Shown here: piece by piece, positions 1 through 64,000 of the stretch
How the letters are laid out: every line of letters begins with the position of its first letter
How positions within the stretch are numbered: position 1 is the first letter of the stretch
From: Microcoleus sp. AS-A8
GTDB taxonomy: Bacteria > Cyanobacteriota > Cyanobacteriia > Cyanobacteriales > Coleofasciculaceae
Direction: 5' to 3'
NCBI GenBank assembly: GCA_039962225.1
Contig: JAMPKV010000006.1
Location: forward strand, 186,001 to 250,000
Length of the DNA: 64,000 bases
Made by a program: the position numbers and the translations under genes
The notes under the pieces: model-generated
Told to the model about the DNA's origin: nothing
The model's database searches: none
Seen by the model: the letters and a program-made list of their open reading frames with translations, nothing else

Positions 1-1
1 A

Positions 2-217
2 GAAGCCGGGAATTCCTGTGTTGAAGATTCAATCGATTCACTTACTGTTGCTGGGCTGGTAGGGCGGGCAGCATGAGCAGGTGAGAAATTGGCGGTGAAG
101 CAACTCAAGGTTGCAAATATCAATGCCGAAGAGGCTGTCTTTTCAAAGCTCAGACAGGATTTCACAGTACTATTCCTCGAAACACCACAGTCGGGTTTGA
201 TTTTAGCTGAGATTTAA
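2..217 (+). pseudogene. Possible decayed 3' end of an unidentified gene
   Basis: One frame stays open from the left edge to a TAA at 215-217, interrupted only by an in-frame TGA at 74-76. The part after the TGA reads like protein (…KQLKVANINAEEAVFSKL…). No family is recognised, and most of any gene would lie outside the window. It could be a chance open frame; the only support is that both halves share a frame and the composition looks coding. Confidence 0.2.
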
Positions 218-820
218 GGCTAACGGCTAATCGACTTTTTATTCCTTACTCAGAGTGAAGTTTTTCTCGCTGTTTGAGCAAGGAGTATAACTTTGGTGCA
301 GTGAGCCTGGGAAAAGTATAAATCTGTAAGGCGACAAGAGCGATCGCCCTGATTAAACAACTTCACAAAACGAAAACGTGGCTGTCATGAGTCAGTCGTC
401 AGTCTTTAGTTAAGGAAACAACGGACAATTGACAACTCACCCCTAACCGTTTCATGCCACATCCTTTAAGCGTGGCTCAGCTTAATCATCACCAACCTTG
501 ATGAATGCACACACCCTAAACGTCAAGAATCTGTCCAATCCTGATGTAGTACCTTATAATACAAACATCCCATCCACCAAAGCCAAGATGCTCCAGGATA
601 CGGCCCAAATTCCTTTAGTATCCTGCGCTAGCGTCATGCCAATGTTTGTGTGACGCGCTACTGTGCATAGGTAAGGGATTTCTAAAAAATAGGTTACCCA
701 ATTTTGTGGAGCCGATGACACGAGGAATAACGGGTTAAGTTTCTTGCATCCAAAATAGTCTGAGTTTCTTGCATCCAAAATAGTCTGACTCCCAAGTCCT
801 ATTGGCATAAGAGGAACTGA
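218..820. other. Gene-free stretch upstream of kptA
   Basis: About 600 bases with no convincing gene on either strand. A minus-strand open frame at 554-808 runs through a local tandem repeat and shows no domain. The stretch holds one HIP1-like site near 340 and the 25-nt tandem duplication listed separately. The promoter of the kptA operon should lie here, but no clear -35/-10 pair is visible. Confidence 0.5.
738..787. repeat. 25-nt perfect tandem duplication
   Basis: The 25-nt unit that starts AGTTTCTTGCATCC and ends ATAGTCTG occurs twice back to back, at 738-762 and 763-787. It ends 33 bases before the kptA start codon, so it sits in the probable promoter or leader of the kptA operon. Confidence 0.9.
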
Positions 821-1366
821 ATGAACAATTCTCGCCTAATCAAAATCAGCAAATATCTGAGTAAACATCTTCGACACACACCTGCACAAATTGGCATCGA
901 ACTTTCTCCCGGCGGCTGGGTGGCTGTCGATGAACTTCTGGCTGCCTGTAACAAGCGCTCCTTTCTCATCAACCGGAGTGAATTGGATGAAGTCGTCGCC
1001 AACAACGACAAAAAACGATTTTCCTTCGATTCCACAGGCACCTTAATTCGTGCTAATCAAGGCCATAGTGTAGAGGTGGATTTGCAATTAGAACCAGCGA
1101 TTCCGCCTGATATTTTGTACCATGGGACAGGGCACGGTGCTGTTGAGGCAATTCTTCAGGATGGTCTTTGCAAAATGTCACGGCACCATGTCCATTTATC
1201 GACTGATATCACGACAGCTCAAAAGGTAGGAACACGGCACGGTCGTCCAGTTGTCTTTCAAGTAAATGCTGCCGCCATGTATGAGGATGGTTATACGTTC
1301 TACTGTTCTGAAAATAGAGTTTGGTTAGTTGATAGTGTTCCATCCCAGTATCTACATACAGTCTGA
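821..1366 (+). CDS. kptA: RNA 2'-phosphotransferase, KptA/Tpt1 family
   Basis: Likely transfers an internal RNA 2'-phosphate to NAD+, giving repaired RNA, nicotinamide and ADP-ribose 1'',2''-cyclic phosphate. The 181 residues match the usual bacterial length. The N-terminal winged-helix part has the SKxLRH motif (Arg18-His19), then IRANQGHS (Arg77), LYHGT (residues 99-103), the R-H-H-V-H-L-S segment (Arg121) and GTRHGRPVV (139-145). These fit the family's Arg-His-Arg-Arg active site, although which arginine is the fourth member is my assignment. A Shine-Dalgarno-like AGAGGAA precedes the ATG. The gene is followed after 31 bases by a Nudix gene and then an AAA+ ATPase on the same strand. Bacteria that do not make 2'-phosphate splice junctions still carry KptA, so the physiological substrate here is unknown. 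Confidence 0.93.
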   Translation: MNNSRLIKISKYLSKHLRHTPAQIGIELSPGGWVAVDELLAACNKRSFLINRSELDEVVANNDKKRFSFDSTGTLIRANQGHSVEVDLQLEPAIPPDILYHGTGHGAVEAILQDGLCKMSRHHVHLSTDITTAQKVGTRHGRPVVFQVNAAAMYEDGYTFYCSENRVWLVDSVPSQYLHTV

Positions 1367-1397
1367 TTTATTTAGCAACGAATGACAACATCTCACT

Positions 1398-1835
1398 ATG
1401 CGAAAGGTCAAATCTTGCGGCTTCATCGTGATGCGGACTCAACCCAAATTAAGTTTCTTATTGCTGATGAAGCATTCCTCTCGCTACGACTTACCCAAAG
1501 GTCATATTGAAGTCGGTGAAAATGATTTAAGCTGTGCCTTTCGTGAACTCTATGAGGAGACGGGAATTGCAGCGAGTACTTTACATTTAGATCAAACTTT
1601 TCGTTTCACGACTATTTATCAAACTTATGAGCAGCGGTTTGGGCAAGAAATTGTGGAGAAAACATTGGTAATTTTTTGGGGATGGTTGAAACAAGACGTC
1701 AAGTTACAGCTCAGTGAGCATGACGCTTATATGTGGGTGGAATGGAACCCACCTCATGCTATTCAGAAAAAAACGGTTGACCCTTTGTTGGCAGAATTGG
1801 AGCAATATTTTTACAGAAATGAAATCACCTTATAG
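1398..1835 (+). CDS. Nudix hydrolase
   Basis: A 145-residue single-domain Nudix protein. The Nudix box runs from about residue 35: GHIEVGENDLS followed by FRELYEETGI, matching GX5EX7REUXEEXGU with the REXXEE metal-binding core intact. The family hydrolyses nucleoside diphosphates linked to another group. The sequence resembles the short Ap4A/dinucleotide-type branch, but the substrate cannot be read from motifs. Its position 31 bases after kptA suggests it could act on the ADP-ribose-type by-product of KptA, or on damaged nucleotides or RNA caps; that is inference from context. An alternative reading frame at 1714-1899 is a shadow. Confidence 0.9.
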   Translation: MRKVKSCGFIVMRTQPKLSFLLLMKHSSRYDLPKGHIEVGENDLSCAFRELYEETGIAASTLHLDQTFRFTTIYQTYEQRFGQEIVEKTLVIFWGWLKQDVKLQLSEHDAYMWVEWNPPHAIQKKTVDPLLAELEQYFYRNEITL

Positions 1836-1911
1836 AAAGGATTCAAGTCATCAGTGTTTTTCTCAATCTTTGATTTTTAGAACATTTTTAAAGCATTAAT
1901 AATTTAAAATC

Positions 1912-3117
1912 ATGAATTCAGGCTATTTTAGTAACGAAGAAAATCCCACACGCCATAACCAGGAAAGTCGAGGTTTACTCGGAGCTGGTTGGCGGCCTTT
2001 ATCTCGACAGTTTGATTTAGATTTTTTATTACACCTTGCCTCTAAAGACCCTTGGGAACTGACTCAAAAAACGTTAGATTTTGCCAGTGATATTGCTGAT
2101 ACTCTCGGTCGCAATCAGTATGCCTGGTGGGCCAATATTTTGAATATTTTTTCGGAGAATATGCGGTATGAACTTGATGAATTTTGGGATTATATCACGC
2201 CTACACCGCCAGTCCCCGATCATCGCTATGGAGAGGTTTTGAGTGTCGAGACGCCGGTTACCCAACTCGTAAGCCGTGAAAGTATTCCCATTGATTATGT
2301 TCTGACTCGATTACAGGAAATTACGGTCTTTAAAGTTCTAGATTTACTGGGTAATCCCGAACTCATTACTCAGTACTATATGGAGCGAATTTTTTATTTT
2401 CCGGTTAATCGTTTTGTCAACTGGGAACGACTGGAAATTATTGGAACTGCTTTTGCCTATTGGTCACAACAACAGGTTTGGTTACAAATTGATCATCTTG
2501 GTAGAGGACGACGACGGTATACTATCATTGCGAAGGATATAACACCACTGATTAATAAGGCAACCTACAATTTAGCCGTGATGCTCAGTGGGTATCAAAG
2601 CCGTGTAGGACAAATCCATAGTCAGTTTCCGATTCGGACATTTCCGGCTGATATTCAAAGCTTTACGGATACCGTGCAACAGGCCATTCTTGACCAAAAC
2701 CAACTGGCTGTTTTAGTAAGTGGGGAACCGGGTACCGGTAAAACGGCATGGACACAAGCCGTGGCTAAAGAAATTCTCATGCCGTTAGGGTTTGTTATTT
2801 TTATCCTAGACCATGATGCTGTTGAAAACTTTGTTCCACCCAATTATTTGGAGCGGATTTGTATTATTATTAATGAGGCCGATAATTTGGCGCAAAATCG
2901 AGCGAGTACAGCGGCACAATCGAGTAGTAAGACGGAACATATTCTGAGTTTGTTGGATGGGACTTTGTATCAGAGTGTGGTTGACGAATCGGGAATTCAA
3001 AATCGGCAGAAATTAGTCGTTTTGATGACTTGCAATACGACGGAAAGACTTGATCCAGCGATTTTACGTAAGGGCAGGATTGATCTGATGAGTGAATTCA
3101 CTCACCGATATGTATAA
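1912..3117 (+). CDS. AAA+ ATPase, C-terminally frameshifted
   Basis: A 401-residue protein as read. The N-terminal ~240 residues have no recognised fold. A P-loop ATPase core follows: Walker A GEPGTGKT at 271-278, a Walker B-like strand ICIIINEAD at about 317-323 in which the usual DE is replaced by NE, a sensor-1 Asn in MTCNTTE (about 375), and an arginine-finger segment AILRKGRID (383-391). The frame then ends abruptly at a TAA. Continuing sequence in the other two plus frames still looks like this protein, so the natural C-terminus appears lost through frameshifts near 3105 and 3155. It lies 76 bases after the Nudix gene in the same direction. Function is unknown; a remodelling ATPase for the KptA/Nudix pair is a guess. 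Confidence 0.8.
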   Translation: MNSGYFSNEENPTRHNQESRGLLGAGWRPLSRQFDLDFLLHLASKDPWELTQKTLDFASDIADTLGRNQYAWWANILNIFSENMRYELDEFWDYITPTPPVPDHRYGEVLSVETPVTQLVSRESIPIDYVLTRLQEITVFKVLDLLGNPELITQYYMERIFYFPVNRFVNWERLEIIGTAFAYWSQQQVWLQIDHLGRGRRRYTIIAKDITPLINKATYNLAVMLSGYQSRVGQIHSQFPIRTFPADIQSFTDTVQQAILDQNQLAVLVSGEPGTGKTAWTQAVAKEILMPLGFVIFILDHDAVENFVPPNYLERICIIINEADNLAQNRASTAAQSSSKTEHILSLLDGTLYQSVVDESGIQNRQKLVVLMTCNTTERLDPAILRKGRIDLMSEFTHRYV

Positions 3118-3269
3118 TGAACCGCTCTGCGAAATTTATCCTAATTGCTTTGTAGAAACTGTTAAGCGCTCAACAGATTCACTCAGGCCAAATTATGCCA
3201 GACCAACCCCAGGTGAGGGAACAACGGGAGAGGCAACGCGAACAACCTTCTGCATTTGGCAACATCTAA
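3105..3269 (+). pseudogene. Out-of-frame C-terminal remnant of the AAA+ gene
   Basis: After the stop of the AAA+ gene, a second frame gives LTDMYNEPLCEIYPNCF, which fits the region following an AAA arginine finger. From about 3156 a third frame gives SAQQIHSGQIMPDQPQ followed by an R/E/Q-rich tail ending SAFGNI and a TAA at 3267-3269. Two small indels would restore one protein about 50 residues longer. The last 22 coding bases coincide with the repeat that marks the NACHT duplication junctions, so the tail may have been reshaped by recombination. Confidence 0.5.
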
Positions 3270-3287
3270 AATCATTTATCCTGGCAG

Positions 3288-4019
3288 CTACCTATGCTTC
3301 TCAATCTCGGCAATGGGTAATAACAATGTCTCCTCAATGTGCGATCGCACTTCTGGAGTCACATTACAACTTCTATTGAGGCAATCTACCAGCAACTGAT
3401 TGGCATCGTAATACTGCTGAAGCTCTTTCTTCTGCTGCTCGCTGAACTGCCAATTGTGACTATTATTGCGATGCGAAATCGTTATTTCTCTTAATTGCTT
3501 AGTCCATGCATGACCGTTAGCTTTCCACCATTGGTTATATATCTCCTGATCATGATCTCGGTCGGGTAGTTGCTCCTTAAGTTCTTGCAATGCTCGCCCT
3601 ATTTCAAGGTCAAGGGCGGGGGGTACAAGGGCACCGTTAAAGGCAGGGTCAAGGGTACGAACAAGGCGAGGTTCAAAAGCCTGCTCACGGTCAGCTTCAA
3701 GGACACGCCTAAGGGCAGGGTCAAGGGTATGGATCAAGGCACGGATAAGGGGACGGACAAAGGGAGGTTCAAAAGCAGGATCAAGAATGCGCTCAAAGGC
3801 GCGTTCAATTTTACGGTCAAAGGGACTTTGACGGACAGGTTGACGCGCAGGGTCAAGGGCAAAGTAAAAGGCTCTCACTGCCGCAGGCTTGTAGGGAACC
3901 TCAACAGAAAGAGATTTCTCGTTTACCCACATCAAGAACTCCTGCAACTTCCCATCCGATGCGATAAGTGCATCAGTTCGTTGTTTCATTAACCGCAGCA
4001 AATAATCAGCCTTCTGCAT
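3288..4019 (-). pseudogene. Second copy of a NACHT-protein C-terminal domain
   Basis: Read on the minus strand this is the distal copy of the domain that ends cyanobacterial NACHT conflict-type NTPases. It begins YLLRLMKQRTDAL, continues through LMWVNEKSLSVEVPYKPAAV, a low-complexity segment with a four-residue period (L/F-D/E-x-A/R), then WWKANGHAWTKQLREI and the terminal block VTPEVRSHIEETLLLPIA. This copy keeps a natural-looking end (IAEIEKHR). It has no promoter or ATPase of its own and is cut off from the upstream copy by a stop in another frame, so it is unlikely to be made as a functional protein. Confidence 0.7.
3606..3872. repeat. Imperfect 12-nt tandem repeats inside the NACHT C-terminal remnant
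   Basis: About 22 degenerate units with a 12-base period and a plus-strand consensus close to CAGGGTCAAGGG. On the minus strand they encode tetrapeptides such as LDPA, LEAD, FEPR and FDRK. The first copy of the domain (4006-4725) has a less regular counterpart of this segment. The period keeps frame, so expansion and contraction alter only the length of the low-complexity linker. Confidence 0.8.
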
Positions 4020-4725
4020 TTGGCAACATCTCAGTCGGTAACAATAATGTTTCCTCAATTTCGTTTCGCACTTCTGTAGTTACATTACAATCGCTATTGA
4101 GGCAATCCACCACGAGCTTATTTGCATCGTAATACTGTTTCAACACTTGTATCTGCTGATAGCTAAACTGCCAATCGTGACCAATATTGCGATGTTTAAT
4201 CATCACGGCTCTTAATTTATCAGTCCAAGCCGGCCTATTAGTTTGCCACCATTTATTAAATCTCTCCTCATCATCTGGATCAGGTATTTGAGTCTCAATT
4301 TGTTCCAGTGCTTGCTTAAATTCAAGGTCAAGCTTACGAATATTAAGGATATAACCAAAGGGACGATAAAAATTACTGACAGAGGTATCGTCAAAAGTAT
4401 GGGTTAAAGCATGGGCACGGGCAACAATACGACCAAGTTTTAGGTCAACGATAATGTCAAAACTAGGAGTATGGTCAATGTTAAGATTAAGGGAGCGGGC
4501 AAGATCGCGACTACCAGATAAGGCACGGTTTCGGGTACCAGCCATGTCACGGGCAACGGCAACAGCAAAGTAAAAAGCCCGAACTGCAGATGGCCTATAG
4601 GGTACTTCAACTGAACAAGATTTCTCATTTACCCACATCAGGAACTGCTGCAACTTCTCATCTGTTGCCAGCAGCGCATCAGTTCGTTGTTTCATTAATC
4701 GCAGCAAATAATCAGCCTTCTGCAT
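4006..4725 (-). pseudogene. First copy of a NACHT-protein C-terminal domain
   Basis: A homologous copy of the domain at 3288-4019: YLLRLMKQRTDALLATDEK, LMWVNEKSCSVEVPYRPSAV, a shortened low-complexity part, WWQTNRPAWTDKLRAVM, IGHDWQFSYQQ and VTTEVRNEIEETLLLP. Instead of the natural end it runs into TEMLPNAEG and a stop, which is exactly the sequence that ends the upstream NACHT fragment. The end of this copy has thus been joined to the start of the next unit. It overlaps the NACHT fragment by 14 bases in a different frame. Confidence 0.75.
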
Positions 4726-5749
4726 TTGGCAACATCTCAGTGGTCAACAAAAAGACTTCCCGCCAACGTGTCTCGGTGATGTGGCTAGACAGATTTTCCA
4801 AAGCCTGTGAATCAGAACTTTCAACAAAGTATTTAGCAGTGAAATACTCTTGAAAAGTTAGATGCGAGAACGAGTAAATCCCTCGTGCCCGTTCCACTAA
4901 TAATCCATGTTGCGCCTCAATCGATTTCAGCACCACCTCACTATCTTGTTGCAATGTTTCTGGGTCAGTTATGGCATTAGGTAAAGTGCGTAGATAGTCA
5001 GCAATATATCGCTGGATTTTGTCTTGTTCAAAGAAGTAATCGCCCCGCTCAAACGTGATGGCAGCTACCTGACTTAAAAGCTTTTTCTTGTGTATGACAT
5101 TTAAATTTCGATAAACTTCATCCCGTTCAATGCCCTTGGCTTCATCCCATCTTCTGAGCAGAATGCCCAATCCTCGTTCATACAATTTGGAGCGTTTTGA
5201 GGGAAAATCGCCTTTCGCTTGGAACACTAAGCAAGTCAGATTCAGCAAAATGGGTGTTACAGCCAGTTCTCGAATTTGCTGATTTTCTCGACGCTTCAGC
5301 TTCTCAATAAACTGAGAAACCAAGGCTAAACCCGACTCTTGGTTATTTTTAGAAAATGCCACAAACCAATTGTTAGCGAAGCCTTCAATTTGCTTTTCGT
5401 TAAAATCCGCAACCTCAACATAAGTGAATCCATCATTCTGAAATCTGTACTTATGGGCAGCAATCCGACAGGTAATAATAAACTGATTGTTGAAATAGTT
5501 CCGGGCAAATGAACTAATCTGTTGAACAACTTTATGGCTATATTTTTCTGGCACTTCATCTAATCCATCTAGCAAAATCAGCCCTCTGCCCTGACGTAAT
5601 ACTTTCTCTGTCACCGACTGATCTGCAATGCTACAACTGGTAAATTCTTTGTGGATGTATTGCAATAAGCAGAAATCATCAGCACTCTTGGCATCCTCGG
5701 CAAAGATTTTCAAGGGGATAAAAATTGGTATTCGGTTGCTTTGCTGCAT
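4712..5749 (-). pseudogene. NACHT NTPase fragment without Walker A
   Basis: 345 residues on the minus strand. Visible are a Walker B/NACHT motif GLILLDGLDEVPEK (about residues 54-67), the FIITCRIAAH sensor-like strand, and the helical part ending FSHLTFQEYFTAKYFVES and RWREVFLL, typical of NACHT proteins. The N-terminal region with the GxxGxGKT P-loop and any effector or HTH domain is missing; the in-frame sequence just upstream of the ATG contains a stop. The C-terminus runs into a frameshift (MLPNAEG-stop) with the rest of the domain in the next frame. Intact relatives are STAND-type NTPases implicated in antiphage or conflict roles. This one is most likely dead. Confidence 0.8.
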
Positions 5750-5880
5750 TAATCTTCATATCTCATCTGACCAACTGAATGCATATCAGGGTTGCATTTC
5801 CTCAGAAATTAGGCAATTTATCAGGGTTGATTATGTCGAAAAACCTTTTCATTGATTTTTTAGGAATTTTTTACCTAATC

Positions 5881-6057
5881 ATGACTCCCTTGTTTTTTAG
5901 CATCTGGCTCAACTTTTTTCAGCGAGACTAAAGCTTATCTTACCGAGAAAAGCGTCTATCATGGGTAATTCTTTTAACAGCAACAATCTTGTGGCCGGTT
6001 GTTGTTCCAATTGCCTATTTAGAACTCTTGTCAAAGCACAACATTAACGTAATGTGA
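5881..6057 (+). pseudogene. Small membrane protein gene with an in-frame stop
   Basis: A 58-codon frame starts with MTPLFFSIWLNFF, has a TAA at 5929-5931, and continues in the same frame with SLSYREKRLSWVILL, a hydrophobic stretch ATILWPVVVPIAYLELL and a stop at 6055-6057. Both halves have membrane-protein composition and share the frame, so this looks like a small one- or two-helix cyanobacterial membrane protein inactivated by one nonsense change. The family is not identified. Confidence 0.5.
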
Positions 6058-6084
6058 AATGCTCACCTGCGGAGTGATGCCGAC

Positions 6085-6411
6085 ATGAAGAGACCAAAAC
6101 ATCATTTGAGAGTACCTATGCAACCAATTCGACAACGCGACGTAATCTTATTACCAATACAGCAGGTTGAGGGAGAAAAACTACCTCATCTAATTTTGGC
6201 AGAAGGTGAAGTAACCGGACACTCTCACCGTATCAGTCAGGGAGAGGCTTTACTCTACCAGAAAAATGACACACTCTATCTACAAGTTCTTTCCAAAATA
6301 GCTTTGCTCACCCATGAAGAGCATCAAGCAATTTCTATTCCTCAAGGTAACTGGATGGTGCGAATTCAACGTGAATATGAGCCAGAGGGGTGGAGATATG
6401 TCGCAGACTAA
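6085..6411 (+). CDS. Conserved hypothetical protein
   Basis: 108 residues with MQPIRQRDVILLPIQQV, the strand-rich segment AEGEVTGHSHRI, and a C-terminal VRIQREYEPEGWRYVAD. Composition is that of a small soluble beta protein. It overlaps the next frame by 14 bases in the ATG-inside-stop style of translationally coupled genes. I recall such a small gene preceding DUF6745-type proteins in cyanobacteria, which fits the fragment that follows. No enzymatic motif is seen. The ATG at 6121 (MQPIRQ) is an alternative start. Confidence 0.65.
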   Translation: MKRPKHHLRVPMQPIRQRDVILLPIQQVEGEKLPHLILAEGEVTGHSHRISQGEALLYQKNDTLYLQVLSKIALLTHEEHQAISIPQGNWMVRIQREYEPEGWRYVAD

Positions 6412-6559
6412 GATTGATATTCTTACTCCCGAACAGGAAGCTTTACTTCCAGTAATTCGTGAAAAGTGGAAAGCGATCGCCCTTTCTACCGAGCGCATCG
6501 ATCGCCAAAAAGTAACAGTTGCAGTCAAAGGCACCTACCGTGCGCTTAACTTGACGTAA
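6398..6559 (+). pseudogene. N-terminal stub of a DUF6745-like protein
   Basis: From ATG 6398 the frame reads MSQTKIDILTPEQEALL, REKWKAIALSTERIDRQK and stops after 53 residues at 6557-6559. The opening LTPEQEAL…REKWRAIALSTERIDR resembles the start of long DUF6745 proteins in cyanobacteria, from memory. The remaining several hundred residues are absent, so this is a 5' fragment, perhaps cut by the mobile-element activity just downstream. Confidence 0.5.
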
Positions 6560-6568
6560 GCGCGATAA

Positions 6569-6600
6569 GCCTGACGCTAGCATTTCGTCAGGCATTTTCT
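6569..6600 (+). terminator. Hairpin with trailing T-rich stretch
   Basis: GCCTGACG (6569-6576) and CGTCAGGC (6586-6593) form a perfect 8-bp stem with a 9-base loop, followed by ATTTTCT. It lies 10 bases after the truncated gene and looks like a rho-independent terminator with a short U tract. Confidence 0.6.
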
Positions 6601-6682
6601 GTTAGCGGGACTTAAACAAAAATCGAGAGCCAATAAAGATATAATCCATGTAGGGCAGATATTTCACGTTAAAAATTGAGCG

Positions 6683-6916
6683 ATGAAAGAGACAACTCCC
6701 GCCGCCATGCCTCCTTGCTTTGAAAGATGGTGCAAACGCTTTGATGATATCTGGACGCATCAAGCCCAAAAACGGGAGTTTAGGAACTATATAGGCGGAT
6801 TATTAGGGGAAAGTGAACGAAAAAACCTGTCTCAAATGACAAATAACGCCGTAGGAGTGACGTACCACAGATTACATCATTTCTTGACAGGTCTATTTAA
6901 CTCTCGACCGCTATAA
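6683..6916 (+). mobile_element. IS701-type transposase N-terminal remnant
   Basis: 77 residues including FDDIWTHQAQKREFRNY, GGLLGESERKN and AVGVTYHRLHHFLT, the conserved beginning of cyanobacterial IS701-family DDE transposases (normally around 400 residues). The frame ends right after HHFLT, and no DDE core follows. No convincing terminal inverted repeats bracket it, so the element cannot be delimited. Confidence 0.75.
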
Positions 6917-6928
6917 CCCTATTTCCTA

Positions 6929-7825
<897 letters not shown>

Positions 7826-8862
7826 TTATTTTTCCTTATATTACTTAAAAGGGAAAATCCAACAATTGGGTGAAAATTAGAAGTCGCATTCAAGCCACGT
7901 TCGTGCAAACGTAGAACCATGCCAAGTTGTTGTCATACTTTACATGTCCCGCAGTGTCCAGGTTTAAAACTGAAGCTAGAGAGGTAGGCTTAGAAACTCC
8001 GTGTATAGAAACTGTAAGAGAGCAAGTGAAGATGTAGAGGTAGACAACACAGACTTATTCCACTGGTATGACCAATACAGTCAGAAAACTATAAGCACGA
8101 ATTCAGGATTTTAACTTTGTGCTACATCTCAAGCTGTATATATTTGCGGATGGTACATTTTCCTACTCGCATCCTATTGAAATTTACTGAAATTAGCCAC
8201 AAATTTAAACAAACTTTATCAAGACTTCAAAATTAAGGATTTTAATAAAAGTTTTGTATCTTTAAGGAACCTGAGAAAAGTTTGAACAGTCAATAGTTTT
8301 TTAGCAAATTTTTTTATTTTATCGAAGTTTTTTAAATCGCTTAGTGCAGCTACAGATCTGCACACAGCTCGTAGCTACTTCCCACTCACTGAGGGGAGAG
8401 CATGTCACCTTATTGAAGGACACAAAGACTATGAGTCTCTGTGTGATACCAAGTTGTGCTTCTTACCGTAAAAGCTTAGTGTAGGCTGGAAAGCCTGCAT
8501 GGGCGAGACGCCTGCATGATGTTACGTTTATGACTGAACTGGGTATGAAATGAACGAAGCCTTAGATCCGGACAGGCTAAGGCCAGTGTGTAAATTGCTG
8601 TAGTGCTGCAAAAGAGAAATGTACCTGCTGAAGATGAACTCAAACAAGTTAATGTTATTGAGCTTAAAGCGCTGGGAAGGAAGAATTACCGACACTCTGC
8701 TCTGTTTCGGCCTCATTTTTACAAGCCATACACGCGACATCGACTCGAAACGGTCTGAGTGGGAAATTAAGTAGCTGCTCCCAGAGTTGCTGCACACTAT
8801 TAAGTTGCCATGCACGACAACTGTATAAACCCAAATTCGCTGAAGAGCAGATTGTACTAGTC
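7826..8862. other. Long gene-free region between the DUF3050 and HTH-globin genes
   Basis: About 1 kb, AT-rich between 8150 and 8340. Short open frames on the minus strand (8528-8815, 8664-8885) show no recognisable domain. A plus-strand frame near 8025-8115 reads DVEVDNTDLFHWYDQ and looks coding-like, but it is short and has no start. The divergent promoters of both neighbouring genes must lie here. No tRNA, hairpin terminator or IS end is recognised. Confidence 0.4.
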
Positions 8863-9558
8863 ATGTCCACCAAAGACTTCCTCAATTCAGTGCAAAAAAA
8901 GCAGTTACAGCAAACTCTACGAGAAAGTGAGCAGCCGCATTTAAGAGAAGGATGCTTGATTCTGCTGTTGATAAATTATGGCAAGACGGCTAGAGAAATT
9001 ACTGACTTACTTGGTTGTTCCTTCCGCACCGTAGCTTATTGGCAATTCAACGGTTTTCCAGAGAATTTAGAGTACCTACCAGACCAACGAGAACTGGAGT
9101 ACCTACCAGACCAACGAGAACGAAGGAACTTTCACAAATCGCTAGAAGACCTTATCCCGTTATCAGATATAAAAGTTTTAGAAGTCAGTTTTGGTCTAAT
9201 CCAACCTCAGGCGACAGAGTTTGCCTCGAAGTTCTATAAGAACCTGTTTACTGACTATCCCCAGCTTCAGCCCTTGTTTGCTTACACTCAAATAGAGGTT
9301 CAAGAGAAGAAATTAATCACGGCTTTGGTGTTGGTGATCAATAATCTACGTAAACTGACTTACTTGAAGAACCTACTAAAAGACTTGGGAGCAAGACATG
9401 TAAGGTATGGCACTATTCGGGAACATTATCCGATGGTGGGTACAACGCTCCTTAAAACTCTTGAATCTTTTTTAGGAAAGGAATGGACACCAGAGGTTAA
9501 GCGGGTATGGAAGAATGGATATGAAGCGATCGCTAACCTGATGCTAGAAGGACACTAG
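8863..9558 (+). CDS. HTH (IS630-transposase type)-globin fusion protein
   Basis: 231 residues in two parts. Residues 1-64 match the N-terminal DNA-binding region of IS630-family transposases (MSTKDFL, LREGCLILLLINYGKTAREI, a helix-turn-helix GCSFRTVAYWQFNG). Residues about 98-230 form a globin: FYKNLFTDYPQLQPLF (B-C helices), GARHVRYGTIREHYPMVG with proximal His179 as in Vitreoscilla-type globins, and EWTPEVKRVWKNGYEAI. Between them LEYLPDQRE occurs twice. The frame is continuous with no stop at the seam. A haem-dependent DNA-binding sensor of O2 or NO is a plausible role; alternatively a transposase fragment was simply captured in front of a globin. It stands alone. Confidence 0.8.
   Translation: MSTKDFLNSVQKKQLQQTLRESEQPHLREGCLILLLINYGKTAREITDLLGCSFRTVAYWQFNGFPENLEYLPDQRELEYLPDQRERRNFHKSLEDLIPLSDIKVLEVSFGLIQPQATEFASKFYKNLFTDYPQLQPLFAYTQIEVQEKKLITALVLVINNLRKLTYLKNLLKDLGARHVRYGTIREHYPMVGTTLLKTLESFLGKEWTPEVKRVWKNGYEAIANLMLEGH
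9070..9121 (+). repeat. In-frame tandem duplication in the HTH-globin linker
   Basis: A 25-nt string starting GAGTACCTACCAGACC occurs at 9070-9094 and again at 9097-9121, period 27 bases. It duplicates nine residues (LEYLPDQRE) exactly between the HTH and globin parts without breaking the frame. Confidence 0.9.
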
Positions 9559-9597
9559 AGAGAGACAGGCTCTAAACGAAGTGATTAAAGGGAATAT

Positions 9598-9918
9598 ATG
9601 CCTCTATTTTTTCACGAACAACTCTACAGAACCCCCACCCTGATGGCATAGCTGAAAGACTTCCCTTTGACGGTGTACGGTGCTGGGGCATTGGGGGCAA
9701 ACATTACCGAACATTTGGCAGGTTCTGGTGCGGGTTTGCTAGTCGTGAACGATCGCGATCGCATCGAAGAACGCAACCTCTCCACTCAGCCTTATTATAA
9801 ATCCGATGTCGGTGCTTACAAAGCCAAAATATTGACAAATACGCTTTATCGTGCGTTAGGAGTTACGGTAGATGGGCGTTCTAAAGAACTCACAACCACC
9901 AATGCTCCTCAACTTTAA
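9598..9918 (+). pseudogene. ThiF/E1-like adenylyltransferase, 5' fragment with nonsense codon
   Basis: From ATG 9598 the frame reads MPLFFHEQLYRTPTLMA, then TAG at 9649-9651, then in the same frame LKDFPLTVYGAGALGANI, LLVVNDRDRIEERNLSTQ and a stop at 9916-9918. The GxGxLG nucleotide-binding loop and D-RD-R-I-E-x-x-N-L-S are hallmarks of ThiF/MoeB/E1 enzymes that adenylate ubiquitin-like or sulfur-carrier proteins. The catalytic cysteine half is absent. The gene is truncated at both levels and dead. A kinase gene on the opposite strand begins its 3' end 6 bases away. Confidence 0.75.
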
Positions 9919-9923
9919 AACCT

Positions 9924-12713
9924 TCATCCTTCAACAGAAGGCGATGTCGTTGTTGGCACGGCTTTTCTATTAGAGGGAGCGAGTGGAATTGTGACAATAA
10001 ACTCTGTCCCTTCTCCAGGCACTGAAAAGCATTCCAGTTGTCCCCCATGTTTTTCGACAATAATTTGATAACTAATTGATAAACCCAAACCCGTGCCCTC
10101 TCCAACAGGTTTAGTGGTGAAGAATGGGTCAAAAATCCGTTTTTTAACGTCTTTAGGAATGCCAGAAGCATTGTCGGCAATCCGAATAACGACATTCTTT
10201 TCCTGCTCACTTTCATCCGAATTGGAGGTTTTGGATGGGGAACAGTCTACAACCTCAGTAGAAATTTTAATGGTTTTGGGTTTGGGCTTGCTAGGTGTCG
10301 TTGCTTGGGTTGTGTGGTGTTCCAAGGTTAGTTCTGGAACTGATTTTTCTAAAGCATCGATCGCATTATTCAAAAGATTCATGAAAACTTGATTGAGCTG
10401 CCCTGGGTAACACTCTATAAAGGGTAGATCACCGTACTCCTTAATTAGCTGAATATTATCCGCGTCAGGCTTTAAGCGGTGTTGCAAAATTAACAGCGTG
10501 TTCTCAATTCCCTCATGAATATCTACGAGTTTACGCTCCGCTTCATCCACGCGGGAGAAATTTTTTAAACTCAAGACAATCTGACGAATGCGATTTGCCC
10601 CAATTTCCATTGATTTCAGCAATTTGGGAAAATCTTTTTTGAGGAACTCGAAATCAATTAGCTCTAACTGCTTTTCAATAGTTCCTACAGGTTGAGGATA
10701 GTGTTCGGTATAGAGTTCCACCAATTCCAGTAAATCCTGAGCATACATTTCTGCATGGGTGATATTGCCAGAAATAAACGTCACTGGGTTATTAATCTCA
10801 TGGGCAACACCCGCCACTAACTGTCCCAATCCCGACATTTTTTCGGTTTGAATCAGTTGGAGTTGGGCTTGTTTGAGGTCGTTGAGCGCTTTTTTGAGTT
10901 CAGTTGCTTGCGTTTTGAGCGCCTGTTTTGAGCGTCGTAATGCGGCTTCGGCTGCTTTTCGCTCTGCTAATTCTTCAGCTAACTGCTTGAAGAGTGCGGC
11001 TTGCTGAATGGCTACGCTCAACTGCACACTGATCTGTCTGAGTAATTCGATTGTCGAGTCCTGCCAATCGCGTGTTCTAGAGCATTGATGAGCAATCAAT
11101 AATCCCCAAAGTTTATCCCCTTGCAGAATAGGAACCACGAGGTTGGCACGTACCTGAAATCGCTCTAATAATTGAATATGACATGGACTCAAGTCTGTAT
11201 TGTAGATATCGTTAATCGCTCGAATGCGTCCTTTTTGGTAGAGATCCGCTTTGCTTTCGTGAAAACAGGTATCCTGAATATTAATGGCTGAAGCTGGCGT
11301 CCATTCCTCACCCACGGACTCTACAACGATCGTGCCACTCCAATCTGGGTTAAAGCGGCAAATCAGGGTGCGATCGCAAGCTAGAAATTGTCGAACTTCT
11401 TCGACTGCGGTTTTCAGAACTTCATCCAGATTCAACGACTGACGGATGCGCTGATTAATTCCGCTGACTATCCGCTCTCTTTGGGCTTGCTGTCGTAGTC
11501 TCCTTTCGGTTTGCTTCTGCTCGGTAATGTCCTGAAACGACCAAATTCTACCGTAGGAGTCGCCTTCGGGCGCTCGAACCGGAGCCGAATAACAATCGAA
11601 AACTCGCCCGTTTCTCAGGTGAATTTCCTCACGGCTGATCAGGGAGGGATTCTCTTCCAAATATTCCATCTGGCTAAAAACCCTTTGTGGCTCTTGGATT
11701 AAGGGCAGTACCCAGTTGAAGATTATTTTATGATCTCCCAATTTTCGCATCCCCTCAGGGATTTGCCACATTTCACAAAACCGCTGATTGTAGCTTAATG
11801 TCGCTCCCGTTTCATCCGTTACCAGAACGCCGTTAGGATCGGATTCTTGTTGCGCCTTCAATAAGGCATTACTGCGTTGCAGAGCCTTTTGAGCCTGCGA
11901 GCTTGCTTGAGCTTGCCGATAGGCATCGCTAATGTCACGAGCAAACGCACAATTATACTCCTGATCGTTAAATTTTAAATAGTTGAATGTGACTTCTACG
12001 GGAAAGACTCGACCATCTTTAGCTCGGTGCTGAGTTTCAATCGAGAAAGAGCCACCTTCCCTTACCTGTTGCCAATGGGATTGCCAGACGGGGAACGAAA
12101 AATTGGGGTCAATGTCCTGGATACTTAACCTCAGCAGTTCTTCACGGGAATATTTCAGCGCTTTGCTGGCTGCTTCGTTAACGTAAAATAATGTCCCATC
12201 CGGTCGAATATAGAAGACAGCATCGGCAGCGCGATCAATCGAAAACTGCATTAATTGTTGGGTTTCTTCGGCCTGTTTGCGCTCCGTGATATCGGTTTGA
12301 ATGCCAATAAAGTGCGTTACCTTTCCTGAGCTGTCTCTTACTGGCGAAATCCTGAGATCATTCCAGAAAACTGTGCCATCTTTGCGATAATTCTTTAATA
12401 CCACTCTGACTTCTTGCCCTGTCCGGATCGATTGGCGGATTTGCTCAACAGCAATTGGATCAGTATCATGGCCTTGTAAAAACCGACAATTCCGTCCAAT
12501 CACTTCTTCTTGGGAATAGCCTGTGATTTCCAGGAAAGCCGGATTGCAATATATTATAGGATTATCGAAACAGCGAGCATCGCTAATCACAATGCCACAA
12601 CTGGTGGCAGCTAGCGCCCGGTCATACAGCCTCTTGTTGCCTATATCCACTTGTTCTGATTGATTGGCGTCTAAGGCCCTATAACTAGCTTTCTTGCCGA
12701 CCATGACTTTCAT
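9924..12713 (-). CDS. LOV-PAS-PAS-CBCR-type GAF sensor histidine kinase
   Basis: 929 residues, soluble. Residues ~30-145 form a LOV domain: GRNCRFLQ with the flavin-binding Cys76, NYRKDGTVFWNDL and FIGIQTDIT. PAS domains follow at ~155-265 and ~285-398. A GAF at ~418-575 carries DTCF (Cys483) and PCHIQLL (Cys511), the DXCF and canonical cysteines of bilin-binding cyanobacteriochromes, 28 residues apart. A coiled coil leads to HisKA (His638 in GVAHEINNP) and HATPase_c (NLLNNAID, DNASGIP, GTGLGLS). No receiver domain is fused and no response regulator is adjacent. Known families predict blue-light flavin photochemistry plus a second bilin colour channel. The ATG at 12713 is followed by another at 12704, so the exact start is uncertain by three codons. 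Confidence 0.88.
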   Translation of the reverse strand: MKVMVGKKASYRALDANQSEQVDIGNKRLYDRALAATSCGIVISDARCFDNPIIYCNPAFLEITGYSQEEVIGRNCRFLQGHDTDPIAVEQIRQSIRTGQEVRVVLKNYRKDGTVFWNDLRISPVRDSSGKVTHFIGIQTDITERKQAEETQQLMQFSIDRAADAVFYIRPDGTLFYVNEAASKALKYSREELLRLSIQDIDPNFSFPVWQSHWQQVREGGSFSIETQHRAKDGRVFPVEVTFNYLKFNDQEYNCAFARDISDAYRQAQASSQAQKALQRSNALLKAQQESDPNGVLVTDETGATLSYNQRFCEMWQIPEGMRKLGDHKIIFNWVLPLIQEPQRVFSQMEYLEENPSLISREEIHLRNGRVFDCYSAPVRAPEGDSYGRIWSFQDITEQKQTERRLRQQAQRERIVSGINQRIRQSLNLDEVLKTAVEEVRQFLACDRTLICRFNPDWSGTIVVESVGEEWTPASAINIQDTCFHESKADLYQKGRIRAINDIYNTDLSPCHIQLLERFQVRANLVVPILQGDKLWGLLIAHQCSRTRDWQDSTIELLRQISVQLSVAIQQAALFKQLAEELAERKAAEAALRRSKQALKTQATELKKALNDLKQAQLQLIQTEKMSGLGQLVAGVAHEINNPVTFISGNITHAEMYAQDLLELVELYTEHYPQPVGTIEKQLELIDFEFLKKDFPKLLKSMEIGANRIRQIVLSLKNFSRVDEAERKLVDIHEGIENTLLILQHRLKPDADNIQLIKEYGDLPFIECYPGQLNQVFMNLLNNAIDALEKSVPELTLEHHTTQATTPSKPKPKTIKISTEVVDCSPSKTSNSDESEQEKNVVIRIADNASGIPKDVKKRIFDPFFTTKPVGEGTGLGLSISYQIIVEKHGGQLECFSVPGEGTEFIVTIPLAPSNRKAVPTTTSPSVEG

Positions 12714-13166
12714 ATCAATAAACCCATTAACAAGAGAGGACTTTCGCTAGTTATCCCTACGCTTGTCCTAACCTTAAACAAATATAAAAATAGATTAATA
12801 TATCCAAAGAAAGAAACCGCAGGAATTCAGTATACAAGGCAACTAAGTGTTTGCCCAAGCCGTCTTTCACGCTATGTGTTGAGGTTTAAGGTCGGGTCTA
12901 TCCCTCACGCGTCGGAAAGGTAGCTGCTGTTTTCCTCGCTCTTCTTTAGATATTGGGACTTACACGTTAAAGGTTGAGCCTGTAAGTGATGTCTCGATGC
13001 TTTATTAAGTATTGTGTTATTGTACATAACCTGATAGCTCTTTTGTGCAAAGAGTTTGTGAAGTTGACGACAAACCTGCCACTCTAGGAATTAAACAACC
13101 TGTCGGATAGTAAATTTGGCGTCAGCCTAAGAACTTGTGCGCGTCCTGAGAATCTGGTCTTCCATT
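12714..13166. other. Divergent intergenic region
   Basis: About 450 bases between the photoreceptor kinase (minus) and the Ig-like/propeller gene (plus). AT-rich near 12775-12810. No gene, hairpin terminator or repeat is recognised; promoters for both genes are expected here. Confidence 0.4.
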
Positions 13167-14675
13167 ATGTCCGCTCAAACTGTAATCCCCAAAAAATTCC
13201 TCCAACCCATTGATCGTGCCGCTTTGGGTGTAATGGTCGTACTGAGTGTTTTGATCTCCATCTTGCTGTTGAGTGGCGATCGCACAGCCCCTAGAGTGCG
13301 CGATTTTAGTTGGCAGGATCAACAAGTTAGTGCAGAAGATACGGCTTTTATCCTGACCTTTAGCCGCCCCATGAACCACGATAGTGTAGAGGCTAACCTA
13401 AAAATCGAACCGCCTGTGCCCGGAAAAATTAGCTGGGCGGGACGTCGCATGGCTTATACCCCCAAGTTTCCCGTGCCCTATGGTAGCCAATATCAAGTCG
13501 AACTCAAAGGGGCGAGAGACCAAATTTCTGTCAGGAAAAATGAAGGGAAGCAAATGGAGCCATTTTCGGCTGCCTTTCGCACTCGCGATCGCGCTTTTGC
13601 TTATATCGGTATTGAAGGAAAAGAGCAGGGACGGTTAATTCTTTATAACCTCACGACTCAGAAAAAAAGTATTCTGTCGCCGGCTGACTTAGTCGTGATG
13701 GATTTTAAGCCCTACCCAGACGGTGAAAAAATATTGTTCTCGGCTAGCGATCGCAAGCATCAAGAAAAAGGTTTACTCAACCAGCAATTGTACACGGTGA
13801 CAACAGGACTATCGTTTCAATCGGAGGATGGGTCATCGGCTGAACCACCACCAGAAGGCCGACTGAATTTAGTGTTAGATAGCAAAGACTATCAAAACCT
13901 GAAATTTGACTTGTCGGGTGATGGCAAGACCATTGTTGTCCAACGATTGAATCGGCGTAATCCCGGCGATTTTGGTCTGTGGATAATCCAGCCTAAGGCC
14001 AAACCCCGCTCCTTGGGAAACCAGCCCGGAGGGGAATTTATCATCGCTCCAGATAGTGGTTCTGTGGCTGTAGCACAGGGGCAGGGCGTGGCAATTTTAC
14101 CCTTGAAACCAGAGACCAAACCCTTGGACTTTCTGCCCAAGTTTGGAATATTGCTGAGCTTTGCCAAGGATGGTTCGGCGGCAGCAATGGTTAAATTTAA
14201 TACCGATTACACGCGATCGCTCTATTTGGTCACCAACCAAGGCACTCAGAAAGAACTGCTACGTACCACCGGCTCGATCCAAAGCTGTGAATTCGCGCTG
14301 GGGCGCAACACTCTTTATTGCTTGTTGACTCAATTGATTAAAGGGGAACAATACCAGGAAGAACCGTTCTTTGCTGCCATTGACTTGAAACCAGAGCCGA
14401 ATAGTAAACCGATTTCCGTCAGGCCATTAGTCATCTTACCCAATCAACGGGATATTCAAATGAGTTTGTCTCCCGATGGCTTAGCTTTGCTGTTCGATCA
14501 AATCGGGACTCGTCCTCCCGCCGCGACTGATACCTTAAGATCCAATGATGGGCAAGCGATCGCTACGGGTTGGCTATGGATGTTGCCCTTAGTCGAGGAT
14601 ACATCCTCAACCCCCCAACCTCAGATCAAGCCCGAACAGTTGTTACCAGGATTCCATCCTCGCTGGTTGCCTTAA
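13167..14675 (+). CDS. Membrane-anchored protein with Ig-like and propeller-like domains
   Basis: About 502 residues from ATG 13167 (MSAQTVIPKKF; an upstream in-frame ATG at 13137 adds ten residues). One transmembrane helix near the N-terminus (ALGVMVVLSVLISILLL) leaves most of the protein outside the cytoplasm. Next is an Ig-like (Big_5/SbsA-type) domain with FILTFSRPMNHDSVEANL and the late strand YGSQYQVELKGARD. The remainder contains repeated strand motifs with aspartate-glycine turns (FKPYPDGEKILFSA, FDLSGDGKTIVVQ, MSLSPDGLALLFDQ), as in TolB/WD40-like beta propellers. A structural or envelope-binding role is likely; the ligand is unknown. The pentapeptide gene follows after 88 bases. Confidence 0.75.
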   Translation: MSAQTVIPKKFLQPIDRAALGVMVVLSVLISILLLSGDRTAPRVRDFSWQDQQVSAEDTAFILTFSRPMNHDSVEANLKIEPPVPGKISWAGRRMAYTPKFPVPYGSQYQVELKGARDQISVRKNEGKQMEPFSAAFRTRDRAFAYIGIEGKEQGRLILYNLTTQKKSILSPADLVVMDFKPYPDGEKILFSASDRKHQEKGLLNQQLYTVTTGLSFQSEDGSSAEPPPEGRLNLVLDSKDYQNLKFDLSGDGKTIVVQRLNRRNPGDFGLWIIQPKAKPRSLGNQPGGEFIIAPDSGSVAVAQGQGVAILPLKPETKPLDFLPKFGILLSFAKDGSAAAMVKFNTDYTRSLYLVTNQGTQKELLRTTGSIQSCEFALGRNTLYCLLTQLIKGEQYQEEPFFAAIDLKPEPNSKPISVRPLVILPNQRDIQMSLSPDGLALLFDQIGTRPPAATDTLRSNDGQAIATGWLWMLPLVEDTSSTPQPQIKPEQLLPGFHPRWLP

Positions 14676-14763
14676 AAAGCCCCGCTCCCCCAGCCTCACG
14701 CTTAGCGCCGGCTCCATCCTCACCCTTAGCTCCGGCCCCACTCTCCCTGTCCGAACGGCCTCC

Positions 14764-16506
14764 ATGCAAGTACAGAACTTTCTCGACCGATACCGACAAG
14801 GAGAACGTGACTTTGCCCATATTGACCTGAGTGGGGCAAACCTGACGGGAGCGAATCTCCGCCAAATTAATTTGACGGGTGCTAACCTCAGTGGTGCAAA
14901 TCTGCGTTGGTGTTGTTTCAGCCACGCCAATTTCACTGGAGCCAACTTGCATCAGGCCAATCTACATAGCGCCATCCTGGACAATGCCAATTTTACTCAG
15001 GCGATGTTGAGTCGAGCCAAGCTGAGTAAAGTGGATCTGCGCTTGGCCAATCTGCGAGAGGCTGACTTAAATTGGGCAGATTTAAGCGTTTCTGATTTGA
15101 GTGGAGCAGATTTACAGAACACTCAGCTCGATCAGATTAATCTCGAACACGCTAATCTCAACCATGCTCTGCTGATGGGTGCACAGTTGATGGAAGCCAA
15201 TCTCCGCCGCACCAACCTCATCGGCACGAATCTCACCGATGCCAATCTACGGGAAGCCAATTTAGGACAGGCAAATTTACAAGAAGCGATTTTAGTCGGC
15301 GCTAATTTGACAGAAGCGAATCTCAATAACGTTTACCTGCGAGGCGCAAATCTCAGACAGGCAGACTTGCATCGAGCCATTCTCACGGGTGCGGATATGA
15401 GTGAGGCTAATTGTGAGTGTGCAGACTTGAGTCGAGCGAATCTCACTGGGGCTTACTTGCTCCGAGCCAGTTTACGAAAAGCCGATTTGTTACGTGCGGT
15501 TCTCCAAGAGGTCTATTTATTACGCACCGACCTGAGTGAAGCGAATTTACGGGGGGCTGATTTGCGAAGAGCTGACTTAAGTGGTGCTTACCTGAAGGAT
15601 ACCCTCTTAAGTGAGGCCAATTTGAGTGGGGCTTATCTGGTGGAGAGTTATTTAATTCGGACTAAGCTCGACCGGGCAGACCTGACGGGTTGCTGCATTC
15701 ATCAATGGCGTCTGGAGGAGATGGATTTATCCCATGTTGAGTGTCGATATGTGTTTACCGGATTTGACTACTCAACCAAAAGCCCAAGCGAGCGCTATCC
15801 AGCTACAGGCGATTTACCACCCGCCGGATTGGAGCGCAAAAACACCGAAAACCGCTTAACGATACCCGTGTCGTTTCTTGAGGCTCCTAACTGGGAGGCG
15901 CTAGTTTTTACTCTAACTCAGGTAGAATTAGAGTCCCCTAATCTTCAACTCACCCTCCAATCCTATGAGGTCAAGTCGGGGAAATACGTACTGCGCTTGT
16001 CTGCCAATCGATTGGTTAATACCAAGCTCATCAGTCAGCGGATTGTGCAAGTCTATCCAGAAATGTTGCAGCGTTTTCTGACTCGACGCCAACTCCTCCT
16101 AGACTTACTCGAAATCAAAGAGGCTCAAAATTTACAGATCGAACGGCTACCCCCATTGCCAGCACCACCTCCTCCGTCCTTATCACCCACCCATCGCAAA
16201 CGCCAGTTATATCAAGAGGTGGTTACTCAGATTCAACGGATTATCTTGTCCCAAGCACCAGAGCAGTGTGTGGAGAGTGTAGAGCGACTCATCGAGTTTT
16301 TGCAACAACAGAACATTTCGACAGAAGAAATTCAAAAGCAAGTCATTGGTAAAGTGATTATGAAGCGAGCTGAAGCGGATGGAATCTTCCAGAAACACCT
16401 GTTACGGTGGGAAGAAACGGCTTCGGAGGCAGCGCGTTTTTCGGTTGTGGGGCAAGCTGTACGTTTAGCGATCGCCATGATTGTATCAAATAACGCTCTT
16501 TTATAG
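14764..16506 (+). CDS. Pentapeptide-repeat protein with C-terminal extension
   Basis: 580 residues. Residues ~17-325 are an almost unbroken series of A(D/N)LXX pentapeptides (ANLTG, ANLRQ, ADLSR, ANLSG and so on), which fold into a right-handed quadrilateral beta-helix. After it come a non-repeat region with strands (NRLTIPVSFLEAPNWE), a proline-rich linker (PPLPAPPPPSLSP) and a helical C-terminus (ERLIEFLQQQNISTEE, RLAIAMIV). No signal peptide is seen, so it is probably cytoplasmic. Cyanobacteria carry many such proteins, mostly of unknown role. The repeats also create spurious minus-strand open frames. Confidence 0.88.
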   Translation: MQVQNFLDRYRQGERDFAHIDLSGANLTGANLRQINLTGANLSGANLRWCCFSHANFTGANLHQANLHSAILDNANFTQAMLSRAKLSKVDLRLANLREADLNWADLSVSDLSGADLQNTQLDQINLEHANLNHALLMGAQLMEANLRRTNLIGTNLTDANLREANLGQANLQEAILVGANLTEANLNNVYLRGANLRQADLHRAILTGADMSEANCECADLSRANLTGAYLLRASLRKADLLRAVLQEVYLLRTDLSEANLRGADLRRADLSGAYLKDTLLSEANLSGAYLVESYLIRTKLDRADLTGCCIHQWRLEEMDLSHVECRYVFTGFDYSTKSPSERYPATGDLPPAGLERKNTENRLTIPVSFLEAPNWEALVFTLTQVELESPNLQLTLQSYEVKSGKYVLRLSANRLVNTKLISQRIVQVYPEMLQRFLTRRQLLLDLLEIKEAQNLQIERLPPLPAPPPPSLSPTHRKRQLYQEVVTQIQRIILSQAPEQCVESVERLIEFLQQQNISTEEIQKQVIGKVIMKRAEADGIFQKHLLRWEETASEAARFSVVGQAVRLAIAMIVSNNALL

Positions 16507-16584
16507 CTCTAGAGACAGAACACTCCCGGTAATCTGGGCAAAATCGAACTTATATATAACTATTCTTTGCAGATATTCACTAAT

Positions 16585-16616
16585 AGGATTCATGTAAAAA
16601 TAACTAGGACAACTTA
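16585..16616 (+). repeat. 32-nt sequence shared in inverted orientation with 30833-30864
   Basis: The 32 bases beginning AGGATTCATGTAAAAATAAC and ending GGACAACTTA are identical to the reverse complement of 30833-30864. At 30833 the copy lies beside IS remnants, so the copy here may be a solo IS end or other dispersed repeat. It sits 71 bases before the TPR gene start and may affect its expression. Confidence 0.85.
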
Positions 16617-16686
16617 TTCTGAGGTTGGATAATGAGAAGATAACTGGCATTGTCCCCAATTTTTAACTGTTATATAGCTAAATAGT

Positions 16687-17613
16687 ATGAGTCACTTCTT
16701 CCGAATCTTTCTCAGCCTCGGTATTGCAGCAGTACTGCTTATCTTACCCTTAACGGCACAAACGAAAGCCGAATCTTTAGCGATTGTGCCTAGAAGTGCT
16801 ATGGAATGGTTCAACTTGGGAGTAGAACAAATTCAAAACGACCAATACGAACCAGCTTTAGACGATTTTACCCAAGCGATTGAGTTAGATTCAGACTTGG
16901 CTGATGCTTACAGTAATCGGTGCTTAGTTTTTATTCACTTAGAAAATTACGCCCAAGCAACAGAAGATTGTTCGGCAGCACTAACACTCAATCATAACAA
17001 TACAGAAGCCTATCTAAATCGAGGATTAGCTTACCATCGCCTGAGTAATTATGCAGGTGCAATTTCTGAATACAATCAGGTTATAGAACGAGAACCGGAT
17101 GATTTACGGGCTTACTATAATCGAGGATTGGCACGTTTTGAACTGCAAGATTTTGAGGGAGCGATCGCAGATTACAATCAAGCCTTAAATAAGAGCGATC
17201 GCACTTCTAATCTACAACGGGTGGAAATATACAATGATCGCGGTTTAGCACGGCTAATGATGGGGAACTTTGACGGAGCGATCGCCGATTTTTCCTTAGC
17301 CATCAATCAAGATACAAATAATCACAGAGCTTTCTACAACCGAGCCTGTGCCTGTCACCGAATGGGTGATTTATCAAGTGCCATTCGAGACTTTACGGTA
17401 GCGCTAAAACTCGATCCGAACCGTGCTGAAGCTTATGTGAATCGGGGTATCATTCACCATGAATTAGGGTTTCAACAAGCTGCCTTGTCTGACCTGAAAG
17501 CGGCATCAAAACATTTTCATGAACAGGGGAATCGCGTGGCTTATCAACAAACGCTGGCGTTGATAGAGAGATTGCAGTTGCTGTTGCGCTCGTGGGATGA
17601 TGCGATCGGGTAG
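16687..17613 (+). CDS. Secreted or periplasmic TPR-repeat protein
   Basis: 308 residues with an N-terminal signal peptide (MSHFFRIFLSLGIAAVLLILPLT, then a probable cleavage after AQTKA). At least six tetratricopeptide repeats follow, each with the AYxNRGLAxxxLxxYxGAIxDYxxAI pattern typical of cyanobacteria. No catalytic domain is attached. It probably acts as a protein-interaction scaffold in the periplasm or at a membrane. Several GCGATCGC sites fall inside the repeats. It converges with the NACHT-TPR gene 58 bases downstream. Confidence 0.85.
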   Translation: MSHFFRIFLSLGIAAVLLILPLTAQTKAESLAIVPRSAMEWFNLGVEQIQNDQYEPALDDFTQAIELDSDLADAYSNRCLVFIHLENYAQATEDCSAALTLNHNNTEAYLNRGLAYHRLSNYAGAISEYNQVIEREPDDLRAYYNRGLARFELQDFEGAIADYNQALNKSDRTSNLQRVEIYNDRGLARLMMGNFDGAIADFSLAINQDTNNHRAFYNRACACHRMGDLSSAIRDFTVALKLDPNRAEAYVNRGIIHHELGFQQAALSDLKAASKHFHEQGNRVAYQQTLALIERLQLLLRSWDDAIG

Positions 17614-17671
17614 GGGCGATCGTGCAGGCTAGCTAAACTGTAGGGAACATTGTCGTCCCCTCAAATGTTGC

Positions 17672-19921
17672 TCATTCACCTGAAAACAGCATTAGCTGCT
17701 CGACTTCAGCCGCTTTTTCGGTTAGGTCAAGTTCGCGGTAGAGTTGCAGACTCTCGGATAAGAATTGGTGAGCGATCGCTTCAGCATTGGCTTGGTTGCG
17801 TTGGGCGCGTTTTAGGTAGATTTCGCCTAAGAGTTTGCGGGCGGCTGCTTCTAGTTTGCGACGGTTGTAGTCTTGGAAGATTTGCAGGGATTCTTGGGCG
17901 AGTGCTTCTGCTTGATTGAGGTTTTCTAGGGCACTGACTTCTAGATAGGCGCGTGCCATGTCGAGAGTTTCATCGGCTCGATCTACGGTTTCTCCGAGTT
18001 CGGTGAGGTAGGTTAAGCCTGTGTTGTAATAGGCTTCAAATTGGGCAATTTGTTCGGGTAGGGATGAGTCGTCGGGAGCTAACAGGCGTAGGCGTTCTGA
18101 GTAGAGTAAGCCAAGGGCGGTGTAGTCGTAGGCGAGGTTTTCTTTGTAGTCGCCTGCGGTATTGAGTTGGATGGCTGGACGGATGTTTTGTTCGGCTTGG
18201 GTGAGTAAGTTGGAGGCTTCTGCTGTGTCTGGGGTATTTTTTGCTAGTAAGCGTTGGCTGTTAGCAATTGCTCGAAAATTCCAAGCTGAGCCTTGCTCCA
18301 AGCCTAGCTTTTGACAAAGGGTAAGGCTCTGTTGGCAATACTCTATTGCCTGCTCATATTTACCCCAGTCGCCATAGCAAGCAGCTAGCAGACTCCATAA
18401 CTTAGCCACATCCTGCTCTTGACCCAACTGCATCAGCCTGCGGCTTTCTTGCTCAAACACCTCATCCAACCCATCCAGCAGCATCAAGCACTGCCCTTGG
18501 CGCATCTGTTCACACAGCAATTGATGAATATCCGCCTCTTCCCCCCCTTGTGAATTAAACGGCATACCCTCCTCTAACTCCAGCTCCCCCCTTAATAAGG
18601 GGGGTTGGGGGGATATCCCCTCAGAGTGCAAGGAGGGAGCTAAATCGGGGTGAGCATTCCTCTCTGGCTCCCCCCTTTTTAACCGAAGCTTTAGTGAGGA
18701 GGGCAGGGGGGGATCTAAATCTGGGGGAGAGGTTATCGCCTCAGCCCCAGTCTTAAAGTAAGCTTCCCACTGCCGATAAAACTGCCGCAAATAGTCCAAC
18801 AAACTCAAATCCGGTTCCTGAGCCAACCGCTCCGCATAGTCAGCAATGCGAAAGAAAATCGGCAACAGAGATTTCCCCAACTCCTCCTGCCCTTCACCAC
18901 CTGCAACGAACTCCATCCCATCCCGCTTAGCCATGCCAAAATGCAGCGCCAGATACCGCAACAGCGTCGTCTTCCCCGCACCTGGCGCACCCAAAATCAC
19001 ACAGTACTGGTTCTCCCGCACCGCCTGCGACAAATCAACCTTTTGCGTCACCGTCTTAGTACTAACAGCATCGGGCACAAAATCCGGCACCAACGGCTCA
19101 AACTCATCCAGCAACTCAAACTCATCCAGCGCCGAACCCCCACGCCTCCCTTTACCCACATGCCGCGAAGTCATCACCTCCCATTCCCGATACCCTCGCT
19201 CCGAGGTTTCCGTCACCTGCTGTCGCCGTACCGCTTGTAACGACACATAAATCTGATCCAGAAAAATATCCACCTGGCGCTGCACCTGCATCACACCACT
19301 GATTTTGAGATACGAATTCTCCGCAATCAGCCACTCCAAATAAGGATAAAACAAAGGATTGAAAACGGGACGCGCCTCAAACTGCACCACCTTCCCCCGC
19401 CAATCCCAAAAATCTGGCGCACGGTTGCGAAACTCATCTAAAAACTCAACCTTATTCAGCCAAAAAATCAGCACCAATTCCCGCTTAAACAGCGAATCTC
19501 TCCCTAAACGAACTTCTTGTACAGCTTCCTGAGCCGCATCCAAATCCACATAAATTAATTTTCTCCTCAAAGCCACCTCACAGGCAGTACGAGCAAGCCG
19601 CACCAAATCCCGCATTACACCTCCACTCTTTTCACAAATTAGCTCCAGCGCATCGGGATTAAACAAACTTTTGTACTTATCTCCTAATCGTGCCAATCGC
19701 TTGTTAATCACACTAATAAGCAGCTCTCGTCCTAATTGATTAGGATTTGTTGTCGGAGCAAGATTTTGACCACAATCAAAAACAGGAGGATTCGTCAAAT
19801 CTAGGCATTTTTGAAAACTCTCCATCGGCTGACGAAAGCTAGGCGAGTATCTCAGCGCACTGTGGACGGGTCGTGTAATCTTTCGGGTCATACCCGTTTT
19901 AGGCAAGTATAGCCGAGACAT
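17672..19921 (-). CDS. Chimeric AAA-lid/NACHT/TPR protein
   Basis: 749 residues made of three pieces. Residues ~60-140 resemble the C-terminal lid of an Orc/AAA-type ATPase (ALELICEKSGGVMRDLVRLA) whose P-loop half is missing. Residues ~300-490 are a NACHT NTPase with Walker A GAPGAGKTTLL (311-321) and Walker B LMLLDGLDEV (479-488). Directly after Walker B the sequence switches to TPR-like helices (YGDWGKYEQAIEYCQQSL, residues 517-534, then to the end), so the second half of the NACHT module has been lost. Residues ~398-452 are translated from inserted palindromic repeat DNA. The frame is intact, so it may be expressed, but ATPase function is doubtful. A STAND-type regulator is the nearest family role. 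Confidence 0.72.
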   Translation of the reverse strand: MSRLYLPKTGMTRKITRPVHSALRYSPSFRQPMESFQKCLDLTNPPVFDCGQNLAPTTNPNQLGRELLISVINKRLARLGDKYKSLFNPDALELICEKSGGVMRDLVRLARTACEVALRRKLIYVDLDAAQEAVQEVRLGRDSLFKRELVLIFWLNKVEFLDEFRNRAPDFWDWRGKVVQFEARPVFNPLFYPYLEWLIAENSYLKISGVMQVQRQVDIFLDQIYVSLQAVRRQQVTETSERGYREWEVMTSRHVGKGRRGGSALDEFELLDEFEPLVPDFVPDAVSTKTVTQKVDLSQAVRENQYCVILGAPGAGKTTLLRYLALHFGMAKRDGMEFVAGGEGQEELGKSLLPIFFRIADYAERLAQEPDLSLLDYLRQFYRQWEAYFKTGAEAITSPPDLDPPLPSSLKLRLKRGEPERNAHPDLAPSLHSEGISPQPPLLRGELELEEGMPFNSQGGEEADIHQLLCEQMRQGQCLMLLDGLDEVFEQESRRLMQLGQEQDVAKLWSLLAACYGDWGKYEQAIEYCQQSLTLCQKLGLEQGSAWNFRAIANSQRLLAKNTPDTAEASNLLTQAEQNIRPAIQLNTAGDYKENLAYDYTALGLLYSERLRLLAPDDSSLPEQIAQFEAYYNTGLTYLTELGETVDRADETLDMARAYLEVSALENLNQAEALAQESLQIFQDYNRRKLEAAARKLLGEIYLKRAQRNQANAEAIAHQFLSESLQLYRELDLTEKAAEVEQLMLFSGE
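18590..18735. repeat. C-tract/G-tract interspersed repeats inside the NACHT gene
   Basis: CTCCCCCCTTAATAAGGGGG plus GTTGGGGGGAT begins at 18593, and a second related unit (CTCCCCCCTTTTTAACCGAAG with GAGGGCAGGGGGGGATC) follows from 18668. Such short C/G-tract palindromic repeats are common between genes in filamentous cyanobacteria. Here they lie inside the coding sequence and are translated as proline- and leucine-rich residues (QPPLLRGELELEEG) without a frame break. Confidence 0.75.
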
Positions 19922-20077
19922 CTGAAGCTGTTGGTGAAGCGCGATCGCAAAAGCCTAACAAATCCTTGTTCACACCAACGGCTGATTCCCTCAATCTTTG
20001 AACTTGGGACAATCAACCTATAGGCTTGTTCGGACTTCACCAGGAAAGTCAATGAGCGACGAGCACAAGGTAAGGGA

Positions 20078-20551
20078 ATGATTAAATCTTGGATGGTGAT
20101 CGGGGCTGTGGCTCTAACAGTAGTTTTGGGTGGTGGATTAATTACACCCGACGGTGCTAGATGGTTCAACCGCCTACAGCGTCCGAGATGGCTAACGTTT
20201 GAAGCAGCCATTCCCTTTATCTGGACTGTTATTTATATTTGCGCGGCTTGGTCAGCTTATATTGTTTGGGAAAATGCCCCAGGTAGGACTAACACTTGGT
20301 GGTTGATGGGCTTATATTTTCTGTTAGAAATAGTTACCACCGCCTATACACCCGTGATGTTCAGACTCCGTAGCCTCAAGGTAGGTACGATTATTGGTGG
20401 TGCTGGTGCTGTGATAGGCATTATCTTGGCAGTACTTGTCTGGCCTATTTCAAGGTGGGCTTCTTTGTTACTACTGCCCTACGTGATTTGGAGTCCCATT
20501 GGGACTTATACCACCTGGGAGATGATGCAACTCAATCCTGAAGATGCCTAA
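20078..20551 (+). CDS. tspO: TspO/MBR family membrane protein
   Basis: 157 residues with five predicted membrane helices, the family norm. The diagnostic segment PRWLTFEAAIPFIWTVIYIC followed by AAWSAYIVW (about residues 36-64) matches the tryptophan-rich sensory protein/peripheral benzodiazepine receptor family, which binds porphyrins and related tetrapyrroles. Later segments NTWWLMGLYFLLE and PYVIWSPIGTYTTWEM fit helices 3 and 5. It is divergent from the NACHT-TPR gene and stands alone. A role in tetrapyrrole or stress signalling is the family expectation. Confidence 0.88.
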   Translation: MIKSWMVIGAVALTVVLGGGLITPDGARWFNRLQRPRWLTFEAAIPFIWTVIYICAAWSAYIVWENAPGRTNTWWLMGLYFLLEIVTTAYTPVMFRLRSLKVGTIIGGAGAVIGIILAVLVWPISRWASLLLLPYVIWSPIGTYTTWEMMQLNPEDA

Positions 20552-20683
20552 GTCTATGGCCTGGAAAAGCTAAAATCATGCGAATATTGCCGCCAAAGTT
20601 GTCAAAAAAACCCGATAATGAACAACTGTCTGTCTTTCTTTAGGGATAAGACTTTGGTAGGCGTTGGCGTCTTAGGGGGTGTG

Positions 20684-20902
20684 ATGAATTTACTTCGAGG
20701 TAGATTACTGCTTTTGACTGAACAGCTCCCTAACCTAATCGAACAACTTTCTGATGAGAATTTGCAAGAGGCTTGGCTCGTCCTTCAGCCGCTTTACTAT
20801 AACCTGTATATGCTCATCGCCATGCAAGAGTCGATGCGAACGGTAAGACCGGGGGATATGCTCACCCGTGAACAGGCGTTGCGATTCTTACAGTTTCCCT
20901 AA
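20684..20902 (+). CDS. Small protein paired with a RelE-like toxin (putative antitoxin)
   Basis: About 72 residues from ATG 20684 (MNLLRGRLLLL); the longer frame from 20618 adds an unlikely N-terminus. The sequence has EQLPNLIEQLSDENLQEAWL, predicted to be helical, and ends GDMLTREQALRFLQFP. It resembles short antitoxin-like proteins that precede RelE/ParE toxins in cyanobacteria. It lies 57 bases upstream of the RelE-like gene on the same strand. No classical RHH or MazE motif is visible, so the antitoxin call rests on size and position. Confidence 0.6.
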   Translation: MNLLRGRLLLLTEQLPNLIEQLSDENLQEAWLVLQPLYYNLYMLIAMQESMRTVRPGDMLTREQALRFLQFP

Positions 20903-20959
20903 GATTACCGGATGATGATTGTCAACCAAGATTTGTAGTTTGGAGCCAGCACCCACCTT

Positions 20960-21217
20960 GTGAGCATAGAAGTGCGCTATGCCCGATCCTTTTTAGAAGA
21001 TCTCAAAAATTTAGAGTCAGCGGCTTACCAACAGGTTTGCCACGTCGTCTTCGATCAGTTCATCGGACTCAAACAAATTCAAGACCTGCCAGAGCTGCAC
21101 CGAATCAGCTCTGATGCAATTTTTTACAGATTTACCATCGACAACTACTTAGTCGGGATTGAAGTTACCGGTCAGATTGTGAAATTTTTGCGCGTTCTAC
21201 CCAAACCCTATATTTGA
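20960..21217 (+). CDS. RelE/ParE-family toxin-like protein
   Basis: 85 residues from a GTG start. The pattern VRYARSFLEDLKNLE near the N-terminus, a short central HRISSDAIFYRFTIDNYLVGIEV and the C-terminal VKFLRVLPKP match the RelE/ParE mRNA-interferase fold in length and strand order. Basic residues in the last strands fit, although the catalytic residues vary too much in this family to judge activity. It follows its presumed antitoxin by 57 bases and precedes pgi by 52. Confidence 0.75.
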   Translation: MSIEVRYARSFLEDLKNLESAAYQQVCHVVFDQFIGLKQIQDLPELHRISSDAIFYRFTIDNYLVGIEVTGQIVKFLRVLPKPYI

Positions 21218-21269
21218 GTCCTCTTAAACTTGTGATTGGCAAGACACGAAGTTTGAGAGCAATTAATTT

Positions 21270-22856
21270 ATGGACGCCGCTACTCTTTGGCAACGCTACC
21301 AAGACTGGTTATTCTACCATAAAGAGTTGGAATTCTATCTCGATATCAGTCGTATGCGCTTTGATGAAGCTTTTGTCGAGGCATTGCGACCGAAATTTGA
21401 GAAGGCGTTTCAAAATATGGACGCTTTGGAGAAAGGTGACATCGCCAACCCAGATGAAAACCGCATGGTCGGTCACTACTGGCTACGAGACGCCGATTTA
21501 GCCCCAACTCCAGAACTGCGGGACGAAATCCTCAACACCCTCAAACAAATCGAAGACTTCACCGAAAAAATCCAGACGGGTGCCATCCATCCCTCTGGAA
21601 AGTCCCAATTCACCGATGTCCTGTCCATCGGCATTGGGGGTTCTGCCTTAGGGCCTGAGTTTGTGGCTGAAGCCTTAGCCCCCGTCTCTCCAGCACTCGC
21701 CATTCACTTTATTGACAATACCGATCCCGCTGGTATTGATAAAGTCATGGCTCAACTGCAAGACAAACTCGATAGCACCTTAGTCCTCGTTATCTCCAAG
21801 TCTGGAGGCACGCCGGAAACCCGTAACGGCATGATTGAGGTGAAAAAAGTCTACGAGTCCAAGAATTTGAACTTTGCGTCCCATGCCGTGGCAATCACTG
21901 GCACAGACAGCAACTTGGATCAACTCGCTAAATCTGAAGGTTGGCTAGCCAGCTTTCCTATGTACGACTGGGTGGGAGGGCGCACCTCAGAACTGTCAGC
22001 CGTGGGACTCCTCCCCGCCGCGCTGCAAGGCATTGACATCCGTGAAATGCTTGACGGTGCCAAGGAGATGGATGCTGTTACCCGAATACCCAAGCTCGAA
22101 GGCAACCCAGCCGCCATGCTAGCTCTCTGTTGGTACTTTGCCGGGAATGGCAAGGGTGAGAAAGATATGGTGGTTTTACCTTATAAGGACAGCTTGCTCC
22201 TCTTCTCACGCTACTTACAGCAGTTGGTGATGGAATCTCTGGGCAAGGAGAAAGACTTGGAGGGCAATGTTGTCTATCAGGGAATTGCCGTCTATGGTAA
22301 CAAAGGTTCAACTGACCAACACGCCTACGTGCAGCAGTTGCGCGAGGGAGTCGCTAATTTCTTTGTCACATTCATTGAAGTTTTAGAAGACCGACAAGGA
22401 ATCTCTCCGGAAGTCGAACCAGGAGTAACCTCAGGCGATTATCTATCGGGTTTATTGCAGGGGACTCGACAAGCCCTGTATGAGAATCTGCGGGACTCGA
22501 TCACGGTAACGATTCCTCAAGTCAATCCCCGCACTGTGGGCGCTCTGATTGCCTTGTACGAGCGTGCAGTGGGTCTTTATGGTTTCCTCGTGAATATCAA
22601 CGCTTACCATCAGCCTGGAGTCGAAGCAGGCAAGAAAGCGGCGGCGGCTGTTCTGGATTTGCAGAAACAGGTGATGCAGGTACTTCAGGCAGAAGATGCT
22701 CCCCTGTCTCTTTCTGAGTTGGCTCAAAAAATCGGAACACCGGAGCGGGTTGAATCAATTTATATTCTGTTGCGTCATCTCCAAGCTAACCAGCGAGGTG
22801 TTGTCTTAGAAGGCAATCCGGGGCAACCGAGCAGCTTAAAGGTATCAGCCAGTTGA
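21270..22856 (+). CDS. pgi: Glucose-6-phosphate isomerase
   Basis: 528 residues, the cyanobacterial length. Interconverts glucose-6-phosphate and fructose-6-phosphate in the cytoplasm, linking glycolysis, gluconeogenesis and the oxidative pentose phosphate and Calvin cycles. Visible motifs are [18 protein letters not shown] (phosphate-binding), [15 protein letters not shown], and [13 protein letters not shown]; the C-terminal [15 protein letters not shown] carries the conserved GVExGK active-site lysine. The helical C-terminal tail ends in [17 protein letters not shown]. It is followed by a palindrome that may act as its terminator. Confidence 0.97.
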
Positions 22857-23187
22857 TTTGAGGGGTACTGATATCCCTTCGTAGTGAGCGCTTTAGCGCT
22901 AAAGCGCTCGCTACAAACCCTTCGCCTAGCTCTCAGAGGTGGGATAATACCAAATCCGCTTTGCTCAGCCCCTTTTTACGTAGAGTGGGGACTGTCCACC
23001 TTCAGGAAGAATTGAGGTAATACGACTTTGCCCACAGGATCATGAGATCTGGGAGGTAGTAGCTGTACACTGAGTTAGGGCACAGTTTTAGCATTGAGAA
23101 CCTAGACACAATAGTTTTTAGGTTTCTGCTGAGTTAACCAGATATGACCTAGCGTAAGAGTAGACTCGCTCTTAGATTCAGTACCCC
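22857..23187. other. Intergenic region with near-perfect palindrome (22881-22914)
   Basis: 331 bases. At 22881-22914 lies a 34-nt palindrome (GTAGTGAGCGCTTTAGC and its mirror), perfect except for one pair. It could fold as a stable hairpin at the 3' end of pgi but lacks a T tract, so it is equally likely a dispersed cyanobacterial palindrome. The rest shows no gene; the promoter of the response regulator gene should lie here. Confidence 0.65.
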
Positions 23188-23871
23188 ATGCCATTGATTA
23201 TCCTGGTTGCAGATGACAACCTGGGAACCCGTCTTTCCGTCAGTGATTATCTAGAGATGTCTGGCTACTCAGTCATCGTAGCTGAAGATGGCCAGGAAGC
23301 TCTCTCGAAAATCGAAAAGTACCATCCTCACCTACTGGTGACGGATATCAACATGCCCCGCATGGACGGCTATGAGCTGGTGAAAAGGCTTCGTCAGCAA
23401 CCATCGTTTCGCTTGTTGCCGATTGTGCTTTTAACCGAACGCGCGACTACGAAGGAACGCATTGAGGGCTATGAATCAGGGTGTGATGTTTACCTGCCAA
23501 AGCCTTTTGAGATGGATGAATTGGGCGCGGTTATCCGCAATCTTGTGGAGCGCCAACTGGATCGGAAAGTTTCCTTCCCCGACTCGCGGAAAGCCTCAGA
23601 TCGTCCATCTGATTGGGACTCGCCATCGACACAAGAGAAGATGCCAGGGGAGGCGATCGCTCCCAATTCTACCGCCATTGAGTTGACTGAGCGAGAAAAG
23701 GAAGTGTTAGTTTTGCTGGCCATAGGTTTATCCAACGTTGAAATTGGCAAGAAGCTGTACCGCAGTCCTCGGACAGTGGAAAAGCACGTCAGCAGTCTTT
23801 TACGAAAAACAGAAACGAGTAACAGAGCTGAACTGATACGATTTGCCTTAAAAAATCATTTGGTTAATTAA
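23188..23871 (+). CDS. Response regulator, REC-LuxR type
   Basis: 227 residues. The receiver domain (1-~125) has the acidic pair in VADDN, phospho-acceptor Asp53 in VTDINMPRMDG, and the conserved Lys in LPKPFEMDEL. After a variable linker, a GerE/LuxR-type HTH (~165-225) reads LTEREKEVLVLLAIGLSNVEIG and SPRTVEKHVSSLLRKT. It is a DNA-binding transcription regulator driven by phosphorylation. The kinase gene 735 bases downstream on the same strand is a possible partner, but the gap makes this uncertain. Confidence 0.93.
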   Translation: MPLIILVADDNLGTRLSVSDYLEMSGYSVIVAEDGQEALSKIEKYHPHLLVTDINMPRMDGYELVKRLRQQPSFRLLPIVLLTERATTKERIEGYESGCDVYLPKPFEMDELGAVIRNLVERQLDRKVSFPDSRKASDRPSDWDSPSTQEKMPGEAIAPNSTAIELTEREKEVLVLLAIGLSNVEIGKKLYRSPRTVEKHVSSLLRKTETSNRAELIRFALKNHLVN

Positions 23872-24605
23872 ATTCACTGATTTTTCCAAAGCAGGAGAGT
23901 GGCGGATGAAGACATCTGGCTAAGCTACAGGGTTTTATGAGAAAATAACGCCAAAAATTTATAATTCTTTTTTCTAAGAGCCGCTCACTCGGATGGGGCC
24001 GCTCTTGGTTTTTGGGGCTAAAATTTGTGCTTCAGTTATTATAAAACCCGATAGTAAGGGTACCTGGCGGAATGATTGAAAATACTCGAACTTGAGAAGG
24101 GCAAGTTTGACTATTCAACTTTTTGCTCAAAGGCAATGCTGTTTTCTCAAAACCAGAAATACTCAACGAAGCTCCAACCGTTCGGAATTGATCATCCAAG
24201 GGCGGTTTACCCTACCTAGGAGCGTAAATTAGCGTATCTATAAACTCTATATTCAAGGCAGTTATATAGTAAATTCTCAGAGAAGGCAGAAGGGTCAGGA
24301 AAAATTGCAGCTAAAATCATCTTTTTGCACAGGAGAGTAACGCCGAACTCAAAACTCCAAGAAATCCGGACAGAAAAAAGATAAATTGTCTTGAATTGAA
24401 GGCGCTTTAATCACCCGATCGGGTGATTAAACTTAACCCAAGGTAGAACTCTCAAGGAGAACTTTGTCAAAGCTTTATTTAACAAGTCCTACGTCTCATC
24501 CACCTGGGGGAAGTCGAGAACTGTGCAATGATCGAAGCTATTTTTAGAGGTGATTTATCAAAGGAAAGCACAAGTGAGAACCAGAATTTTTAGGGTCTTA
24601 GCAAA
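23872..24605. other. Intergenic region between response regulator and MASE1 kinase
   Basis: 734 bases with no convincing gene. A weak hairpin (AAGAGC at 23976-23981 with GCTCTT at 24001-24006) followed by GGTTTTTGG may end the response regulator transcript. The 26-nt perfect palindrome listed separately lies 175 bases before the kinase start. Confidence 0.45.
24406..24431. promoter_or_regulatory. 26-nt perfect palindrome, possible operator
   Basis: TTTAATCACCCGA is followed directly by its exact reverse complement TCGGGTGATTAAA. There is no loop and no T tract, which fits a dimeric-protein binding site better than a terminator. It sits upstream of the MASE1 kinase gene and downstream of the LuxR-type regulator. 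Binding by any protein is untested. Confidence 0.5.
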
Positions 24606-27485
24606 ATGAATGGACCAAACCTGATGCCCTTGAGTCAAAGACGCATCTGGCGATATGTTGCCGTAGTCGGCGCGCTCGCGGTTGCTTACTATGGTGCGGC
24701 GTACCTCACCGTCTCCTCTCTAGGGCTGGGTTTAGAGGCTTCTCCCTTATGGCCTTCCGCAGGGATTGCCTTAGCCGGTTTACTCTTGGCAGGACAGCGT
24801 GTCTGGCCGGGGGTGGCACTGGGGTCATTCTTCTGGTGCCAGCCACAAGTATCCTTAACCATGGCTTTCGCCTTAGCATTCGGCATCACCTTACAAGCCT
24901 TAGTTGGAGCCGAAGTCTTGCGTTGGCTGAAGTTTCGCCCCTCCCTGAAACGGCGGCAAGATGTCCTACAGCTAGTGGTTTGGGGAGCCTGGGGTTCGAC
25001 CCTAATCAATGCGAGCCTCAGTACGCTGATTGGTTGCTTGGGCGGTACCGTTGGGCTTCAGCAGTGGCAGGAAAACTGGTGGACGTTGTGGGTAGGAGAC
25101 GGCATGGGCATTTTAGTGGTCACTCCCCTGCTGTTGATGGGTCGCCATTGGCTGGGGAACGTTAGATGGACTATCGCCCAAATTTTACAAGGGAAACCTT
25201 TGGGATTGGGCAAGAATTTGTGGAACCACAAAACTTTTACAGTTCTTCCCCATGCCCTAGCTTGGGGCACGCCTTCTGAGGGCAAAAAAAACTCCACTCT
25301 CGCTGAAGCTGTTATTTGCTTTACCCTATTGTTTACTCTTTGCTGGTTGGTGTTCGCGTTAAAATCAGCCGTTGATTTGACTCGATATCCCCTAGAATAT
25401 CTTCCCTTTCCTTTCGTTGTCTGGGCCGCGATTCGCTTCACTCAGCGAGGTGCAGTGATGGCAACCTTAATTGTTTGTGTGATTGCCATTTGGGGAGCCA
25501 TGCAAGGAGTTGGTCCGTTTGTGGCAAAGACGAACATCAAACAAGCGGTTTTATTTTTACAGGGCTTTATAGGCGTCGTCTCGATTACAGCCTTAGTCCT
25601 AGCGGCGGCTGAGTCCGAACGCGCCCGCGCCGTGGATTTACTTAAAGAGAGGGAAGCGAGTCTAGCCAATGCTCAACGCCTTGCACAATTGGGAAACTGG
25701 GATTTTTACCAGACGTGCAACAACTCCTGTTTACCTCAGCAGAAATTGCAGTGGTCGGATGAACTTTATCGCCTTTTTGGTTTTAGTCCCAAAGCCTTCG
25801 AGCCGACTTGGGAAACGTTGTTTCAAGTGGTTCATCCCGCAGACCGCGATCGCGTAGGACAGGCGATTCGAGGTGCTCTGCGAGAAAATAAGCCCTACTG
25901 CCTTGACTATCGAATTGTACGCCCGGATGGTTCAGAACGCATTGTTTGCGAACAATCGGAGATTTACGGGGGCGGTATTAGGGGGACGGTGCAGGATATT
26001 ACTGAGCGCCAACGGGTTGAAGATCAACTCCGCGCCGCCGCCGAGCATGTTAGCGAAGCCGCTGAACGACAGCGCTTGTTAGGAGAGATGGCGCTACGGA
26101 TTCGGCGTTCTCTCCATCTCGATCAAATTTTGAACACAACTGTCGCGGAAGTGCGAGAATTTTTAAATGCTGACCGTGTCTTCATTGGTCAAATTGATGG
26201 GATTTCTCAACAATTGAACGTGCGTCAGTTGTTAGCACCGCGCCGGAGTTCATCCCAGGATGTAGCCCAAGTTGAAAGTTCCGAGGAAAACCTTCCCTTC
26301 GGAAACGCCTTGGGCGAACAACCTTCAAACCTTCAAACCTTCAAACCTTCAACCCTGTTAAAAGGTCTCGTGATTGCTGAATCGGTAGACCCCTGCTACC
26401 CCTCGCTTCGCAGCATGGTGGTTGAGGATGAGGCAACATTACAAGAATGGCGATCGCGGTTTAACCAAGGTCGCGTTATTGCCATTGAGGATACAAAAGC
26501 CATCCCTTGTTCTTGTAATATTGCCGCCTACCACGCCGAGTATAAAGTGGGAGCGATCCTCGCTGTGCCCATTTGGGTGGGAGATAACCTCTATGGGGCG
26601 TTAGTCGTTAACCAATGTAGCCAGCCACGTCATTGGCAATCGTGGGAAATTGAGTGGCTTACTTCCCTCGCCACACAAGTAGCAATTGCCATCCAGCAAG
26701 CAGAACTCTATCGACAGATTACAGACCTCGCGGCTCATTTGGAATCCCAGGTAGAGGAGCGAACCCAAGAACTCACAGCTAAAATGACCGAACTTCAGGA
26801 ACTCAACCAACTCAAAGATGTATTCCTGCAAGCCGTTTCTCACGACCTCCGCACTTCTTTGCTGGGAATGTCAATGGTGTTAAACAATTTGTCTAAATCA
26901 GCAGGAGATGCAGTAACCCTTTCTCGGCCTTTGTTGGAACGAATGATAACAAGCAACGAACGTCAGCTAAATTTAATCAACTCCCTCTTAGAAGATCATT
27001 TCAATGAAGAGCGTCAATTAGAACTGCATCGTCAACCGATACAGCTCACTCAATTGTGCCAGGATTTAATAACCAACTATTCGCCCCTGCTGGCTCAAAA
27101 CCAAGCCACTCTGACTCAAAAATTACCGCCAAATTGCCCCTTGATCAAGGCTGATCCAACTCAGGTACGACGGGTGTTGGAAAACTTGCTCACCAATGCC
27201 TTAAAACACAATCCACCGGGACTGAACCTAAGATTGCAAGTCCGGATCGAAGACAAAAAAATTTGCTGTACTCTGCAAGATAATGGGTTAGGTATGAGCC
27301 AAGAGCAACAGAACAGCCTCTTCAAACTCTACATTCGAGGTCTGCATACAAAGCACTTAACCGGCATTGGTTTGGGTTTGTATCAATGTCGCCAAATTAT
27401 CAACGCTCACGGTGGAGAGATTGGTATTATCAGTAGTCCTAATGTTGGGTCAACCTTCTGGTTTACCCTCCCATTAGCTGAGTAG
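24606..27485 (+). CDS. MASE1-PAS-GAF sensor histidine kinase
   Basis: 959 residues. Residues ~8-335 form a multi-helix membrane sensor of the MASE1 type (YYGAAYLTVSSLGLGLEASPLWPSAGIAL is its usual opening, split here by description only). A PAS/PAC module follows at ~350-462 (GNWDFYQTC, QDITERQ), then a GAF at ~490-700 (LHLDQILNTTVAEVREFL, VGAILAVPIWVGDNLYG). HisKA has His746 in AVSHDLRTS, and HATPase_c has NLLTNALKH, DNGLGM and GIGLGLYQC. The GAF contains an insertion coded by an 8-nt tandem repeat. There is no fused receiver domain. It could sense a membrane or small-molecule cue; the ligand is unknown. Confidence 0.88.
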   Translation: MNGPNLMPLSQRRIWRYVAVVGALAVAYYGAAYLTVSSLGLGLEASPLWPSAGIALAGLLLAGQRVWPGVALGSFFWCQPQVSLTMAFALAFGITLQALVGAEVLRWLKFRPSLKRRQDVLQLVVWGAWGSTLINASLSTLIGCLGGTVGLQQWQENWWTLWVGDGMGILVVTPLLLMGRHWLGNVRWTIAQILQGKPLGLGKNLWNHKTFTVLPHALAWGTPSEGKKNSTLAEAVICFTLLFTLCWLVFALKSAVDLTRYPLEYLPFPFVVWAAIRFTQRGAVMATLIVCVIAIWGAMQGVGPFVAKTNIKQAVLFLQGFIGVVSITALVLAAAESERARAVDLLKEREASLANAQRLAQLGNWDFYQTCNNSCLPQQKLQWSDELYRLFGFSPKAFEPTWETLFQVVHPADRDRVGQAIRGALRENKPYCLDYRIVRPDGSERIVCEQSEIYGGGIRGTVQDITERQRVEDQLRAAAEHVSEAAERQRLLGEMALRIRRSLHLDQILNTTVAEVREFLNADRVFIGQIDGISQQLNVRQLLAPRRSSSQDVAQVESSEENLPFGNALGEQPSNLQTFKPSTLLKGLVIAESVDPCYPSLRSMVVEDEATLQEWRSRFNQGRVIAIEDTKAIPCSCNIAAYHAEYKVGAILAVPIWVGDNLYGALVVNQCSQPRHWQSWEIEWLTSLATQVAIAIQQAELYRQITDLAAHLESQVEERTQELTAKMTELQELNQLKDVFLQAVSHDLRTSLLGMSMVLNNLSKSAGDAVTLSRPLLERMITSNERQLNLINSLLEDHFNEERQLELHRQPIQLTQLCQDLITNYSPLLAQNQATLTQKLPPNCPLIKADPTQVRRVLENLLTNALKHNPPGLNLRLQVRIEDKKICCTLQDNGLGMSQEQQNSLFKLYIRGLHTKHLTGIGLGLYQCRQIINAHGGEIGIISSPNVGSTFWFTLPLAE
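26321..26352 (+). repeat. Four copies of an 8-nt repeat within the kinase coding sequence
   Basis: ACCTTCAA is repeated four times in tandem, at residues ~572-583 within a non-conserved insertion of the GAF domain. The unit is not a multiple of three, so gain or loss of one copy would shift the frame and remove the kinase core. Confidence 0.85.
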
Positions 27486-27517
27486 GAGAATAGGATAGAG
27501 ATGGAGTGACTCATCAC

Positions 27518-27880
27518 TCAACTATCGCGATGCACGATGTCAGGAGAAAAAGCTGGTAAACAAACGGCAATATACTCCGCGCCCTCTGGAGAAGGAGTGC
27601 TGTAACGAACCCACTCACCTTTTCGAGTCATCACAGCCTGTCCTGCCTGAACATCCATCTGGCCCCCCTCATATTCAACGTGCAGCATTCCTTTGATCAC
27701 AACGGTGAATTCGTCAAATTCAGGCTGTTGTCCCGGTTCCATCCACCCACTCGGAGAGCGCATATGGGCAATACTGACGGCTGAAGTTTGGGTGGATACG
27801 CGACCGATGTATTCGTCGATTAGTTTGGGCTTGTTGCCTGCTGCTTCAATGCGGTTGGGTTGTTCAATGAGTTGGGGCAT
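27518..27880 (-). CDS. Cupin-domain protein
   Basis: 120 residues forming a single small beta-barrel cupin. The first motif region is SPSGWMEPGQQPEFDEFTVV, in which the usual metal-binding His pair is replaced (no GxHxH), with Glu residues retained. The second region is LHVEYEGGQMDVQAGQAVM and KGEWVRYSTP. Loss of the histidines suggests a binding rather than a classical metal-dioxygenase role, though this is inference. It converges with the kinase gene 32 bases away. Confidence 0.8.
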   Translation of the reverse strand: MPQLIEQPNRIEAAGNKPKLIDEYIGRVSTQTSAVSIAHMRSPSGWMEPGQQPEFDEFTVVIKGMLHVEYEGGQMDVQAGQAVMTRKGEWVRYSTPSPEGAEYIAVCLPAFSPDIVHRDS

Positions 27881-28254
27881 CGCTAAGGGTGAATGGCTAA
27901 GAGTTAATCGCCGAGCATACTAAAAGATAATCGTAAACTGTTCTCAGTCAAATTCAGTAGGGGACAGATATTTAGCAAATGGCGTCCCTAATGGCATAAT
28001 CTTTGGCTCGAATGCCAGACTTGATATCAAGGGTTCGATTTCTAGCAACCACAGCCAATAGTTTTCAGTTTCCCGATGGAACTCAGTGCCGGGGTTGCAG
28101 CGGCTACCCCCATCCGTCTGGGTTCTCTGCCTCAGGGTGTTCTGGAGAGCGGTAAAGCATTTCATCATCTGTGTGGGCGAGAGTAGGAGATATTCTGAGC
28201 CTCCTCGCCTTCCTCATCATTAACCAGATTCGGCTTATGATGAAGCCTTTGGAA
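27881..28254. other. Gene-free stretch before the CHAT fragment
   Basis: About 370 bases with only short minus-strand open frames (27944-28168) lacking recognisable domains. The TPR part of the CHAT gene that should precede 28299 is absent, so this stretch may hold a deletion or insertion scar. No IS end is recognised. Confidence 0.35.
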
Positions 28255-28298
28255 GGTCGCGATCGCTCCGTGCTGATTTAGTCGCCACCAATCCAGAT

Positions 28299-29537
28299 GT
28301 GCAGTTTTCCTTCCGAGATAGTGTAGAACCCGTTTATCGCCAATTTGTAGACTTGCTGTTGACTCCTCCATCTCGTGAGGTTGAACCCCCTCAGCAAAAT
28401 CTGCAAAAAGCTCGTGAGGTGTTAGAAGCGCTACAAGTCACACAACTGCAAAACTTCTTACAACAAGCCTGTGAGGAGAAAAGACTAGAAATTGATCGCA
28501 TTATTGATCAAAAAGACTCACAAACTGCCGTGATTTACCCAATCATCCTAGACAACCGATTGGAAGTCATGGTTAAACTACCCAAGGAAGACCAGCTATA
28601 TCGCTCCTCCACTGAAATCTCTAGGGATAGCGTTGCCAAGACAATAAAACAATTCAGAACCATTCTGGAAACCGAGAGTCCCTTTGATCAGCCGGTGAAA
28701 AAGGCTGGTAAAATCGTTTATGACTGGCTGATTGCACCGTTTAGCGATCGCCTGGAAGCGGGCGGCATCAAAACCCTGATCTTCGTCTTGGATGGTTCCC
28801 TACGAACGATTCCCATGGCGGCTCTTTACGATGGAGAACGCTATCTCGTAGAGAAATATGCCGTTTCCTTGGCTTTAGGTCTAGAGGTGCGCGACCCTGA
28901 ACCCCTCCTGCGTCAAAACATGAAGGTACTGGCAGCCGGTCTGACTGATCCGCCGAAACAGTTTGAGAACACCTATAGCAAACTGCAAAATGTCAAACGG
29001 GAACTGGATGCAATTAATGAAGCCAAAGTCCCCGTTAAGTTTATCCTCGACCAGGCATTTACTGGGGAAAATTTCCAGCAAGCGATGACTTCCAACAATT
29101 ACCAGGTTGTTCACCTAGCAACTCATGGTCAGTTTGGGGCGACGCGGGAGAGGACTTATTTACTGGTTGCAGATGGCGCGATTTACGTAGACCAGTTGAG
29201 TGAATTATTCCGCACACGCGGACAACGTCGGGAAGACGCCGTGGAATTATTGGTTCTCAGTGCTTGTAAGACAGCCAACGGAAACGATCGCGCCGTTCTG
29301 GGGATTGCCGGAACAGCCGTACAGGTCGGTGCACGCAGCGTGATCGCGGGTTTGTGGAGTCTGGCTGATGACTCCAGTGTGCTATTTTCCCAAGAACTCT
29401 ATAAATATTTGGGCGAACCGGGAATCAGCAGAGCTTCAGCTCTGCGTCGAACCCAGGTGGCGTTTCTCAAAGACCAGAATAAATATCAGCATCCCCGCTT
29501 TTGGGCACCTTATGTTTTGGTGGGCAGTTGGTTGTAA
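28299..29537 (+). pseudogene. CHAT-domain protein lacking its N-terminal TPR half
   Basis: 412 residues from a GTG at 28299; the same frame reads upstream as RSLRADLVATNPDV, matching the corresponding part of the larger CHAT protein at 59033-61987, so the true gene once extended further 5'. The CHAT (caspase-like peptidase) domain is intact, with catalytic His in HLATHGQFG (about residue 276) and Cys in LSACKTANG (about 322). The usual ~500-residue TPR region and signal peptide are missing. It could still be translated as a free protease domain, but no good ribosome-binding site is seen. Classified as truncated. Confidence 0.75.
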
Positions 29538-29764
29538 TCCTGCGTGGATTAGGAGGAGGTTTGGCAGAAGGCTCGTGAAAAGCAGAATAACTGCAAGGTT
29601 TTAAAAGAGCCACTTATGCAGTTTTGGCTACCGAGCGTGATTGTCAAGGAATCTATAAAAGATATTCTGAAAAAATAGAATTAACTCGCTGGCAATATAG
29701 CGGTAATGAACATGGTGTTATCCGATAGCGCAGCGGGCGCGCGTACTCGCACGACGGTATAGGA
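29538..29764 (+). other. Unassigned stretch with a short coding-like frame
   Basis: Between the CHAT fragment and the MITE. A plus-strand frame at 29591-29728 reads KRATYAVLATERDCQG and YSEKIELTRWQYSGNE before a stop, which looks like the end of a real protein, but no start codon or family is recognised. The segment near 29730-29755 is GC-rich and of unclear origin. Confidence 0.25.
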
Positions 29765-29770
29765 TTAATA

Positions 29771-29937
29771 CCCACCTTCCGCACCCTGAAGTGTCACACT
29801 ACGAATTTTGGGAGTTTGGCGAAATTGGGCTTGCGATCGCAAGCCCAATTTCTGACTTCTGTGTATAAAAAGTGACTAATTGAGTTTCCACAATTCCGTG
29901 AAAGCCGATTGTGACAGTAGAGGGTGCGGAAAGTGGG
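29771..29937. mobile_element. 167-bp MITE with 6-bp target duplications
   Basis: Terminal inverted repeats CCCACCTTCCGCACCCT (29771-29787) and AGGGTGCGGAAAGTGGG (29921-29937) match at 16 of 17 positions, with further similarity inward (TGTCACA). The element is flanked on both sides by TTAATA (29765-29770 and 29938-29943), a target-site duplication. Inside lies a 32-nt perfect palindrome (29821-29852) centred on GCGATCGC. It has no coding capacity. The parent transposase is not in the window; a TTAATA-type 6-bp duplication would suit an IS1634-like parent, but I cannot confirm this. Confidence 0.82.
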
Positions 29938-30077
29938 TTAATAAGCTGTATATATGTCAACCCTAAAACTGGAAAGTTTTGGGTAATAGATTACCGTATA
30001 TACAACCCATGACTAAGATGGAAAAACTAGTTCCATTCACCACGAAAAGAGTTGCGCTCAATGGCAATAGCCTTAAA

Positions 30078-30367
30078 TTATTGGTCTGTAACTTTGATAC
30101 CTGGAACGTAGCGATTTTCATCTAACCTAGCTTCCACTTGTAATCCTTGTTGGGTGGTAGTATGGCGAATTAGATTAATCATGACTTGCAAACTAGTTAA
30201 AGGTCTACCACGCCAATTTTGAGTAATGTGGCAAAACAAGCGATGCTCGATTTTATTCCATTTACTTGTTCCGGGAGGAAAATGGCAGACATGAATCGTT
30301 TTCTGAATCTCGTCGGCAAATTCTTGGAGTTTTAACTTCCAGAGTCGAGAACGATAACTATTGCTAA
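30078..30367 (-). mobile_element. ISAzo13-family transposase C-terminal remnant
   Basis: The minus strand reads SRLWKLKLQEFADEIQ, HVCHFPPGTSKWNKIEHRLF, CHITQNWRGRPLTSLQVM and ENRYVPGIKVTDQ, ending at a TAA (30078-30080). The CHFPPGTSKWNKIEHRLF block is a hallmark of ISAzo13 transposases. Only the last ~95 residues remain; the coding sequence breaks off at 30367, exactly where the inverted repeat of the 464-bp element begins. Confidence 0.8.
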
Positions 30368-30831
30368 CCCTCTTTTGTCACTCTGGTCAGACTAAAATTA
30401 GAGAAGACCAATAGAACGCCTGCCAGATGGGAGTTTGCCATGAACTTACCCAGAGATGCGAGGCGCTAACGCGCTAGCTCCGCTTCACGCTACCGTTTCC
30501 TTTGTGGATCAGTACTGTGCTGTCTACCAGAATCTGTTTCCAGAAGTGAGGAGCGATGACAATGTTTCAAGTTCCTGCATTTAGGGATGATTTCAGAAAT
30601 CAAAAGAAAATCTTTGCCTGCAATTGCGAGAGCCGTAGGACTAGAAAGCTCACAATCGTTACATCCTGCATCTCGCCAACTCGCCTTGGGATATAGAAAC
30701 GGTGAGACAACAACGAATTGAGTTAATAAAGCTGGCTTTAAAAGAGCGAGAAATTATCCTAGCTTATGTTCCGGATGGATAGAATCACAGGAGCAAAAAT
30801 ATTTTACTCTGACCAGAGTGACAAAAGAGGG
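30368..30831 (+). mobile_element. 464-bp IS701-type derivative with 31-bp terminal repeats
   Basis: The left end (30368-30398, starting CCCTCTTTTGTCACTCTGG) and right end (30801-30831) are inverted repeats of 31 bp with one mismatch. The interior still encodes pieces of an IS701-like transposase N-terminus in three shifted frames: TVSFVDQYCAVYQNLFPEVR, MISEIKRKSLPAIARAVGLE and LANSPWDIETVRQQ. The DDE core is deleted, so it is non-autonomous. It abuts the ISAzo13 remnant, implying nested insertion. A clear target duplication is not visible. Confidence 0.78.
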
Positions 30832-30832
30832 A

Positions 30833-30864
30833 TAAGTTGTCCTAGTTATTTTTACATGAATCCT
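30833..30864 (-). repeat. 32-nt repeat identical to 16585-16616 (inverted)
   Basis: Reverse complement of 16585-16616 with no mismatch. It begins one base after the right end of the 464-bp element, where the outer (5') end of the interrupted ISAzo13 element would be expected, so it may be the terminal sequence of that element. Confidence 0.85.
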
Positions 30865-30997
30865 TAGTCAGCAAAATGGCTTTTGGGTAATTAAGTCATT
30901 TTCACTTTATGTACCTGCACCTAATTACTCCCACCAAAGTAGGGTCATTACGACTTCTCTCAGCTAAACTCTAGTGACGCTGACTACAATCAAGGAC

Positions 30998-31003
30998 TAT
31001 AAT
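30998..31003 (+). promoter_or_regulatory. -10 box of ssrA
   Basis: A perfect TATAAT lies 18 bases before the mature tmRNA 5' end. The precursor would start a few bases upstream of 31021 and be trimmed by RNase P. No good -35 hexamer is seen at the usual spacing. Confidence 0.55.
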
Positions 31004-31020
31004 GGAGGAATATAAGACAT

Positions 31021-31404
31021 GGGGCCTTAAAGGTTTCGACGTGTTGGCGAAAGCTGCCCCGTGATACAGGTCGAGAGTGAGTCTTCTCTCGTTAATACCG
31101 GGCTCAAACAAAAAAGTAACTGCGAATAACATCGTTAAGTTTGAGCGTGTAGCTGTCGCTGCTTAAAATCCTCTAACAAAGGTACGCTCGTCTATAGTTT
31201 GACTCCGTTAAGGACTATGGACAAACCCCAACGGATGCGCTAGTAAACTGCCTTTGGTCGGTTTATTGGCAAAGACTTCACCAAAGCATCCTGTCATCCG
31301 GGATAATGGATGGTTCCCGCCCAGAGGGTCAGATGGGCTAAGCCTGTGAATGAACGGGAGGTCAATACCCAGGGCGGACACGGGTTCAATTCCCGTAGGC
31401 TCCA
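31021..31404 (+). ncRNA. ssrA: tmRNA (one-piece)
   Basis: Transfer-messenger RNA that rescues stalled ribosomes. The 5' end GGGGCCTTAAAGGTTTCGAC and the 3' end GGTTCAATTCCCGTAGGCTCC, followed by A, form a seven-pair acceptor stem (GGGGCCT/AGGCTCC) and a T arm. The tag frame at 31122-31166 encodes ANNIVKFERVAVAA and a TAA; the resume codon is GCG. The order 5' tRNA part, tag, 3' tRNA part shows the unpermuted form. CCA is not encoded. A minus-strand open frame across it (31208-31522) is spurious. Confidence 0.96.
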
Positions 31405-31421
31405 CTGGTAATTCTCTCAAG

Positions 31422-31456
31422 ACCACCTCACACTTCAATGTATGAGGTGGTTTTTG
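31422..31456 (+). terminator. Rho-independent terminator of ssrA
   Basis: ACCACCTCA (31422-31430) and TGAGGTGGT (31443-31451) form a 9-bp stem with a 12-base loop, followed by TTTTGATTTTT. It starts 18 bases after the tmRNA 3' end. Confidence 0.85.
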
Positions 31457-32366
31457 ATTTTTAGGCAATGACAGGCTACCCATTAGGACACCGCCCATTG
31501 TTGCATTCAGGCTCACGAGCAATATTAGATTCCTAGAAAGCTTTTAGGGCTAGGGGTTCGTAGCGCTCAAGCTTTTTAAAATAACCCCAAAAAGTGATTA
31601 CAATGGCTGCATTCAGTTGTGGTCGAGGGTTAAAATCAGGCGTGCATTGGTAAGACTGAACTCCCGTGCCTGTGCCCGAATTTCCTGCAAATCCTGACAT
31701 TTAATCCGCTCTGACTTGTAACTAATAATAACTGTGCCATGCTCTAGGTTGTGTAGTGAACTACCATACTTCATTTCTACGAAATACAGGAGTAAGAACT
31801 ATTGCACAGAAAACTCTCAATATTTGAGAATTTAAGGAGTAGGGTTTGCTCATCATAAACCATTGCTCTGATTGCACTTATTCTTGAGCGCAGTTTCTTA
31901 TTCTCCCTTCCGAATCGAAAGGTTGACAAACTTGGCATCTATCTTGATGTATATAAATTCCTATCCAACCATAAATTTTTACACTGATTTCCTACATCTT
32001 AGACATCTCCGGAACTTCAGATTCAGCCACCTTAATACAAGGCTTTGAGGTTAATTATCGAAGATGTCTCTTATATAGATGGTACAGATGCAAGTTGAGC
32101 GATGAGCTGTCCCCAATCGCAGGAGCTACGTTTCAGAGCATAGGCGCTGCCCCAATCTAGGCAATCGTCGAAAGGCTTATCCCATAGGCTCATTTTTGAT
32201 ATAAATATCCGGATTCGTACCTAGCTTGCCGAAAAGAATACTCAGATAGCCTAACCCCTCGTCTATTCATCGGCAACTGCTGTGGGTGGCATGATTACAC
32301 CCCTATCTCACCCTTGTGTTGCTCAAGAAAAAGTAGTTTTACTCAAGCACGGAACAAGAGAAAGTT
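31457..32366. other. Gene-poor region between ssrA and the RodZ-like gene
   Basis: About 900 bases. Apart from a short minus-strand frame listed separately (31613-31774), no gene, RNA or IS is recognised. The DNA after 31800 is AT-rich with several short runs and contains a TTGACA at 31923-31928, without a well-spaced -10. Confidence 0.4.
31613..31774 (-). pseudogene. Short frame, likely 3' remnant of an unidentified gene
   Basis: 53 codons on the minus strand starting MKYGSSLHNLEHGTVII, with SYKSERIKCQDLQEIR and ending TNARLILTLDHN. The frame is open for nine more codons upstream (FLLLYFVE) before a stop. Residue use looks like a genuine alpha/beta protein end. No family is recognised and there is no ribosome-binding site, so a fragment is more likely than a functional small gene. 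Confidence 0.35.
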
Positions 32367-33383
32367 ATGGTAATGCAACCTACGTATGGTAACGGTGTTA
32401 TCGACAACCAGACCATTGAAATTTCTCAGGAAGGATTGCGGTTGATTCTCAATCAAATAGAAGCTGAACTGATCAATAGCGAAGTTTACCGCCGCACAAT
32501 GGCTGGGTTACAAACGATGTTAGGCGAGGCGTCTAGCACCGCTCAAATTTTAGTTAAGGCAGTGGGGCGAGAGGCTGTGCGGTTGACCTTCCAGCAGGTG
32601 ATCAAACAGTATAATGTTATACCCGTGTCTACCCAAGACATCCATCAAGCCGGCTCTGAGCAGTCTGATGCTGCTCAGAGAGTAGAGGATAATTCTTGGG
32701 GGGAAAACTTGCAGGAAGAAGCAACCTTAGAAGAAGCAACCCAACCCTTCAACTTCAACAATAAACCGGCAGGTGAGCCTAAGCTGCCCAAAAAATTCAC
32801 AAAGGCAGAAATGACTGCCCGAAAAGTAGCACAAGAACGGGGAGAGATGCTACGTAAAGTGGGCCAACAATTGTTAGAGGCGCGTTTAGCGCGATCGCTC
32901 AGTCTTGAACAACTTCATAACCAAACCCTTGTACCACCCCATCACATTGTGGCCCTAGAATCAGGTCACATTGAGGAGTTGCCAGAGGATGTGTATGTTC
33001 GCGGCTTTATTCGTCGAATGGCTCATGCTTTGGGTTTGAATGGTGCGGCGCTAATCGCTTCTATCCCAGAACCCGATTTGTCAAAAGCGGTTGTTCCCTC
33101 CTGGCATAATTCCATCGCTGTACCCGAATTTCAAGTCAATTCAATGCATCTGTATCTCGGCTACACAGCTTTGATTGCGGGAGCTGTAGGTGGACTCAGC
33201 TTAATGTCCAAGCAAGCCTCTCCGGGGATATCGGTTACACCTGAACCCGCCGGTTCTTCTCAGGCAGCACCCTCTCCTAAAACGGAGCGTACAGGAAAGA
33301 CCAATAAACCGGGGTTACAATCGGGCCAAACTGGTGTAAAAGCTGGAGCGGGTATTGCTCCTCCGGAAGCCATGTCATTCTAG
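32367..33383 (+). CDS. RodZ-like HTH membrane protein
   Basis: 338 residues. The N-terminal ~90 residues are a helical region specific to cyanobacteria. Residues ~165-235 are an HTH_25/RodZ-type domain (VGQQLLEARLARSLSLEQLH, VALESGHIEELPEDVYVRGF, IRRMAHALGL). One membrane helix follows (LYLGYTALIAGAVGGLSLM, ~258-276), then a proline- and serine-rich extracytoplasmic tail. RodZ links MreB to the envelope in rod-shaped cells; this protein has the HTH-TM order but lacks a clear RodZ C-terminal domain, so its partner is uncertain. Start at 32367 or 32373. Confidence 0.75.
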   Translation: MVMQPTYGNGVIDNQTIEISQEGLRLILNQIEAELINSEVYRRTMAGLQTMLGEASSTAQILVKAVGREAVRLTFQQVIKQYNVIPVSTQDIHQAGSEQSDAAQRVEDNSWGENLQEEATLEEATQPFNFNNKPAGEPKLPKKFTKAEMTARKVAQERGEMLRKVGQQLLEARLARSLSLEQLHNQTLVPPHHIVALESGHIEELPEDVYVRGFIRRMAHALGLNGAALIASIPEPDLSKAVVPSWHNSIAVPEFQVNSMHLYLGYTALIAGAVGGLSLMSKQASPGISVTPEPAGSSQAAPSPKTERTGKTNKPGLQSGQTGVKAGAGIAPPEAMSF

Positions 33384-33501
33384 TCAATGGGTAATTCGCC
33401 ATTCGTTTTTTGAGCAGCCTTGCTCAGATTAGACGCTAAAACATTTTGGACTTTATAGACAAGTCCTATTGTTGTTTTGAGTTAGATACACTACATCCTA
33501 C

Positions 33502-33522
33502 GGGCACAATAATATCGTGCCC
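33502..33522. repeat. Dispersed palindromic repeat, copy 1
   Basis: GGGCACAATA and TATCGTGCCC face each other, followed by CCACAAAAACCTCTATTG. Related copies lie at 51097-51117 and 57499-57519; all are intergenic. The match to the 57499 copy extends about 20 bases beyond the palindrome. Confidence 0.8.
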
Positions 33523-33663
33523 CCACAAAAACCTCTATTGAACCCGCATGAACATGACTGTAGGAAAACAGTGGGCTGGAGTCACTCCACTTCCTCACAG
33601 GAGAGTTTGGGCTTGTAGGTGTAGTCAACGAATAACTCACTTATGACTTAGGACGAATTCACG

Positions 33664-34353
33664 ATGTCTACGCCAATTGAAAGGCTAAAAGATGGGCTAT
33701 TGGCGCTCTTTCTCCAGCCTAAGTGTCCCTTGTGCGATCGCCCTGCGGAAGGCGAGTTTTGTACGTCCTGTCGGCGACAATTGCAACGCTGTCAAACTAC
33801 CACACCGGGTGAGTGCTGGAAAGGAGAATTACCTGTATTTGTCTGGGGAAATTATGGTGGTGTTTTGAAACGTGCGATCGCAGCCCTAAAATACGACAAT
33901 CAACCCCAATTGGCTCGTCCCTTGGGTCATTGGTTAGCTCAAGCTTGGCTAAAATCACCCGTTGCTAGTCGGGTGCAAAAACTGACCGTGGTACCTATTC
34001 CCTTACACCCCCTCAAGCTGAAAAAACGCGGTTACAATCAGGCAGAATTAATTGCTCAAAATTTTGGCGATTTCACGGGTTACAAACATCAACCCCTGGG
34101 TTTAGAACGAATCCGTGAAACTGACGCTCAATTTGGTCTATCGGCGCAAGCACGAGAACAAAACCTTACCGATGCTTTTAGGATGGGCAAGGGCTTTCAC
34201 AAACATCTGCCAAACTCACCCGTGCTATTAATTGATGATATTTACACCACGGGGGCTACAGTTCGTGCGGCTGCCCAAATCTTACGAAAACAAGGAATAC
34301 AGGTGTATGGGATTGCGGCGATCGCCACTTCATCCTTCAATCATCGCCCTTAA
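33664..34353 (+). CDS. comF: ComF-family phosphoribosyltransferase-like protein
   Basis: 229 residues. The N-terminus has a four-cysteine zinc ribbon (CPLCDRPAEGEFCTSC). The rest is a type I phosphoribosyltransferase fold with VVPIPLHPLKLKKRGYNQA and the PRPP-binding signature VLLIDDIYTTGATVRA (about 188-203). ComF acts in natural DNA uptake in competent bacteria, where it is thought to aid import of single strands; many cyanobacteria are naturally competent. The gene stands alone between two intergenic regions. Confidence 0.88.
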   Translation: MSTPIERLKDGLLALFLQPKCPLCDRPAEGEFCTSCRRQLQRCQTTTPGECWKGELPVFVWGNYGGVLKRAIAALKYDNQPQLARPLGHWLAQAWLKSPVASRVQKLTVVPIPLHPLKLKKRGYNQAELIAQNFGDFTGYKHQPLGLERIRETDAQFGLSAQAREQNLTDAFRMGKGFHKHLPNSPVLLIDDIYTTGATVRAAAQILRKQGIQVYGIAAIATSSFNHRP

Positions 34354-34590
34354 AGACTCGAAGATTACGGGGATTGCGGTGGGTGGCAAACGCGATGAGA
34401 AGACGTTTATCTCCTCCATCCCCCTCATCTTCTATGCCTGTTGGTGAGAAATCTGGGTGACTAGGGATATACTTCGGTTGGATGCGAAGGAAGGGATAAA
34501 AGAGTGCTTCGCCTCGCCATTATTTCCACAAAAAACCACAGGAGGTAAGGCGATAAAAATTAACTTGAAAGGGACATAAAAGGAGTATAA

Positions 34591-36294
34591 GTGTACCGAA
34601 TCTTATTCATTTTGGCTCTAATAGTAACAATTGGACTATCAGCGAGCTCCCATCAAGTGTTAGAGTCAGCAATTGCCCAAGGGGCACCAACCAAGCTAAT
34701 CGCTACCGAGTCTGGTGGTAGTCCTATCGAGTCCACCGAACCCACAGCACGGCTGTTTGCTAATCTTGGCAACTACCATCATCCCATTTCGACAAATATC
34801 CCACTTGCCCAGCGCTACTTTGACCAAGGACTTATCCTCGCCTACGGGTTCAATCACGCAGAGGCAAAACGCTCCTTCCTTGAGGCCGCAAGGCTCGATC
34901 CCAACTGCGCCATGTGTTACTGGGGGGTTGCCCTTGTCCTGGGACCCAATATCAACGCGAGTATGGATGCTGAGGCCGTGCCCGAAGCTTGGAATGCGAT
35001 TCACACAGCAAGTAAGCTGAGCCAAAATACTAGCGACAAAGAAAAAGCTTACATCCAGGCATTGGCACAACGCTACTCCTCGAAGCCCGTTGAAGATCGT
35101 TCTGCGCTCGACGTTGCGTATGTCAACGCCATGCGAGAGGTGAAACAGCGCTATCCAAAGGATCTGGATGCTGCAACTCTGTTTGCAGAAAGCCTCATGG
35201 ATACCATGCCTTGGAATTACTGGACAGAGGATGGTAAACCCAACCTGGGAACTCCCGAACTCCTTGCCACCCTGGAGTCGGTTTTAAAACGCAATCCTAA
35301 CCATGTAGGGGCTAACCATTTCTACATTCATGCTGTAGAAGCCAAGCGACATGAACTGGGAGTTGCCGCCGCCGATCGCCTCGCCCATCTAGTCCCTGGC
35401 AGTGCACATCTGCTTCACATGCCATCCCATATCTATATCCAGGTTGGGCGCTATCACGACGCAGTGGTTGCTAACCAACGCGCCATTGCAACTGACGAAG
35501 AGTACGCCACCCAGCGCTCCGTCTCCGGTTTCTATCGCATGGCCTATATGGTACACAATCACTACTTCCTCTGGTACGCCGCTATGATGGCAGGAGAGAG
35601 TAAAGTAGCGATTCAGGCGGCTCGATACACGGCAATGATGACAGACACCAAGTCAATGCGGGAGCCTTGGGGTGGCACCATGCAACACTATTACTCACTT
35701 CCACTTTATGCCTTCGCCAAGTTTGGCATGTGGGATAAAATTTTGGCACAACCAGCTCCCCCTGTAGATCTTATCTATCCCACAGGGGTGTGGCACTATG
35801 CACGGGGTATGGCATTTACGGCAAAAGGTCAACTGGAGAAAGCCGCCAGGGAACTCGAACAATTGAATGCGATCGCCGCCGAAAAGGCTCCAGACAAAAC
35901 TAAACTCTGGGAGGTTAACCTGAAGATTCTCCAGAATGCATCCCAAGTGTTGGCAGGGGAGTTAGCAACTAAGCAAGGGAATTATGAACAAGCGATCGCT
36001 CACTTAAAAACAGCCATTCAACTCGATGATGACCTCAAAGGCGATCCTCCCCTGTGGTATTCTCCAGTGCGACAGTCTTTAGGAGCCATATTGCTAGAAG
36101 TGGGCCGAAAAGCTGAGGCAGAGCAAATGTATCGAGAAGACTTAAAGATTTATCCTAATAATGGCTGGTCACTGTACGGACTAGCACAAAGCCTACAGGT
36201 ACAGGGAAAGACCAAGGAAGCCCAAGAAGTACAACAGCGCTTTGAGAAAGCTTGGAAATATGCCGATGTGAAGCTCACCGCCTCGCGATTCTGA
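34591..36294 (+). CDS. Exported TPR-containing protein
   Basis: 567 residues from a GTG start preceded by AGGAG five bases upstream. The N-terminal hydrophobic segment (ILFILALIVTIGLSA) is a signal peptide or anchor. The body contains ARLFANLGNYHHPI, QRYFDQGLILAYGFNHAEA, the cysteine pair of NCAMCYWGVAL, and NPNHVGANHFYIHAVE, a pattern shared by a widespread family of secreted TPR proteins. The C-terminal third has canonical TPRs (GNYEQAIAHLKTAIQLD). Histidine-rich stretches in the middle could bind metal, but this is not established. Function is unknown. Confidence 0.78.
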   Translation: MYRILFILALIVTIGLSASSHQVLESAIAQGAPTKLIATESGGSPIESTEPTARLFANLGNYHHPISTNIPLAQRYFDQGLILAYGFNHAEAKRSFLEAARLDPNCAMCYWGVALVLGPNINASMDAEAVPEAWNAIHTASKLSQNTSDKEKAYIQALAQRYSSKPVEDRSALDVAYVNAMREVKQRYPKDLDAATLFAESLMDTMPWNYWTEDGKPNLGTPELLATLESVLKRNPNHVGANHFYIHAVEAKRHELGVAAADRLAHLVPGSAHLLHMPSHIYIQVGRYHDAVVANQRAIATDEEYATQRSVSGFYRMAYMVHNHYFLWYAAMMAGESKVAIQAARYTAMMTDTKSMREPWGGTMQHYYSLPLYAFAKFGMWDKILAQPAPPVDLIYPTGVWHYARGMAFTAKGQLEKAARELEQLNAIAAEKAPDKTKLWEVNLKILQNASQVLAGELATKQGNYEQAIAHLKTAIQLDDDLKGDPPLWYSPVRQSLGAILLEVGRKAEAEQMYREDLKIYPNNGWSLYGLAQSLQVQGKTKEAQEVQQRFEKAWKYADVKLTASRF

Positions 36295-36429
36295 AGAATT
36301 CATCGAGCTACTTTTCTACTAAGCCGAAGTTCCGTTAGAGGCTAACATCTTAACCGCAAAAACTCTGCGACCCTCTGGGTAACTCTGCGTTAAAACAACC
36401 TACTATTTAGGATACCCAAGGATTAGATA

Positions 36430-37659
36430 TCATACCTTTTCCTGGGGGGGCGGCGTAATACGAAATCGGTTCAGTTTCTCATCAAGTTCTCTCAGGAGTT
36501 CAAAGTCTTCCTCTGGTAAGGGGTGAGTTCCACTCCCTGTTAAGCCCTCACCTACGGAGGTTTTTTTCTCCAGGAAAGCGAACGCCTGACGGAACTGATA
36601 GGGGTTAATCTCAATCGGCGAGTCAAAGTGACAGGGAATAATCCGTTGGAAATTCCAACTCGCGACTTGATTGGCCCAGTCGAGGGTTTCCTTGGGTGCC
36701 CGGTTGAGAATAAGAGTCTGCAAAATTGGTGCCACAAACAAACGCCCACCCCCTCGCAGGGCATCGAATGAGCGATCCCAGCCATCCTTCCATTGGAACG
36801 GAAACCAACCGAAATATGCCTTCTTTGACCGCTCTGGCGCTTTGAGGGCATCGCGAATGGATTGGCCCATTTTGACCACATTCAACGCACTGGGTCGGAA
36901 GTAAAAGGCAAACAGTGAGATACGCTGCCATCCCTTACGGCGGTTTGCCTGAGTGTCCTCAACGATGTCGAACACATGGTCTTTGGCATGGAACAGCAAG
37001 GGGTACGGGTCAAGTTGGATGATCGCAGGTGGTTCTTCCGGCACGGAAAGTACAGAATCGGTGACGAGCAACGTGCGCGATCGCTTATGGAAAAATGCCA
37101 CTTCCTCAAACCGCCCCGGCCCTAGTTCGATGGGGCCGAGTATGGCGTACTCAAACTCGGAGGCAAAGGGGGTTTTGCTGCACTCATCTGGCAGTCGATG
37201 AGTGCGTTTGTGAGGTAAGCCGAGCCAACTCAAGGGAAGATTCAGCGGAAAACTCCATTGGTTGGGGGCGACAAAGACTTGTGCGTTCGGAAATCGCCTA
37301 GCAAAGGGGCCGACAAAGACCTTGTGTTCAATACCAGAGACGGTGGGTAAGATAACGTATTTAATATCGCCATGCTGATCGGCCAACTCTTGGACGAGCC
37401 GGATACACTCCCTTGTAGGTGCGATCGGTGCATAAACGAGAAGCCCCCCAGCTTCGAGCTTCACGACACTCATGCGAATCGGCACCACAACATAGAGGAT
37501 GCCCTGTAACTGGTCGAACGTCCAAACGGTGTCCTTCACCACTTCTGTGCGGAGTGTTCGCCGCCTGCCGTAGGGATAGAGTGGCACAGTAGGCCAGAAT
37601 GGCCATGACCAGTCTCTCGGATGGATGCTCTGTTGACCCTGCATTTCCTGCGCTGCCAT
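36430..37659 (-). CDS. DUF4336 family protein (metallo-beta-lactamase-like fold)
   Basis: 409 residues with no signal peptide. Diagnostic blocks are VVPIRMSVVKLEAGGLLVYAPIAPT, described in parts here as VVPIRMSVVKL and LLVYAPIAPT, then LPTVSGIEHKVFVGPFARRF and GPIELGPGRFEEVAFFHKRS, matching DUF4336 of cyanobacteria and plants. The fold is related to metallo-beta-lactamases. Only part of the usual HxHxDH metal motif is present (SGIEHK), so hydrolase activity is uncertain. The C-terminus contains RIIPCHFDSPIE. It is convergent with the TPR gene and stands alone. Confidence 0.82.
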   Translation of the reverse strand: MAAQEMQGQQSIHPRDWSWPFWPTVPLYPYGRRRTLRTEVVKDTVWTFDQLQGILYVVVPIRMSVVKLEAGGLLVYAPIAPTRECIRLVQELADQHGDIKYVILPTVSGIEHKVFVGPFARRFPNAQVFVAPNQWSFPLNLPLSWLGLPHKRTHRLPDECSKTPFASEFEYAILGPIELGPGRFEEVAFFHKRSRTLLVTDSVLSVPEEPPAIIQLDPYPLLFHAKDHVFDIVEDTQANRRKGWQRISLFAFYFRPSALNVVKMGQSIRDALKAPERSKKAYFGWFPFQWKDGWDRSFDALRGGGRLFVAPILQTLILNRAPKETLDWANQVASWNFQRIIPCHFDSPIEINPYQFRQAFAFLEKKTSVGEGLTGSGTHPLPEEDFELLRELDEKLNRFRITPPPQEKV

Positions 37660-37867
37660 CGTCCCTACTTAATTCCAAAGTTCAACCTGTTTTGATCTAA
37701 GCTCTAGAAGCTGAAGTTTAGCAAATTGTTGGCTCAACTCTAAATGCTCGGCAACTTGATACAGAGGCGATCGCGGGTTTTGGTGCCATTGACTCACAGA
37801 CTACCCCAATCATGAACGGAGTAGCCTCCTGGCCTATGATACAGCACTGTTTTCCTCATATTGCCCC

Positions 37868-38326
37868 TTACAGAGGAGGTGGAGGGGGAAGGTTAGGGAG
37901 CACTGACGGGGCAAAATCACTGCTCGGTGCCAGAGGTGTATTCGTGCTGGGCGCTGGGGGAATATCACGGCTCGGTGTAGGAGGAATAGAGGGATTAGTT
38001 GGAGCTGAGCTTGGTGGAGATGGAGCGGAACTTGGTGGAGATGGAGCGGAACAATTATCTATGGATTTAGAAAGCTTAACGTTTTCCCTAGCTAAAACTT
38101 GTACTCGCGCACGGTACAGATTGATTTGCGATCTATATTGAGGGTCTGCCGCACTCTTCATCTGATCGAGAATTTCGATCGCTTGTCCCCAATTTTGGCT
38201 GCATAACGCTTGCCGTAGCTGAGCATTAAGGTCAGTTTGAGAGAAACCTAGACGAGGAGATGTTAGGAGAAAAAATCCTAGTGCGGTTAATCCTAGTGTA
38301 GCTAACCAATGATTCAATCTAATCAT
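37868..38326 (-). CDS. Secreted protein with Pro/Ser-rich tail
   Basis: 152 residues. The N-terminal signal peptide (LNHWLATLGLTALGFFLLTS) is followed by a short helical domain (LNAQLRQALCSQNWGQAIEI). The last ~60 residues are PSPPSSAP-type repeats; two units come from a 21-nt tandem duplication at 38010-38030 and 38031-38051. No function is recognised. The start lies 21 bases downstream of the CPBP protease stop in the same direction, so the two are probably cotranscribed. Confidence 0.6.
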   Translation of the reverse strand: MIRLNHWLATLGLTALGFFLLTSPRLGFSQTDLNAQLRQALCSQNWGQAIEILDQMKSAADPQYRSQINLYRARVQVLARENVKLSKSIDNCSAPSPPSSAPSPPSSAPTNPSIPPTPSRDIPPAPSTNTPLAPSSDFAPSVLPNLPPPPPL

Positions 38327-38347
38327 TTTATTGGCCTCTAATAATTA

Positions 38348-39268
38348 TTAGATATGGCTTTTTTGTCTACCAAAGAACACATAATAAAATATTGCACTCT
38401 GTATCAGAAAGAAAACTAAATCTAGCCTTGGATCACCTGGATCATTCAAGATCCATATTGCAGGAGCAGGAAGCGCAGAATCTTTGGTACTGATAAACAA
38501 AACACGGAGATTATTAGCCGCGTGGACACCTAAGGCTAACTCTAGTCTATTGTCTTTTAACGTGATGACAGTCAAAAACACACCAAATGCAAAATAGAGC
38601 AGGGCTAGCCACACGGCTCCTCGTTGCATTTCTGGGTTCGCAAAATGTGGAACTGCAAATAGAAGGGAACTCACAATAATCAGTACAAACCGTTGCCTGG
38701 TAAGTAGACCTAATCCCTGAAGCAAATATCCCCGAAAAAAGAATTCTTCTGCTGAAGTTTGGAGAGGGGTAAGTACTAGAGCTAGGGGAAGGAGCAGAAA
38801 CCACTGGCCTGGATTAAAAGAAAATACATAGTTTTGAGAATTTAGCAAATAGTCCACTGGGATGAGAATGGTCGATATCAAAAACCAAACCAAAAATCCT
38901 CTGAACAAGCGTTGGAAATTAACAGAGCTATCGGCACTAATGAGGGTACGGAATGGGCGTCGGTGCAACCCGATAACCACTAAAAATATAGCTAACCCGA
39001 AAAAGATAAAAGGAATATTGACAGTGACATAAGCTCCGACAGAAGGAGTTTTTAAAAACGATAGTAATTGCTGCTGAGACGGCTGCTGCAAGGCTTCAGA
39101 ATTCAATCCACTTTGATTAAGATGGATAGTTAAGAGGATACTGCCAACAATTAATAAAACAATACTTCCGACAACCAGCCAGAGGAAGAGAATAAAGAAT
39201 ATTCCTAACAGATAACGCCACCAACCATTCCTGCCTTGTCGTGCGACATCTAAGTAACTTTGACTCAT
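38348..39268 (-). CDS. CPBP-family intramembrane metalloprotease
   Basis: 306 residues with about eight membrane helices. The family's motif 1 is SAEEFFFRGYLLQGL (Glu-Glu-x3-Arg), motif 2 is around FAVPHFANPE with the conserved His, and motif 3 is GVHAANNLRVL (His followed by Asn), giving the expected glutamate and histidine zinc ligands. These CAAX-like (ABI) proteases cleave within or near the membrane; substrates in cyanobacteria are mostly unknown. It is followed in the same direction by the small secreted protein gene. Confidence 0.88.
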   Translation of the reverse strand: MSQSYLDVARQGRNGWWRYLLGIFFILFLWLVVGSIVLLIVGSILLTIHLNQSGLNSEALQQPSQQQLLSFLKTPSVGAYVTVNIPFIFFGLAIFLVVIGLHRRPFRTLISADSSVNFQRLFRGFLVWFLISTILIPVDYLLNSQNYVFSFNPGQWFLLLPLALVLTPLQTSAEEFFFRGYLLQGLGLLTRQRFVLIIVSSLLFAVPHFANPEMQRGAVWLALLYFAFGVFLTVITLKDNRLELALGVHAANNLRVLFISTKDSALPAPAIWILNDPGDPRLDLVFFLIQSAIFYYVFFGRQKSHI

Positions 39269-39436
39269 AATTTATGCCTCAAAAATAAGTTTTTTAATCA
39301 ACCCGCTATGCACCCGAACTCTTTTAAATCAGCATGACATAAGGCAGTTTTGCTGTATGTGGAGTTGCTGCTGGCGCTATCATCAATCTGCCAGTATGGA
39401 TGAGAATGCTGCTGACCAAGTCCATTCCCAAAAAAG

Positions 39437-40483
39437 ATGCGTGAGACACCTAAAAATCTGCTGGTGCGCCTGCAATGGGTGAGTCGAGCTGCACTGCTTC
39501 GGTTAACGATTCTCGCTATTATTTTGAGTATTCTCATTAGCTGGGGATGGTTTGCCATGATTCAGATGCCAGGAGAAAGCTTTCGGGACTCGTTGCCGTC
39601 GTTGACTCCAAAGGAAGTGGCGCTACGAAACGCCTTGAGACAAGATTTGGAGAAGCTGGCTGGTGAAATTGGACAACGGAATTACCTAACCTACAAAAGT
39701 TTGACAGCGGCGGCGGATTTCCTCAAATCCTCCTTGGCTACGACGGGATATCCAGTGCAACAGCAGGGATATACTGTTGACAACCAAACTTACTACAATC
39801 TTGAAGTCGAAATTCCGGGTACTGACCGAGCCAATGAAATTGTGATTGTGGGTGGTCACTATGACTCGGTGTTTGGTAGTCCTGGGGCAAACGATAATGG
39901 TACGGGTGCTGTCGCGACATTGGAGTGGGCGCGTCTGTTTGCGGGTAAAAAACCTTCCCGTACCTTACGGTTTGTCGAGTTTGTCAATGAAGAACCTCCC
40001 TTTTTCTGGACAGAAAATATGGGTAGTTTAGTTTATGCCAAACGCTGCAAACAGCGCAAAGAAAAAGTGGTTGCCATGCTCAGTCTGGAAACAATGGGTT
40101 ACTACTCTGACAAGATTGGTAGCCAGAATTATCCTGCTCCCCTCTCGGCGTTTTATCCACTACAGGGAAACTTTATCGCCTTTATTGGCAATATGGCTTC
40201 TGGGAGATTGGTGAGAGAGGTGATTGCTTCTTTCCGCCGCCATACCCAATTTCCCTCAGAGGGTGCTGCGCTTCCGGGCTTTGTTACAGGCGTGGGGTGG
40301 TCAGACCAGTGGTCGTTTTGGCAGCAGGGCTATCCAGGTTTGATGATTACGGATACAGCTCCGTTTCGTTATCCCTATTATCACACTTTAGATGATACCC
40401 CTGATAAAGTGGTCTATGATTGCTTGGCACGGGTGGTTGCAGGATTGGAACGTGCGATCGCAGATTTATCAGGATGGAGTTAA
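39437..40483 (+). CDS. M28-family zinc peptidase
   Basis: 348 residues with an N-terminal membrane anchor (LLRLTILAIILSILISWGW), so the catalytic domain is likely periplasmic. Metal ligands are seen in VGGHYDSVFG (His, Asp nearby), GANDNGTGAVATLEWARL (bridging Asp) and FVNEEPPFFW (Glu-Glu); the C-terminal HTLDDTPDKV supplies the last His. Family enzymes are aminopeptidases or glutaminyl cyclases. Residues 140-200 keep all the usual motifs. The stop overlaps the start of the next small gene. Confidence 0.9.
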   Translation: MRETPKNLLVRLQWVSRAALLRLTILAIILSILISWGWFAMIQMPGESFRDSLPSLTPKEVALRNALRQDLEKLAGEIGQRNYLTYKSLTAAADFLKSSLATTGYPVQQQGYTVDNQTYYNLEVEIPGTDRANEIVIVGGHYDSVFGSPGANDNGTGAVATLEWARLFAGKKPSRTLRFVEFVNEEPPFFWTENMGSLVYAKRCKQRKEKVVAMLSLETMGYYSDKIGSQNYPAPLSAFYPLQGNFIAFIGNMASGRLVREVIASFRRHTQFPSEGAALPGFVTGVGWSDQWSFWQQGYPGLMITDTAPFRYPYYHTLDDTPDKVVYDCLARVVAGLERAIADLSGWS

Positions 40484-40710
40484 CCCCAGCCGTGAACCTA
40501 CAAACGATGCAGCGCTTTGAGTATCTAACCGTCTATGCTAACCCCAAGGGGGAGTATCAAACATCCGCTGGTATTTGGCGAAACATGAATCACCTGGGTG
40601 ACTTGGGTTGGGAATTAATTTCAGTGGTGAATGATTCAAGCGAACTCGTCGCGTTTTTTAAGCGAGCGCTACCGCCGGATAATCAAACAATAGAGAGCGA
40701 TCGCAGTTAG
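40474..40710 (+). CDS. Small DUF4177-like protein
   Basis: 78 residues from ATG 40474 (MELTPAVNLQ), overlapping the M28 peptidase end by 10 bases, which suggests coupling; ATG 40507 (MQRFEYLT) is an alternative. The pattern QRFEYLTVYANP, LGDLGWELISVVNDS and FFKRAL resembles DUF4177-type proteins, small alpha/beta folds with a conserved GWEL motif. No known activity. Confidence 0.7.
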   Translation: MELTPAVNLQTMQRFEYLTVYANPKGEYQTSAGIWRNMNHLGDLGWELISVVNDSSELVAFFKRALPPDNQTIESDRS

Positions 40711-40746
40711 TTAATCACGGTTTTCAAATGCAATCAACTGCAATGA

Positions 40747-42369
40747 CTATGGGCTATTTTCTATGCGCCAGAGATGCCCCTGTTCGTAAATCGGTTGTAG
40801 TTTGTAGTGCTGCTTCTGCTCAAGTTCTTGTCGTAATTGTTGAGACGGTCGATACAAAAACGTATCGCTGAAACCGCTAGGAATTTCAGGGCTATTCGCA
40901 TCTATTCGCTGAAACTTGACTTGAGGCGCGACTAAATAGCTTAAACCCATTAAACGAATTGGGTCTTCAACAACGACAACTGGAGCAACTGAGCGATTGA
41001 TAATTTTACCGACTTGAGGTTCATAGTAGCTACTATATTTAATCCACCATGTCTCGGCTTGAGAACTTATGGCACAAGATAAAATTCCCAATGAAATTAA
41101 GAAAATTAAAATAAATCGCCATAATTTTTGTTGCCATTCTTGAATAGATTGGTAGGCGATTTTAACTGTAAAAAAGTAAGCCACAGCAATCTGAATTCCT
41201 ATATAGCACGGAATTAAGTATCGACCAACAGTCGAACGTTGCCCCCGAAAAAATAAGTCGGGCAGTAATAAAAATAGGACTTCTGAACCCATCAAAGAAA
41301 AGACAAATATCCAGACTCGCTTTGGGGCTTTGCGATACAAAAAGTAAAGAGAATATCCCACTAAAATTACAATCAGCAAAACAAGGTAGGTGGATAAACT
41401 TGTCCACTGAGGCTGCACATCATTGCAACGCAGCTGAAATCCATCATTAAAACAAACATCAAAAAGTTGCTGGCGGTAATCAATTTGAGCATCGAAAAAC
41501 AGGGAGCTAATATTGAGTGCCCAGCGTTGGGGAATCGTAAAAAAAGGCACTTTTCTAGCCGTGTACTCTGCCCCCCCAAACTTCTCGGCAACGAGCAACC
41601 ACGGCAGGCCGATCAGTATACCGCCAAAGCAGGCTAGTAAGTAAGCCATGAAGGTTTTCCCGCGACGAATGCCTTCAATGGCGGCGATATAAATGCCGTG
41701 GGCAATCTGCACGAATAGAGCGAAATAATGGGTGTAGAATCCTAGCGCTACTGTTGCTCCATAAATTACCCAACCTAACTTGCTTTTGTGTCGCATCGCC
41801 CACAACAGTGAGGCACTAGAAAGTAGAATAGTGAAAGTCCACATGCTATATTGGCGTGCTTCTTGTGCATACAGGAGGTGAAACGGGGAGATAGCCATGA
41901 GAGCGATCGCAACCCATCCCACTTGTGGCGACTCAAACAGTTCCAAACACAGCCAATACAGACAAGGAAATGCCAAAATACTAAAGACGGCTGATAAGCT
42001 GCGGATGACCCAGACGGAACTACCAAACGTCATCGCCCAAAGGCGGACAAGCGGGATATAAAGCGGCGGATGAACGTCTTCAATCAGCGAATCGAGTACA
42101 TTACCCCAGTTTTTTTCCGGCGTGAATTGCTGATACTTCTGCCACTCTGGACTGGCAATCGCACGATTTGTAACTTGCTTTAGCAACTCCGCTTTGGTGT
42201 AGCCAGAAATCCGTAATGAGGTGTAAACCTCGTCATTCCAGTAGTTTTTTCGGTCTAAATTGTAAAATCGAAAACATATTCCCAGCAGCAATAAGACCAC
42301 GATGAAATACCGAAACCCAGGAATGTATCGTGGGCGACTTTCAATCACATGATTCGGTTTATTCTCCAT
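40747..42369 (-). CDS. GT39-type integral membrane glycosyltransferase
   Basis: 540 residues with roughly a dozen membrane helices. The first periplasmic loop has NYWNDEVYTSLRIS, where the DE pair matches the catalytic acidic motif of ArnT/PMT-type lipid-phosphate-dependent glycosyltransferases. HPPLYIPLVRLW and ISPFHLLYAQEARQYSMW are further family landmarks. Donor would be a polyprenyl-phosphate sugar and acceptor a lipid or protein in the periplasm. It is followed 69 bases upstream on the same strand by an EamA/Arn-like small transporter, read first in that direction, suggesting a functional pair. Confidence 0.85.
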   Translation of the reverse strand: MENKPNHVIESRPRYIPGFRYFIVVLLLLGICFRFYNLDRKNYWNDEVYTSLRISGYTKAELLKQVTNRAIASPEWQKYQQFTPEKNWGNVLDSLIEDVHPPLYIPLVRLWAMTFGSSVWVIRSLSAVFSILAFPCLYWLCLELFESPQVGWVAIALMAISPFHLLYAQEARQYSMWTFTILLSSASLLWAMRHKSKLGWVIYGATVALGFYTHYFALFVQIAHGIYIAAIEGIRRGKTFMAYLLACFGGILIGLPWLLVAEKFGGAEYTARKVPFFTIPQRWALNISSLFFDAQIDYRQQLFDVCFNDGFQLRCNDVQPQWTSLSTYLVLLIVILVGYSLYFLYRKAPKRVWIFVFSLMGSEVLFLLLPDLFFRGQRSTVGRYLIPCYIGIQIAVAYFFTVKIAYQSIQEWQQKLWRFILIFLISLGILSCAISSQAETWWIKYSSYYEPQVGKIINRSVAPVVVVEDPIRLMGLSYLVAPQVKFQRIDANSPEIPSGFSDTFLYRPSQQLRQELEQKQHYKLQPIYEQGHLWRIENSP

Positions 42370-42438
42370 GGCGTCTTGTCCTTGCCATTATCAGAAATGA
42401 CATCCCAAAAAACTCCGTCTTTAGGCTGAACATTGTGA

Positions 42439-42807
42439 TCATTTCTGCCAAATCACCAACAGGACGCCACAGATAATCAAACCTAAGCCGATAGACCGAC
42501 TCAAGGGAATCGCTTCTCGAAAGATAAAGTAGCCCATCATGACCGAAAAGACGTAAATCAAAGCCGCAGATGGCCCAGCAACGCTGAGATTAACCCGTGT
42601 GAGCAGTAAAATATAAGCCAACGCTCCGATCGCGTAGAAGCATAAACCAAGCAATAGTTCTGGCGTTGTGAACACACCCAAAAGATGACCCAGCCAATTG
42701 GTCGCATTTACTTTCCCTAGTCGCATTGCCCCGAATTTCAGGCACAATTGTCCGGCGGCGCTCGTAAAAATGGCCAATAAAAAAAGTCCGAATTCTTTTA
42801 AGGTCAC
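42439..42807 (-). CDS. EamA/ArnE-like four-helix transporter
   Basis: 122 residues with four membrane helices: FGLFLLAIFTSAAGQLCLKFG, noted as FGLFLLAIFTSAAGQ then LCLKFG, with a Gln-Lys motif, LLLGLCFYAIGALAYI, AGPSAALIYVFSVMMGYFIF and IGLGLIICGVLLVI. Single-domain EamA proteins of this size resemble ArnE/ArnF, which flip undecaprenyl-phosphate sugars. The GT39 gene follows on the same strand, which supports a lipid-linked sugar flippase feeding that enzyme. This pairing is inference. Confidence 0.78.
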   Translation of the reverse strand: MTLKEFGLFLLAIFTSAAGQLCLKFGAMRLGKVNATNWLGHLLGVFTTPELLLGLCFYAIGALAYILLLTRVNLSVAGPSAALIYVFSVMMGYFIFREAIPLSRSIGLGLIICGVLLVIWQK

Positions 42808-42907
42808 GAAAGTAGCAGGAGTAGGAGTTTTTCAGTCTCTTAGTTTACATTGGTTAGAGACGTTCCCCAGATTTGCTAATACAATAACCTCCGTAGCCTT
42901 AATTGAG

Positions 42908-43618
42908 ATGGTTATGACGAGTATTACTCACTCTCCTTACACACAAGAGCAAATCACCGCTTGGTTACGAGGTTTATTCACGGTTGCTTGGGCAGATGGT
43001 CATTTTGACCCCGAAGAGCAAGAGATATTGACACAAATCGCTCAAGCGGAACTCGCTCCGAGTACAGATTGGCCGTCGTTGGATGAGCCGATTAAATCTG
43101 AGGAACTCGTAGCGGCTTTGGGTAAAAATACGGCAACGGCAGAGAATTTTTTAAGAACGGCTGTGATGGTGGCGTTGGCGGATGGCGTATATTCCGCTAC
43201 GGAAGCGAGTGTGCTTCAAGAGTTTTGTCAGGCGTTGGAGTTGAAGGTAGACGTACTAGATGCCTTAGAGATTACACTGTTCGACGACCGTTTGGTAAGT
43301 CGGTCGGCTGACTTGGCGCATGACAAGGCTCAGCAACCGGGAATGTCACCTCACCCCCATTCGGATGTTCTGCAACCGGTACGGAAGTGGTTAGATGGCA
43401 TGGAAATGCACGACCCACGAGTGGCACGATTTATCTGCAAAATGATTCCGCCGCAGTGTCCGTTTGAACGGGATGTGAAGCTATTTGGTCGCAAAATTGT
43501 CCACATTCCGCCGATGTGCAAGCTTAATCCCCTCTATGAGCAATTAGTCGGTTTGCGCTTCCGGGCGTTATCCTATCTGGCGGATGACATCGGTGAAGAT
43601 ATTTCGCCGTATTGTTAA
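42908..43618 (+). CDS. TerB-like protein with Mo-nitrogenase C-terminal domain
   Basis: About 236 residues from ATG 42908 (MVMTSITHSPYT); the longer open frame upstream overlaps the divergent transporter and is unlikely. The N-terminal ~130 residues are TerB/TerB-like (LFTVAWADGHFDPEEQEIL, VMVALADGVYSATEASVL). The C-terminal part, KWLDGMEMHDPRVARFICKM through PFERDVKLFGRKIVHIPPMC, matches the Mo-dependent nitrogenase C-terminal domain found in cyanobacterial proteins. Cysteines in CKMIPPQCPFE and PMCKLNP could bind metal. Despite the name, no nitrogenase genes are nearby. Confidence 0.78.
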   Translation: MVMTSITHSPYTQEQITAWLRGLFTVAWADGHFDPEEQEILTQIAQAELAPSTDWPSLDEPIKSEELVAALGKNTATAENFLRTAVMVALADGVYSATEASVLQEFCQALELKVDVLDALEITLFDDRLVSRSADLAHDKAQQPGMSPHPHSDVLQPVRKWLDGMEMHDPRVARFICKMIPPQCPFERDVKLFGRKIVHIPPMCKLNPLYEQLVGLRFRALSYLADDIGEDISPYC

Positions 43619-43634
43619 AGAGTCAGGAGTTAAA

Positions 43635-43680
43635 CAGTTGAAGATGGAACGTTTAAGGTTCAAACCTTAACTTTCAACTG
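43635..43680. other. Long imperfect hairpin between TerB-like gene and obgE
   Basis: CAGTTGAA (43635-43642) pairs with TTCAACTG (43673-43680), and TTAAGGTT with AACCTTAA inside. There is no T tract, so a mRNA 3'-end structure or dispersed repeat is more likely than a classical terminator. It ends 40 bases before the obgE start. Confidence 0.45.
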
Positions 43681-43720
43681 GCTAGCCTGCCAAGCTGTAA
43701 CCCTTCACAACGAACGAACT

Positions 43721-44740
43721 ATGCAATTTATTGATCAAGCCGAAGTGGAAGTGGAAGCCGGGAAGGGCGGCGATGGAATCGTTGCGTTTCGGCGGGAGAA
43801 GTATGTGCCTGCGGGGGGGCCGTCTGGCGGCAATGGCGGGCGCGGTGGTGATGTCCTTTTAAGGGCGGTAGAGAACCTGCAAACGCTGCTGGATTTTCGG
43901 TATGCTCATCGATTTGAAGCCGAAAATGGCGGACGTGGAGGCCCCAATAATCGCACTGGCGCAGATGGCAATGATCGCACAATTCAAGTTCCCTGCGGCA
44001 CGATGGTCTATGATGCCGATACGGATGAAGTCCTGGTAGATTTGGTGGAACCGGGACAAACGTTTTGTGTGGCAAAAGGCGGTAAGGGAGGCTTGGGGAA
44101 CCAGCATTTCTTAAGCAATCGCAACCGAGCACCGGAGTATGCTTTACCTGGGCTTCCGGGAGAACATCGCCGCTTGCGTATGGAGTTGAAGCTGTTGGCG
44201 GAGGTGGGTATTATTGGCCTGCCTAATGCCGGAAAGTCTACCTTGATTGCGTCACTTTCCGCCGCACGACCGAAGATTGCGGATTACCCTTTTACTACCC
44301 TGGTACCGAATTTGGGTGTTGTGCGTAAACCGAATGGGGATGGCACTGTTTTTGCGGATATTCCTGGGTTAATTGAGGGGGCACATCTGGGGACGGGATT
44401 GGGGCACGATTTCTTGCGTCACATTGAGCGTACTCGTTTGTTGCTGCATTTAATTGATGCGACGGCGGAGGACCCAATTGGCAATTATCACACGATTCAG
44501 CAGGAGTTACATGCTTATGGTAGAGGGTTAGCAGACCGTCCTCAAATTCTGGCTCTCAATAAGGTTGATGCGGTTGATGCAGAGACGGCTGAGGCTTTGG
44601 CGATTCAGTTGAATCAGTTGACTCAGGTGCCTGTTTTTCAGATTTCAGCGGTGGCTCAAATGGGTTTAGATGCTCTGTTGCCTAAAATCTGGCAGTCTCT
44701 GGATCAGTTGACGGCGTCGGAGTTACCGAGTTTGGCTTGA
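43721..44740 (+). CDS. obgE: GTPase ObgE/CgtA
   Basis: 339 residues. The glycine-rich Obg fold (1-~158) has [14 protein letters not shown] and GGRGGDV, followed by the G domain: G1 GLPNAGKST (166-174), G2 [12 protein letters not shown]3 DIPGLIEGA, and G4 NKVD. No C-terminal Obg extension is present, as in other cyanobacteria. It is an essential GTPase associated with 50S ribosome maturation and stress responses. The P-loop lacks changes that would impair GTP binding. Confidence 0.97.
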
Positions 44741-44999
44741 TTTTGTCTTGGAGTATGGGTTGGAGGTGGGAGTGAGTTGGTGTAAGAGCTGGAAATGATG
44801 GTTGTTAACGAACCACTCCAGGCGCAGAGGACGCCCAGAGAGGAGGGTAGAGAGGGGTAGAGAAGGGTTTATCTTTTTTGTTGTCTGATTGAACCCAGTT
44901 TTTTCCGACTCGGTCTAGTTCTGAGGCTCCGCTTGCTCATGTCAAAACTCATGATTCCGTGCCTTTACGCAACCTGGCGATATTATATTTAGGCAGTCC

Positions 45000-46850
45000 C
45001 TAATGGTCTAATGCAACAGAACGGTTTCCGGTTGCTGTCGTATCAGAAGGCATGGAGCTTGTACTCGGACTGACTTGAGGTTGATTGAAATACTGATAGG
45101 CCGTTTGAGAAATCTTGCGAATCAGCTCTTGAGCACTGTCATCATTAAAGGGACGTTGCACCATTACGGAAATGATGTAGCTCTTGCCACTGGGCATATT
45201 CACCAAGCCCACATCCGCCAGCAATGCGCCAATGTTGCCGGTTTTATGGGCAATGATGGCACCACTCCCTAATCCTTGGGGCAGGAGAGAGTTGATTTCA
45301 TTGCTCTGCATGATACTGAGAATGCGATCGCGCGATGGCAACGACACTAGCTGCCCTTGATTGATCATGGCCATCAAAGCCGCAAGTTCCTGAGGGCTAG
45401 CGGTATTCGTACCCTCTAAATCTGGTAAAACATTACGGAGAACCGTTGTGGTCAATCCCCAAGCACGGAAGCGTTGATTGAGTGCCTCTATACCCCCAAG
45501 GCGAGCGATGAGCATATTCGTCGCCGTATTATCACTAATCGTGATCATTTTCGTAGCCAACTCCAGAACCGTGAATTTGGCTCCTGGCTTTTGGTACTGC
45601 AAATTGCCCGAACCCGTGGCAATCATTTCCGATTGCAGGGTTAAGCTTTCATCTAAGCGAATTTTGCCTTCATCAACGTCCTTAAATAAAGCCACCAAAA
45701 TGGGCAACTTAATCGTACTCGCAGCAGGCAAGGGAGAGCGGCTATTGATGTCGATATAAGTTCCCGTATCAAGGTCAACGATAAAGACGCTCGGTTGCAA
45801 TTTAGGGTTGTTCGCGGCGAGGGTTTGTAGCTGGGATTTCAACGGCAAGATTTCCTGACTCAGCGCCAGGGGGGTTACCCGGTTGACAGGACTGGGGGTC
45901 TCTTTGACTTGAGTTTTAACCGGGTCATTATTGACCTTAACGGACGCCTGTGTCGCTGGATGTAACGCCGACAACAGTGTCCCTGCGATCGCGCCAATCC
46001 CAATTCCTAGAATCAGCAGGCGAATGATATAAACGAACGGGTGTACAGGACGCTTTGGTTTGGGCGGGCGCTTCGCTGTTCCCTTGATTGGACTTTTGGC
46101 GGTTGGGGAGCCGGATTTAACGCTAACTCGTCTGTTACTGGTTTGCCCTTCTGGAATGGGGGCAGCGACATTGGCTGTCGTTCGGGATGGGTTCTGCTCC
46201 CGACGACGATTGCTCGAATTGTTTAGAAAGTTCAACGGTGAGAACGCCGAACCCTCTGCACGAACCTCCCGGCGGATTGGTATGCTTGCGCCATCACGTC
46301 CTTTAGCCCCCACGTTCGCGTCTAGAGATTTGGGCGTTTGGCCTGCCACCCTAGGTAAGGGGGATGGGGCGGATGGGGTTTTGGGTTGAACCTGCCACGG
46401 ATTCAGCCGCGCCCTTAAATTCGCTTCCTGTTCTTCCCGGCGGTATCCGGATGCTTGAGTTCTGAATTCTCTGGGATCAGAATGGGGTAGAAACGTTGAT
46501 CCCTGAGGCGTCGTAGGCGGTCGCTGAGGGTTAATGGCAGAAACCGGTCGCAGTGGCGGCACAGAAGAATGGATGGAAGAGCTAGGCTGTATCCTCTTGG
46601 GTCGAGGAATCCCTGGTCTTTGCGGCTCCAAATAAGGTCGCGTCGACCTCGCCACCGTGGGCGATCGGCGCAGGATAGACTGCCCAAAGCTCCGCTGAGG
46701 CGGTTGGGGGGAGGGTAGGGGAGGTACCTCCTGCTCAAAAATCTGTTTTTGCAAGGTTCGACGCTGGCGACGACGCAATCGCATTCGCCGCTCTTGTTGT
46801 TCTACTGGAGAATTTTCTGACTGACCTCTATTACCTATAAACGCTGCCAC
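45000..46850 (-). CDS. Class A beta-lactamase-like serine hydrolase, membrane-anchored
   Basis: 616 residues. The first ~270 are basic and proline-rich (RRMRLRRRQRRT, PLPSPQPPQRS) and probably cytoplasmic, followed by one membrane helix (IRLLILGIGIGAIAGTLLSA). The C-terminal ~260 residues form a penicillin-recognising domain with STIK (Ser ~377), ISDN (about 437-440) and HKTG (about 534-537). The conserved Glu of the omega loop is not obvious (LEGTNTASPQE is a candidate), so it may be a peptidoglycan-acting enzyme rather than a resistance enzyme. The long cytoplasmic part is unusual. Confidence 0.8.
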   Translation of the reverse strand: MAAFIGNRGQSENSPVEQQERRMRLRRRQRRTLQKQIFEQEVPPLPSPQPPQRSFGQSILRRSPTVARSTRPYLEPQRPGIPRPKRIQPSSSIHSSVPPLRPVSAINPQRPPTTPQGSTFLPHSDPREFRTQASGYRREEQEANLRARLNPWQVQPKTPSAPSPLPRVAGQTPKSLDANVGAKGRDGASIPIRREVRAEGSAFSPLNFLNNSSNRRREQNPSRTTANVAAPIPEGQTSNRRVSVKSGSPTAKSPIKGTAKRPPKPKRPVHPFVYIIRLLILGIGIGAIAGTLLSALHPATQASVKVNNDPVKTQVKETPSPVNRVTPLALSQEILPLKSQLQTLAANNPKLQPSVFIVDLDTGTYIDINSRSPLPAASTIKLPILVALFKDVDEGKIRLDESLTLQSEMIATGSGNLQYQKPGAKFTVLELATKMITISDNTATNMLIARLGGIEALNQRFRAWGLTTTVLRNVLPDLEGTNTASPQELAALMAMINQGQLVSLPSRDRILSIMQSNEINSLLPQGLGSGAIIAHKTGNIGALLADVGLVNMPSGKSYIISVMVQRPFNDDSAQELIRKISQTAYQYFNQPQVSPSTSSMPSDTTATGNRSVALDH

Positions 46851-46991
46851 CGAATCACACCTCCAACACCACTAAGCAGGCAGGTATAACTGAACACAAC
46901 TTATCATGTTTGTTTCATCGACCTACCTAATTTCTTTTATAGACTGTTGACCCACTGAATTTAACATTTAATTGATCAGGTTCCGCCTATT

Positions 46992-47777
46992 TTAAGACTC
47001 CTGAGACGGGTCATCCTCCCCAACATCAGATTTTGGTAGAGATTGGAGCGCCCATTCCATCTGACGGAGAATTCCTCGAAGCATCGTCACCTCCGCTGGG
47101 GTTGGCGTTGCTCGATTCAAGAGTCGCCGGAATTTTTCTAGGCGGGATTGAGCGGTATGGGGATAAAGATATCCGATTTTTAACAATACCGTTTCCAGGT
47201 GTTCATAGTAACCTTCCAAAACTTCTGATGGAGCCGTTTCTTCCGGGTGGGGAGGGGGGACTCGATTCAGCGTTTGCACAGGGGAGGATAATGTTTGAGT
47301 ACTTTGGTAAATTTCGTAACAGCAAATCGCCACAGCTTGGGCCAGGTTTAACGAAGCATATTCGGAACTAGAAGGAATGCCGACAAATCGCTGGGCGTAG
47401 TTGAGCTCAACATTACTCAATCCCCGGTCTTCGCGACCAAAAATTAAGGCCGAGGTGATGCCTGGTTCTAATAACCAAGGCAGTGCTGTTCTAGGGTGTT
47501 CGAGTGGCGTGGGTAGGGCACGGCTACGAGCTGTGGTGGCGATCGCACGTTGACACCCCTTTAAGGCATCTGGTAGCGTTGGCACTTGCTGGGCAGCGTC
47601 CAAAATATCCCCGCCATGAACCGCCATCTGCCGTGCCTCTATTCCTAACGGGTCGCACTGAGGATTGACTAACACCAATTGATGCAGTCCCATATTCTTC
47701 ATGACCCGCGCCACAGAACCCACATTCAACGGACCGGCTGGCTCGACTAAGATAATCTTGACGTTCTCTAATTTCAT
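46992..47777 (-). CDS. TrmJ-type (SPOUT/TrmH) RNA methyltransferase
   Basis: About 261 residues from ATG 47777 (MKLENVKI), which is preceded by GGGGGAG; the frame opens further to 47813. The SPOUT fold motifs are ILVEPAGPLNVGSVARVMKN, described as VEPAGPLNVGSVAR (motif 1), ALIFGREDRGLSN (motif 2) and SEYASLNLAQAVAICCYE (motif 3), which build the knotted SAM site. The family transfers a methyl group to the ribose 2'-OH of tRNA position 32 or similar. The C-terminal ~90 residues are helical. It stands alone. Confidence 0.9.
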   Translation of the reverse strand: MKLENVKIILVEPAGPLNVGSVARVMKNMGLHQLVLVNPQCDPLGIEARQMAVHGGDILDAAQQVPTLPDALKGCQRAIATTARSRALPTPLEHPRTALPWLLEPGITSALIFGREDRGLSNVELNYAQRFVGIPSSSEYASLNLAQAVAICCYEIYQSTQTLSSPVQTLNRVPPPHPEETAPSEVLEGYYEHLETVLLKIGYLYPHTAQSRLEKFRRLLNRATPTPAEVTMLRGILRQMEWALQSLPKSDVGEDDPSQES

Positions 47778-47941
47778 TTCAAGTTCTCCCCCATCCGGAT
47801 TGGAGGATGTCATCTAGGGTCACTCCCTTAGCTTCGTCAGCCCCTAAGCCGAGGCGATTGGCATCCAGCATTTACATCGTTATTTACAAATTGATTAACA
47901 GTTTTTTACAATTAGACCAGTAATTTTACCGCCAACTTAGC

Positions 47942-48094
47942 ATGGCACGCCAGCGTTCCAAATCTGACCTGCCTCAGAAAACTTGTCCCGTCTGCGGACT
48001 TCCCTTCACTTGGCGCAAAAAATGGGCGGATTGTTGGGATGAGGTGAAATACTGTTCAGAACGCTGTCGCAGGCGTAAGTCCAAAGCGAGTTAA
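47942..48094 (+). CDS. DUF2256 zinc-ribbon-like small protein
   Basis: 50 residues: [39 protein letters not shown] and [11 protein letters not shown]. Four cysteines (CPVC and CSERC) plus the WRKKW…[13 protein letters not shown] pattern define DUF2256, a small basic protein widespread in cyanobacteria and proteobacteria, often near photolyase or cryptochrome-like genes elsewhere. No such gene is adjacent here. Function is unknown; a zinc-binding nucleic-acid role is inferred. Confidence 0.88.
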
Positions 48095-48228
48095 GGTCAT
48101 TCCTCAAAAGATGCTGCAAAGCCTCATGACACAAAGATTGGGGCAATAGGACAGCCTCGCCCAACGAATACTTTGCGATTAAAGTAAAAATCTTAACCTT
48201 TCAATGGCTCACAGTTAATACAGAACAG

Positions 48229-49173
48229 ATGCAACCTAAACTTATTATTCACGGCGGTGCTGGTAGTTCTCTTAAAGGCAAAGCGGGAGCTGATGTTGTC
48301 CGCAAGTCGCTCTATAAAGTTATTGAAGAGGTGTACTCTTTATTGTTAACGGGTGCTGATGCCGCTGAGGCTGTGGTACTAGGCTGCCAATTGCTGGAGG
48401 ATGACCCTCGCTTTAATGCAGGGACGGGTTCAGTGCTGCAATCGGATGGGCAAATCCGCATGAGTGCGTCGTTGATGCAGGGGAGTGTCCAGCGCTTCAG
48501 CGGAGTGATTAATGTTTCGCGAGTCCAAAATCCCATTAATTTGGCAGAGTTCTTACAAAGCTCCCCCGATCGCGTACTCTCGGACTATGGGTCAGGCGAA
48601 TTGATGCGAGAACTCAATACTCCTACTTATAATCCCTTGACTGACCTCCGGTTGCAGGAGTGGATGCTAGAACGGCAGGGCAATTTTGAGAAGGAGATGG
48701 CGGGAGTTGTTGCCGAAAAAGAACTGGTGACGGCTTCGGAAGATGGACGCGGCACGATTGGGGTTGTGGTGTTGGATAGTCAGGGGCGTTTGGCAGTAGG
48801 GACATCGACGGGTGGCAAAGGCTTTGAACGGATTGGTCGCGTCAGTGATTCGGCAATGCCTGCGGGCAATTACGCCTCCCGCCATGCAGCGGTAAGCTGT
48901 ACGGGAATTGGGGAAGATATCATTGATGAGTGTTTGGCGGCGCGGATTGTGGTGCGTGTCACCGACGGGTTATCCCTGGTTGAGGCGATGCAGCGTTCGT
49001 TTACAGAAGCCAAAGAACATGGGCGAGATTTTGGTGCGATCGCGCTGGATGCAACGGGTGCGATCGCCTGGGGTAAAACCAGTCAAGTTTTGCTTGCGGC
49101 CTACCATGATGGTCATCAAATTGGAGACACTTTGGAATGGCAAAATGAGGAGCTCATCGGTTTTGTGTCTTAG
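48229..49173 (+). CDS. iaaA: Isoaspartyl peptidase/L-asparaginase
   Basis: 314 residues of the plant-type Ntn-hydrolase family, matured by self-cleavage before Thr176 (in GRGTIGVVVL). The alpha chain starts LIIHGGAGSS and has EDDPRFNAGTGSVLQSDG; the beta chain contains STGGKGFERIGRVSDSAMPA and GIGEDIIDECLAARIV. It degrades isoaspartyl dipeptides and asparagine; in cyanobacteria it also acts on beta-aspartyl-arginine from cyanophycin breakdown, which fits the metabolism of many filamentous species. A terminator follows. Confidence 0.93.
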   Translation: MQPKLIIHGGAGSSLKGKAGADVVRKSLYKVIEEVYSLLLTGADAAEAVVLGCQLLEDDPRFNAGTGSVLQSDGQIRMSASLMQGSVQRFSGVINVSRVQNPINLAEFLQSSPDRVLSDYGSGELMRELNTPTYNPLTDLRLQEWMLERQGNFEKEMAGVVAEKELVTASEDGRGTIGVVVLDSQGRLAVGTSTGGKGFERIGRVSDSAMPAGNYASRHAAVSCTGIGEDIIDECLAARIVVRVTDGLSLVEAMQRSFTEAKEHGRDFGAIALDATGAIAWGKTSQVLLAAYHDGHQIGDTLEWQNEELIGFVS

Positions 49174-49196
49174 GGTTTGTCAGTGAAAATTGAAGC

Positions 49197-49226
49197 ATCC
49201 CTGCCCTCGGAGGGTGGGGATTTTTG
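49197..49226 (+). terminator. Rho-independent terminator
   Basis: ATCCCTGCCCTC and GAGGGTGGGGAT form a long stem (one G-T-type mismatch region) with a tiny loop, followed by TTTTTG. It lies 24 bases after the isoaspartyl peptidase stop. Confidence 0.8.
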
Positions 49227-49308
49227 TTGTGGATTCTGCTTAAGAGTTTTAATTTAACCTGACGAGATCGCACTCTCGGAACCATAACGCACAAAAAAGC
49301 TTTCCACC

Positions 49309-49995
49309 TTAATCGCTAGTCTGAGCAGATTGATATTGATTTCCATCCCAATAGATCAATCGACTAGCTGACATGGCTTTTGCCATCGAAATACCTTCTC
49401 CTTTGGCGGACGCAGGTATCCTGACATATTGATTTTCTTCCCTAGAAACAACTTCCCAAATATCATCGGCACCTAATTTATTCAGGTCGTCGATTACAAT
49501 TACTTTTTTCGTGCCACCATGAAAAATTGCCATCACTGAGAAAGCGTTATTTTTAGGCGTTTTATCTTTGAGTATTACAGCAATATCAGGTTTGCGATCG
49601 CCGTTAAAATCTCCTCTTAAATACAAAGGCCGTATATCTCTAAACAAAAAACTATACCGTTTGTTTAATCCTTGATTGAAAAATTCTTTTCTAACCCAAA
49701 AAGGAATGTTGGCATACCTAATCCATGCAATAAATCCAGCTTGCCCCTGAGCCTGTTCGATGTCCTCAGGACTACTTGGGCTATACTCTATATCCCTAGA
49801 AGCCTCTTGCTCAGTATTTTTTGTTGACTCTTTAGCTGTATTGTCTTGGTTTTTTACAACGGGTTGTTCATCCGCTTTTGCAGAGTTGGTGGATAAATCC
49901 ACGACGTTTTTATTAGGATTACTTGCAGAACATCCTATAGTAAATATTGTCAAAAAACCTAGAGTGAGGCAAGAATAAACTCTAGTCAGTTTCAT
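49309..49995 (-). CDS. Putative lipoprotein
   Basis: 228 residues with a lipoprotein signal: MKLTRVYSCLTLGFLTIF and lipobox TIGC (Cys22). The following ~45 residues are polar and low-complexity; the remainder contains IPFWVRKEFFNQGLNKRY and LRGDFNGDRKPDIAVILKD, the latter with the Asp-rich loop D-x-N-x-D seen in FG-GAP/calcium-binding repeats. No enzymatic motif. Exported and membrane-attached; function unknown. Confidence 0.7.
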   Translation of the reverse strand: MKLTRVYSCLTLGFLTIFTIGCSASNPNKNVVDLSTNSAKADEQPVVKNQDNTAKESTKNTEQEASRDIEYSPSSPEDIEQAQGQAGFIAWIRYANIPFWVRKEFFNQGLNKRYSFLFRDIRPLYLRGDFNGDRKPDIAVILKDKTPKNNAFSVMAIFHGGTKKVIVIDDLNKLGADDIWEVVSREENQYVRIPASAKGEGISMAKAMSASRLIYWDGNQYQSAQTSD

Positions 49996-50314
49996 GATAT
50001 TTCTCGCAAATTATTTCAAAATTAAAAACTTTGGCTTCCGTACTCAGTGTTTTGTCTAGCTGTTTTCTCTCTACTTCATCCACTGGAGGATAAAGCAATC
50101 TATTCTAACTCCCTCATCGGGGCAGATGTCAAAACTCAAGACAAAGTCTGTATTATTCGATACAGCCGGGGCGCAACGATCCCATCCTGAATTAGGCGAC
50201 TGACAATAAGCCACTCCAGACTCTTACAACTTACGCCTTCTTGGTGATGGCAAGGCAACCGCCACCCTACCAAAATAATGAGGTAGCTTCGTTGGATTTG
50301 TTGGAGATCAGTCC
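49996..50314. other. Intergenic region
   Basis: 319 bases between divergent genes. A plus-strand frame near 50090-50190 reads YSNSLIGADVKTQDKV and CIIRYSRGATIPS before a stop, which may be a fragment of an old gene. No start, family or hairpin is seen. Confidence 0.3.
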
Positions 50315-50944
50315 TTGTCTTTAAATTTCATCTCAGTTCCTCCGGCAAAGGGTCAAACACCCGTCGGCTTGGTTGTTTGCTTACATGGCTTTACGGGCAA
50401 CTCCCAACAGTTGGCACCTTTTTCACCCATGTTCGCTCTTCCCGAATACCAGTTTCTGTTCCCCGACGCTCCTTACTCCCATCCCTATGGAGGTAGGATG
50501 TGGTACAAACTAGGAAGTCAGGATGATCCAGGCTTAACGGCGAGTCGGCAGCAGCTTACAGACTGGCTGAAGTCTCTAGAGAATCGCACTGGGGTTCCCC
50601 TGTCACGTACTGTGTTAGCTGGATTTTCTCAAGGTGGCGCAATGACACTGGAAGTGGGTCTAACGTTGCCTCTGGCCGGGTTAATCTGTATGAGTGGCTA
50701 TCTGCACTCCAAGCCAACGCCAATATCTGGAAATTCCTTCCCACCCGTCTTAATTGTGCATGGTAGGCAAGACCAGATGGTGCCTCTGAGTTCCGCTCAA
50801 AGTGCCAGAGAAACTCTAAAAGCGGCGGGTGTCAGCGTGGAGTATCAGGAATTTGACATGGGACATATTGTGATCCCCGCCGTGTTCGGTGTGCTGCGAA
50901 ATTTTGTGATGGATACCGTTCAGGCTAGCGGGGTTAGGCATTAG
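50315..50944 (+). CDS. Alpha/beta hydrolase, phospholipase/carboxylesterase type
   Basis: 209 residues from a TTG start. Motifs: VCLHGFTGN (oxyanion), nucleophile elbow GFSQGGAM (Ser ~107), VLIVHGRQDQMVP (acid) and DMGHIVIP (His). This is the YpfH/carboxylesterase branch that hydrolyses short acyl esters or thioesters in the cytoplasm. The TTG start is chosen because no ATG or GTG lies nearby upstream in frame and the first strand would otherwise be lost. Confidence 0.85.
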   Translation: MSLNFISVPPAKGQTPVGLVVCLHGFTGNSQQLAPFSPMFALPEYQFLFPDAPYSHPYGGRMWYKLGSQDDPGLTASRQQLTDWLKSLENRTGVPLSRTVLAGFSQGGAMTLEVGLTLPLAGLICMSGYLHSKPTPISGNSFPPVLIVHGRQDQMVPLSSAQSARETLKAAGVSVEYQEFDMGHIVIPAVFGVLRNFVMDTVQASGVRH

Positions 50945-51096
50945 CCTAGAGGTACGCTCGCGAATAGCGAACTAGCCCTCGGCTAATCACAGAGGGGTTT
51001 CCCCTTGGGGGTGTGATGAACAAACTGGATGGAAAGATTACTGTTTGTAGGCACAAACCCGTTAAGCAGCACCCAATCGATTGACAATGGTGATGA

Positions 51097-51117
51097 GGGC
51101 ACGACATTGTCGTGCCC
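51097..51117. repeat. Dispersed palindromic repeat, copy 2
   Basis: GGGCACGACA, T, TGTCGTGCCC: a perfect 10-bp stem with a one-base loop, followed by CCTACG. It lies just after the esterase gene and 7 bases before the stop of glmU on the other strand, so it could also serve as a bidirectional 3'-end hairpin. Confidence 0.8.
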
Positions 51118-51123
51118 CTACGC

Positions 51124-52488
51124 TTATGATTTTTCGGTTTGAGTTTTTAACCGCCAACCGGGTTTAACAATCTGCCTTGCCCGCGCAAGCACAAGGCAAT
51201 CATCCGGTACATCGTCAGTTACAGTAGAACCGGCGGCAATCGTGACATCTTGCCCTAAGGTTACGGGTGCAACCAGGACACTGTTGGAGCCAGTTTTTGT
51301 GCGATCGCCAATTTGGGTACGATGTTTCTTCACTCCATCGTAGTTAGCCGTAATCGTACCTGCACCAATATTGACTTTATTCCCTAGTTGTGCATCTCCC
51401 AAGTAAGATAAGTGAGCCACATTCGTGCGATCGCCCAAAGTGGTATTCTTCAATTCCACAAAATTGCCCACTCGGCAGGATTCCCCTACTTCCACATGAC
51501 CCCGCAGATGAGCATAGGGGCCAATTCGGGTGCCATCTTTGACCACAGTGTCACTCACCACCGAGTACAACACCGTGACATTCTCACCCAACTGGCTATT
51601 TTCAATTAAGCTACCAGGGCCAATGCGGCTACCAGAGCCAATGTGAGTTGTTCCCCGCAGATGAGTTTGGGGTTCAATGGTCACATCGGGCTGCAATTCC
51701 ACGGTGTCATCAATCGTAATGCTGGCTGGATTGACTAAAGTCACACCACGTTCCATCCACGCATCTTTGACCCGCGATTGCAGAATCTCATAAGCATGGG
51801 CAAGCTGTTTGCGGTCATTGATGCCGCTAATCTCCTGGTAATCCTCCACATCCACCGCCATCACCGGCTCCAAGAAATTGACCACATCGGTCAGGTAATA
51901 CTCCTGCTGGTCATTATTCGCCTCTAATTTCGGCAGCGCTTTTGCCAGTTGGGGCCAGTTGAAGCAATAAATCCCCGCGTTGATGCGGCAATTTTGCTTT
52001 TGATCGGGTGTGCAGTCCCGATCCTCGACAATCTGATTCAGCAAATTTTGATCGTCACAAAAAACCCGCCCATAACCTTGGGGATTGGGCAAGTGGGCGG
52101 TGAGGAGGGTTGCAGCATTCTGATGCGCTTGATGGGTTTCTAATAGCTGTTTGATTGTGCTCGATCGCAACAGAGGAACATCTCCGTTCAAAATGAGTAA
52201 GTCGTCTGTAAAGCCGTCGAGGTGGGGTAGGAGTTGTTGCACCGCATGACCGGTTCCCAGTTGCTCCGTCTGTTCGACGAACTCCACATTTGAATAGGCT
52301 GCCAGAGACTGTTTGACCCGTTCACTCTGATAGCCGACAATCACGAGGAGTCGCGAGGGAGCCAATGAGAGACAACTTTTGAGCACTCGTTCAACCAGTG
52401 ACAGAGAACCCAATGTATGACAGACCTTAGGCAGGTCAGATTTCATCCGCGTCCCGCGTCCTGCTGCTAGAATTGCTACTGCAACCAT
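51124..52488 (-). CDS. glmU: Bifunctional UDP-N-acetylglucosamine pyrophosphorylase/glucosamine-1-phosphate acetyltransferase
   Basis: 454 residues, full length. The N-terminal uridylyltransferase starts [20 protein letters not shown] with the GxGTRM and Lys motifs, then LGTGHAVQQ and NGDVPLL. The C-terminal left-handed beta-helix has hexapeptide repeats ([23 protein letters not shown]) and the acetyl-CoA region [13 protein letters not shown]. It makes UDP-GlcNAc for peptidoglycan and lipopolysaccharide in the cytoplasm. It stands as a single gene. Confidence 0.97.
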
Positions 52489-52615
52489 GATGTACTATCA
52501 GCTTTCAGCTATCAGTTTTCAAAATTTTGCTCACTGATGATAACAGTTAGAGGAAACATAGACAAATCTTGTATCCCTGATATTCAACGGAGCAACTGGC
52601 GGCTGGCGCTTCGCT

Positions 52616-53674
52616 TCATAATGAAAGACCGGATTGCGCTGAGTCTCTTAGATGAGAGGCGTGGATAAATTCCGTAAATTGCTGGGAGAGTTTAGGGTTT
52701 CGCCAACCTCGTTGGGTTTCCTGAGCCATAATTTCTAAAGCCTCTGCTACCGTAAAGGCTCGTTTGTAAGGACGCTCACTGGTCAAAGCATCGTAGATAT
52801 CGATGAATTGAAACACTTGCGCCAGATAGGGAATTTCCTCCCCCTCTAAACCATCCGGATAACCCGTCCCGTCCCAGCGTTCGTGGTGATAACGAATAAT
52901 CGGCAGTACACCCCGCATCGAGCGTAATGGCTTGCAGATTTTTTCGCCAATCAAGACGTGATTATTCATAATCTCCCGTTCTTCGGGAGTAAATGACCCT
53001 TTTTTGAGCAGCACGGCGTCGGGTATTCCCACTTTGCCGATATCGTGGAGATAGCCACCCCACATCAGATTCCGAATGTCCGTTCGGGGTAGCTGGATGT
53101 ATTCCCCAAAGGCTTTGCCCATGGCGACCAGTCGCTCACAGTGGTCGCCCGTATTGGGGTCGCGGCTTTCCACCGCTCTGGCCATCGAGAACAAAACCTG
53201 TTCGGCGTGGTCTAAATCTTCATTGAGGCGCTTTTGACGGACGAGGGACTTGACTCGTGCGGCAAGCTCTAGGCGATCAAACGGTTTACTTAAGAAATCA
53301 TCGCCTCCAGCTTCTATGCCCATAATCCGCGATCGCTTATCATTGAGCGCGGTGATAAAGACAACTGGAATCAGGCGAGTTTGTTCGTCTTCCTTGAGAC
53401 GCCGACATACCTCATACCCGTCCATCCCTGGCATCATGACATCCAGGAGAATTAAATCTGGGCTGCACTCAACTACACGCTTGAGTGCAATCGGTCCACT
53501 TTCTGCCTCCACTACTTCGTAGCCTTCAACCGATAAAAGAGCTACAGCCGTCATCCGACTAGAGGGATGATCGTCAACAACGAGGATCTTGGGTTGATCG
53601 GAATCCATGGAAATCAGATCGGAACCCATTGTTCCTGATCTGGCTAACGCCGAAGCACCTAATGTATCCAACAT
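52616..53674 (-). CDS. REC-HD-GYP response regulator (c-di-GMP phosphodiesterase type)
   Basis: 352 residues. The receiver domain (~28-148) has VVDDHPSSR, phospho-acceptor Asp78 in LLDVMMPGMDG and a Lys in LSKPFDRLEL. The HD-GYP domain (~165-335) has HD in GYLHDIGKVGIPD, HH in IRYHHERWDG and the GYP loop as GTGYPDGL. It is predicted to hydrolyse cyclic di-GMP when phosphorylated. All HD-GYP ligands are present, so activity is likely. No kinase is adjacent. Confidence 0.93.
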   Translation of the reverse strand: MLDTLGASALARSGTMGSDLISMDSDQPKILVVDDHPSSRMTAVALLSVEGYEVVEAESGPIALKRVVECSPDLILLDVMMPGMDGYEVCRRLKEDEQTRLIPVVFITALNDKRSRIMGIEAGGDDFLSKPFDRLELAARVKSLVRQKRLNEDLDHAEQVLFSMARAVESRDPNTGDHCERLVAMGKAFGEYIQLPRTDIRNLMWGGYLHDIGKVGIPDAVLLKKGSFTPEEREIMNNHVLIGEKICKPLRSMRGVLPIIRYHHERWDGTGYPDGLEGEEIPYLAQVFQFIDIYDALTSERPYKRAFTVAEALEIMAQETQRGWRNPKLSQQFTEFIHASHLRDSAQSGLSL

Positions 53675-54096
53675 GATCTAGGACGGGCACAGGCTTTATA
53701 TTATGCCCAAAAATAGTTATTTCTGCAATTAGAGTTTTTATGACTGCCGGATGCAGTGCTGCTCACAAGTGATCTGTATTCTAAGCTGTAATACCTCTTT
53801 ATTTACAGATTTATTGAAATTTTTAAATACTTGGACACAGGGAATCCCAAACGAATCACCATTGCAAAGATTGTGTAAAGTTCGATAGAAGATTTAAATC
53901 CTAAGTTAAACATAGATGAACCCCTCAAAAGTGATTTCTTAAACAAGATTTTCGGATACGCTTTAAAAATCGTTCTTTGTTTCCCCTCATGGATGTTGAG
54001 GTAGATTTTTCAGCGTACAGAGAGAATTCAGCTCTAGAGAGAGGATTCGCTCGACGAGACGAACTCAGAATTGGCTGGTTAACAGGTTCAATCTCT
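53675..54096. other. Intergenic region without recognisable features
   Basis: 422 bases between two minus-strand genes, AT-rich at 53790-53960. No gene, strong hairpin or known repeat is seen. It should contain the promoter of the REC-HD-GYP gene. Confidence 0.4.
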
Positions 54097-54972
54097 TCAG
54101 GTTCTATCCCTCGACCAACGCTTCTGCCAACGAGATGTTGGTTCTAAAGAAGACGCTTGTTGTTCGATTTGGCGACGCTGCAAAATGACAGAGGCTGGAT
54201 CGCATAGCTGAGGGTCGCGGTAAGGTACAGCGGCACGAGTCTGCAAATGCTCTTGCGATCGCAACGGCAAAGGTGGCAAATCAGCATCACTCCAACTGGC
54301 TACAGTTCCCGGTTGCCGACCTTTCAAAGGTAAGGTGAAACCAATTTTAAACCCAGCCGCAATCAGCGCACTCCGCACAGAAGCGGCGCAGGAGTATGTG
54401 GCTAGTCTGCCTGTGGGTGTACAGCAGCCAGCTAAATGTTGGAAGAATTCAACCGTCCATAACTGAGGACAACGGCGAGAAGAAAAGGGATCAAGAAAAA
54501 TCGCATCCGCTTGAAAATGGGATTGCTGCAACTGTGGAAGGGTTACTCTAGCATCGCCGAGGAGCAGTTGAGCATGGAGTCGATTTGTTTGAACCTCCAG
54601 AGAGGTTGCTAGATTTTCCAATTCTTGAGGGATAGGCGGATTCCAAATATTGAGTAAATCATGAGCGATCGCGGTTTTTGGCACCATTAAGTTTAATTCC
54701 AGAGCCACCAGTTCCACGTAGCAATTGGGATTATTTGCCCAAATGACTTCTAAAGCAGCAGCGCTGTTGTAACCTAGACCATAACAGACATCCAGCAATC
54801 GCACGACAGGTTGTTGGGCTTTGTGTGCAATCTGGCAAGGCTCCACAAATTTGATCAGCGCTTCTTCCTTTGCGCCTTGAGTACTGTGAAAGTATTCACT
54901 AAATTCAGAAGAAAAGAAGGTGAATGAGCCATCAGCGGTTAGCTGTGGAGTGAAGGGGCTGGTTTCTTGCAT
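54097..54972 (-). CDS. mnmD: MnmD-like SAM-dependent methyltransferase
   Basis: 291 residues. The start SPFTPQLTADGSFTFFSSEF followed by SEYFHSTQGAKEEA is the signature of MnmC methyltransferase-domain (DUF752) proteins. The SAM-binding motif is LLDVCYGLGYNSAAALE, and DAIFLDPFSSRRCPQLW is motif IV with the conserved D-P-F. In bacteria the enzyme completes 5-methylaminomethyl-uridine in the tRNA wobble base; here no FAD-dependent MnmC2 half is fused, hence the MnmD name. Single gene. Confidence 0.85.
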   Translation of the reverse strand: MQETSPFTPQLTADGSFTFFSSEFSEYFHSTQGAKEEALIKFVEPCQIAHKAQQPVVRLLDVCYGLGYNSAAALEVIWANNPNCYVELVALELNLMVPKTAIAHDLLNIWNPPIPQELENLATSLEVQTNRLHAQLLLGDARVTLPQLQQSHFQADAIFLDPFSSRRCPQLWTVEFFQHLAGCCTPTGRLATYSCAASVRSALIAAGFKIGFTLPLKGRQPGTVASWSDADLPPLPLRSQEHLQTRAAVPYRDPQLCDPASVILQRRQIEQQASSLEPTSRWQKRWSRDRT

Positions 54973-55365
54973 TTAGTGAAACAAAAATGTATGGAATCAC
55001 GCTGTGTCTGTTTCCCAGTTTACTGGATGTGAGATTTAGCCGTTCAGATGCTTGACTCCATAGAGCAGTTGGGTATCTCTAAGACAGCTTCAAGAAATGT
55101 TAAGGTCATGCCTCGCACTTTAGTCGGGGGATTTCACGGTAATGGGTAAGAATTCCCGATTAACTATTCCCTATTACCCAAGTCAACGGGCGGCGTTTCC
55201 TCCCACCACTGGAAACAGGAGGCTTCCACACCGACTTTCTGTGATGAATAACCCGTCTAGGGAAACAATCCATTAGGCTATTTCTCTTCCTATTTGAGGA
55301 TTCTGGGCGCTCTTATTTTTAGATATGTTGCATCTATAAGCCTTCAAAAGATTCATAGGAAGATT
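54973..55365. other. Intergenic region
   Basis: 393 bases between divergent genes. Contains CCTCGCACTTTAGTCGGGG (near 55110-55130), which vaguely resembles the right-end hairpin of IS200/IS605 elements, and a TGGGTAA/TTACCCA inverted pair near 55142-55180. No transposase is present, so an IS origin is unproven. Confidence 0.3.
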
Positions 55366-55830
55366 ATGGGTGAGATTAATAACAAAACAGCAAACGAAGC
55401 CAAGACAACCGATAGAACAATTAAGGTTTCGGATACACCCGTTGAAGAGAATGATGAGCCAATGATTTCTGATTTACCTCAGGAAATCACTGAATCTTAT
55501 GGAACAGGTGTTTCCTTAGAACCGGGTTTGGAAATCGGCGGACGAACGATGCACAACCGGATGGACGAATATACAGCAACCGGCCCCGAACTAACGGGGG
55601 GTGATGTGGATGCTCGTTGGGATCAGGCTCATTTGGTTGGTGACGAGGCCGTGGGGGGAACAGTTGCGACTCCCGATCAGAGTATTGTCGAAGAACTGGG
55701 AGCGGCTGTCGGCCTCGAGTATGACGACCAAGTATTTCTCCGGACTAACGATATTTTGGAAGAGCGTGATGATAGCCGATGGGAATTAGACCCCAAGTCT
55801 TCCGAAGATTATCAGGAGCGTCGGGAATAA
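55366..55830 (+). CDS. DUF6335 family protein
   Basis: 154 residues from ATG 55366 (MGEINNKTAN); the longer frame from 55294 adds an improbable leader. The C-terminal half has LTGGDVDARWDQAHLVGDEA, GGTVATPDQSIVEELGAAVG and the acidic tail, matching DUF6335, a cyanobacteria-specific family. The protein is acidic and soluble; no known activity. The next small gene follows after 25 bases on the same strand. Confidence 0.82.
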   Translation: MGEINNKTANEAKTTDRTIKVSDTPVEENDEPMISDLPQEITESYGTGVSLEPGLEIGGRTMHNRMDEYTATGPELTGGDVDARWDQAHLVGDEAVGGTVATPDQSIVEELGAAVGLEYDDQVFLRTNDILEERDDSRWELDPKSSEDYQERRE

Positions 55831-55855
55831 CATCCTCACGGCAAGAGAGAGTCAA

Positions 55856-56161
55856 ATGATGCACACTCAAAAACCTATGATGCCGGAAGCATTGTCCATG
55901 ACATTTCACTTTGTTAATGGACAAAGCCGGACTTTCGATATTTCCTCTCCGGTTGAGCCTGACAGCACTCGTACTGACAACCGTCAGGTGATACGGCGTT
56001 TTCTCAAAGAAAACTGGTGGGTCATTCAGACAGCAGAGCAGACGGTTTTCATCAATGCCGCCAATGTCCTAACCGTTGAAGTGAATCCTCCCATGCCAAC
56101 CTTGGAGGGGGAAGGAATCCTTCATACAGAGCTTACTACTCAGAATCGCTCCAGAGATTGA
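55856..56161 (+). CDS. Small conserved hypothetical protein
   Basis: 101 residues: MTFHFVNGQSRTFDIS, RQVIRRFLKENWWVIQT and AEQTVFINAANVLTVEVNPP. The pattern of short strands with a central helix suggests a compact alpha/beta domain. An ATG at 55898 (MTFHF) is a possible alternative start. It follows the DUF6335 gene after 25 bases and is probably cotranscribed. I do not recognise the family with certainty. Confidence 0.65.
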   Translation: MMHTQKPMMPEALSMTFHFVNGQSRTFDISSPVEPDSTRTDNRQVIRRFLKENWWVIQTAEQTVFINAANVLTVEVNPPMPTLEGEGILHTELTTQNRSRD

Positions 56162-56226
56162 TAGCGATCCGTTTCGCTGGTGCCTCTGGGGCGATCGCTT
56201 TTTGATAACGATGACCCGAATTGGTG

Positions 56227-57321
56227 CTACGGCAGATCCTCAATCGGCTCGACACTTGTTATGAGGTTACTGACGAGAGTCTGTGGCGTCCAGGTCGGGC
56301 CATCGCAACGCGGCCCAGAAGGCGTCCAGATCAGTTGATCTACGCACATCCGCCGTGCTTCCATGTTGATATCCCAGGCATGGTAAACAATGTACTCTGT
56401 CTGACCGTCTGGGCCGAGAACGATTGAGTTATGGCCAGGGCCGAGAACACGACCGGGAAGCGAGCGCAGCACCCGTGGGCCAGCTTCGTTACCCGCATCG
56501 GAATAAGGGCCAAGTACATTGTCGGCAACTCCATAATCCACGCCGTAGTTTTCAGTCTCCCAGCGCCCACCACTGTAAAAGCAGTAGTAACGACCTGCAT
56601 GTTTGCGAACACACGGGCCTTCCAATGTGTGCCAATCATAAATTCCACTATACATCGGGCGGTTGGCTAGAAACCGTTGCCAATCATGACGGGCACGCAG
56701 AACCACTCTCCCTTCCCCCGCTAGCTTCGTCATGCCTTCCAGGCGCTCTACCATCAGTGCCGTGCCAGCACGCACCCCCCCCTCTGTATCCAGAAAATCT
56801 CGCGCCCAGAAGAGATACCACTGCCCGTCATCATCCTGAAAGGCATGTGGATCAATGGCAAAGGGACAGGACTTTCGGTCAACGAGTGGCTCTCCTCCAA
56901 CGTCCTGATAAGGGCCTAGTGGCTCATGGCTGGTAGCGACGCGCAACTGATGATTCTTGTCCTCATGCCCCACCGAGTAGTAGAGGTAGAATGTGCCTTC
57001 GCAGTAAGCGATTTCGGGTGCCCAGTAGTTATTGCCCAGAGCAGGGTCGGGTCGCGGCAGTGCGTTATCAGCACTTTGCCAGTTTACAAAGTCCTGAGAG
57101 TAGAGGAGGGGAAAGACACGCACTTCCTCGGTGGATTGGGTGTGTGTTGCCTCCGCAATTTCGTCCATCTGTCCTTTTGCTTCCGCTGCACCCGTGCCGA
57201 TCGCATAATATACACCCTGGTGTTCCCAAACGAAGGGATCGGCGAAATAGCCCTTATAGACCGGATTCGTATAGGTTCTCGTTTTAATCGCCGCTTCCGG
57301 CGTCGGCTCATTTTGAGACAT
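56227..57321 (-). CDS. Glycoside hydrolase family 43 protein
   Basis: 364 residues from ATG 57321 (MSQNEPTPEA), preceded by AAGGAG; the open frame extends upstream but without a ribosome-binding site. The five-bladed propeller signature includes NPVYKGYFADPFVWEH (general-base Asp), YWAPEIAYCEGTFYLYYS, DPHAFQDDDGQWYLFW and LEGPCVRKHAGRYYCFY (acid Glu), with GPGHNSIVLGPDG near the end. Family members release arabinose or xylose residues. No signal peptide is seen, so it would act on internal or imported oligosaccharides. The PhyH gene lies upstream on the same strand. Confidence 0.87.
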   Translation of the reverse strand: MSQNEPTPEAAIKTRTYTNPVYKGYFADPFVWEHQGVYYAIGTGAAEAKGQMDEIAEATHTQSTEEVRVFPLLYSQDFVNWQSADNALPRPDPALGNNYWAPEIAYCEGTFYLYYSVGHEDKNHQLRVATSHEPLGPYQDVGGEPLVDRKSCPFAIDPHAFQDDDGQWYLFWARDFLDTEGGVRAGTALMVERLEGMTKLAGEGRVVLRARHDWQRFLANRPMYSGIYDWHTLEGPCVRKHAGRYYCFYSGGRWETENYGVDYGVADNVLGPYSDAGNEAGPRVLRSLPGRVLGPGHNSIVLGPDGQTEYIVYHAWDINMEARRMCVDQLIWTPSGPRCDGPTWTPQTLVSNLITSVEPIEDLP

Positions 57322-57498
57322 CGTAGCTCCTTGCGAGTACCGTGCAAAAATCGCCAACAGGCTTAGGCGGTACTGCCCTAAATATGAGGATGGATAATAA
57401 ACATTGCCAAATCTTGTCGCACTCATCCTCTATCTTTGGTTCACTGTATGTCTGTGTTGTGAAATATAGCGGTGAACAGTTGCAGACATCACAATTAA

Positions 57499-57519
57499 GG
57501 GCACGATGTTATCGTGCCC
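57499..57519. repeat. Dispersed palindromic repeat, copy 3
   Basis: GGGCACGATGTTATCGTGCC plus C, followed by CCACAAAAGACCTGTATTG, closely matching the copy at 33502. It sits between the GH43 start and the PhyH stop. Confidence 0.8.
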
Positions 57520-57564
57520 CCACAAAAGACCTGTATTGCACCCAATTGAAAATCGCTATCGGTG

Positions 57565-58371
57565 CTAGTACTTGAAATTTATATAGGTTTCGGCTTTATA
57601 CTCTGGCAACTGATCCACCACCTGACACCGCAGTAATTGCTGCGTCTGCTCCGGTAGGCTCTCATAATAATCTCGCGGGACTGTTAAATCCACTTTCGCC
57701 GTGTGCAGCCAGTGCATAACGTAGCCCATGACAACCATGGGTCTGGGTTGGCTTGTCCTGTTCGGCGAACCTCGATGCAGTGCCAGTGGTGATCGAATCA
57801 TCACATCTCCCGGCTTCATATGGAAAGACTCGATGGGAATCTCACCACTGGCGACCTTTGCCAGCCCCTCTTCACGCGGCAAGACATGCGTTCCACGAGC
57901 CATCTGGAACGGGCCATTCTCTTCCGTTACTTCGACCAGCGGGAAGTTGACCGCTAGGGCGTAGAGTGGCGTTACAATCTGATCCGAGAAGAGTGGACGA
58001 AAATCGCGGTGGGTTTCTTGATAATCCGAACCCTGCACCGGAATATCAGTGGCTAACTGAACCAGCTTGTACTCTTGATAAAACACGCGATCAAGAACGC
58101 CCAGAATCACCGGATTGGCAAAAACATTCACATCCGCGAACGGGGGAACCCAAGGAAACGTCAAATAGTAGCGGGCTTGATCGCGGGGAGCCAGACCACC
58201 CGGTCGGTTCTGGCGGTCTCGAAATAACCGATCAAAAGCTTGTGCCCACTCCTCAATCAGTCTCGGATCAAAAAGTCCGCGAATCACACAAATACCATCT
58301 CGATTCAGTTCCTGTGCGAATCGATCCAGGTCAGTAGCTGTAAATTTAACTGTCTCTATGCTTTGAATCAT
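57565..58371 (-). CDS. Phytanoyl-CoA dioxygenase (PhyH)-family protein
   Basis: 268 residues from ATG 58371 (MIQSIETVKF); the frame starts seven codons earlier. The double-stranded beta-helix holds the Fe(II) ligands in THRDFRPL (HxD) and LALHRGSPNRT (distal His with the 2-oxoglutarate-binding Arg). The N-terminal QELNRDGICVIRGLFD is typical of PhyH proteins. It probably hydroxylates a small molecule using Fe(II) and 2-oxoglutarate; the substrate is unknown. It lies upstream of the GH43 gene on the same strand (244-base gap), so the two may be linked. Confidence 0.87.
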   Translation of the reverse strand: MIQSIETVKFTATDLDRFAQELNRDGICVIRGLFDPRLIEEWAQAFDRLFRDRQNRPGGLAPRDQARYYLTFPWVPPFADVNVFANPVILGVLDRVFYQEYKLVQLATDIPVQGSDYQETHRDFRPLFSDQIVTPLYALAVNFPLVEVTEENGPFQMARGTHVLPREEGLAKVASGEIPIESFHMKPGDVMIRSPLALHRGSPNRTSQPRPMVVMGYVMHWLHTAKVDLTVPRDYYESLPEQTQQLLRCQVVDQLPEYKAETYINFKY

Positions 58372-58669
58372 TTTGCCGTACTTTCCAACCAATCCCGTTA
58401 GAAAAGTAATCTACTATACTATTCTAATTTATTCCTTTGGATAGAAGCGGAATGTTCTAGCACCCATAACATCTTGTAACTATTAATTTAGATTAGTCAC
58501 TGATGATTGGTACTTTAATCGGTAATGGTTGACGTAATGCCTAGTCTTGTAGCTTCTTTCGCTACTGAATCACTCTGATGGTTGAAGCCATCCTGTACGA
58601 ATTTTGGCTTACTGGAAGTGAGTCCAGTGAAAGGTTATAAGGGAGCTTTCACGCTTCCGTTAGGCTTTT

Positions 58670-58975
58670 ATGAACATTAAACTCATTTTAGTCTCCACAC
58701 TAATTGGCACTATCGGCTTAACGGTTCCGGTAACGGCTCAAATCCGCAACCCTTCTCAAGACTTTTTTGATCGGGGACGGGAGCAATTGGAACGAGAGAT
58801 TCAAGTGCTTCAAGGAGCAGGAGAACCCTTCAGTCTAGAAGGAAACCTGGAGCAACCAGCCTCGGAGCCGATCCTTGAAGTTAGTCCTTCTCCCACCGAG
58901 ACACCTGCTGCCGTAGAAGCTCCGAATCAGCTGCCGAATGCGGTGGACAACCCGGAACAGGAGAATCAGCAGTGA
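58670..58975 (+). CDS. Small secreted protein
   Basis: 101 residues. Signal peptide IKLILVSTLIGTIGLTVPVTA, read here as ILVSTLIGTIGLTVPVTA, with likely cleavage before QIRNPS. The mature part has PSQDFFDRGREQLEREIQVL, a short helix, then an acidic, Pro/Glu-rich tail (SPSPTETPAAVEAPNQL). No domain is recognised. It is convergent with the CHAT gene, 57 bases away, and is likely periplasmic. Confidence 0.65.
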   Translation: MNIKLILVSTLIGTIGLTVPVTAQIRNPSQDFFDRGREQLEREIQVLQGAGEPFSLEGNLEQPASEPILEVSPSPTETPAAVEAPNQLPNAVDNPEQENQQ

Positions 58976-59032
58976 TTAGACTCCTGGTGAGAGAGGCATC
59001 TTGCCGGTCCTAAAAATGTTGCCCGCGCTCAG

Positions 59033-61987
59033 CTATAGCCAATTCCCCACGAGAACATAAGGTGCCCAAATTTCTGGCTTTTGCTGGTAGCGGCTGTTCT
59101 TCAACAGGGCGACTTGAGCACGGCGCAGAGCTTCGGCTTTGCTAATTGTGGGATTGGTTAATTCCTGATAAAAGCGAGTCATCAGTTCTGCGGTTCCCTC
59201 ATCACTCACGAGCCACAGCGTTGCGAGTGTACTGCGTGCTCCGGCTCTAACAGCGACTCCCGCTAATCCGAGTGCGGCGCGTCTATCTCCGGCTGCTGTT
59301 TGGCAGGCGCTGAGAACTAAGAGTTCAATGGGATTTCTGCCAATTTCTTCTCTGGATCGCAGCAGGGTGTTGAGCTGATTGACGTTCAGGCGGTCATCCC
59401 AAGTCAGAATAAAGGTGTCTTTTTCATTCGAGCTGAACTGTCCGTGGGTGGCGAGGTGTACCACTGGGAAGGGAATCGAGTTGATTTCCTTTTGAATGGT
59501 GGCGGTGGTGAAGTCCTGATTGAGCAGTAGCTGACCGGCAACATTCGACTGAATGGTTTCCAATTCTTGCTTCACAAAGGGAAGGGCAGAAAACAGGAGC
59601 GGTGTCGTTGAACTGCTCAGGGTGATTTCTCGCGGTTCACTGAGTCCAGCCTTAAGAGCACTAATCTTACCCCGTGCTAGAGGTTTGGAATCCAAGAGAT
59701 TGAGTCCGGGGGTGTAGGCGATCGCATATTTCTCAATGAGAAACTCCTTACCGTCGTGCAGCACCGCCATGGGCAGATTCAGTAAGGGGCCATCTAACAC
59801 AAAGACGAGGGTTTTGAGTTCACTCTTAGCCAAGTCTGCCTCTACGGGTCGGATTAACCACTGATACACTTGTTGAGCCAGTGGTAAGTAATCCTGCGAA
59901 GTGGGAGAACTCTGGCAGGACAGGGGTACAGCGCCTAAGGTGCCTCGACATTCTTCTCTCGCCACGGCTCCTAACCCACCTCGATTCGGTTCTGTACCCG
60001 GACTCGGTGTTTCTGCTGGCGAATTTGCCTCCGGTTGTGTTCCTTCCACCTCTCCCCTGGAGATGGGGTTCAAACTAGAGGACGCGATCGCTTGGCGTAG
60101 CTCATTAAAGGTGTTTTCCACCTGTTCCCTAGGCAAGGGCGTGGCATAATGACGCAAAGGAGCATTGGGCAGTGATAAAACGACCTCCAACCGATCTTTT
60201 AAAACAATGGGATAGATTACAGCCGCTTTCTGGTCAATTTGGTCAATTTTAATCGGATTAGCCGTTAAACAGTCTTCTCGGAAGAAGTTCGCAAGTTCTG
60301 CCAGTTGCAGGGACTCAATCACGTCACGCGCTTGCGCGAGGTTGTCTGGATTGGCGTCGGATTGCAACAATAACTCAACGAACTCGCGATAGACGGGTTC
60401 GACACTCTCACGAAATGAGAACTGGACATTCGGATTAATACTTACCAAGTCACTGCGAAGATCTTTGAGAGTTTTGACCGCAGAATCATAAGCCGCGATC
60501 GCTTGTTTCCGATTTCCCTGAGCTTTGAGCAATCGTCCCAATTGCCATTGCCAGCGATAGGCGATATCGGGTGCGCTAATCGTTTGAGCCAGCACCAACG
60601 CTTCCTCTGTGAGGTTTTTGGCTTCATTCAATTGCCCCGTCTTTTCGTATAAATCACCCAGATTACCCAAGGCGTAAGCGGTAGCGCGTTGGTCACCTAA
60701 GCTTTTAGCCTGCTCGATTGCTTTTGCCAATAACTTAGCGCCTGTGTCCACTTCAGAGGTTGATAGCTTGATCACACTCTGAGCCAAGTTAATCCGAGCG
60801 TAAACAGCGGTGCGACTGGGGGGTAAGTTATCGAGTTGGGACTGAATTTGAGCCGAGAGCGATCGCGCTTCTGGCAATCTTTGTTCTTCGATCAATAAGC
60901 TCAACTGATTTAATTGGGCTTGTATCCGCAGCGTGGGTGAGGTAGCTTCCTCCGCCGCCTGTTGATAGAGTGTCAACGGATTTTCACTCGTTTGTCGGGA
61001 TTGCCCATTGTCACTTGTCGTGCGTTGGGCACGAGCCGTATTGGCTAAACTGAAGCGAGCTGAACTAATATTGGCGGGAGATTGCAAGCGTTCAGCCACT
61101 TGCAAACTCAGCTTCAACACATTTTCGGACTGCTGAAGATCGCCCACCAGTTGCAACACATCACCGAGCGTCCGCAAAGCAACCGCCTTGGGAAGAGAGT
61201 CGGGTTGCGCTTTGAGCGTTTGCAGTTGCTCATTAGATATCTGACAATCTTGAGCCTCAATCCCTAAGGTGTTCAGTAAGGTTTTACAAGCTCTGGTATA
61301 AAACCCCATACTTTGCAACGCTTGGGCTTGGTTAATCTGGCTTTGCAGTCTCCCGTCTGGATTGCCCATTTGAGCATAGGTAGCGGCTGCCTGTTGCCAA
61401 GTTTTGAACGCTTGTTCAACTTGTCCCACAGAAAATTGAAAACGACCTTGAATATCCAACGTTTGGGCGAGAACCTGCAATCGTTCGGTGGCTCGACTTT
61501 GAGGTGTCTTACTAACAGTTTCCCCCGATTGCAGTAGGTTGAGACTTTCTGTCAGAGCTTGCTGTGCCTCAGACCAAGAGCCAAGTTGCTGATAAGCTAA
61601 GGCTAGATTACTCAAAGTCATTGATTCTTTGAGCTTGTCTCCCTGAGTTTTGAAAGCCTCTCTTGCCTGTTGCAAAACAGTGACGGCTTGGGAAAATTTG
61701 CCAGCTTCATAGAGGGCTTTACCCTGTTCTACCAATGTTGTGGGATTGGGTGAATTCTGAACAATCGTTACTCCCGCAGGCGTCTGGGCGAAGACCGATT
61801 GTGTTTCGGCTCCCCAAAACCCAGCAAACCCTTGAGTCAGGAAAAATGCACCGACAAAAAGCAAGCAGAAGAGTTGGATGTTGAACCTTGGGACAATTTC
61901 CTTCAACCTGCCAACCTGCAATCGACAACGCCTTAAAAGACGAAAGGAGTCGCGACGATGGAAAAATAAAAACCGTTTTCTTGCCAT
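59033..61987 (-). CDS. Secreted TPR-CHAT protease-like protein
   Basis: 984 residues. The N-terminus has basic residues and a hydrophobic signal or anchor (IQLFCLLFVGAFFLTQGFAGF). TPRs span ~85-530 (LSNLALAYQQLGSWSEAQQA, AYALGNLGDLYEKTGQLNEA). The CHAT domain (~680-984) retains His ~846 in HLATHGQFSS and Cys ~892 in LSACQTAAG, the caspase-like dyad. The protein overlaps the 3' end of the TpsB gene by 55 bases on the same strand, so the two are surely cotranscribed. CHAT is predicted to be a cysteine peptidase; processing of a secreted or surface partner is inference. Confidence 0.88.
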   Translation of the reverse strand: MARKRFLFFHRRDSFRLLRRCRLQVGRLKEIVPRFNIQLFCLLFVGAFFLTQGFAGFWGAETQSVFAQTPAGVTIVQNSPNPTTLVEQGKALYEAGKFSQAVTVLQQAREAFKTQGDKLKESMTLSNLALAYQQLGSWSEAQQALTESLNLLQSGETVSKTPQSRATERLQVLAQTLDIQGRFQFSVGQVEQAFKTWQQAAATYAQMGNPDGRLQSQINQAQALQSMGFYTRACKTLLNTLGIEAQDCQISNEQLQTLKAQPDSLPKAVALRTLGDVLQLVGDLQQSENVLKLSLQVAERLQSPANISSARFSLANTARAQRTTSDNGQSRQTSENPLTLYQQAAEEATSPTLRIQAQLNQLSLLIEEQRLPEARSLSAQIQSQLDNLPPSRTAVYARINLAQSVIKLSTSEVDTGAKLLAKAIEQAKSLGDQRATAYALGNLGDLYEKTGQLNEAKNLTEEALVLAQTISAPDIAYRWQWQLGRLLKAQGNRKQAIAAYDSAVKTLKDLRSDLVSINPNVQFSFRESVEPVYREFVELLLQSDANPDNLAQARDVIESLQLAELANFFREDCLTANPIKIDQIDQKAAVIYPIVLKDRLEVVLSLPNAPLRHYATPLPREQVENTFNELRQAIASSSLNPISRGEVEGTQPEANSPAETPSPGTEPNRGGLGAVAREECRGTLGAVPLSCQSSPTSQDYLPLAQQVYQWLIRPVEADLAKSELKTLVFVLDGPLLNLPMAVLHDGKEFLIEKYAIAYTPGLNLLDSKPLARGKISALKAGLSEPREITLSSSTTPLLFSALPFVKQELETIQSNVAGQLLLNQDFTTATIQKEINSIPFPVVHLATHGQFSSNEKDTFILTWDDRLNVNQLNTLLRSREEIGRNPIELLVLSACQTAAGDRRAALGLAGVAVRAGARSTLATLWLVSDEGTAELMTRFYQELTNPTISKAEALRRAQVALLKNSRYQQKPEIWAPYVLVGNWL

Positions 61988-63969
61988 GTTCTCTTATTTG
62001 AAGAAACTGACACGAGTGGAATGCCGTAATCAAAACGAGCTGTAAGGCGATCGCTAATTTGTAACTGTAAACCTAAACCCAAAGAAGCGAGAAAGCTAGG
62101 GTCTGGATCTTCTCTCCCTTCTCGGTTCCAAGCTTTGCCAACATCAACAAACGGAGCCAGTTGGACTAACACCTCCCACTTCGGTATCCGCAGAACGGGT
62201 ACCCGCACCTCAGCCGAAGCCAACACACCATTATCCGTCAACAGGACATCCTGGCGGTAACCTCGGATAGTCTGTTGACCCCCTAAACCAATTTGCTCTA
62301 AGGGGACTAGCGCTCTATCCGCGATTTGCATGTCGCCCCGGATTAGTAATAAGGTTTCTGGTGCTAGCAGGCGTACCCACTGAGCCTGCCCTCGCCAGGA
62401 AAAAAAGCGACTATCGGGGGGAGTTTCGTTAATCGTGGAGCTAAAGTTGTTGAGTCCCACACTAAACTGAGAGCGGGCGGCAATCACTTCACGACTGTTG
62501 CGCTTCGTCCATTCCTGGAAAAACCGCAGGGCTGAAATGCGGGTACGTCCCTCGTCATCGGCTCCTAAGGACAGGGGGAAGGGAATCTCTAAAACGGAGG
62601 TTTCACTTTCCTGGCGCGAAGCCGTTACACCAACTGCAAATTCCTCTGAGGGGGTTTGCATCAGAGGTTGGCGTAATGATAATTCGTAATAGCGCGAACT
62701 GGCATTAATGTCAAGTCGATCAAAGGGAGATTCAATCACATTGCTGGAAGTGGTGCCGTAACTGAATCTGAGGGTGCCGTTGCGGGCATTAATCGGCAAG
62801 GTATAACTGAGATCCAGGCCATTACTGCCATCGGTATTGCTATAGCCCAAACTCAGATTATCCCCAGCTCCGGATAAGTTGGCTTGGTTGATTTGCACCC
62901 GACGGTTGAAGCTGCCCACACTGGGGGCTCGGTTATTATCCAATAAGATTTGGGCATTGAAAGTTTTTGCCTCCGTCACATTCACTTCCAGTACGCTCGA
63001 TCCAGCTTGCGTCCCCGCCGCGAGTTCGGCAGAAAGGTTTTGAATCAGGGGATTGAGTTGCAAAAGTTGCAGTGCTTGCAGCAGGCGTTCCCGATTCAGG
63101 GGCTTGAATGTGGCAAGGGCAATTCGCGATCGCACATAGCCTGGATCAAGCCGTCGAGTCCCACTCACATTGATCGATTCTAAACCCCCTTCCACCACCT
63201 GAATCCTAACCACGCCCCCCTGAAGAGTTTGCGGCGGAATCAGAGCACCTGAAGTAATGTAACCCCGCTCAATGTACAACTGGGTGACAGCGGAACGCGC
63301 CTGGAACAGTTCAGCAAATGAGATGTCTCGCCCGGTGAAGGGTTCGGTGACTTTTGTTAATTCGGCATCACTAATCGCTGTATTGCCTTCAAACTCAAAC
63401 CGATCCACCCTAATCAAATCAGGGACTTTCCCTGGACTCGGTTCGGGCGATCGAGGGCTGGACGGTGAGGGTTCGAGTAACTGTTCTGGCGGGGGGAGTA
63501 GGGTTGGGGGAGTTTGTTGTATGGGAGACTGGGACGGCGGTTGAACTTCATTCCTGGGAACAGATGGACTATCGGGTGACGGAAGCGGTAGTGGCAGGGG
63601 TTGGGGAAAGTTGGGAAGTTGTCGGCCTGGAGCGGGGGTTTGTGCAATATCACCTAATGTGGAAGTTAGGATTTTCGCTGGAGGGTTAATCTCACTGAAG
63701 AGTTCGGGAGCTTGAGAGATAGAGGAAGGGTATGGACGTTCTGCTGTAAGATTCACTCCATCCAGATTTTCCTGTTCGTTTCCACTGATGGATTGGGGAA
63801 CTTGCGATCGATTGATGTTCTCCGTTCCCAAGTTCAATATTGAAACGCTCACATCCTTGGGGTTAGACGTCTGGGCACTCACCGCCTCAACCTTCCAACT
63901 GCCGAGCAACACCAATAGGCTCAACGGGAACAGAGACGGATATCTAAACAGGCGCACTTTACTTAGCAT
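61933..63969 (-). CDS. TpsB-type outer membrane transporter (ShlB/FhaC/HecB family)
   Basis: 678 residues. Signal peptide at ~10-32 (YPSLFPLSLLVLLGSWKVEA), then a long proline-rich region (~105-185) and POTRA domains (VDRFEFEGNTAISDAELTKV; LQGGVVRIQVVEGGLESINV). The C-terminal half is a beta-barrel with RGYRQDVLLTDNGVLASAEV and ending in the aromatic FYFSIVATPFVF. Such proteins export TpsA exoproteins (haemagglutinin-like) or insert outer-membrane proteins. The proline-rich N-terminal extension and the overlapping CHAT gene are typical of cyanobacterial TPS loci. A TpsA gene may lie beyond the right edge of the window. Confidence 0.92.
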   Translation of the reverse strand: MLSKVRLFRYPSLFPLSLLVLLGSWKVEAVSAQTSNPKDVSVSILNLGTENINRSQVPQSISGNEQENLDGVNLTAERPYPSSISQAPELFSEINPPAKILTSTLGDIAQTPAPGRQLPNFPQPLPLPLPSPDSPSVPRNEVQPPSQSPIQQTPPTLLPPPEQLLEPSPSSPRSPEPSPGKVPDLIRVDRFEFEGNTAISDAELTKVTEPFTGRDISFAELFQARSAVTQLYIERGYITSGALIPPQTLQGGVVRIQVVEGGLESINVSGTRRLDPGYVRSRIALATFKPLNRERLLQALQLLQLNPLIQNLSAELAAGTQAGSSVLEVNVTEAKTFNAQILLDNNRAPSVGSFNRRVQINQANLSGAGDNLSLGYSNTDGSNGLDLSYTLPINARNGTLRFSYGTTSSNVIESPFDRLDINASSRYYELSLRQPLMQTPSEEFAVGVTASRQESETSVLEIPFPLSLGADDEGRTRISALRFFQEWTKRNSREVIAARSQFSVGLNNFSSTINETPPDSRFFSWRGQAQWVRLLAPETLLLIRGDMQIADRALVPLEQIGLGGQQTIRGYRQDVLLTDNGVLASAEVRVPVLRIPKWEVLVQLAPFVDVGKAWNREGREDPDPSFLASLGLGLQLQISDRLTARFDYGIPLVSVSSNKRTWQENGFYFSIVATPFVF

Positions 63970-64000
63970 TACACGAAGCCGCAGGTGTCAATAAGGGATT

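Follow-up and report, generated by a model that had tools for sequence, protein, structure and literature searches.

A cyanobacterial histidine kinase predicted to carry LOV and DXCF-type cyanobacteriochrome photosensors in series

In the literature surveyed, natural proteins with two photoreceptors of different chemistry are few, neochrome and Ppr being the examples; an excerpt of a 2022 review lists neochromes, Ppr, and cyanobacteriochrome arrays as natural multi-sensor receptors (PMC9614035). A gene within a 64,000-nucleotide stretch of the Microcoleus sp. AS-A8 genome (contig JAMPKV010000006.1, positions 186,001 to 250,000; hereafter the window) raises the question of whether a single bacterial histidine kinase can be driven by both a flavin and a bilin. 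The initial annotation, made from the sequence alone, read this gene as a kinase combining a LOV domain with a GAF domain of the DXCF cyanobacteriochrome type. That architecture was borne out, with the addition of two PAS domains, lying between the LOV and GAF domains, that had gone unmentioned.

The gene occupies positions 9924-12713 of the minus strand, a strand that the initial annotation had left unstated, with an ATG at 12713 and a stop at 9924, and encodes a protein of 929 amino acids. A Pfam scan of the protein gave the domain order LOV-PAS-PAS-GAF-HisKA/HATPase, with PAS_9 matched in two stretches (best at residues 39-144), PAS_7 at 294-403, GAF at 428-569, HisKA at 630-723, and HATPase_c at 772-912, and detected no receiver and no membrane-bound sensor family at E values up to 0.01. 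The protein is a histidine kinase by both Pfam and motif content: the HisKA domain (10545..10826, minus strand, as are all features of the gene given below) carries a phospho-acceptor histidine, His638, in the H-box GVAHEINNP, and the HATPase_c domain (9978..10400) contains the N, G1, F, and G2 motifs. The second and third PAS domains were placed from Pfam matches and a structure model at about residues 155-264 (PAS2, 11922..12251) and 290-397 (PAS3, 11523..11846). Within PAS2, residues 252-263 (EYNCAFARDISD, 11925-11960, minus strand) include a cysteine, Cys255, that is invariant across the four relatives compared; the pattern F[NDH][DNG][QKR]EYNC from this domain was one of two chosen in a search for relatives.

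The LOV domain spans residues 29-146 (12276..12629), as judged by profile match, site residues, and structure matches. The expected flavin-adduct cysteine, Cys76 (codon 12486..12488), lies in GRNCRFLQ at residues 73-80, exactly where the initial annotation had put it. Comparison with a profile of 141 LOV domains revealed that all seven site residues compared (N75, C76, R77, Q80, N108, N118, and Q139) are kept; in LOV domains these positions, the two Asn and the Gln included, contact the flavin. The best match among solved structures is 9vf7, the LOV domain of Meiothermus ruber Mrub_1259 (E 3e-42), and the predicted LOV fold fits 9vf8 at 0.7 Å over 103 columns. Sequence, profile, and predicted-fold tests support the assignment of a LOV domain, putatively flavin-binding. 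A plain PAS domain in its place was ruled out by the 3e-42 match, the site residues, and the fold match; of the 150 PAS_9 matches reported for this genome, only five places have the NCRFLQ motif. The structures of Mrub_1259 (9vf7) and of Brucella LOV-HK (6pps/6ph4) are the closest solved LOV and LOV-PAS matches, and both proteins, like the window kinase, combine a LOV domain with a C-terminal PAS domain and a kinase; the constructs are listed without a bilin GAF.

The GAF domain (residues 412-573, 10995..11480) was delimited by Pfam, structure matches, alignment, and a model. Its two cysteines are placed as first described: Cys483 (codon 11265..11267), the putative second cysteine, lies in DTCF (481-484), and Cys511 (codon 11181..11183), at the canonical bilin-attachment position and followed by His512 in SPCH (509-512), comes 28 residues later. 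When the central 71 residues were aligned with the TePixJ GAF domain (6p58), no gap was required: DPCF lies over DTCF and ECH over PCH, so that Cys511, rather than falling off the chromophore position, is in register with the CH-motif cysteine of TePixJ. This ungapped alignment excludes a chance DXCF motif. Among solved structures the best match is PPHK (6oap, E 3.4e-53), followed by other cyanobacteriochromes. A model of the GAF domain built from 39 sequences (mean pLDDT 87.0) matches PPHK at 1.3-1.6 Å, with 49-51% identity in the structure alignments, and, as a whole-domain fit, the blue state of TePixJ (4fof) at 1.4 Å over 146 columns. The Trp of WXDXXL, the motif of extended red/green (XRG) cyanobacteriochrome GAFs (PMC11284453, excerpt), is absent from the window protein, which reads IQDTCF at the corresponding place; membership of the red/green lineage was ruled out on that ground. 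Taken with the model, these alignments support a GAF domain of the DXCF cyanobacteriochrome type, for which bilin binding and a blue/green cycle are predicted. The bilin reductase family PF05996 has one match in the genome.

The solved proteins nearest to this GAF domain differ from the window kinase in what surrounds it. TePixJ and other DXCF cyanobacteriochromes (6p58, 4fof, 3vv4) share the GAF fold and the ungapped pair of DXCF and CH cysteines 28 residues apart, but TePixJ, whose record reads "methyl-accepting chemotaxis protein", has a chemotaxis-receptor output and is not known to carry a LOV domain. PPHK, described as a dual sensor histidine kinase (6oap, 6oaq, 6ob8), is closest in both sequence and structure and is likewise a cyanobacteriochrome kinase with two inputs; its GAF, unlike that of the window kinase, is without the second cysteine (DQYF), and the BeF3 state of the entry points to a receiver, not a LOV domain, as the second sensor. 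The PPHK paper reportedly describes the receiver domain in that role.

In the reading that we consider likely, both photosensors of this histidine kinase are functional and act in series; the chromophores, their colours, the sign of the response, and the partner regulator we infer. In the proposed mechanism, the LOV domain would bind flavin and, in blue light, form an adduct with Cys76 that is lost again in darkness. The GAF domain would attach phycocyanobilin at Cys511 and probably isomerise it to phycoviolobilin. It would switch back and forth between a dark state that absorbs blue, with Cys483 bound to C10, and a photoproduct that absorbs green. Isomerisation and a blue/green cycle of this kind are described for the typical DXCF GAF (PMC11284453, excerpt); TePixJ is tabulated at 430/530 nm (PMC4469895, excerpt). 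Both signals would pass to the kinase along one in-phase helical stalk by way of exchangeable PAS spacers. Given that LOV domains absorb near 450 nm (PMC5812497, excerpt) and that the typical DXCF dark state is also blue-absorbing, the same blue light should set both sensors, and only the off-switch should differ: darkness would reset the LOV domain, while green light, or slow dark reversion, would reset the GAF domain. The suggestion that the kinase integrates two light qualities stands as regards the two sensors and is too simple as regards the light, since both dark states should absorb the same blue. Through the LOV domain the kinase would read blue irradiance, and through the GAF domain the blue/green balance, with memory. 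If this is true, one kinase would read both blue irradiance and the blue/green ratio and would remember recent light, information from which a cell in a mat or in water might gauge its depth. The two inputs may add to, gate, or oppose each other.

Relatives of the kinase indicate which parts of this arrangement are held constant. Matches to residues 1-600 at E 1e-120 were found in four of 388 genomes of the class, its own genome counted. The relatives in G171 (64% identity) and G378 (54%) keep both the LOV motif, as GRNCKFLQ, and the GAF motif, as DNCF and DRCF respectively. In G314 (48%) the GAF motif DDCF..CH is kept and the LOV motif reads GRNSDFLK; a relative, L047, has the same motifs. 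A named collection adds Coleofasciculus sp. LEGE 07092 (L107), Cyanobacteria bacterium UBA8803 (L108), and Trichocoleus sp. FACHB-40 (L109), all laid out as LOV, a single PAS, DXCF GAF, and kinase; of all named relatives, a Coleofasciculus strain comes closest in its GAF (73% identity). Across L045, L046, L107, L108, and L109, the LOV, GAF, and kinase regions are 58-78% identical to those of the window protein. PAS2 is missing from L107 and L108, the lone PAS of L109 aligns poorly with either PAS2 or PAS3, and in L046 and L047 a different PAS takes the place of PAS3, with an identity of only 21-22%. On these comparisons, the photosensors and kinase appear as the stable core and the PAS domains as exchangeable spacers, and the LOV input appears open to loss.

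The case of L047, which has lost the LOV cysteine and kept the GAF motifs, indicates that in that protein the LOV input is dispensable, and lends weight to a reading of the window kinase in which the light response comes from the bilin GAF alone and the LOV domain, for all its canonical appearance, has a structural, dimerising, or redox role. The LOV domain of L047 is 44% identical to that of the window kinase and its GAF 64%, and the GAF lies nearer to the kinase than the LOV does. Against this, the LOV site residues are all or nearly all kept in the window protein, L045, L046, L107, and L109 (with R changed to K in two), and among these proteins the LOV domain is as conserved as the GAF, and we regard a silent LOV domain as unlikely. 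A Gln near the end of the LOV domain, a residue that relays the flavin signal, is replaced by His in a paralogue from the same genome (L194) and by Leu in L108; the output of these two LOV domains may differ.

A second alternative grants that both sensors work and supposes that the GAF domain keeps phycocyanobilin or follows another photocycle, such as blue/orange or one with fast dark reversion, in which case green light would not be the reset. DXCF GAFs do vary, NpF4973 being tabulated with PCB at 435/600 nm (PMC4469895, excerpt), and no sequence rule among those tried separates their photocycle types. Since phycoviolobilin is nevertheless called the typical case for DXCF GAFs (PMC11284453, excerpt), we think such a departure improbable.

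For two photosensors in series, the distances between domains are of interest. Between the LOV motif DIT and the GAF motif RIR there are 281 residues in the window protein, 274 in G171, 267 in both G378 and G314, and 155 in each of L107, L108, and L109. Throughout this clade the length leaves a remainder of 1 on division by seven, even across the gain or loss of a whole PAS domain, and one step of seven was traced to the PAS2-PAS3 linker, which has an additional stretch in the window protein compared with G171. Direct LOV-GAF tandems are equally regular, with 153 residues from the LOV cysteine to the DXCF cysteine in all ten. The distance from DIT to the DXCF cysteine is 88 in the tandems and 215 in SR411, P. 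mucicola, and G108, while G192 and G260 share a DIT-to-RIR length of 152 and reach the DXCF cysteine at 213 and 217, a four-residue difference that arises after RIR. Such fixed spacing would fit a continuous coiled-coil stalk, and coiled-coil linkers between sensor modules have been described (PMC6798134, excerpt). The regular spacing is a general habit of PAS/GAF arrays and is not special to the window protein. A model of residues 1-636 was weak (four sequences, pTM 0.34) and poor over the GAF domain.

The pairing of LOV and DXCF domains is not confined to these close relatives. We collected 23 different frames that keep the LOV cysteine and carry a two-cysteine DXCF or DXCL GAF. They come from 21 genome or contig sources and were chosen by hand, each gene being counted once, from the results of queries that favoured LOV or DXCF; two genomes, G000 and G378, contribute two frames each. 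The genome of the window kinase itself holds a second pairing, L194, a protein of 1210 amino acids with several PAS domains followed by a LOV domain, a GAF with DNCF, and a kinase. The LOV domain precedes the GAF in 21 of the 23 frames and follows it in L226 and L227, which come from genomes G205 and G336; L226:3282-5885:- reads CBS-DXCF GAF-PAS-LOV-HisKA_2-HATPase. A simple pattern detected the kinase motif in 20 frames. The other three are L226, which carries HisKA_2 and HATPase_c by Pfam, L227, and L085, a 456-amino-acid frame on a 3,970-base contig with no kinase motif within it.

A second sample was drawn by LOV motif alone. The motif is present in 128 of the 388 genomes, and 150 places among the matches listed yielded 144 frames after removal of six without a G.NCRFLQ frame: L230 (a LOV domain with NCRFFQ), L231 (LOV-like, interrupted by a stop), and four chance-looking matches in short frames. 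The pattern skips NCKFLQ, NCRFMQ, and DCRFLQ forms, which were found by other routes. No GAF accompanies the LOV domain in 97 of these frames; a GAF without the canonical-column cysteine, a class that includes weak profile matches, does so in 33, a two-cysteine DXCF or DXCL GAF in 12, and one with the canonical-column cysteine only in two. LOV domains joined to a bilin-type GAF, as classed by sequence, are a minority (14 of 144), mostly of the two-cysteine kind. In the genome of the window kinase, which served as the sole background and in which a few domains were perhaps counted twice where loci cut them, 15 of 35 canonical-cysteine GAFs, among 53 GAF cores, have two cysteines. Against that background, 12 of 14 gives a binomial probability of 0.0013, an approximate value, since related sequences are not independent of one another; counting 12 of 13 gives 0.0003, and the 12 of 14 version was adopted. 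A separate set of 20 frames among L314-L337 is uniform in its spacing: each has a GAF that lacks the canonical cysteine and begins 89 residues past the LOV motif.

The 33 frames whose GAF is without the canonical cysteine indicate that a LOV-GAF array need not bind bilin, but that only the LOV domain signals in the window kinase, with its GAF empty of bilin in the cell, is very improbable, given its canonical Cys-His and DXCF motifs, the 49-51% identity to the bilin-bearing PPHK GAF, and the persistence of the GAF motif where the LOV is dead (L047). The reading with two working photosensors draws on the complete set of LOV site residues and the LOV fold, the TePixJ register and the GAF model, the missing WXDXXL Trp, and the PF05996 match, together with the conservation of LOV, GAF, and kinase against varying PAS domains, the spacing that is fixed or changes in sevens, and the 23 frames. 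Counted against it were the lost LOV cysteine of L047, the 33 frames just described, the Gln replacements in L108 and L194, and the weak model across the linkers.

How often the pairing arose was addressed with a tree of 56 two-cysteine GAFs, in which the window protein groups with L107 and L108 (100/95) and then with L045 (99/82), all of them LOV-linked. Placing the LOV label on this tree needs nine changes, against a mean of 18.3 when labels are shuffled, and the starred branches force only two; several LOV-GAF joinings are likely. In the GAF alignment A2, the invariance of both cysteines is a product of sequence selection. A broader proposal, which we offer tentatively and hold to be possible while falling short of probable, is that these proteins form an as yet unnamed family of flavin-bilin two-photosensor cyanobacterial kinases in which LOV domains are preferentially wired to DXCF GAFs at a fixed helical register. 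Both sensors would be set by blue light and differently erased, and one kinase would act as a built-in logic gate that senses depth within a mat or water column.

Neochromes, in which a phytochrome is joined to a phototropin, and Ppr resemble the window kinase in having two kinds of photosensor in one polypeptide, but neither pairs a LOV domain with a DXCF GAF inside a bacterial kinase. The features of those proteins, a PAS-GAF-PHY module or PYP, do not recur here: Pfam detected no PHY domain (E up to 0.01), and the GAF is a lone domain of cyanobacteriochrome type. We found no report of a natural LOV-plus-cyanobacteriochrome protein in the open-licence literature, and earlier notice is possible, for example in Mandalari 2013 or in Narikawa 2006, which is said to concern Anabaena LOV domains. 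Ppr combines PYP, a bacteriophytochrome, and a kinase (PMC5812497, excerpt). The engineered YHF kinase, a LOV domain with a heme-PAS, is similar in that serial sensors act on one kinase through coiled coils, and differs in being engineered and in having oxygen as its second signal (PMC6798134, excerpt). A 2014 survey, in the excerpt used, describes LOV kinases with extra sensing domains and notes that LOV proteins and bilin-GAF proteins occur together in bacteria (PMC4844311). Taken singly, the domains of the window kinase are ordinary representatives of known families; what is unusual is the pairing of LOV with DXCF. It recurs, at fixed spacing, across cyanobacterial families and would bring together in one kinase a blue sensor that decays thermally and another that green light can probably erase. 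Single point mutants could test here whether one histidine kinase integrates two light inputs, and such proteins offer natural templates for two-input light switches.

As the initial annotation observed, no response regulator adjoins the gene: the nearest Response_reg among the matches listed is an open reading frame at 23188-23871 (plus strand), 10.5 kb away, which combines it with a LuxR-type GerE domain. The genome has at least 151 Response_reg matches, and no partner regulator emerged from the gene families of the window or, at L338, L339, L340, L107, and L108, from lists of open reading frames with their first residues. The 23188-23871 regulator is followed by a kinase at 24606-27485 (plus strand) that reads MASE1-PAS-GAF-HisKA-HATPase and whose GAF matches the DXCF GAF of the window kinase at 34% over residues 50-166; its frame has an insertion and, by eye, no CH motif.

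Neighbouring genes are partly shared among relatives. The window and L108 have in common a divergent Big_5-type gene and a pentapeptide gene, and the window and L339 a ThiF-family gene, recognised by first residues; these shared neighbours support orthology, not function. In the window, the ThiF match is an 83-amino-acid fragment at 9667-9918 (plus strand) that covers positions 25-104 of the 238-position profile and ends immediately ahead of the kinase stop codon, and at the same place L339 has a frame of 212 amino acids with a similar start. Also adjoining the kinase gene, at 8863-9558 (plus strand), is a gene for a 231-amino-acid protein with a C-terminal globin (E 2e-15) and a weak N-terminal HTH_23 match that falls below the cut-off, possibly a globin-linked DNA-binding protein.
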